DNA from: Nitrospirota bacterium
GTDB taxonomy: Bacteria; Patescibacteriota; Gracilibacteria; UBA1369; LOWO2-01-FULL-3
Reading direction: 5' to 3'
Assembly (NCBI GenBank): GCA_030598325.1
Contig: JAUVQE010000004.1
Coordinates: 1 to 32,180, forward strand
Length of the DNA stretch: 32,180 nucleotides
This document shows positions 1-32,180 of the stretch, piece by piece (within the stretch, counting starts at the first letter, position 1; each line of letters starts with the position of its first letter). Under the pieces are notes generated by a model. That model worked only from the letters and a program-made list of their open reading frames with translations, did not search any database and was not told the origin of the DNA. The position numbers and the translations under genes were made by a program.

Positions 1-2301
1 CCCTTTTACTCTTGGCCTGACCAGTACGTTTTTATCTCCCAGGTCATCATCTTCCGCCACTTTTGCGATGAAAGTTATTGTTCCGATTTCACCCGGAGCA
101 ACTTCATCATTTATGATTTCAGCGTCCTCTATTTTTAGATCCAATTCCCTTAAAAGGTCTATCGTCATGTCTGATTTCTTCCATGTTTCCTGTCCAAGGT
201 TTCGTATTTTCACGATTATCAGGTATTTCTTTCCTCTTTCCCATTTTGATGCCGCTGTTGTGCTTACATGTTCGGCTTCATATAAATCTCCGTAAACTGT
301 TGTTTCAAAATACATCCCGGAGTCCGCCATCCATGTTTCGTCCCCCACTATCGGTGTAAAATATTCTTTATAGTATCCGGCTTCATCGGGAGCTTTCAGT
401 TTAATTTCGAAAGTTCCTGTTTCTCCGGGGGCGACCTCATCATCAACAAGATATCCGATTTTTGTCGGATCGGAGACGTTAAAAGGGCTTTTCCTATCCC
501 GTTCGTGATCGGTTGCCAGGGTTACCGTGAAGTCTCCCGTTTTTTTCCATGTCACATTTCCCTTATTTTTCAATTTTACCCAGCCTGTGAATTCTTCTCC
601 TTTTTCCATGGCTTTTTCCGGAAGTTTTGAGCTTATATATTCATATTTATAATCAGATTGCTGGACTGCTATCGGGATTATTATCGGATCTTTCAAATAA
701 GTGGTTCCGTTTATTACGGGGTAGACCTTCATATATATGATTTCTCCTTTTTTACCTCCTTTTATTTCAAGTTTGAATGTTCCTTTTTCTCCGGGTTCAA
801 CCAAGCCTTCTTTCATTGATGCCGAGACAATCGTGGTCTTGTTTGGGAATGAAATTATTCCTTCAAATGCCGGATCTTTATTAATAACCAGCATTGTTTT
901 GTTATTCCAGTCTTTGTTTCCTATATTTTCAAGTTTGAATGTCAGAATAGCGGTTTCATTCGGTTTTAATTCTTTATAATAAATTTCCGACCTATCCTGA
1001 TAATCATAATCTTTCACGTATTTTGTTTTTTCCTCCGAATAAGACGCCGCGATTGCCCTGATTATCGGGAATTTTTCATATAGAAACGCGCCCGGACAAC
1101 TGGTGCTCCCAATATCTTTGTGCCCAAAAATATTTGGCATATTCTGTCCTCTAAATACACTGTAACCCTCCGGATCTATATCATGAATTTTCGTTTTTAT
1201 TGAAATGAGCTTTCCCAAAGCTTTTGTCACCTTTTCCGGAACTTCGTTATACTCATAATTACCAAGCACCGAAATACCGATGGACCCAGTATTCCCAATT
1301 CCCGCATGCGCGCCAATCACGCCTTCCCCTCCATAGCGCCCTTCATAAATATTGCCTTTTGTGTCGATAATATAGTTGTATCCTATATCTCCCCATCCTC
1401 TTGTCACGGCATGGTAATAGTATATGTCACGGATTGCCTGCTCCGGATCATCGAGATTTTTTGTGGTCGCGGTGTGGTGAATTACTACTTTTTTTACTTC
1501 TTCCGGATATTGAAGTGGCCATTTGTATTTGTCCCCATCTTCGTCTTCTTCCACAACGCGTGAATATTTAAGCTCGTCTTTGAATTGTTCATAAACGGAA
1601 TCATCGATTTCTACAAGTACCGGATCCACAGAGTTGTTTGAAAGATATCTGAGGGATTCGTTCGCTCCCCATTCTCTTCTGGAAACGATGCCGGCTGGAT
1701 CGTTTGATGATGTCAGCGCGATGTAAGTTGCGGTTGAAAGGGGTCTGATCGCGGAGAATTTTGGTTGGGGCGGAGGGTCGAGGTCGAGGGTTTCCGCTGT
1801 ATTGATGAATGTAAGGTCTATATTTTTTACTGTCGGACTGTTTGTGCCATCACCATAGAGAATAAATCTGTACTGCATTGCGGTGGCGGGATTGCTTGCC
1901 GCCATCGCGTATTTTTTTTGAATATCTATCGCGTCCTCCTCTTCTTCCGTTTTTATCCAGTCTGTCCATTCTCCATCTTCTTTGAATTTTACTTCCAGTT
2001 CCACTTTTGTACCTTCCGGTGTGGTTTCCTCCCATGATCCCCCTATTGATGTAAATTCAAATCCAGCTGTTTCCTCGTTTGAGAGGAAAATATCCATGGT
2101 TTTGTACGGAGCGACCAGCATTGGCTGGTAAGACGCCGTCTTGGAATCTATTTTGAAATTGAGTTCCTGATGGATAGTCAGTACCTGGGTTTGGGCTTCC
2201 GGTTGTGCTTCGGGTCGGGCTTGAGATTGCGCGAATAAGACCAACGCTACTGTCGCGAATCCCAGAATTATTCCTATTGCGGTTTTCTTTGGGTTTTTCA
2301 T
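1..2301 (-). CDS. N-acetylmuramoyl-L-alanine amidase (PGRP/Amidase_2 type) with signal/TM N-terminus and C-terminal Ig-like repeats; 3' end truncated by window edge
   Basis: Manual minus-strand translation from ATG at 2301 stays open to base 1: MKNPKKTAIGIILGFATVALVLF..., then VVIHHTATTKNLDDPEQAIRDIYYYHAVTRGWGDIGYNYIIDTKGNIYEGRYGGEGVIGAHAG...NIFGHKDIGSTSCPGAFLY (PGRP zinc-ligand pattern HHT / GHKD..CPG), then repeated W-containing beta-sandwich modules. Not in the ORF track because no stop lies in the window. Confidence 0.9.
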   Translation of the reverse strand, partial: MKNPKKTAIGIILGFATVALVLFAQSQARPEAQPEAQTQVLTIHQELNFKIDSKTASYQPMLVAPYKTMDIFLSNEETAGFEFTSIGGSWEETTPEGTKVELEVKFKEDGEWTDWIKTEEEEDAIDIQKKYAMAASNPATAMQYRFILYGDGTNSPTVKNIDLTFINTAETLDLDPPPQPKFSAIRPLSTATYIALTSSNDPAGIVSRREWGANESLRYLSNNSVDPVLVEIDDSVYEQFKDELKYSRVVEEDEDGDKYKWPLQYPEEVKKVVIHHTATTKNLDDPEQAIRDIYYYHAVTRGWGDIGYNYIIDTKGNIYEGRYGGEGVIGAHAGIGNTGSIGISVLGNYEYNEVPEKVTKALGKLISIKTKIHDIDPEGYSVFRGQNMPNIFGHKDIGSTSCPGAFLYEKFPIIRAIAASYSEEKTKYVKDYDYQDRSEIYYKELKPNETAILTFKLENIGNKDWNNKTMLVINKDPAFEGIISFPNKTTIVSASMKEGLVEPGEKGTFKLEIKGGKKGEIIYMKVYPVINGTTYLKDPIIIPIAVQQSDYKYEYISSKLPEKAMEKGEEFTGWVKLKNKGNVTWKKTGDFTVTLATDHERDRKSPFNVSDPTKIGYLVDDEVAPGETGTFEIKLKAPDEAGYYKEYFTPIVGDETWMADSGMYFETTVYGDLYEAEHVSTTAASKWERGKKYLIIVKIRNLGQETWKKSDMTIDLLRELDLKIEDAEIINDEVAPGEIGTITFIAKVAEDDDLGDKNVLVRPRVKG

Positions 2302-2327
2302 GTATTTATATACGTTTTAGTCTGGGT

Positions 2328-2356
2328 ATTGTATCATTTTTCCGCTTGTTTATCAA
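2328..2356 (-). promoter_or_regulatory. sigma70-like promoter for the amidase gene (TTGATA-N17-TACAAT)
   Basis: Minus-strand reading TTGATA aacaagcggaaaaatga TACAAT, about 27 nt upstream of ATG 2301. Confidence 0.55.
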
Positions 2357-2421
2357 TAATGCGGGGGTTGCGTAGCTGCAGGAATTGTGGGGGAATAAAG
2401 TTTGAAAAATACAGTTTTTTC

Positions 2422-2450
2422 TTTACAAATTTCTATGTCCCCGTTATAGT
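2422..2450 (+). promoter_or_regulatory. sigma70-like promoter (TTTACA-N17-TATAGT)
   Basis: TTTACA at 2422-2427, 17-nt spacer, TATAGT at 2445-2450; reads into the structured element at 2472-2560 and the gene at 2627. Confidence 0.5.
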
Positions 2451-2471
2451 CCTCTCCGGTAACTTTATTGA

Positions 2472-2560
2472 GCTCGCATCCGCTCGCGTTATGCTCGCCT
2501 TAGCTCGCAGGCGCAACGCTGTCTCGACCCTGCGGGTGCCCGAGAGCTGACTCTGCGAGC
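2472..2560 (+). other. GC-rich structured intergenic element: four phased GCTCGC motifs followed by a nested stem-loop
   Basis: GCTCGC at 2472, 2482, 2493, 2503; GCTCGCAG (2503-2510) pairs with CTGCGAGC (2553-2560); inner TCTCG (2522-2526)/CGAGA (2541-2545) and ACCC (2527-2530)/GGGT (2534-2537). Confidence 0.6.
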
Positions 2561-2626
2561 CTTCGCTTATGCGTTTTATGTTCATTTTTCATTCGGGGCT
2601 AACCGGCTTCAAATATAATTCTTTTT

Positions 2627-3898
2627 ATGGAAGTCTCTTATAATCTTCGTTATCAAAAATCCAGTTTTTCGAATAAGGTTCTCCTCGATAAAGAGGGTGA
2701 GGTTATTGTGTACGCAAAGGGCTTTCGGCTGAAAGGGAAGGGAGCCGCCGACAAAGGTGAGCTTATAAATTTTTCTGAGATTAAGGAGTTTTATTATAGA
2801 GATAGTAAAATATTTTTTATTACTTTTTCGAAGGAAAAATATGTTTTGCTTGAGGCAAGTACCTTATTTGATCAGCTTTTGCTGGATTTGTATAAAGCTC
2901 GAAATGAATTTTTGATAGACGCGCTTTTCATGAAACGTGGGAGGCTGAAGGCTGAATTTGAAGGTGATTTCCAGAGATTGAGTAAGTTTGGGAAGATGAT
3001 AAATAAGGGCCATGCGAAATTGAAACTATTTGAGAAAAGTCTTGTTGTTGCTCCTGAGAACCAGGATGCGTTTGCTATTCACTATGATTTTGTGAATTTC
3101 CATGAGTTTGACGATATGGAATATGTTCTGAAAGTTGTGATGGATGATGGTTTGACTATTCTTTTTTCCAAGCTCGGCAATGATTTTGAATTTTTCCAGG
3201 AGAAAATGACCGAGATGTTGGGTGGTATGTATGAAGGGCTTGTGAATAATGTTCTTAAGGAGGTTTTTCCGGAATTTCATGCGGAAACTTTGTTGAAATT
3301 GGCATATAAGATGAAAGGTGGAAAGGCCGTTTGTCTGAAAGATATTCAGAAAATGGATAAAGAACTTGCGGTGGCTGTGGATGGATATATTTTTGAAAAT
3401 GAGGATTTTGTGAGCAAAACCAAAATGCTGCGTGAATTGGTGGATGAATATGGTGTTTTTTATGGAATCGCCCAGGATAGGGCGGTTAAGGATAATTTTA
3501 TTAAATGGGTAATGTTTGCTATTCCCGAGAAGAATGTTGTCGCTTTCAGTATTCTTCCGAGATGGGAACAGGGAGGGAGCGTTGATGTGGATTCCGCGAA
3601 AGTTCAGGCTTTTGATACTTTTTTCTTTAAGATAATAATGGAAAAAGGAACTCCCGCTGAAAAAGTCGAAGATAAGATCCGTGAGATTGACCAGGCTCTG
3701 GTGACGCTGGATTTTGTGAAAGACCCCTGTTATATGGATAAGAGGGAATTGCGGCATTCTCCGTATCAGTATGCGATCCGAAAATTGCCTTTTTTGAGGA
3801 TTTTGAGAAAATCTTATATTGGAAAAGTCAGCGCTGTTGATGAAAAAGAATGGAAAAAACAGGTTAAAGATATTTTCAGGTCAGCTGAATTGAAATAA
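2627..3898 (+). CDS. hypothetical protein, 423 aa
   Basis: Long ORF from ATG; no family recognised with confidence. Confidence 0.8.
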   Translation: MEVSYNLRYQKSSFSNKVLLDKEGEVIVYAKGFRLKGKGAADKGELINFSEIKEFYYRDSKIFFITFSKEKYVLLEASTLFDQLLLDLYKARNEFLIDALFMKRGRLKAEFEGDFQRLSKFGKMINKGHAKLKLFEKSLVVAPENQDAFAIHYDFVNFHEFDDMEYVLKVVMDDGLTILFSKLGNDFEFFQEKMTEMLGGMYEGLVNNVLKEVFPEFHAETLLKLAYKMKGGKAVCLKDIQKMDKELAVAVDGYIFENEDFVSKTKMLRELVDEYGVFYGIAQDRAVKDNFIKWVMFAIPEKNVVAFSILPRWEQGGSVDVDSAKVQAFDTFFFKIIMEKGTPAEKVEDKIREIDQALVTLDFVKDPCYMDKRELRHSPYQYAIRKLPFLRILRKSYIGKVSAVDEKEWKKQVKDIFRSAELK

Positions 3899-3946
3899 AG
3901 TTTTTTTTGTGTAATATGTGGCTGATTAAATTTTAATTTTTATATT

Positions 3947-4264
3947 ATGGCTGAAATGGAATTTACCGATGACAATTTCGATGAAGAGGTTTTGAGATCC
4001 GATCTGCCGGTTTTGGTGGACTTTTTTGCGGAATGGTGCGGACCCTGCAAAATGCTCGCGCCGATTATCGATGAATTGGCCGGAGAATATGAAGGGAAAG
4101 TAAAAATTGGAAAATTGGATATTGACGCAAACCCCAAAACAGCTGAAAAATATGGGGTTCAAAGTATTCCAACATTAATTTTATTCAAAGGTAAGGAGGC
4201 CGGTGATAAAATGATGGGATTCCAAAGTAAAGAAGCTCTGAAGGCGAAGCTGGATGAGCTTTAG
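3947..4264 (+). CDS. trxA: thioredoxin
   Basis: VLVDFFAEWCGPCKMLAPIIDELAGEY...YGVQSIPTLILFKGKE; WCGPC active site and cis-Pro. Confidence 0.95.
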   Translation: MAEMEFTDDNFDEEVLRSDLPVLVDFFAEWCGPCKMLAPIIDELAGEYEGKVKIGKLDIDANPKTAEKYGVQSIPTLILFKGKEAGDKMMGFQSKEALKAKLDEL

Positions 4265-4291
4265 GAGTCGCTTGGTGTCTGGTACTTGGGG

Positions 4292-4720
4292 CTAGTGCTT
4301 TTTCGCTTGCGCCAGAGCCATTTCGTCCACCTTATTATTGTAGTGATTGTCGGCGTGGGCTTTTACCCAAACCCATTCAATGTTCAGCCAGGCGCGAACT
4401 TTGTCCATTTCCGCCCAGAGGTCGGTGTTTGCTTTGCGTTTCCAACCTTTGTTCAGAGTTTGAATTATGAGGTTTGAATCGGAATGGATAGTGATGTGGG
4501 CTTGATCGAGTTCTTCTGTGGGGATGTTTTTATCTTGCCTGAGCCATTTTAGGGCATGGATTATTGCGGTCATTTCCATGCGGTTGTTTGTGGTATCTTT
4601 ATTTCCACCTTTTAAGTCGTGTTCTTTTTCGTCATGTAGAATGATCGCTCCCCAACCACCCGGTCCGGGGTTTCCGATGCAGGAGCCGTCTGTGTAAATG
4701 TGAATCTTATCGTCTTTCAT
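4292..4720 (-). CDS. rnhA: ribonuclease HI
   Basis: IHIYTDGSCIGNPGPGGWGAII...NNRMEMTAIIHALKWL...HSDSNLIIQTLNKGWKRKAN...VWVKAHADNHYNNKVDEMA. Confidence 0.95.
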   Translation of the reverse strand: MKDDKIHIYTDGSCIGNPGPGGWGAIILHDEKEHDLKGGNKDTTNNRMEMTAIIHALKWLRQDKNIPTEELDQAHITIHSDSNLIIQTLNKGWKRKANTDLWAEMDKVRAWLNIEWVWVKAHADNHYNNKVDEMALAQAKKH

Positions 4721-4735
4721 GTTTTTGATTTTAGC

Positions 4736-4756
4736 AAAAAAGTGGGCATGTGCCCA
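4736..4756 (-). terminator. intrinsic-terminator-like hairpin in the rnhA 5' region
   Basis: Minus strand TGGGC ACAT GCCCA C TTTTTT, ending 15 nt upstream of the rnhA ATG. Confidence 0.5.
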
Positions 4757-4797
4757 TTTTATCTACAGAGGTCTTTCTATTCTTTACGAAAAAAGGT

Positions 4798-4825
4798 ATC
4801 ATAATAGATAAGAATTTAACCTCAA
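4798..4825 (-). promoter_or_regulatory. sigma70-like promoter for rnhA (TTGAGG-N16-TATGAT)
   Basis: Minus strand TTGAGG ttaaattcttatctat TATGAT. Confidence 0.45.
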
Positions 4826-4831
4826 TGACCT

Positions 4832-5089
4832 ATGGCGAAAGTAGTTTTGTACACAAAATCATATTGTCCTTATTCAAAAAATTGCAAAGAGTATTTAAGC
4901 GAAAAAGGAGTGGAATACAGCGAGATGATAGTCGATGAAGACGTGACCTTAGTAAAAGAAATGGAGCAAAAATCCGGTGGGAGGACCGATACCCCCCAGG
5001 TTTTTATAAATGATCATCATATTGGAAGCTTTGATGATCTGAAAGCGCTGGATTCTCAGGGAAAGTTGAACGAAATGCTGAATCTTTAA
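4832..5089 (+). CDS. glutaredoxin-like protein (CPYS active site)
   Basis: MAKVVLYTKSYCPYSKNCKEYLSEKGVEYSEMIVDED...GGRTDTPQVFINDHHIGSFDDLKAL. Confidence 0.9.
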   Translation: MAKVVLYTKSYCPYSKNCKEYLSEKGVEYSEMIVDEDVTLVKEMEQKSGGRTDTPQVFINDHHIGSFDDLKALDSQGKLNEMLNL

Positions 5090-5110
5090 ACATTCCATAT
5101 AAATATTCAC

Positions 5111-6145
5111 ATGAATAGATGGGTTATACTTGCCGGACTTATTGTTGCTTCGGTTCTGGTGTTTCAGATCCAATCGGGAAAACTTGGAACTGATGACATT
5201 TTTGGTATTTTCAGGTTTGACACCAGTGAGGAGCGTGGAGATCTTGAAATTATGGCGTTCGGGGATATGATGTTTGGAAGATATGTGAGAATCTTGATGG
5301 AGCAGGGTGGCATGAGTTATGTTTTTGGTGAGGGCGTTTCGGATTTGTTTGATGATGCGGATGTGGTTTTCGCGAATCTTGAGGGGCCGATACATGGTGA
5401 AGGTAAAAAAGGGGGTACTTCTATGAATTTTTCGTTTAATGAAGATATTGGTCCGTTTTTGAAAAATAATGGGTTTGATGTGGTTACAATAGCGAATAAT
5501 CATTCTCTTGATCAGGGCTGGGAGGGGCGTGCAACGACTATTTTTGCTTTGGACCGTATCGGTGTGGGTTGGTGTGGGCACCCCACCGAGGTTGATTATG
5601 ATAGTGTTTATTATGGAAAAGCCGGGGACAAGACTTTTGCGTTTGTGTGTTTTAATGATGTTGGTTATAACCTTGATGAGGAGGCGGCTGTTTCACTTAT
5701 TGAAGAGGTGAGCCGGAATGTGGATTATGCTATTGTCACCATTCATTGGGGGATTGAATATAATCATTATCCGGATCGGGGATTGCAGATTGAGCCGGCT
5801 CATGCGTTTGTTGATGCGGGCGCGGACTTTGTTATAGGGCATCATCCTCATGTTGTTCAGAGTTTTGAGGAATATAACGGAAAATTGATTTTTTATTCTT
5901 TGGGAAATTTTGTTTTTGATCAATATTGGTCTACAGAAACGCAGGAGGAATTGGCTATTAAAATTGGATTTTATGAGGAAAATGTCCGGGTTGAATTATT
6001 TCCCATGAAAAGTGAATTTTCGCGGTCGCGCCTGCTTAATGATGACGAATATGCGGTGTGGATTGAAGAATTCTTAACCTATGGCGATTATGATGAAGAA
6101 ATGAAAGAGCAGGTAAGAAGCGGTGTAATTGAAATAAATATGTGA
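5111..6145 (+). CDS. CapA family protein (poly-gamma-glutamate synthesis-type metallophosphatase-like)
   Basis: MAFGDMMFGRYV...ADVVFANLEGPI...VVTIANNHSLDQG...VTIHWGIEYNHYP...ADFVIGHHPHVVQSFEEYNGKLIFYSLGNFVFDQ; N-terminal TM segment. Confidence 0.9.
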   Translation: MNRWVILAGLIVASVLVFQIQSGKLGTDDIFGIFRFDTSEERGDLEIMAFGDMMFGRYVRILMEQGGMSYVFGEGVSDLFDDADVVFANLEGPIHGEGKKGGTSMNFSFNEDIGPFLKNNGFDVVTIANNHSLDQGWEGRATTIFALDRIGVGWCGHPTEVDYDSVYYGKAGDKTFAFVCFNDVGYNLDEEAAVSLIEEVSRNVDYAIVTIHWGIEYNHYPDRGLQIEPAHAFVDAGADFVIGHHPHVVQSFEEYNGKLIFYSLGNFVFDQYWSTETQEELAIKIGFYEENVRVELFPMKSEFSRSRLLNDDEYAVWIEEFLTYGDYDEEMKEQVRSGVIEINM

Positions 6146-6157
6146 TATAATTTTGCT

Positions 6158-7561
6158 ATGAAAATTCAATTTGCAGGGGCCGCAAAGGAGGTTACCGGTT
6201 CAAAACATCTGATCACCTTCAATGGTAAAAAGATTCTTCTGGATTGCGGAATGTTTCAAGGACGCCGTCAGGAAGCCGATAAGAAAAACAGGGAGTTTCT
6301 TTTTGATCCGAAAGAAATTGACGCGGTTATTCTTTCTCACGCTCATATTGACCATAGTGGTCTTCTCCCCTATTTGGTGAAATCCGGTTATGACGGGCCT
6401 ATTTACTGTACTCACGCTACCCGGGATTTATGCAATTATATGCTGGCTGACAGCGCTTACATACAGGAACGTGAATATAAATGGCTGAAGAAGAAGAAAA
6501 AAAATAAGGGTTTTATTGAGGAGCCTTTGTATGTGACAGAGGACGCGGAGAAAACTTTGCGGAAGTTTCACGCCGTTGATTATGAACAGAGTTTTGTTGT
6601 TGGCGAAGGAATTGTTGCTTCTTTTTATGATGCCGGACATATTTTAGGTTCCGCCCTTGTCCATCTGATTTTTTATGATGAAAAAACGAAAAAGCATTTG
6701 AAAGTTTGTTTTACCGGAGATCTTGGACGACGCGGACTTCCTATTCTTCGGGATCCTCAAATTATTCCCCAAACTGACATTCTTATAACTGAAACCACTT
6801 ACGGAAATAGATTGCATTCCGCTTTGCAAACAATTGGAGAAGATCTCGCGACTATTATCAATAAAGTCTGTTCTGACGGAGGGAGACTTATTATTCCATC
6901 TTTTGCTTTAGAACGTGCGCAGGAAGTTGTTTATCATCTTCATAAGTTGCGTAATGAAAATAAAATACCGAAGATTCCTGTCTACGTTGACAGCCCTTTG
7001 ACCGGTAATCTTACCGAAGTTTTTAGAACTCATATGGAATGTTTTGATGAGGAAACCCGTGATGAATTTATAAAGCACGGGGAAAATCCGTTTGGTTTTG
7101 GGGAGCTTACTTATACGCGTTCCGTCGAAGAATCGAAGGCTTTGAATGATAAACCCGGCCCTATGATTATTATTTCAGCTTCAGGAATGTGTGAGCATGG
7201 TCGTATTCTTCACCATTTAAAAAACAATATTGAAGATCCCAAGAACATGGTTTTAATTGTTGGATATCAGGCTGAACATACATTGGGAAGAAAACTTATT
7301 GAAGGGCATAAACAGGTAAATATATTTGGTGACGCATACAAAGTAAAAGCGTCTGTGTATGTAATGGATGCTTTTTCCGCCCATGCCGACAGGAGTGATC
7401 TTTTGGATTACATAGGAAAAGTTGAAGGTCTCAAAAAGATTTTTCTGGTTCATGGTGAGGAAAAACAGCTCGTGGCTTTCAACGAAGCCTTAACTCAGAA
7501 TGGTTACAAGGATGTACATATTCCTTCGTTAGGCGAAGAAGTTGAGGTGAAATTTGAATAA
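6158..7561 (+). CDS. MBL-fold beta-CASP hydrolase (RNA exo/endonuclease-like)
   Basis: LLDCGMFQGRRQEADKKN, LSHAHIDHSGLLPYLV, ISASGMCEHGRILHHLKNNIEDPKNMVLIVGYQAEHTLGRKL, FSAHADRSDLLDYI. Confidence 0.93.
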   Translation: MKIQFAGAAKEVTGSKHLITFNGKKILLDCGMFQGRRQEADKKNREFLFDPKEIDAVILSHAHIDHSGLLPYLVKSGYDGPIYCTHATRDLCNYMLADSAYIQEREYKWLKKKKKNKGFIEEPLYVTEDAEKTLRKFHAVDYEQSFVVGEGIVASFYDAGHILGSALVHLIFYDEKTKKHLKVCFTGDLGRRGLPILRDPQIIPQTDILITETTYGNRLHSALQTIGEDLATIINKVCSDGGRLIIPSFALERAQEVVYHLHKLRNENKIPKIPVYVDSPLTGNLTEVFRTHMECFDEETRDEFIKHGENPFGFGELTYTRSVEESKALNDKPGPMIIISASGMCEHGRILHHLKNNIEDPKNMVLIVGYQAEHTLGRKLIEGHKQVNIFGDAYKVKASVYVMDAFSAHADRSDLLDYIGKVEGLKKIFLVHGEEKQLVAFNEALTQNGYKDVHIPSLGEEVEVKFE

Positions 7562-8728
7562 TTACCGTCTCCTTGCGTATTTAAATCTAACACGCCCTTT
7601 TAACAATCTCATGAAAATTATTGTGAGGAAAGTTGATGTAAAGGCTATCATTACCAGCATGGAGAAAATCTGCTGATCAATTATTCTATATTGGAGTCCG
7701 ATTGAGATTATTATCAGGCCTACCGTTCCTCTGCTGTTCATGGTGAGGCCGAGGAGGACAGACTTGATTGGTTGAATTTTTTGGACTAGTGAGAATAGTG
7801 CGACTCCAATGAATTTTCCAAGATAAGCTATTGCAAATAACATTAGAAAAAGGCTTGGCGCTTTAATTATTCCTCCAAAATCGAGGTTGAACGCGAGACT
7901 TGTGAAAAATATTGGCCCCAAAAATCCATAACTTAAGCCGTAAATCCTATCTTCGATTTTTCTGAATGTTTTTCCTTCGAGTAATTCTTCGTGAATGAAT
8001 AATCCTGCGAGGAATGCTCCGATTATTACATGAAGGCCTATCCATTCCGCTATGAAACCAAGAAGCATCGCTATAACAAGAGTGAGCGTAAATCCTTTGT
8101 TTTTGAAAAATCTCTTCGCATATTTGCTTAACTTAAATCCCGCGAAAATTACCGCCGAAAAGAAAATGATAACCTTTGTGATTAGGAAAATTATTTCATA
8201 CGCATTGATTGTTCCCGTTTCCGCAAGTTTAATCACGGCGGAGAAAACGACCAGGACTATTATGTCGCTTAACAAGGCGGCGCCGAGGACTTTGTTGGCA
8301 AAAGAAGTATTTCTGATGTGGCAGTCCTTTAAAATTCTTATTGATATTGCTATTGATGTGGCTGAAATTGCGGTACCTATAAACAGGGATTTCACGAGTG
8401 GATAACCGAGATATTGCGAAACCAGATATCCTCCAATGAGAGGAACTGCGACCCCTCCTATAGCTATTAATATTGATTTTTTTGAACCTTTGAAAAGTGC
8501 ATTTGGGTCTGTTTCCAAGCCCGCGTGAAGCATAAGAAAGAAGATTCCCAGCTCCGCCAGAATTTTTATTGTAAAGCTACCCGGATCAATGAGATTTAGT
8601 ACCAGCGGGCCAACGAGAATTCCACCTAGAAGCTCACCAAAAACTACCGGGAATTTAAGCATCCGAAACAGTTTTCCCATTAACCACACAACTACCATTA
8701 AAATCAGCAGGCTGTGAAAATCTTCCAT
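7562..8728 (-). CDS. cation:proton antiporter, CPA2/KefB-like
   Basis: Polytopic 388-aa protein; FPVVFGELLGGILVGP, LGIFFLMLHAGLETD, GAFLAGLFIHEE, GLTMNSRGTVGLIIISIGL. Confidence 0.9.
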   Translation of the reverse strand: MEDFHSLLILMVVVWLMGKLFRMLKFPVVFGELLGGILVGPLVLNLIDPGSFTIKILAELGIFFLMLHAGLETDPNALFKGSKKSILIAIGGVAVPLIGGYLVSQYLGYPLVKSLFIGTAISATSIAISIRILKDCHIRNTSFANKVLGAALLSDIIVLVVFSAVIKLAETGTINAYEIIFLITKVIIFFSAVIFAGFKLSKYAKRFFKNKGFTLTLVIAMLLGFIAEWIGLHVIIGAFLAGLFIHEELLEGKTFRKIEDRIYGLSYGFLGPIFFTSLAFNLDFGGIIKAPSLFLMLFAIAYLGKFIGVALFSLVQKIQPIKSVLLGLTMNSRGTVGLIIISIGLQYRIIDQQIFSMLVMIAFTSTFLTIIFMRLLKGRVRFKYARRR

Positions 8729-8843
8729 TGAAATGATTAAGTTGAGTGGATTATATCAGAAGTTTGACCGGATAAGAAAAAGGCTTGTAGGGAGGTGACT
8801 TGTTTCTGTATGATTAGCGGGTAAATAATTTAATCTCTTTCCT

Positions 8844-9248
8844 ATGGATGATCTAAAAAAGAATTTTGACAAAGAACCTGTGGGTGTAAAAGTTGTGCTT
8901 GGGGCGGCTGTGGCCGGCGTGATCGCGAGCTTTTTGCCGTGGTGGTCTTTTTCTTTTGGCGGTTTCGGAAGCGCCGCTGTAAATGGATGGCACAGTTATG
9001 GACTTTTGACCGCGATTTCTTCGATTTTGATTGTTTTGATGTGGCTTCTTCCAAAAGTCGGGGTAAAATTTTCATTACCCTGGAATGAAAAAAGTTTGTT
9101 TAAAATCTTGTCCGTGGCGATGTTGGCAGGGCCTGTTTTGTGGTTAATTGATTCTAGTTTTTCATTTTCTTTTGTCGGGATGGGAGTTTATCTGGCTCTG
9201 GGAGCCGGTGGACTTGCGACTTATTATTCGTTCTCTAAATTGAAATAA
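8844..9248 (+). CDS. small multi-pass membrane protein, hypothetical
   Basis: 134-aa ORF with several hydrophobic helices. Confidence 0.75.
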   Translation: MDDLKKNFDKEPVGVKVVLGAAVAGVIASFLPWWSFSFGGFGSAAVNGWHSYGLLTAISSILIVLMWLLPKVGVKFSLPWNEKSLFKILSVAMLAGPVLWLIDSSFSFSFVGMGVYLALGAGGLATYYSFSKLK

Positions 9249-9250
9249 TT

Positions 9251-10006
9251 ATGGAAGTGTGGCTTTATTCTCTGGGGAGTGTTGTTGTGGTAAGTCTTAT
9301 TTCTTTGGTTGGAATTTTTACGCTTTCTATTAAGATTGAGAAGCTTCGGAAGATTTTGATCTACATGATCAGCTTTGCGGCGGGTGCTTTGCTCGGGGAT
9401 GCTTTCATCCATCTTTTGCCGCATGTGGTTGAGGAGCATGGATTTGGTCTTAATATATCTATTTATGTTTTGGTCGGTTTGGGAGTAATGTTCGTAGTCG
9501 AAAAAGTAATTCATTGGAGGCATTGTCATCATCCCACCTGTGATGACCATCCGCATCCTTTTGCTTTGATGAATTTGTTTGGGGATGGGGTTCATAATTT
9601 TATTGATGGACTTGTTATTGGCGCCGCATACTTGGTTAGTATTCCTGTTGGTGTGGCTACTACTATTGCTGTTGTTTTACATGAAATTCCTCAGGAGATT
9701 GGAGATTTTGGAGTTTTGATTCATGGTGGATTTTCAAAGGCTAAAGCATTGATGTTAAATTTTGCCACTGCTTTGACCGCTGTTTTGGGAGTTGTAGTAG
9801 CGCTTTTAATCAGTTCGTATGTCGAAAATTTGACAATGTTTTTGATTCCGTTCGCGGCAGGTGGTTTCATTTATATCGCAAGCGCGGATTTGATTCCTGA
9901 AATGCATAAAACGGTTAAAATCTCCCGTTCATTATTGCAATTCCTGTTTTTCACTTTGGGGATCGGGGTAATGTTTCTGATTCTTCTGGTTGAGCATCAG
10001 CACTAG
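9251..10006 (+). CDS. ZIP family divalent metal transporter
   Basis: GDAFIHLLPH, His-rich loop HWRHCHHPTCDDHPHP, DGVHNFIDGLVIGAAY, VLHEIPQEIGDFGVLIHGG. Confidence 0.93.
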   Translation: MEVWLYSLGSVVVVSLISLVGIFTLSIKIEKLRKILIYMISFAAGALLGDAFIHLLPHVVEEHGFGLNISIYVLVGLGVMFVVEKVIHWRHCHHPTCDDHPHPFALMNLFGDGVHNFIDGLVIGAAYLVSIPVGVATTIAVVLHEIPQEIGDFGVLIHGGFSKAKALMLNFATALTAVLGVVVALLISSYVENLTMFLIPFAAGGFIYIASADLIPEMHKTVKISRSLLQFLFFTLGIGVMFLILLVEHQH

Positions 10007-11441
10007 AATCTGAAGAAAATTCGATGGAAATATATTTTTCCACTTCTGATGAAATTCCATCGGCGATCCCTAAAATCCTACGAGGGTAATGAGATCCCAG
10101 CTTACCCTTAACAAACTGAAGATTACATGGATCTTTTTTCCCGTTCATCGGTAGCGCAATAAGAAAACCAATTCCCCCATCCCTAACTTCACTACACATA
10201 ATATCTCCGTGATTGTCCCGGACAATTTCACGGGCGGCATGGAGCTTTTTGTTATAATCCTTTGAAGATAATGCATCCATTAGATCTGATCCATTTTTGA
10301 TTTTTCGTCCTGTATCAGCCTCTATTTCTTCAAAATTGGCTGGCTTTCCCATATCTGCAACAAGAATTGCTATCATGTCGTTTCCTTGATGATCTTGCAT
10401 CTTTGTTACTTTTAGATAAAGGTAGGGCTTATTCGATGCCAGATGACTATTCAATGTTTCGGGAGTTACTTTTTCTTCTTCAAAAGCTTCTTCAGCCATA
10501 CACAGTAATGCCCGAAATAGTTGATTTTGATCTACATTTTGGAGTTGTGGAGAAGTGCCATCTTTTTCAGGTATAATTTCGATTTTCATGGGAACAGGTG
10601 TAACCGCGTGCTCTCTTTGGATTTGTTGCGCGCTTAAAAGATGTTTAAGGTCATCGAGAAATGACCAATCGCTTATTGTTTCGGTTTTTTGTGCTGAAAG
10701 AAGTTCTCTTTTTGAATTATCGAGCAATCTTAAACATCCTTGTAACGCTTTTGCCTGGAATTGTAGATATACAGGGTATTTGGCAATTTGGTCTTGAGGA
10801 TCCGGGTCTTCATTTTCCGAATCAAGTGATTGAATTTTTTTTAAATAAGAATATATTTCTATAATATTGGAAATATTAGTTAGATCCGCACTGAACTCCG
10901 GCAATTCCCGCCATTTATCGTCCTTACTTGCTTCATCGAAAGGTGGTTTTTCATGATTAGTTTGTAGCGCTTCTATCAATTTATTTAATTGATCTATTGG
11001 TTCTTGCAACTTTTCACCACTAGTTTCAATAAAATGTTGGATTTCAAACATACCTAATTGCGAAAATTTCGCATCAAGTTTTTGAAACATTGATAATAAT
11101 TCGGATAAATGTTCTTCCTGGAAAATTTGTTGTAAACGTTCAATATTATATACTGTATGTAAGCGATACAGTTTCGCTAAAAAAGCATTTCTTTCTTCAT
11201 CATTCTTGAATTTTCTTGTGACTCTTGATCGTACTAAAAGGTGATCTATGGACATCTGGGAAGAATCGGCTTTTGCGCTTCTTTTTTCTTGTATTACATC
11301 GCCTTCAATCAAAAGTCTCAGGGACTCTTCTAAAAACTCCCTTTCCGTTCCCTGGATTTCAAGAAATTGTTGAAATTCAGGTTTATTTAAAATTTCTGAC
11401 GAATCCATTTCTTCCGGATTTCTCCCTACTGTTTCCTCCAT
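9951..11441 (-). CDS. hypothetical protein with degenerate GHKL/HATPase-like C-terminus (ORF extends to 11474 with a non-ATG start)
   Basis: C-terminal ILVADMGKPANFEEI...AAREIVRDNHGDIMCSEVRDGGIGFLIALPM resembles histidine-kinase ATPase boxes; preceded by a DHp-like helical region. Start chosen at MEETVGRNPEEM. Confidence 0.65.
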   Translation of the reverse strand: MEETVGRNPEEMDSSEILNKPEFQQFLEIQGTEREFLEESLRLLIEGDVIQEKRSAKADSSQMSIDHLLVRSRVTRKFKNDEERNAFLAKLYRLHTVYNIERLQQIFQEEHLSELLSMFQKLDAKFSQLGMFEIQHFIETSGEKLQEPIDQLNKLIEALQTNHEKPPFDEASKDDKWRELPEFSADLTNISNIIEIYSYLKKIQSLDSENEDPDPQDQIAKYPVYLQFQAKALQGCLRLLDNSKRELLSAQKTETISDWSFLDDLKHLLSAQQIQREHAVTPVPMKIEIIPEKDGTSPQLQNVDQNQLFRALLCMAEEAFEEEKVTPETLNSHLASNKPYLYLKVTKMQDHQGNDMIAILVADMGKPANFEEIEADTGRKIKNGSDLMDALSSKDYNKKLHAAREIVRDNHGDIMCSEVRDGGIGFLIALPMNGKKDPCNLQFVKGKLGSHYPRRILGIADGISSEVEKYISIEFSSDSSADAQPEESETLPRSPK

Positions 11442-11511
11442 AATGTTTATAAAATTACAATCAGGAGAATACAATACTGGTTATACGCTTTTTGTCAATG
11501 CCGAGAGGGCG

Positions 11512-12171
11512 TTAGGACTTATGAGCTTGAATAATCCCCATTGACGATTCGTAGTGAGAAGGTGAGATTTTCGCACGAAATCCGGCTTTTTGGAGCTTTT
11601 GTGTGATTGGTTTGGGGTCTTTTGTGTGGTATTCAATGTAGAAGTTTTTGATTAGCCGAAGTGTTTTTAGTGGTGTTTTTTCTATGATTTCAAATTCTGC
11701 TCCTTCGCAGTCCATTTTTACGAGATCTGCAGGGGTTTTTATGATTTTTTCGAGTGTTGTTGTTTGAGTGATTTGGGTTTTTTCGAATTTTTTTATTAAT
11801 GAATGGTTGTGAGAGTCTTCGCTTAGGAATAATGTTGTTTGTCCTTCTTTGTTTGATACCGCTAGATTTTTTGTTTTGATGTTTTTGATGTGATTAAGTT
11901 TGAGATTTTCGTTGAGGTGTTTGTAATTTTGGTTTTCCGGTTCGAAAGTTAGAATGGGGACGTTTGGGTTTAGAGTTCGTGCGTAAATTGAGAACATTCC
12001 CGTGTGCCCACCGATATCAATAATTTGGGTTTTTGCGTTTTTGATAATCGGTTCGACGTTTTTGTATTCTCTTTCAACGAAAATTTCATTAAAGACAGAA
12101 TCATCCGCGTCGGAACGAATGATTATTTTTACTGAGGTTTTATTGTAGATGATTTGTTTAGTGTGTGACAT
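11512..12171 (-). CDS. FkbM family methyltransferase
   Basis: IIDIGGHTGMFSIYARTLNPNVPILTFEPENQNYKHLNENLKLN...LVKMDCEGAEFEIIE. Confidence 0.9.
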   Translation of the reverse strand: MSHTKQIIYNKTSVKIIIRSDADDSVFNEIFVEREYKNVEPIIKNAKTQIIDIGGHTGMFSIYARTLNPNVPILTFEPENQNYKHLNENLKLNHIKNIKTKNLAVSNKEGQTTLFLSEDSHNHSLIKKFEKTQITQTTTLEKIIKTPADLVKMDCEGAEFEIIEKTPLKTLRLIKNFYIEYHTKDPKPITQKLQKAGFRAKISPSHYESSMGIIQAHKS

Positions 12172-13494
12172 TTACAGTTTCGTAAGTTCTCTCCTCAATT
12201 TCCCCAACTGTAAGTTCCCCGTTCCGCCTTGGTGGCGGGATTCTTTCAGCATTTTTACGATGTTTTTCTTGTCGATTTTGATTTTATCGAGGTTCGCACC
12301 GACATCTATGTAAGCGTCACGGAAAGATTTTCCTTTTTTTACCATTTCAAAGGCTTTGTGGGCCGCGAAAAGTTCCGGGTTCATGTCATCGAGAAGATTT
12401 TTTTCGTTTGGTTTGAGTTTTCTGATGACAATCGAGGCTACTTTTAGTGACATTTCTGTGTATCGCAGGCCGAGGAAGAGCGGGCGTTTGATTTCCTGGC
12501 CGTCTCTATGATATCCGGAGACTTTATTCAAAATATTCATAGTCATTTCGTTTCTGCAAGCTACAACTGTGGCTGTTCGTCCTCGGATCAGTTCGGCGAC
12601 GTCGAGATTTTTCTTTTGTGGCATTATTGATGAACCGGTAGAAACTTCGTCGGCAATTGTGAAGAAGCGGAATTCCTGAGTTGTGTAGAATAAAAGATCG
12701 TTTGCGAGTTTGTTTAATGTGAGCATTATTTGACAGCAGGCTTCCAGAACCATTCCTTCGATTTTCCCTCTTGAATTTTGGCAATAAATTACGTTGCTTT
12801 GGGTTCTTTTCATTCCTAAGTCTTTGGAAAGTTTGTCGCGATCGAAATCAAATGGAGATCCGTAGCCGGCTCCTGAGCCGAGGGGATTTTGATCGACCAA
12901 TACATCGTTTATACAGGTTAATATTCTTAGATCATCCATTAGGCTCTCTGCGAAAGCGCTATACCATGTCCCGAGGCTTGTTGGCATGGCTTTTTGCATG
13001 TGGGTGTAGCCCGGCATTGGAACAAATTCGTATTTTTTTGCGGCGGTTAGGAGATCTTCTGTTAGCTGCTTCCCCACTTTTTTGAGGTGGTTGAGTTTTT
13101 CTTTCATAAAAAGACGCATTGTCACCAGTATCTGGTCATTTCTTGAGCGGGCTGTGTGGATTTTTTTGCCTATATCTCCGTGTTTTTCAGTGAGATAGTT
13201 TTCTATTTTTGTGTGACAGTCTTCATCTTCGAGTTTTAATTGAAATTTACCTTTTTTATAAAGTTTCATTATTTCGTCGAGTCCTTTTTTTAATTTTTTT
13301 AGTTCCGTGTTGTTAAGAATTTTATGCCTGTGGAGCATTTTTCCATATGCATAAGTCCCCTGAACGTCATACGGGATTAATTCCTGATCATAAAGAATAT
13401 CATCACCAGAATTGTATTCTTCCACAAGCGGATCTATAGAAACCGCTTTCTTTTTGTACCAAAGTTTTCTTTTAATTGGTTTTTTCTTAGGCAT
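12172..13494 (-). CDS. argH: argininosuccinate lyase-like protein (fumarase/aspartase superfamily)
   Basis: EDCHTKIENYLTEKHGDIGKKIHTARSRNDQILVTMRL, PMPGYTHMQKAMPTSLGTW, SGAGYGSPFDFDRDKLSKDLG, STGSSIMPQKKNLDVAELIRGR. Confidence 0.85.
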   Translation of the reverse strand: MPKKKPIKRKLWYKKKAVSIDPLVEEYNSGDDILYDQELIPYDVQGTYAYGKMLHRHKILNNTELKKLKKGLDEIMKLYKKGKFQLKLEDEDCHTKIENYLTEKHGDIGKKIHTARSRNDQILVTMRLFMKEKLNHLKKVGKQLTEDLLTAAKKYEFVPMPGYTHMQKAMPTSLGTWYSAFAESLMDDLRILTCINDVLVDQNPLGSGAGYGSPFDFDRDKLSKDLGMKRTQSNVIYCQNSRGKIEGMVLEACCQIMLTLNKLANDLLFYTTQEFRFFTIADEVSTGSSIMPQKKNLDVAELIRGRTATVVACRNEMTMNILNKVSGYHRDGQEIKRPLFLGLRYTEMSLKVASIVIRKLKPNEKNLLDDMNPELFAAHKAFEMVKKGKSFRDAYIDVGANLDKIKIDKKNIVKMLKESRHQGGTGNLQLGKLRRELTKL

Positions 13495-14500
13495 AGTCTT
13501 TGAGTTTAAGTGTTTTTGCGCCGTTTACTGTAGCTATTTTTGCAAGTGTCGGCACATCATATAGTCTGACCGCGCTTGCAAGTAAAATTATTTCTTCGAA
13601 TAGATCTCCCCTGTCTTCCGGAACAAAGAGATCTGAGATATTGTCTGTTCCTACTGATACATTTACTCCCGCTTCTATCATTTCATCAACCGGAGCTATG
13701 GAATTGTGGAGTGGCGCGACTTTGTCTTTGTGTTGCTTCATGCCGATTGCGGCCCAAGGGCAAACTGTGACACTTGTGTCGGTGTCTACTAGTTTTTTGT
13801 AGATTCTTTTTCGATCTTCTTCGGGCTGTGCCGCTACTGAAAGGCAGTGTACCAATGTAACTCTTCCTTCCATTTTATGTTCTTTTATTTTATCGAGGAA
13901 CCATTCTGTGTCTTTTTCAAGTGGATTATTTTCCTGATCGATATGGATATCGAGGTCTTTTCCCAGATTTTTAGCTAAATTGAGAATGAAGTCCGCATGT
14001 TTCCGGTCTCCACCCTCCATGGCTCTGTCACGTGACGGCAGGCCTCCCACTACATCACACTTTTCGCATGCTTCTTCAAATAAATCGGTTTTTGCTTTGT
14101 CAAAATCCGTAGCGTCTTCATTCAAAAAACCCTCAAGAGGGTGAGCAACTAGTTGTAGTTCAAACTTATCTTTATATTTCTCTCGGACTTTTGCGGCAGA
14201 ATTCACAACCAGCATTCCAACAACACTATCCGCATCTACATGCGTTCTGCAAGCCACAATCCCCTGTTCGATAAACCCTTCTATACAGTAGATGAATCGT
14301 TCTTCAAGCGATTCTGCTGTATGGTTTTTCTTAATATCCCGATTGATTATCCATTTTTCCTCCATTAGTGCCGATGCCTGCTTCCAGTTTTCGGGAGTGA
14401 CCGTATATGCTCGATCCAAGTGCGCATGACAATTAACCATTCCCGGAGTTTTTTGGACCTCCTGCAGAAAGAATTCTTTGAAAGGAAATTTTCTTGGCAT
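13487..14500 (-). CDS. amidohydrolase family protein (cytosine deaminase-like)
   Basis: MVNCHAHLDRAYT (HxH), ACRTHVDAD, HIDQENNP, VTLVHCLS, NVSVGTDNISDLF. Start placed at ATG 14500 (MPRKFPFKEFF); the ORF extension to 14845 is antisense to folE. Confidence 0.85.
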   Translation of the reverse strand: MPRKFPFKEFFLQEVQKTPGMVNCHAHLDRAYTVTPENWKQASALMEEKWIINRDIKKNHTAESLEERFIYCIEGFIEQGIVACRTHVDADSVVGMLVVNSAAKVREKYKDKFELQLVAHPLEGFLNEDATDFDKAKTDLFEEACEKCDVVGGLPSRDRAMEGGDRKHADFILNLAKNLGKDLDIHIDQENNPLEKDTEWFLDKIKEHKMEGRVTLVHCLSVAAQPEEDRKRIYKKLVDTDTSVTVCPWAAIGMKQHKDKVAPLHNSIAPVDEMIEAGVNVSVGTDNISDLFVPEDRGDLFEEIILLASAVRLYDVPTLAKIATVNGAKTLKLKDYA

Positions 14501-14559
14501 TTGGAAAAATTTTGTTACGTTACCGACTCTTGCAGAAACCTCATTAGTTTTATTCCATT

Positions 14560-14587
14560 TTGACGAAAATTGCAAATGCGCTAAAAT
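14560..14587 (+). promoter_or_regulatory. sigma70-like promoter for folE (TTGACG-N16-TAAAAT)
   Basis: TTGACG at 14560-14565, 16-nt spacer, TAAAAT at 14582-14587, ATG at 14597. Confidence 0.6.
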
Positions 14588-14596
14588 GCGGTGGCC

Positions 14597-15148
14597 ATGA
14601 AAGAATGTTATAAAAAAATTATAGAAGCTATCGGGGAGGATCCTTCGCGTGAAGGGCTTAAAAAAACGCCCGAACGTGCGGCTGAGGCTATGAAGTTTTT
14701 GATGAAGGGATACGATGAGGATCTTGAAAAAATTGTTAATGGAGCGATTTTTGAGAGCGAATCCAGAGATATGATTATCTGTAAGGATATTGAACTTTAT
14801 TCCATGTGTGAGCATCATATGATGCCGTTTATTGGCAGATGCCATATAGCGTATATTCCCGATAAAAAAGTGATTGGTCTGTCGAAGCTTTCACGGATTG
14901 TTGATTTTTACGCGAGGCGGTTGCAGATTCAGGAAAGGCTGACAAAGCAGATAGCCGATACTGTAAAGAAATTTGTCGAGCCACTTGGGGTCGCTGTTGT
15001 GGTGGAAGCTCAACATCTTTGTATGATGATGAGGGGGGTGGAAAAGCAAAATTCCGTGATGCAGACTTCCGCGATGCTTGGATTATTTCGCGAAAATGCG
15101 GCTACGAGGTCGGAGTTTCTGAATCTGATGAGTAGGACTCACATATAG
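14597..15148 (+). CDS. folE: GTP cyclohydrolase I
   Basis: [99 protein letters not shown]. The GTG at 14591 is only 3 nt after the -10 box, so ATG 14597 is preferred. Confidence 0.95.
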
Positions 15149-15746
15149 ATTTAATACTTTTTTCCGCCTCTCTCAGAAATTTTATTATTTTTTCTTTTAA
15201 AATTGTCTTCAATTCTATTTCTGTCCCTTGTTCATCTCCGGACATCTGCTTGCGCGTATGCCTAGCTAATTCGTTAAAAATTTTGGTAGCCTTTGTATCC
15301 AGTTTTTTTAGAAGCCTGCCTATTTGAAGCCTGTCTGTTAAGCTTCGGTCTCTATAGGATAGTTTTCCAAGCGCTTTCTTTGCTTCATTTAATCCGAAAA
15401 CTACATTAATCAATGTCTCTCTTGAAAATTTGTTATTCTCCTCAAGTAATCGTTTGCTTATGTAAACACGCCCCATTGCAATTTCCAAATTTTCGTTATC
15501 TCCATCCAGAGTGTTTTCTTCATGAGAAGAAGTTCGTCTGGTTTTTTCTAAAATGCTTTTTATTGCTTCTTCCTCAGTTAAATCAAAAGAAGCTCGTCTG
15601 ATTTTTTCTAGAATGCTTTTTATTGCTACTTCCTCGGTAAAATATCCACCATCTTGTGCTGTTTCACTTTCATCCAAATATCTTTCAACCGCTCCCGATA
15701 TATTTTCTGAATTTGGATCATCCGATTGTGGACCTTCTCCCAACAT
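15102..15746 (-). CDS. hypothetical helical protein with internal 20-aa tandem duplication
   Basis: 214-aa ORF, charged helical composition; IKSILEK.RR.S repeated. Confidence 0.65.
15529..15648. repeat. two tandem copies of a 60-bp unit inside the hypothetical gene
   Basis: gaag(t/c)tcgtctg(g/a)ttttttcta(a/g)aatgctttttattgct(t/a)cttcctc repeated at 15529 and 15589. Confidence 0.8.
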
Positions 15747-15805
15747 CTTTATATTTAGTTAAATCGGGTAGACAGTACGACCTTTTTGCTGATTTGTCAA
15801 CCCAT

Positions 15806-15838
15806 TAAAAAACGACTCCGGTACAGAGTCGCTTTTTA
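15806..15838 (-). terminator. intrinsic terminator downstream of the 15859-16263 gene
   Basis: CGACTC (15813-15818) pairs with GAGTCG (15826-15831), flanked by A6 on the left (T6 on minus) and T5 on the right; possibly bidirectional. Confidence 0.75.
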
Positions 15839-15858
15839 TTATGCCCCATTTATTCCTT

Positions 15859-16263
15859 TTATTCGGCATTTCCTAGTCCACATTTGCAGTTGAGGTTGTA
15901 GGATTTTTTCTCCATCTTCTTTAGCTTTTGCATATTTTGGAGTTTGACCCCAGCTTCTTCAAATAGTGCTTTGGCTCCTTCTCTGTTGCCTTCTTGCATC
16001 ATGGTGTGAGCTTCCTGCATTAAACCAAACTGCTCTTCTGACAGCTCTTCTCCGGTTCTTTCCTGATGCTTCTCTGCGATCACGTCATAGTCGCCATTTT
16101 CCAGAGCTTCCTTCAGCATTTCTTTTTGCTCTAATTTTTGGAGAAGTTCTGCCTTTTTAACTTCCTTTTTAACTTCTACCGAGTCCGCGAAGACTGTTAC
16201 AAAAGAAGTTGCCAGTACTACCACAATTAGTGATAAGACAGTGAGTTTTGCTTTGATTGTCAT
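15859..16263 (-). CDS. small exported helical protein, hypothetical
   Basis: MTIKAKLTVLSLIVVVLATSFVTVFADS signal peptide; E/K-rich helical body; C-terminal NCKCGLGNAE. Start at ATG 16263 preferred over the ORF-track start. Confidence 0.7.
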   Translation of the reverse strand: MTIKAKLTVLSLIVVVLATSFVTVFADSVEVKKEVKKAELLQKLEQKEMLKEALENGDYDVIAEKHQERTGEELSEEQFGLMQEAHTMMQEGNREGAKALFEEAGVKLQNMQKLKKMEKKSYNLNCKCGLGNAE

Positions 16264-16322
16264 CGTTTTTGGGTTAAATATTTTTATATAACAAGCTTGC
16301 ACTATATAGTACGCGAAAACTT

Positions 16323-17045
16323 TTAATTTTCTTTCATTTTTATGAAATTTCCTTTCCAGGGTTTGATTTTTTCAGCATCAAACGTTCCCTTTTCGCCCTT
16401 TTTGCCCATTCCACCAATAATCATTCCTTCTTCTAACTCCTTCAGCATAAAATCAGGGACCATTTCTGTGTTGATTTCCAAAATATTCCCTTTCAGCCCC
16501 TTGAGCTCTATTTTGTCTTCTTCAATTTTCATGATTTCGCCTCCCACCAATCCTTTTTCTATCTGTGACCAGATATCGATTTTCTTATCCAAAGTCATCT
16601 CCTTGTAGAAAGGAAGATGCTCCAATGCTTTTGCGTCCATTCTTTTCGCTACTCCCGCTCCGAAAAACGCAAATCCCAGGATTATGCTGGCCAGTACGGT
16701 CAAAATAACCACAAGAGGTAATTTATATTTATATCCTTTCTTTGTATGCTTAAAATTGTAGTCGGCGACTAAAATAAATACCCCAAGAATAATCAGCCAA
16801 AAATACGGAATTGATCTGAAGAAAAATCCCACAAAACTTACCCCCAATTGTCTGTGAATTTCCCAATCATTAATAGTCAGCTTAAAAATCATCATGGATG
16901 CGGCCAGACCTCCTATCACTACACAAAGTCCAAAAAATCCCCAGAATACGTAGTTTTTGAGGAGAAACTCCCACTTTGGTTTTGGTTTTATGTGTTCTTT
17001 CTTTATCTTGTTTAAGACCGATTTTGATAAATCTTTTTTACTCAT
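16323..17045 (-). CDS. multi-pass membrane protein in sigma operon, candidate anti-sigma/regulatory partner
   Basis: 240 aa, about 3 TM segments then soluble C-terminal domain; start overlaps the sigma gene end by 8 bp. Confidence 0.7.
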   Translation of the reverse strand: MSKKDLSKSVLNKIKKEHIKPKPKWEFLLKNYVFWGFFGLCVVIGGLAASMMIFKLTINDWEIHRQLGVSFVGFFFRSIPYFWLIILGVFILVADYNFKHTKKGYKYKLPLVVILTVLASIILGFAFFGAGVAKRMDAKALEHLPFYKEMTLDKKIDIWSQIEKGLVGGEIMKIEEDKIELKGLKGNILEINTEMVPDFMLKELEEGMIIGGMGKKGEKGTFDAEKIKPWKGNFIKMKEN

Positions 17046-17586
17046 ATTTAAAGTGGTTATTTTTTAGGATTTCCCGGAATTTTTCTTTTGCGCGGTTTAG
17101 CAGTGTCGCGGTTGTACCCATCGGTTTTCTCAGAATGTTTGAAATTTCCCGATAATTTTTGTCTTCCAGATATTTTAGGATGAGTACGTCTCTATATTTT
17201 TTATCCAATTTTGAAAGTAGGTGTGATATTTCTTCTTTTTGGATTTTGTTGTGGATTTTGTTGTGGATTTTGTCTTTCAGGTTGAATTCCGATTTTATTT
17301 TTTCGAGTAACATCGTGTTATCTTCCAATGAAAGCGTTTGTGACGCTTTTTTATTTTTTCTGTAGAAACTGATTGTGTGATTGTGTGTGATTCTGTATAT
17401 CCAACTGGAAAATTTCAGATCTGTATCGTAGTCGTTTAAGTTTTCGTAAGTTTTTATAAAAACTTCCTGGAGAATGTCTTCCGCGTCCCCGTCGGAAATT
17501 TTAGCCAAACGCTTGATATATATGAACAATCTTTTTTCGTACCTTTGTATCAAAAAAACAAAATCATCGGCGTTTTTCAACGCCAA
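17038..17586 (-). CDS. ECF-type RNA polymerase sigma-70 factor (coding likely continues upstream to about 17628)
   Basis: DAEDILQEVFIKTYENLNDYDTDLKFSSWIYRITHNHTISFYRK (region 2) and LSKLDKKYRDVLILKYLEDKNYREISNILRKPMGTTATLLNRAKEKFREIL (region 4). Confidence 0.9.
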   Translation of the reverse strand: MALKNADDFVFLIQRYEKRLFIYIKRLAKISDGDAEDILQEVFIKTYENLNDYDTDLKFSSWIYRITHNHTISFYRKNKKASQTLSLEDNTMLLEKIKSEFNLKDKIHNKIHNKIQKEEISHLLSKLDKKYRDVLILKYLEDKNYREISNILRKPMGTTATLLNRAKEKFREILKNNHFKYE

Positions 17587-17688
17587 GGCGACCAGTTGCG
17601 TATCTGATTTGCTGTTTATTTCTTTTATGCAAATAGCTTATTTGATTCATTCTTATTATACGCTAATAACGGTATTTTTCTTTCACTA

Positions 17689-20600
17689 TTATGTTCCCCT
17701 GTAAATCATTTCTGCCGCTTCCCCTCTTGTTAGAGGCTGATCAAGCCCATTCTCCTGTAATATAAAGTTAAGCGTTGTTCCTCTGGCGTAACGCACGTAC
17801 GGAACAAACCATTCTTCACCGGACTCTACATAAAATTCCAGTCCCTGTGTTTCCAAAATGATTTTCAGGGCTTCCACGGTATTTACCGGATTACCGGGTT
17901 TAAATGTTCCGTCTGGATTTCCGTGAATTATTTCCAGTCGTTTTGCGGTACAAACAAATGTGGAGAACCATTCATCATTCACATCGGGGAAACAATAATT
18001 TCCGTAGATGCCTTCCACAAATGTATTCATGACTATTTTCGCGAATTCAGCCCTGTTTAGTCCGTCATCCGGCTTGAATGAGCCATCGGGGTGTCCATCA
18101 ACCACTCCTATACCTTCCAGATAAGCGATCGCGTTTTCGTATTTGTGTCCCCATACGTCATAAAACGAAGTTCCCTGGGAAACATAAGGTTTTGCTTCTT
18201 CATCTTTTTCCGTCATATCCTCTTCAATAATTTCATCTTTGATCGGTTCAGGATCGTCCGTAATCGGATCGATATCCGGAACTTCTATCCCAATACTCTC
18301 GTTTGTTTCTTCTATTACAAGATCCCAATGCGGATTATAAGTATATGAAACATTTGGCTTGGGAGCAGTCAGTGCGGCATATGCATCCGGAATACCTTCT
18401 CCCATTTTATTGCTGTAGTAAATATTTGTATCATCAATATTTTTTGCCGTATCCAAAAGCACATATTTTATTTCTTCAATATTCCAATCGGGATGTTCGG
18501 ATTTAATCAGAGCCACGACTCCCGCCACTATCGGGCTTGAGAAAGATGTTCCGTCCGCTGTTCCGTAGTATCCGTAATCTGAAGGAACAGCAACCGGAAT
18601 ATATTCACCCGGTGCTGATAAATCCGTGCACACATTTCCGTAGTTGGAAAAATAAGACAGTCTGTCGGCTTCATCGGTTGAGGCCACTCCCACAATAGCA
18701 TTTTTATTAACATCTACGCATACAGGAGCGTAGGAAGAGTAATAATCCAGATCCGACCCTTCGTTTCCGGTCGCGGCCACAACAAAAACGTTATTGTCAT
18801 AAGCATATTGAATCACATCTTCGTAATAAGATAACGAATCTATTCCGCCAAAACTCAGGTTTATAATGTCCGCGCCATTATCAACGGCGTATTTCATCGC
18901 CATGAGAGCCCCGTCAATACTCACGGTGTATCCGTCATAATTTGCTATGTTTAAAGGCATTATTTTTACGTTTGGGGCTATCCCCGCAACTCCTTTGGTA
19001 TTGTCTTTTTTAGCCGCGATAACGCTTGAAACCATTGTTCCGTGTTCGCCACGCGGAGACATTGAGTTGGAATCGAGAACAAAATCCCATCCGTAAACGT
19101 CATCGACATATCCGTTTTTGTCATCATCAATTCCATTATTTGCGATTTCGTCCTCATTCTCCCAGATTGCGTGCCTAAGATCTTCGTGATTAATATCGAC
19201 ACCACTATCTATCACGGCAACTATTACGTCGCTTGAGCCTTCTGTTATCTCCCATGCGTCTTCAATATTTATTGTTCCCAAATGCCATTGGTGCTGGGAA
19301 TATTCATCATTCGAATATCTATCAATAGATATTATTATCGTATATACGGTGGCGGATTTTATTCCTTGTGAATTTTCTACGTATACATCTCCGCTTATAG
19401 CGTTGTCCGGAACTGTAAAAGTCACATCCGTATTGCTCCAGCTTACTATGTCACATTCAAGATTATTTATGACAATCTTTCCCGGGCTTGTTCCAAAATA
19501 ATATCCGCTGTAAGTATATGTTTCTCCCTGTTCCATTTGACGATAATACCATTCTATAACCGGCTTGTGACCGACTGTATAGGCGGGACTTTCGATAAAG
19601 TCATAATAACCGGTGTTTGGGAAATATACTTTCAAACCAATTGTTCCGGAATCTTCCTCATTTATGAAAGAAGGTGTTGTTACGATGACTTCCGTGTCAC
19701 TCCACTGCTGGAGATAGAAATCTAAATTGCCGTCGCTTATACAATTTTCGTTGAAGCAGATCTGACTATATTCGTTTACATATGAATCTCCAAATCCCTG
19801 TCCTGTAATTGTTACGTCTGTTTCTCCCGGAATCAGGATTTTCGGAGAAATGTAGGTTATTTCAGGGTCGGGAAGCGCTGTAAGTGTGAATTGGGTTCCT
19901 GAATAAGTTATTCCGTATTCTTCGCTTGTTGGAATTTGGAGGATCAGGCTTATTCTTCCTTGTGCATCAACAAATTCCGGTACCAGAACCTGTATTTCGG
20001 TGTCCGACCAGCTTACGAGATAGGTATCCAGGGCTGTGTCATCTATACAACTGTTGTTTTCGAAGCATATTTGATTTTGTCCTTGTGTGTATTCATTTCC
20101 AAATTCGTATCCTGAAATAGTCAGAGTTGTTTCTCCGGGAGTAAGCTCCGCCGGGGAAAATGACGTGATTTTTGGGAGTAATCTGTAATTGCTTGTGCTT
20201 TCAATAGAGGTGTATCCTCCTGCGGATGTGGAATAAATTTTTAGTTTGAGTTTGCCGGGACCCGTCAGATTTTCCGGAATGGTAAGTTCTATCTGTGTGG
20301 GCGACCAGCTTTGGAGATAGGTATCGATGTCGTCATCCGTAATGCATGTTTCGTCAAAACAAATTTGGTTTGAATCCGGTACGTAAGAATCTCCGAAATC
20401 TGTTCCTAAAATCGTGAGAAGAGTTTCTCCCGGAGCGAGCAAGGTGGGAGAGAATGAAGTAATTTCCGGAGCTAAAACGGGATCGGGGTCGTCAGGATCG
20501 TCAGCGGGGTCGTCAGGATCGTCAGCGGGGTCATCGGGATCGTCAGCGGGGTCGTCAGGATCGTCAGCGGGGTCATCGGGATCGTCAGCGGGGTCGTCAG

Positions 20601-21345
20601 GATCGTCAGCGGGGTCGTCAGGATCGTCAGCGGGAGGATCGTCCGCGGGAGGATCATCCTCTGCGATTGTGAATTGTGTTCCACTTTTGATGTAAGAATA
20701 ATTTTCCAGGCTCGGTGTATATAAAAGAAGCCAAATTTCACTAGGGGTATCTACAAAATCGGGAATAAGAACCTGGACCTGCGTATCCGACCAGTTTTGG
20801 AGATAAGTGTCTATATCCAATGTCGGGATACAATTTTCCTGTCCGAAACAGATTTCATTTACCATTGAATTGTAGTCGTCTCCGAAATCGCTTCCGTTGA
20901 CAGTTACGACAGTTTCGCCCGGGGTGATTTCTGTTGGGGAGAAAGATGTGATTTCCGGGTCGGGAGGGAGCTGGACGCTATACATGTCCGCGCTTTGAAT
21001 GTAGTCGAAGGTCTCGGTGTCGGGAAAATAAACTCTTAAATCGATTGTGTTCGGATCTGTTCCTATGTCTTCGGGAACCAAAAGCTGGATTTGTTCGTCA
21101 CCCCATGCCTGGAGATAATCGTTTAAACCTGTCGCGTCGTAGCAATTGTCAGCTCCGAAACAAATCTGGTTTTCTGTGGAATTGAATGGAGAGCCGAAAT
21201 TGTTTCCATCGATTGTCAGGACTGTTTCTCCCGGAGTTATTGTAGCGGGAGAAAAGGCTGTGATTTCAGGATCGTTATCACCTACTGCACTTAAGAGAGG
21301 CAAGGCCGCCAATACTAAAATTATGGGGTAGGTCGTTTTTTTCAT
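17689..21345 (-). CDS. S8 subtilase surface protease: signal peptide, multiple IPT/TIG modules, DDPADDP linker, peptidase S8 domain, three C-terminal SLH domains
   Basis: Catalytic motifs VIVAVIDSGVDINHEDL, GEHGTMVSSVIAA, VAATGNEG, DGTSFSSPIVAGVVALI; SLH FYDVWGHKYENAIAYLEGIGVVDGHPDGSFKPDDGLNRAEFAKI and following repeats; repeated PEITSFSP..ITPGET..TV.G..FG. Confidence 0.93.
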   Translation of the reverse strand: MKKTTYPIILVLAALPLLSAVGDNDPEITAFSPATITPGETVLTIDGNNFGSPFNSTENQICFGADNCYDATGLNDYLQAWGDEQIQLLVPEDIGTDPNTIDLRVYFPDTETFDYIQSADMYSVQLPPDPEITSFSPTEITPGETVVTVNGSDFGDDYNSMVNEICFGQENCIPTLDIDTYLQNWSDTQVQVLIPDFVDTPSEIWLLLYTPSLENYSYIKSGTQFTIAEDDPPADDPPADDPDDPADDPDDPADDPDDPADDPDDPADDPDDPADDPDDPADDPDDPDPVLAPEITSFSPTLLAPGETLLTILGTDFGDSYVPDSNQICFDETCITDDDIDTYLQSWSPTQIELTIPENLTGPGKLKLKIYSTSAGGYTSIESTSNYRLLPKITSFSPAELTPGETTLTISGYEFGNEYTQGQNQICFENNSCIDDTALDTYLVSWSDTEIQVLVPEFVDAQGRISLILQIPTSEEYGITYSGTQFTLTALPDPEITYISPKILIPGETDVTITGQGFGDSYVNEYSQICFNENCISDGNLDFYLQQWSDTEVIVTTPSFINEEDSGTIGLKVYFPNTGYYDFIESPAYTVGHKPVIEWYYRQMEQGETYTYSGYYFGTSPGKIVINNLECDIVSWSNTDVTFTVPDNAISGDVYVENSQGIKSATVYTIIISIDRYSNDEYSQHQWHLGTINIEDAWEITEGSSDVIVAVIDSGVDINHEDLRHAIWENEDEIANNGIDDDKNGYVDDVYGWDFVLDSNSMSPRGEHGTMVSSVIAAKKDNTKGVAGIAPNVKIMPLNIANYDGYTVSIDGALMAMKYAVDNGADIINLSFGGIDSLSYYEDVIQYAYDNNVFVVAATGNEGSDLDYYSSYAPVCVDVNKNAIVGVASTDEADRLSYFSNYGNVCTDLSAPGEYIPVAVPSDYGYYGTADGTSFSSPIVAGVVALIKSEHPDWNIEEIKYVLLDTAKNIDDTNIYYSNKMGEGIPDAYAALTAPKPNVSYTYNPHWDLVIEETNESIGIEVPDIDPITDDPEPIKDEIIEEDMTEKDEEAKPYVSQGTSFYDVWGHKYENAIAYLEGIGVVDGHPDGSFKPDDGLNRAEFAKIVMNTFVEGIYGNYCFPDVNDEWFSTFVCTAKRLEIIHGNPDGTFKPGNPVNTVEALKIILETQGLEFYVESGEEWFVPYVRYARGTTLNFILQENGLDQPLTRGEAAEMIYRGT
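20495..20650. repeat. 21-bp tandem repeat encoding DDPADDP linker
   Basis: Six 21-bp units ggatcgtcagcggggtc(gtca/atcg) from 20495 to 20620, then two 15-bp partial units. Confidence 0.95.
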
Positions 21346-21388
21346 GGGTGTTTAAGGTTTTTGTTTTTGCTTTTGCTCTCAATGTTAT

Positions 21389-21417
21389 ATTATACCACAA
21401 AAACGTGCTTGAGACAA
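21389..21417 (-). promoter_or_regulatory. sigma70-like promoter for the S8/SLH protease (TTGTCT-N17-TATAAT)
   Basis: Minus strand TTGTCT caagcacgtttttgtgg TATAAT, about 44 nt upstream of ATG. Confidence 0.65.
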
Positions 21418-21553
21418 TCGCTGTAAAATAATGATTTGTCCAAGCAAAAAGGATTTTACCTAACTTGAAAGAGTTTTTGGCTTAAAACTGTGATCGTAAA
21501 TGTAAGAAACCTCATTATCAAATGCGGTCTAATATATATTATAAATTGTTGTG

Positions 21554-21582
21554 GGAGTGAAGGTGGTAAGGACCTTCACTCC
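21554..21582 (-). terminator. strong hairpin downstream of the ORFan gene, possible 3' end/terminator (no clear U-tract)
   Basis: GGAGTGAAGGT (21554-21564) pairs perfectly with ACCTTCACTCC (21572-21582), 7-nt loop. Confidence 0.5.
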
Positions 21583-21777
21583 AGTAATTTTGTTAGCACC
21601 TTACCTGTATGAGATCACGCTTTTGCCTTCTACTCGCCATCGTCGGCAGCAGTGAGGACAGGCACGATCGGGTCGATTTTCAGGTCCATATCGCGCAACG
21701 CACTCTCCAGTTTTTCGATGAATCCTTCCTTGAGCATCCAGACGGCTCCGTCCCCACTGCTCCCCAAGATCCTCAAT

Positions 21778-22230
21778 TCATGGGTAAGACCTTAAGGGGA
21801 GCAGCCTGTAGGACAATCTCAGTTTCTCCTTGTAATACGCCTCCTCCTGCCTCCAGCCGGGGCTTACCATCCTGAGCATAGCCCTGCAGACTTCATCATC
21901 CGGGCGAGTACCGTTGCTAGGAGGCTTACCATCATACATGGCCTTGCGCACCCGTCGGAGGGACGCCAGTTCTTCTCCAAAAACCTGTTGATCGGGTGGG
22001 AGCAGATCGTGGAGCCGTTCGATATCACTCTGGCTCGTTGCCAGAGTGAGAATGACTGCATAGGCTCTATCCACGCCAAGCACCGAATCCGCCCCCTTCA
22101 AACGCGGAAAACTAAACTGTGGAACCTTGACTCCTCCAACATGATCCAAATCCAAGTCATGAAGCATCTGCTCCCACTTCTGCTCTTTCTTTCCAGTCGT
22201 CATCACAAACCTCTGGTCTGGAATTATCAC
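21778..22230 (-). CDS. hypothetical ORFan-like protein, 150 aa, GTG start; may continue in the +1 frame to 21630
   Basis: GTG start at 22230 preceded by SD-like GAGGA with short spacing; higher-GC codon usage than neighbours. Alternative ATG at 22203. Confidence 0.6.
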   Translation of the reverse strand: MIIPDQRFVMTTGKKEQKWEQMLHDLDLDHVGGVKVPQFSFPRLKGADSVLGVDRAYAVILTLATSQSDIERLHDLLPPDQQVFGEELASLRRVRKAMYDGKPPSNGTRPDDEVCRAMLRMVSPGWRQEEAYYKEKLRLSYRLLPLRSYP

Positions 22231-22234
22231 TTAA

Positions 22235-22391
22235 TCCTCAACTGAGGACACTAGATTGCTGACCAAGCAACCAAGTCGCAATCCCCAAGTGTAACTGCAC
22301 TTCATCCTGGGGTAAAAATTCCTGCGATCCACTGCAACTGCAGTGTTTTTTACCATAATTGGCAAGATCACAACAACACGCAACTGCGCGC
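22235..22391 (-). promoter_or_regulatory. 5' leader with four AGUU-loop hairpins upstream of the ORFan
   Basis: Minus-strand RNA: GCGCGC-AGUU-GCGUGU (22376-22391, G-U wobbles), CACUGC-AGUU-GCAGUG (22330-22345), AAGUGC-AGUU-ACACUU (22287-22302), UCCUC-AGUU-GAGGA (22235-22248). Confidence 0.6.
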
Positions 22392-22494
22392 CTCAATTGG
22401 ATGATTCAAAGAGGAAGCTAACAACAAATCATTGCTATCAAGTCCCTCCTTGAATCTAAGATTCACCAAAAAGTCAAAGAACAAATGAGTTTAT

Positions 22495-22522
22495 ATTATA
22501 TATTAAAACTGTGCGACGTCAA
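22495..22522 (-). promoter_or_regulatory. sigma70-like promoter for the ORFan leader (TTGACG-N16-TATAAT)
   Basis: Minus strand TTGACG tcgcacagttttaata TATAAT. Confidence 0.6.
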
Positions 22523-22545
22523 GTGTGACATGATCTGGTGAGGGA

Positions 22546-23733
22546 CTATGCCTGTTTTGTTTTTAACGTTAATTTTGCCACTCCCCAAACAAGGAAGCTT
22601 GCCAGAACGAAAACCCCGAGAATGATTATGGTGTTTTTTGTTGGGTTGCTTTCGCTTATCGTGCTGAAGGCACTGTTCGGATTAAAGCGTGTGTGTAGAC
22701 GCAGGAACGAAACGGCTGAAAATATTCCCGCCCATCCAAAACGACTCCATTTGTAAATTGCTTTTCCGGGAAGATATGTAAGCGGGAAAAGTTCAAAAAA
22801 CACACCTTCAAGAAGAATTATATATAGAAGATTGAAAAGGTCATAAATTACTTCATATTCCTTTGTGTACGGCGTGATAAACCATGCCGTCAGAGCCATT
22901 AAAAACATCCAAAGCAGACTGTAATATTCGAGTTTACCTTCATTTCTCTTATATTTTTCCGAAAAAATGAAAAGTCCCATTGGAATTCCGAATAGATAGC
23001 CGGGTGGTATTTCGAGGTTTCGGCTCAAAACCACACAAAATATCGCCAAAAAAAGTCCAAGGACGTTGGGCTTGAAAATTGCGGGACAGTTCCATTTTCG
23101 CGCGACCAGAAAACGGAAAAGATCTTTTGCGTATGTTGCCAGGATGATTGCACCGACTGTGATTATCAATATCCCCAAATTCTTTTTTCCAAAAAGGCTA
23201 AAGTCGGGGGTTATGTGGGCCGCCACCACTCCAAAAGTCAGGAGGAGCAGGAGAAGCGTTATTTTTCTGGTCAGAGGGTGTCTGGATATTTTTGATTCCG
23301 TCAAAAGTCCGAGTATCGGGATGCGTTTCATGAATTTGTTGATGTCATCGCCGTGCGCCTCTATTACATTGTTAAAAAGGAAGCACGCTATTCCGACCAC
23401 GAGGAAGATTATGATTGCGAGGAGAACGTTTGTTCCTATTACTTTTGGGTCTTTTGAAATTTCTGAGGGGCTTGCTATGTATTCATCATTGAGAATTGGG
23501 TTTTCGTAGCCGAATTTTTCTCTTTCAAAAGGTTCTGTTGGAATTTTTGGAATTTCTATAAATTCGTAAATTTTGTACGTTTCTCTGATTTCAGTTGTTC
23601 CGTCGGGGTTTTCGATTATTTCCACGCTTTCCGGTTCACCGAGGTCGGGTCTGGAAGTCAGGTCTTCCGCCGCGAGGGCGAATTGTGTGGACAGGAAAAA
23701 CAAGGCTAATGTAATTAGAATGAGTTTTTTCAT
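22546..23733 (-). CDS. multi-pass membrane protein with signal peptide, hypothetical
   Basis: MKKLILITLALFFLSTQFALAAED signal peptide, many TM segments. Confidence 0.8.
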   Translation of the reverse strand: MKKLILITLALFFLSTQFALAAEDLTSRPDLGEPESVEIIENPDGTTEIRETYKIYEFIEIPKIPTEPFEREKFGYENPILNDEYIASPSEISKDPKVIGTNVLLAIIIFLVVGIACFLFNNVIEAHGDDINKFMKRIPILGLLTESKISRHPLTRKITLLLLLLTFGVVAAHITPDFSLFGKKNLGILIITVGAIILATYAKDLFRFLVARKWNCPAIFKPNVLGLFLAIFCVVLSRNLEIPPGYLFGIPMGLFIFSEKYKRNEGKLEYYSLLWMFLMALTAWFITPYTKEYEVIYDLFNLLYIILLEGVFFELFPLTYLPGKAIYKWSRFGWAGIFSAVSFLRLHTRFNPNSAFSTISESNPTKNTIIILGVFVLASFLVWGVAKLTLKTKQA

Positions 23734-23779
23734 ATTGAGAGATTATGGTGCTGGTATGCTGGAAGTATACTGCATTTCT

Positions 23780-24151
23780 TTACCCAATCAACTCTTTAAC
23801 TTTCTCAGCAATTTTTTCCAAAGTATACTTTGATTTCATCAAATAGTTTTTCACGTTTAATCTAACGACACAATCATTCAAACTGGTTATATCGTTTTTA
23901 ACGGTAAGGACAATCACTGGGTATTTATCAATTATTCCCGTTTTATTCATTTGCTCCAGAACCCACTCTCCCGATTTTACCGGCATGATCAAATCCAGTA
24001 TTATCAGATCCGGTTTTTCTTTATCGATTTTATCAAAACCATCTTTCCCGTCAAAGGCTTGGACTATGCTATGTCCTTCTGTTTCCAATGCTGTTGTTAT
24101 TGCTTTTTGCAGGATGTTATCATCTTCGATAACGAGTATTTTTTTAGACAT
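23780..24151 (-). CDS. single-domain response regulator (REC only)
   Basis: KILVIEDDNILQKAITTALETEGH...PDLIILDLIMPVKSGEWVLEQM...PVIVLTVKND...KNYLMKSKYTLEKI; no output domain. Confidence 0.93.
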   Translation of the reverse strand: MSKKILVIEDDNILQKAITTALETEGHSIVQAFDGKDGFDKIDKEKPDLIILDLIMPVKSGEWVLEQMNKTGIIDKYPVIVLTVKNDITSLNDCVVRLNVKNYLMKSKYTLEKIAEKVKELIG

Positions 24152-24174
24152 AAGTGTTTTTTTTAAATTGATTA

Positions 24175-26439
24175 TTATTTTACAGGCAGTTCAGCATAAA
24201 AAGTAGTGCCTTCATTTTCGTCTGATTCAAACCAGATTTTTCCGCCATGAGCTTCAATAATTGCTTTAACAATGTATAGACCAAGGCCTGTTCCACCGGT
24301 TTCGTATTGGACCACATTGTCCGCCCTAAAGAACTTTTCAAATATTCTGTCTTGTTGTTTTAGTGGTATTCCTATTCCATTGTCTTTGACGGATAACATT
24401 ATCCCGTCTTCATTTTGCAGACAACTCACTTCTATTGTTCCTCCCTGCTTTGAATACTTGACCGCGTTGTCGATTAGATTGCTAATTGCCTGCTTTATTT
24501 TGCCGGGATCAATATTTATTATTAATTTTGACGGAGTTTCTTTACTTTTAACAATCGGTATTTTTTTATTATTGTTGTTTTTTTCAACAATTTTTATTGC
24601 GCTATCAATAAGCTTGATCACATTGGTATTTACTTTTTCTATATCAAATTTCTTACCGGTTTCAATGTGCGATACATTCAGCAAATTATCGACAAGTTTT
24701 GTTAATTTATTCGCGCTGGTATTAACATCAAGGGCATATTCTTTTTGCTTACTATTCAATTTTTCGCGAAGCAGTAGTTCACTCATCCATTTTATGCCCG
24801 TCAAAGGTGTTTTGAGCTGGTGAGACGCGACCGACACGAATTCAGTCTTCATTCTGTCTATTTCCCGTTCCTTGGTTGCGTCTCTAAATACCACCACACA
24901 ACCGACAATCTGTCCCTTTTTATTTATTAGTGGTGCCGCACTGTCAGCTACCGATATCTGTTTTCCTTTTTTGGTAATCAGCAAGGTATGATTGGACATT
25001 GACTGAGGTTTTCCGGTTGCTATGGCGTCCTTAATAAATTTGTCATTAACTTTATCGGTGTCTGATTCATAAACAAACTTCAAAACATTCTGATATTTTT
25101 CACCCAAAGCCTCTTTTTCCGAAAATCCTGACATCCGGCTTGCGACCGGATTAAAAAGCGTAATCTTCAAATCTACGTCAACCACAAAAACACCGTCACC
25201 AATACCCTGAATAATTGTTTCTATTTTATTTTTGTCCTTACTTATTTGATCGGCATTTTTTCGAATTTCTTTTGTTTGATCTTCAACTTTTTGATCGACT
25301 TCCGCCCGGGACTTTTTTATAGCTTTTGTCATCTCATCAAAAGACCGTGAAAGTTGCCCTACCTCATCATCACTATCAGTACCGACTTTGTAATCCAAAT
25401 TGCCTTTACCGATAATCGCGGTTCCTTCTTTTAAAAGGGTAATTGGTTTGGTAATGTATTTGGCCACAAAATAAATGGTAGCAAAAAGTATTACAAAAAC
25501 AATTAAAATGCTTGTTATCGCAAATATTAATTGATTTTTGATCGAAATCATTGCTTCAGATTCATCAATCTCGGCAAGCAGGCACCATCCCATTTCAGGA
25601 ATGTGAACATGGGTTCCAATAACACTATTTCCGATATAATCGGGAAATATTTCGACCGACTCCTCCCCGTATTGTTTTATATGACCCTCTTCATGTTCTT
25701 CGTGTTCCCCTTCATCTTCTACATACGAAAAACATTTACTGGAATTAACCGTATCTATTTTCTGTTCTAAAATAACGTTTTCAGTCTGAGCTAAAGGACT
25801 AATCGCGTAACTTTCTTCATTGATCAAATATGTTTCACCGGTTTCCCCAAGTCCTGTTTTATCTAAAACTATTTCATTAAAGTGTTTAAAACTTGTTATC
25901 CCCCCTACCATTCCCAAATATTCATTGGTTTCTTGATTATAAATAGGGGAAACAATTCCTAAAACAACTCCCAAATCGGGGTCATCTACAAATTTTATCT
26001 CAGTTTTTCTCTCCGGATTTTCTTTAAAAAACGCACTTTCAGAATAATCCGAGCCAATCAATTCAGGATCGGTTGACGCGATCAATATATTATCTTTATC
26101 AAGAACCCTAACACTTAAAACATGGTCAATTGAATTAACTATTTTCTGCAATCTTTCGTTAACGGCTAATACTTGCTCATCATAAGAAGAATCATTTCCA
26201 CTTGTTAATAATAATTTTTCAATTTTCCCAATTAAAGCTATGCTTTGAATAAGTTCTTTTTCCATTTCCAGCTGTGTCTCAATATTATGCGCTCTTGATT
26301 GCGCGGTTGTTTCCAGATGCGCAAAAATTCTCTCTTTTAAATTTTCGGCACTATAAAAATAGGAATAAAAAGTTGCTAACGACAATATCACCGTTATGGC
26401 TATAAAGATTGGTAAGACTATTTTTGTTTGAATCTTCAT
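24175..26439 (-). CDS. membrane sensor histidine kinase (Cache-like sensor, HAMP, PAS, HisKA, HATPase)
   Basis: Two TM segments flanking a Cache-like domain, HAMP GKGNLDYKVGTDSDDEVGQLSRSFDEM, PAS GIGDGVFVVDVDLKITLFNPVASRMSGFSEKEALG, H-box VSVASHQLKTPLTGIKWMSELLL, N-box AISNLIDNAVKYS, G boxes DNGIGIP and GGTGLGLYIVKAI. Confidence 0.95.
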   Translation of the reverse strand: MKIQTKIVLPIFIAITVILSLATFYSYFYSAENLKERIFAHLETTAQSRAHNIETQLEMEKELIQSIALIGKIEKLLLTSGNDSSYDEQVLAVNERLQKIVNSIDHVLSVRVLDKDNILIASTDPELIGSDYSESAFFKENPERKTEIKFVDDPDLGVVLGIVSPIYNQETNEYLGMVGGITSFKHFNEIVLDKTGLGETGETYLINEESYAISPLAQTENVILEQKIDTVNSSKCFSYVEDEGEHEEHEEGHIKQYGEESVEIFPDYIGNSVIGTHVHIPEMGWCLLAEIDESEAMISIKNQLIFAITSILIVFVILFATIYFVAKYITKPITLLKEGTAIIGKGNLDYKVGTDSDDEVGQLSRSFDEMTKAIKKSRAEVDQKVEDQTKEIRKNADQISKDKNKIETIIQGIGDGVFVVDVDLKITLFNPVASRMSGFSEKEALGEKYQNVLKFVYESDTDKVNDKFIKDAIATGKPQSMSNHTLLITKKGKQISVADSAAPLINKKGQIVGCVVVFRDATKEREIDRMKTEFVSVASHQLKTPLTGIKWMSELLLREKLNSKQKEYALDVNTSANKLTKLVDNLLNVSHIETGKKFDIEKVNTNVIKLIDSAIKIVEKNNNNKKIPIVKSKETPSKLIINIDPGKIKQAISNLIDNAVKYSKQGGTIEVSCLQNEDGIMLSVKDNGIGIPLKQQDRIFEKFFRADNVVQYETGGTGLGLYIVKAIIEAHGGKIWFESDENEGTTFYAELPVK

Positions 26440-26448
26440 GTTTATTAT

Positions 26449-26590
26449 TTATTTTCCGACTTTTATTCCCTTGCTTCTTCCGACTAAAAAGACCAATACT
26501 CCAATAAATGCTAACAACAATGTTAATAGAGTTGTTGTCAGATCAAAATATGACAGAACAATCGCTAAATAATTTTTTCCACTCTAAATT
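26449..26590 (-). other. candidate -1-frame C-terminal transmembrane anchor extension of the giant surface protein
   Basis: Minus strand, -1 frame relative to the stop at 26565-26567: K N Y L A I V L S Y F D L T T T L L T L L L A F I G V L V F L V G R S K G I K V G K stop (26449-26451). Confidence 0.6.
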
Positions 26591-29500
26591 CTACGATTTC
26601 ACTTGGTTTACTTTTGACCTGACTTTCAGCGTCCAATGTCAAGGTATATACCTCGTGATCGCCCGTGACTAATTCAATGTCGTCTTGTGAATGACTTAAG
26701 AGCCAGTCCCCATTTTCGTCCACCTGTGTTCTGTATATGACAGCCTGCTCAGAATGGATAAATATAATTACTTCGGAATTAGGGATACCTTTTCCGCTAA
26801 ATTCAATATTATTGCCAATACTGGTGCCAGCGACTTGCAGTACTTGCGGTGCTTTCAAAATCGGTGATTCTTCGGCCTGCGAAATATCTTCTATGGTGGT
26901 GATTTCCTCTTCTGCCGGTCCGCCTCTTTCAATGAAAATTTTTTCTTCTGTAGGCTCTTCTGTGATTTCTTCCGCCGGGGTAGGTTCTTCTGTGATTTCT
27001 TCTGTGGGTTCCTCCTCCAGACCTCCTCTTTCAATAAGAATCTTTTCTTCCGGTGTAGCGGGTTCTTCCGTGATTTCCTCCGGCTCTTCTATAATTTCTT
27101 CCTCCGGCTCTTCTGTGATTTCAACAAGGATTCTTTCTGATATGGGTCCTTCTGCTGTTTCTTCTGTGGGTTCTTCTTCCTTTTCTTCCTCTTGCGACTC
27201 ATCTGCAGGAGTTTTGTCCACACCGTAACTATGTGGCAACGGTGCCCCACCGCCTCCGCCACTACCTCCTGATCCAGATGAGGTTGTGTCGGTTGTGAAT
27301 TGGGATTCTGTAATTGTTATTTCGTTACCAAAACTATCAAATGCCCAAATCTTGGCGTGATAAGTGGTTCCTTCCGCAAGTCCAGTTATGTTTGTTGAAG
27401 CGGTTTCCATGATCGCTAAGTTGGTGTCGGCAATTTCATCCCATTTTGTCGCTGTTCCGGTTGCGTTTTGTACATCCGCTAAATCTTGTCCGTACCAAAT
27501 TTCATAATAATCAAAATTGATTTCAACGCTAACAGGGGCCCATGACCAGACAATGGATGAAGTATCGGAGCTCACGCCGGAAAAATCATTCAATCCAAGC
27601 GGATTTTTGGTGTCCAAAGCAAAATCTGCCGAATTGACATAGCTGCTTGTGTTTTGATAAACATCAGTGGCTCGTAACCTTATTTGCATATCCGCTTCTT
27701 CTTGTCCGTCAAAATCAGTACCTGCATCCCAAGTGATTGTTTTGCCTGTTCCTAATGTCATACCCGACCCTATGTCTCCTATAACGCCGGTATCAACAAC
27801 TGTCCAGGTCAGGCCTCCATCATCTGAAATGTCCATTTCAACAACAATATCACCGGATCCATCACTCAAATCATAAGATATTTCGACATCATTGCTACCG
27901 GCCACTTGTTCCGCGGAAATATTAGAAATAACCGGCGCGTTGGCATCAACGGTAAACGCGCTACTTACTTGCGCGTCACCTTCTTCAAGTCCATCATCCG
28001 GTTTCAATCTGACATAAACCGTCTCATCGTAGACCCCTACTAAATCATTAGCCGTGTTCCATACAAAAACGTGATCTTCTCCCGTCGGGGAAGAAGATAA
28101 CGTAGAAACTCCATCATGAGCAATATCAGCCGAAGCGACCGTCATTGTCGCTTCTTCACCGGTAAAATCGCCTGTTAAAGAATATTCATAAACAGATAAA
28201 TCCACAAAATTGCTTTCGGCGTCGCTCAAGTTATAACTAATATTCACATATCCATCATCAGCTTGTTGTATAGCTGAATTGATAACAATTTCCGGTTCTG
28301 TGTTGTTCCCCTGCAAATACAATGTGTTTATTTCCGTGGCATCAAGCGCTCTATTCCACATGCTCACTTCATCAATCGTTCCGTTAAAATGCTTGTCGTT
28401 TTCTACTGATCTTCTGCCTATATCCAGAGCGTTTGCTGAGGAGGAAATGTAGCCGCTCCAGCTGGTGCTATTATCCAAAGAGCCGTCTATGTATATTTTC
28501 ATTGTTTGTCCGTCGTAGGTACCTGCGACAAAATACCAAACGTTTTGGGAGGGTGTCGTGCTGGTAGTTATGGATTCTCTGCCGGAAGATGTTTCAATAG
28601 CGAATTCAAATGCGGTATTCCCATCATTATGCTGTAGTTGGTATTGGCTGTCTCCGTTTTTACTGACTATTTGCGCTCGTGCATTTCCTGTTGTTGGGTC
28701 AATTGCCCATTTCACCCAGGCCGAAACGGTGATTGCCGTACTTGGATTAAGATTTGTGGCGTCTGCGACAGTTATATAGTCATCTGTTCCATCAAATAAA
28801 AGCGCGCTGTTTTCTTTTCCGGTTGTCCATGTAGGTGAATTGGCTGGGCAGCTTGGGCTAAGAGTTCCGTCATTGGCATCATATGAATCACTTGCCGTGC
28901 AATCAGTGTTTTCATCCAGCGACCAGCGACTTATTGGGTCTGTGTCGGGTGTGAGTATTGTAAAATTCGCATCACTCACGTCGCTAACCAAAGTCTCCAA
29001 AACGTCAGTAATTCGTATCTTTACGGTGGTGCTTGGATCGGCGGGCACTGTCCATGCATGGCTTCCGTCATCTGTCGTTGAGGATGTAATAATATTTATA
29101 TCTGAGGCAAAATCATCTTTGGAATATTCAAGCTTCACATTGCCCGATGTATTTGCTGAACTCCACGTGATGGTTGCTGTTGATCCGACTGTTGGATACT
29201 CACCTCCATTTGGGGCGGTGAGTGTCACACTTGTTGCGGTACTTTCAATATCCACCGTATTCAAAAGACCCGTGGCACCATTTCCTTCATAAGCAATAAG
29301 GTATTTATCGCCCGAAAGGTGTAGAATTTTAGGGAAACTTGTAAATAATGTATCAAACTCAAATGTTGATAGAACGGCATCTTCGATAGCCCCGGTGCTA
29401 TCGACATCGAATGTTTTTATAAACCCGTCGCCGTCCTGACCTTGATAAATAGACGCGAAGACGTCACCGACGATAGAAATAATATCCGGTTCAAGCCCGC

Positions 29501-31778
29501 TGATCGTGTCATATTCCAACGTATCAATAACTGTATCGGTAATATTTCCCGATGTATCGATCTCAACTGTTTTGACAAATCCAGCATTGCTTAGCCCCCC
29601 ATAAACCACCATATATATATCCCCACTCACCTGTTTTATCTGAGGTGCCTGCCCATCGCTCGTATCAAACTCCAATGTATCAATAACAGTATCGGTTATG
29701 TTCCCCGATGTATCTATCTCTACCGTTTTTATGAATCCGTCAGCATCCACTCCTTCGTATGCGATAGCGTAGATATTGCCGGATATGTTGATGATCTCCG
29801 GAAATGCAGTGCTTGCTATATCAAATTCCAATGTATCAACGACAGTATCGGTGATGTTCCCCGATGTATCTATTTCAATCGTTTTTATAAAACCGTCATT
29901 TCCCGGTCCTCTGTAGGCAACCGCATAGATATTGCCTGAAATATTGATTAGTGACACATTCATAGCTTGTCCCAGGTCAAATTCCAATGTGTCTATTACT
30001 GTTTTTGTTATATTTCCCGATGTATCAATAGTTATCGTCACAATAAATCCATCATTTAAAACCCCTTCGTACGCAATTGCGTACACATTGCCTGAAATAT
30101 GAATGATATCCGGATAAACCGTATCCTCTATATCAAATTCAAAGGAGTCTACATTTGTATTAACAAATGTTCCGGAACTCGTGACCTCAATAGTTTTGAC
30201 AAAACCGTCAACATCTACCCCTTGGTACGCAATAGCAAAAATATCTCCGGATATGTGAATCAAATCAGGGTTTATTCCGGTAGTCGCATCAAATGTTACG
30301 GATGAGCCCAAGTTTGAAATGACTCCTTGTGCACCGGTCGAAAACGCATTTACGTCTTCTGCTTCAATATACCAACAAGTGCTATTGTTCAACTTCACCA
30401 GCGAATACCCTGCCTCCGTGGAATTGTTTTCCGAAAGAAGGATTTCACCTTCGCAACCATCAAAGACATCTTCCGCAGAAGTGGCTCCGGGACACACACG
30501 CACAGATTCATGACTCGGTAGCTTTGGTACAACAAGCTGGATTTTTGTAATCGCGGATCTATTGTTCGTTCCTATATGTACTACTGATGTGTCATTATTA
30601 GAATCAATCATATAGTCGGATATATCTAAGTCGTCGTTGTATTCAAAATAAGCAACTTTGTTGTTTTTGTGATCGAGATATATCCATTCGTCAGTGATGT
30701 TAATAATTTCGCTACTTTCACTTATAAAAGTCACATCTGTTTGATTCTTGGTTAAATTGTAAATCCTTTCTTCTTCGACTTCCTGATCGTAAGCAATCGT
30801 TATATCCAAAAGTTGTATTTCGGTTTCACAATCACCGATCAGGAATGCTTTAAACATTATTTGTCCGGTATCTATAGAGAATTCGCTAATATTATCATTT
30901 ACAACGGAAGCTGGGTTGTACTTTTTCTTACCGGCTTTCATCCATTCGTCATTCCAGTAATACCAATTTACCCCATTGTTATCGGAAAGCTGATAGTAAA
31001 TCTCTCCTCCATTTTTGTCGGCGCTCTCAATGAAGCCGGTCCACTCGGATATATTTGGAACGACCAGCGAATCTATCGGCTGAATTGTCGCTTCGCATGT
31101 TTTTGTGCCTGCGTGAGCGGTTGGAATGTCAAAAAAGATGTCTTCCAGATAGCTTACCGGTTCTTCTGCTGGTGGTTCGGGAGCGGTGACCGGCTCGGGT
31201 TCGATGATTGGCTCGGGTTCGGGGGTCGTTTCTGGTTCGGGTTCGGGAGTGGCTTCAGGTTCGGGTTCGGGAGTGGCTTCAGGTTCGGGTTCGGGGGTGG
31301 CTTCGGGTTCGGGAGTGGCTTCAGGTTCGGGTGAGGCTTCAGGCTCGGGGGCGGCTTCAGGCTCGGCCCCAAAGAGAACTATTCCATCAACAATCTGTAT
31401 TTCGCTGGAATCGTAAACATATTCTGTTGGATTATTAAAACCCCAGCTCACAGACATTGCTCTAACTTCTGCTTTTGAAGTAACAAAAAACACACCGCTA
31501 AATAGAATAATCCATAAAACCACAAGTAATGCAAAACCTGAAAGACCCAAAAGAGAAACTTTTCTTTTCAGTTTATATTTCTCAATTTCTTTTTCATCTT
31601 TACTGAATTTTTCAGGAGCAAGAAAAATGTAAACAGGCAACGATATTATCAACAAAAAAAGCTCTAAAAAAATAATAATAAAAGCATTACCGATGGTCTT
31701 TAAAACACCAGCATTGATGATTTTCTCTTTCTTTTTGTAAATCGCGGTCGAAACGTGCGATATAAAATTTAGCCACAT
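26565..31778 (-). CDS. giant surface protein, 1737 aa: two N-terminal TM, E/P/A/T-rich linker, seven 52-aa beta-propeller-like repeats, LamG/concanavalin domain, Ig/FN3-like domains, E-rich linker, C-terminal Ig-like domain
   Basis: LLFDGTDDYITVADATNLNPSTAITVSAWVKW...WYFVAGTYDGQTMKIYIDGSLDNS...FNGTIDEVSMWNRALDATEI (LamG); seven PxIIxISGxxYAIAYEG..xDGFIKTxEIDTSGNITDTVIDTLEFD repeats; WSWAPVSVEINFDYYEIWYGQD (FN3-like). Confidence 0.9.
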   Translation of the reverse strand: MWLNFISHVSTAIYKKKEKIINAGVLKTIGNAFIIIFLELFLLIISLPVYIFLAPEKFSKDEKEIEKYKLKRKVSLLGLSGFALLVVLWIILFSGVFFVTSKAEVRAMSVSWGFNNPTEYVYDSSEIQIVDGIVLFGAEPEAAPEPEASPEPEATPEPEATPEPEPEATPEPEPEATPEPEPETTPEPEPIIEPEPVTAPEPPAEEPVSYLEDIFFDIPTAHAGTKTCEATIQPIDSLVVPNISEWTGFIESADKNGGEIYYQLSDNNGVNWYYWNDEWMKAGKKKYNPASVVNDNISEFSIDTGQIMFKAFLIGDCETEIQLLDITIAYDQEVEEERIYNLTKNQTDVTFISESSEIINITDEWIYLDHKNNKVAYFEYNDDLDISDYMIDSNNDTSVVHIGTNNRSAITKIQLVVPKLPSHESVRVCPGATSAEDVFDGCEGEILLSENNSTEAGYSLVKLNNSTCWYIEAEDVNAFSTGAQGVISNLGSSVTFDATTGINPDLIHISGDIFAIAYQGVDVDGFVKTIEVTSSGTFVNTNVDSFEFDIEDTVYPDIIHISGNVYAIAYEGVLNDGFIVTITIDTSGNITKTVIDTLEFDLGQAMNVSLINISGNIYAVAYRGPGNDGFIKTIEIDTSGNITDTVVDTLEFDIASTAFPEIINISGNIYAIAYEGVDADGFIKTVEIDTSGNITDTVIDTLEFDTSDGQAPQIKQVSGDIYMVVYGGLSNAGFVKTVEIDTSGNITDTVIDTLEYDTISGLEPDIISIVGDVFASIYQGQDGDGFIKTFDVDSTGAIEDAVLSTFEFDTLFTSFPKILHLSGDKYLIAYEGNGATGLLNTVDIESTATSVTLTAPNGGEYPTVGSTATITWSSANTSGNVKLEYSKDDFASDINIITSSTTDDGSHAWTVPADPSTTVKIRITDVLETLVSDVSDANFTILTPDTDPISRWSLDENTDCTASDSYDANDGTLSPSCPANSPTWTTGKENSALLFDGTDDYITVADATNLNPSTAITVSAWVKWAIDPTTGNARAQIVSKNGDSQYQLQHNDGNTAFEFAIETSSGRESITTSTTPSQNVWYFVAGTYDGQTMKIYIDGSLDNSTSWSGYISSSANALDIGRRSVENDKHFNGTIDEVSMWNRALDATEINTLYLQGNNTEPEIVINSAIQQADDGYVNISYNLSDAESNFVDLSVYEYSLTGDFTGEEATMTVASADIAHDGVSTLSSSPTGEDHVFVWNTANDLVGVYDETVYVRLKPDDGLEEGDAQVSSAFTVDANAPVISNISAEQVAGSNDVEISYDLSDGSGDIVVEMDISDDGGLTWTVVDTGVIGDIGSGMTLGTGKTITWDAGTDFDGQEEADMQIRLRATDVYQNTSSYVNSADFALDTKNPLGLNDFSGVSSDTSSIVWSWAPVSVEINFDYYEIWYGQDLADVQNATGTATKWDEIADTNLAIMETASTNITGLAEGTTYHAKIWAFDSFGNEITITESQFTTDTTSSGSGGSGGGGGAPLPHSYGVDKTPADESQEEEKEEEPTEETAEGPISERILVEITEEPEEEIIEEPEEITEEPATPEEKILIERGGLEEEPTEEITEEPTPAEEITEEPTEEKIFIERGGPAEEEITTIEDISQAEESPILKAPQVLQVAGTSIGNNIEFSGKGIPNSEVIIFIHSEQAVIYRTQVDENGDWLLSHSQDDIELVTGDHEVYTLTLDAESQVKSKPSEIVEFRVEKII
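29240..30280 (-). repeat. seven 156-bp (52-aa) internal repeats in the giant surface protein
   Basis: Protein repeats align in register at 52 aa; several units remain close at nucleotide level (for example aatgtatcaa.aacagtatcggt.atgttccccgatgtatctat). Confidence 0.85.
31184..31366. repeat. 18/24-bp tandem repeat encoding the EPEATPEP linker
   Basis: ggttcggg(ttcggg)agtggcttca-type units; protein EPEATPEPEPEATPEPEPEATPEPE. Confidence 0.9.
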
Positions 31779-31806
31779 ATTTTTTTTGTTTTTCTGTATA
31801 TTTTAG

Positions 31807-32180
31807 TTATATAAGCAATACAATAGAGATAATTCCTAAAATAAGGAAAGTAATCACAAAATAATTCAGATAAGTATCCAGCCTGACTATTATTTTATCT
31901 CCCCAATCCTGTGTTATTTCAAAATAGCTGGTCTGACTTGTGTCACTTCTCGTGTTTGTCATTTCGTCATAAGCCATGACTTCGAGCCTATATTCCCCCG
32001 GCAATAAACTAAAATTATTAATGTTGGTTTCAACACTCCAATACCCCGCCTCGTTAATGTCTACCACGTATGTTTTTATGCTTGTATCTTGCAAAGTATC
32101 ATCCGTTTGCACATTGCTAATATTGACGACAGCTTTTGTATCTTTACTTCCCTTTCCGTCTATCAGCAAATGGCCATTAC
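31807..32180 (-). CDS. C-terminal part of another Ig-domain surface protein with C-terminal TM anchor; 5' end off the right edge
   Basis: Open in frame to the window edge (NGHLLIDGKGSKDTKAVVNIS...NEAGYWSVETNINNFSLLPGEYRLEVMAYDE...) ending LDTYLNYFVITFLILGIISIVLLI stop. The ORF-track start at 32169 is a TTG and probably not the true start. Confidence 0.8.
   Translation of the reverse strand, partial: NGHLLIDGKGSKDTKAVVNISNVQTDDTLQDTSIKTYVVDINEAGYWSVETNINNFSLLPGEYRLEVMAYDEMTNTRSDTSQTSYFEITQDWGDKIIVRLDTYLNYFVITFLILGIISIVLLI

What the first reader, a model, noticed from the sequence alone, without database searches (positions are those of the whole stretch)
22235..22391. Leader RNA with four hairpins sharing an AGUU loop; the last one hides the Shine-Dalgarno
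Seen: between a minus-strand promoter (22522-22495) and the GTG at 22230 lie four small stem-loops with the same AGUU tetraloop, loops about 43-53 nt apart. H1 is GCGCGC-AGUU-GCGUGU (G-U pairs work only on the minus-strand RNA). H2 is CACUGC-AGUU-GCAGUG, inside an outer GGUAAAAA/UUUUUACC stem (22311-22318 / 22347-22354). H3 is AAGUGC-AGUU-ACACUU (C.A next to the loop, so possibly a 5-bp stem), inside an outer CCCC/GGGG. H4 is UCCUC-AGUU-GAGGA, whose 3' arm GAGGA is the apparent SD for the GTG. Known analogy: phage coat-protein operator hairpins that occlude a start region. Inference: an unrecognised RNA-binding-protein or autoregulatory leader in which one factor reads the repeated AGUU loops and controls access to the SD.
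Basis: partly seen in the sequence, partly recalled or inferred. Interest (0 to 1): 0.72.

Follow-up and report, generated by a model that had tools for sequence, protein, structure and literature searches.

The report
Leader RNA with matched hairpin loops
A small bacterial gene is preceded by a folded RNA whose hairpins share one four-letter loop; in the only relative found the same hairpins carry a different loop but again all the same one, as if a single partner reads them all, which points to a new RNA-protein pair that may control its own production.

Summary
The hairpins are real and clustered far beyond chance. They belong to a ~225-nt structured RNA (22456-22232, minus strand), not a four-hairpin leader. 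A covariance model built from this one sequence hits one distant genome of the same phylum (G315; JAUSIS010000006.1) at 60.3 bits (22.1 bits for sequence alone), directly downstream of a promoter-like site and upstream of a homologous protein. Nineteen base pairs change on both sides between the two RNAs. In G315 the equivalents of H2, H3 and H4 all carry ACGA instead of AGUU: the loop is shared within each RNA but differs between them, the pattern expected if one partner reads all the loops. The 'H4 hides the SD' part is not supported: the start is probably ATG 22203, and in G315 H4 lies 52 nt from the start. The encoded protein (141 aa here, 264 aa in G315) matches no family searched; its G315 C-terminus weakly resembles a LAGLIDADG fold. 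The window copy carries an in-frame carB fragment and no C-terminal half, so it may be decaying. Best guess: a horizontally moving RNA-protein unit in which the protein binds the loops. Regulation versus toxin-antitoxin is undecided.

The parts
22495..22522 (-). sigma-70-type promoter TTGACG-16-TATAAT, predicted start of the leader transcript near 22488
   Evidence: 11 of 12 consensus matches; G315 has TGGACA-17-TATTAT with TG before it at the equivalent place
22403..22456 (-). P0: long hairpin (14 + 10 bp) at the 5' end of the conserved RNA
   Evidence: MFE p ~1.0; homologous in G315 with 5 both-side changes
22398..22406 (-). linker AAUCAUCCA, identical in G315, where UCAUCC pairs with the Shine-Dalgarno GGAUGA
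   Evidence: alignment; pairing p 0.78-0.99 in G315, ~0 in the window
22376..22391 (-). H1: GCGCGC-AGUU-GCGUGU
   Evidence: in G315 a hairpin CAUGCC-CGC-GGCAUG at this place without the shared loop
22324..22371 (-). three-way junction: closing stem GUGAUC/GAUCGC, arm UUGCC/GGUAA, arm H2
   Evidence: closing stem has 3 both-side changes versus G315
22330..22345 (-). H2: CACUGC-AGUU-GCAGUG (G315: CAUUGU-ACGA-ACAAUG)
   Evidence: p ~1.0 in every fold; 2 both-side changes, all cells paired
22283..22312 (-). CCCC/GGGG stem with a 6-nt 5' bulge enclosing H3 AAGUG-CAGUUA-CACUU (G315: CCCC-GACAAA-AACGC-ACGA-GCGUU-GGGG)
   Evidence: H3: 3 both-side changes of 5 pairs in the curated comparison, 2 of 5 in the MAFFT alignment
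22254..22272 (-). H5: GGUUGCU-UGGUC-AGCAAUC (G315: CUUUGCC-N10-GGCAAAG)
   Evidence: 4 both-side changes
22235..22248 (-). H4: UCCUC-AGUU-GAGGA (G315: CUUUC-ACGA-GAAAG)
   Evidence: 3 both-side changes, 100% of cells paired
22210..22214 (-). probable Shine-Dalgarno AGAGG for ATG 22203
   Evidence: sequence, 6-nt spacer
21778..22203 (-). encoded protein, 141 aa, N-terminal half of a family whose G315 member has 264 aa
   Evidence: tail aligns with G315 at score 80, shuffle maximum 50 in 1000; tblastn E 2.7e-5; codon-position identity 0.45/0.56/0.33
22070..22161 (-). in-frame insertion in that ORF of a carB (carbamoyl-phosphate synthase large chain) fragment, absent from the G315 protein
   Evidence: ~82% DNA identity over 93 nt to the genome's own carB at G000:C7; found as carB in 49 of 60 relatives
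21630..21776 (-). second short ORF (48 aa) with coding-like codon use; no significant similarity to the G315 C-terminus
21554..21582 (-). perfect 11-bp hairpin at the 3' end of the unit, possible terminator (no clear U-run on this strand)

Best explanation
This is a compact, horizontally moving two-part gene: promoter, a ~225-nt structured RNA, then a small protein that is the RNA's cognate partner. Shown: the RNA and the protein occur together in two distant genomes; the RNA fold is conserved through compensatory changes; and the loops of H2, H3 and H4 are identical within each RNA but different between the two (AGUU versus ACGA). The change of all loops together would then reflect co-evolution of protein and RNA. 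The window copy is shortened and carries a carB insert, so it may be decaying.
For: Single-sequence covariance model hits G315 at 60.3 bits, E 5.8e-18; sequence-only model 22.1 bits; no hit in 233 kb of other fetched loci. 19 pairs with both-side changes versus 9.5 +/- 2.3 in shuffles and 1-4 when partners are slid. G315 leader folds at z = -4.3 and by itself gives the three ACGA hairpins, the only ACGA hairpins with stem >=5 in 10.8 kb. Three hairpins sharing one tetraloop: 1 in 20,000 shuffles for each leader. Protein homology directly downstream in both. Promoter-like site just upstream of the RNA in both, and no terminator-like site between RNA and ORF on the transcribed strand in G315. 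In G315 the SD pairs with the conserved linker, p 0.99 for five of six pairs.
Against: Only two members are known, so the loop rule rests on one comparison. H1 carries AGUU in the window, but its G315 counterpart has a different loop. No RNA-binding domain was recognised and no binding data exist. Linker-SD pairing is not predicted in the window. The window protein lacks the G315 C-terminal half, so an intact function here is doubtful.
Confidence: 0.45

Rival explanations
1. RNA-antitoxin / toxin pair working like type III toxin-antitoxin or AbiF: the structured RNA binds the protein through its equal loops and keeps a toxic nuclease inactive; the pair is mobile cargo or defence.
For: RNA directly upstream of a small, fast-evolving protein; several equal hairpins per RNA; G315 copy sits between LexA/S24, DUF3768, ThiF-DUF6791 with multi-ubiquitin, Replic_Relax and HerA/TraG-like genes; sporadic distribution. 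AbiF is a documented case of hairpin motifs upstream of the toxin binding it in cis and trans (PMC12373285).
Against: No Abi_2, ToxN or HEPN match; no Rfam RF03085 or other match; no terminator between RNA and ORF in G315; hairpin stems are not direct repeats.
Confidence: 0.2
2. A host factor (ribonuclease, RNA chaperone or ribosomal protein) reads the loops; the encoded protein has an unrelated job and the loops track the host.
For: The two hosts are far apart (different classes of one phylum; one search lists G315 only as 'same phylum'), so a host factor could differ.
Against: No other AGTT hairpin with stem >=4 on the minus strand of the 32-kb contig and no other ACGA hairpin with stem >=5 in 10.8 kb of G315; this is only a small part of each genome.
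Confidence: 0.15
3. The RNA is a structural or guide component of a nuclease or mobile element (LAGLIDADG-like protein plus RNA), for example an intron-derived or maturase-like ribonucleoprotein, and the leader is not primarily a regulator.
For: G315 protein residues FLAQMFDEEFSFGAAY resemble a LAGLIDADG motif; predicted order helix-strand-strand-helix-strand-strand; most top Foldseek hits of the 264-aa model are LAGLIDADG endonucleases.
Against: Models have pLDDT 41-43 and no Foldseek match is significant; no group I/II intron Rfam match; both copies look like stand-alone genes; the window protein lacks this part.
Confidence: 0.12
4. The RNA is functional but the equal loops are coincidence or drift.
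For: Only two sequences are known; loops are short.
Against: About 1 in 20,000 per leader, in two leaders, at the same three homologous positions.
Confidence: 0.08

Closest known systems
abiF RNA / AbiF (Abi_2) and type III toxin-antitoxin (ToxIN, CptIN, TenpIN)
   Same: own promoter, structured RNA with several hairpin motifs immediately upstream of a small protein, mobile or defence context in G315
   Different: no Rfam abiF match, no Abi_2/HEPN/ToxN match, no terminator between RNA and ORF in G315, hairpins are not tandem repeats, loop sequence is shared within but not between members
CsrB/RsmZ-CsrA and CsrA-bound leaders (from general knowledge)
   Same: several hairpins presenting one loop motif to one protein
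   Different: CsrA loops carry GGA and are conserved across species; here the loop itself changes as a set; protein unrelated by the family searches made
Phage coat-protein operator hairpins (MS2, Qbeta; from general knowledge)
   Same: hairpin near a translation start whose loop is read by a protein of the same genome
   Different: one operator hairpin in phage, at least three here; in the window-G315 comparison the hairpins are not at a fixed distance from the start
LAGLIDADG homing endonucleases / maturases
   Same: weak motif and predicted topology in the G315 C-terminal half
   Different: no significant sequence or fold match; absent from the window copy; no intron

Membership tests
Conserved cis RNA structure (any) | covarying helices in a homologous locus | tested here: met
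Conserved cis RNA structure (any) | match to a curated Rfam 15 family | tested here: not met
Autogenous translational leader | RNA and ORF on one transcript without a terminator between them | tested here: met
   G315: no terminator-like site on the transcribed strand between RNA and ORF. Window: the one minus-strand hit lies on H1 inside the leader, none between 22235 and the ORF. Prediction only.
Autogenous translational leader | Shine-Dalgarno or start sequestered by the leader in all members | tested here: inconclusive
   G315 linker-SD pairing p 0.99; in the window the linker pairing is absent, but the SD bases and ATG are partly paired locally
Autogenous translational leader | encoded protein binds the leader | not testable with these tools
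   needs a binding assay
Type III toxin-antitoxin / AbiF | toxin homologous to ToxN, CptN, TenpN or Abi_2 (HEPN) | tested here: not met
   Pfam, NCBIfam, PADLOC, PHROGs, PDB sequence searches empty
Type III toxin-antitoxin / AbiF | antitoxin made of direct sequence repeats or abiF motifs | tested here: not met
   no direct-repeat family within the leader; stems unrelated; no RF03085 hit
Type III toxin-antitoxin / AbiF | protein toxic without the RNA | not testable with these tools
   needs expression experiment
LAGLIDADG protein | significant profile or fold match | tested here: not met
   no Pfam hit at E<=5; Foldseek best E 0.07 on a pLDDT 41 model; motif-like stretch only

The most novel reading that the evidence does not exclude
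A new class of RNA-protein pair with a 'loop code': every copy carries a set of hairpins with one private tetraloop, and the cognate protein reads only its own loop, so that different copies are mutually orthogonal, as in toxin-antitoxin or other self-recognition systems.
Probability: 0.25. Interest if true: 0.85.

Novelty: new variant of a known kind. Interest (0 to 1): 0.62.

Why it matters
Neither the RNA nor the protein matches any family searched, yet the two travel together. Concerted replacement of the same tetraloop in three separate hairpins is direct evolutionary evidence for a single reader and gives a clean, cheap test of RNA-protein co-evolution: swap AGUU and ACGA loops and ask which protein binds. 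If it holds it would yield new orthogonal RNA-protein tags and possibly a new RNA-based control or defence unit from small-genome bacteria.

Tried and rejected
Rfam at gathering and relaxed thresholds: nothing credible. The whole 930-nt unit as one non-coding RNA: rejected, since codon-position statistics and protein homology show the 3' part is coding and 200-nt z-scores are ordinary there. A permuted carB piece in the leader: chance. ORF2 as the missing C-terminus: not significant. Viral contigs pattern and protein scans: chance hits only. Genome-contig scans: nothing for the window protein tail; the G315 protein found only itself. phages and plasmids: nothing for either protein in phages or for the G315 protein in plasmids; the only plasmid DNA match was a 36-nt chance hit. 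G083 model hit lies inside a coding gene and is chance. Kissing of loops with complementary tetranucleotides: AACU occurs once in the window leader, UCGU nowhere in the G315 leader. Structure prediction: too poor to use. LAGLIDADG membership is therefore kept as a lead only.

Full report
What was checked. H1, H2 and H4 are the only AGTT-loop hairpins with stem of at least 4 on that strand of the whole 32-kb contig; none of 20,000 dinucleotide shuffles of 22391-22235 gives three. H3 is a 5-bp stem with a C.A at the loop and has only about 5% probability in single-sequence folds. The whole leader 22495-22200 folds far better than shuffles (z = -6.4). In 200-nt windows from 16.8 to 25.5 kb the strongest signals are those at the leader, the lowest being z = -4.9 for 22301-22500 on the minus strand.

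Genome. The window is the entire contig C76 of a 0.92-Mb, 76-contig genome; relatives are about 1 Mb, so I infer a Patescibacteria-like lineage. In the same-genus genome G001 the upstream 395-aa gene is followed at once by the sigma-factor gene; here a ~4.9-kb segment (22545-17686, the RNA-protein unit plus a subtilase with TIG and SLH domains) lies between them. Insertion here or deletion there cannot be told apart.

The protein. The ORF was first confusing because residues 13-57 match carB, carbamoyl-phosphate synthase large chain. That is a ~92-nt carB fragment (22161-22070) sitting in frame inside an otherwise unrelated ORF. The rest of the ORF matched one genome out of 382 sampled from the phylum, G315 (E 0.0015); global shuffling confirms the match (score 80 versus at most 50 in 1000 shuffles), the match is collinear through the N-terminus (tblastn E 2.7e-5), and identity by codon position (0.45, 0.56, 0.33) is that of a protein under selection. 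G315 encodes 264 aa; the window stops after the part equivalent to G315 residues 1-118. ORF2 behind it has coding-like statistics but no significant match to the G315 C-terminus.

The RNA. A covariance model from the window leader alone (R1) hits the G315 locus at 60.3 bits, complete over 227 positions, ending 46 nt before the G315 start codon (L085 coordinates). The same model without base pairs scores 22.1 bits, and R1 hits nothing in 233 kb of other loci. On the two-sequence alignment 19 of 68 pairs change on both sides; shuffling gives 9.5 +/- 2.3 and sliding the partners 1-4. The G315 leader folds at z = -4.3 and its own MFE contains the same elements. Shared anatomy: promoter-like site, long 5' hairpin, linker AAUCAUCCA, hairpin H1, three-way junction with H2, CCCC/GGGG stem with a 5' bulge and H3, H5, H4, SD, ORF.

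The key observation. In the window H2, H3 and H4 carry AGUU (as does H1). In G315 the homologous H2, H3 and H4 carry ACGA (CAUUGU-ACGA-ACAAUG, AACGC-ACGA-GCGUU, CUUUC-ACGA-GAAAG). These are the only ACGA hairpins with stem of at least 5 in 10.8 kb around it. Sharing of one tetraloop by three hairpins occurs in 1 of 20,000 shuffles for either leader. The stems have different sequences within each RNA, so the equality is not duplication. The simplest reading is a single reader that contacts all loops and that changed its preference between the two lineages. H1 is the exception: its G315 counterpart has a CGC loop.

How it probably works. The leader has no terminator-like site between RNA and ORF in G315 and none past H1 in the window, and in G315 the Shine-Dalgarno GGAUGA is predicted to pair with the conserved linker (five of six pairs p 0.99), so a translational, autogenous control is my first choice (0.45 for the whole statement). 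In the window that pairing is not predicted (p ~0) and the SD/ATG are instead partly paired locally; H4 as an SD-hiding hairpin is not conserved. A toxin-antitoxin-like ribonucleoprotein remains a live rival, helped by the G315 neighbourhood (LexA/S24, DUF3768, ThiF-DUF6791 with multi-ubiquitin, Replic_Relax, HerA/TraG-like).

What it is not. No Rfam, Pfam, NCBIfam, PHROGs, PADLOC or PDB sequence match exists for RNA or protein, apart from carB for the insert. A LAGLIDADG-like motif and topology in the G315 C-terminus is a lead only: the models have pLDDT 41-43 and no fold match is significant, though most of the top-ranked ones for the 264-aa model are LAGLIDADG enzymes.

Limits. Two members only, despite covariance-model searches of several hundred genomes (291 near relatives, 56 of the G315 class, 382 across the phylum, 357 of the class; overlapping sets). 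The window copy may be decaying: it carries the carB insert and lacks the C-terminal half. Transcription starts, binding and function are all unmeasured.

Noticed in passing
22161-22070 (-): A ~92-nt, ~82%-identical piece of carB (its most conserved motif) is inserted in frame in an unrelated small ORF; the genome's own carB is on contig C7. How a gene fragment was captured this way is unexplained.
   Followed up: partly
22177-22166 / 22007-21996 and 22049-22025: A 12-bp perfect inverted repeat (arms on either side of the carB insert) and a 10-bp perfect hairpin between its arms lie inside the coding sequence; the chance of either is low.
   Followed up: no
22545-17686: About 4.9 kb (RNA-protein unit plus a 1218-aa subtilase with TIG and SLH domains) is absent between the same two neighbours in the same-genus genome G001.
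   Followed up: partly
22490-22505 and 21530-21545: A 16-nt A+T-only inverted repeat (15 of 16) flanks the GC-rich unit; could be element ends or just promoter-like AT tracts.
   Followed up: no
L085 2004-4078: Next to the G315 copy: a multi-ubiquitin gene followed by a ThiF-DUF6791 gene and a LexA/S24 repressor, in an island with Replic_Relax and HerA/TraG-like genes, looking like a ubiquitin-like defence or modification cassette.
   Followed up: no
L085 5007-5801, residues 145-216: FLAQMFDEEFSFGAAY and the predicted strand-helix order resemble a degenerate LAGLIDADG domain.
   Followed up: partly
26565-31778 (-): 1737-aa protein with a laminin-G/concanavalin-like domain and a weak fibronectin III match, next to a Cache-HAMP-PAS histidine kinase and a response regulator.
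   Followed up: no
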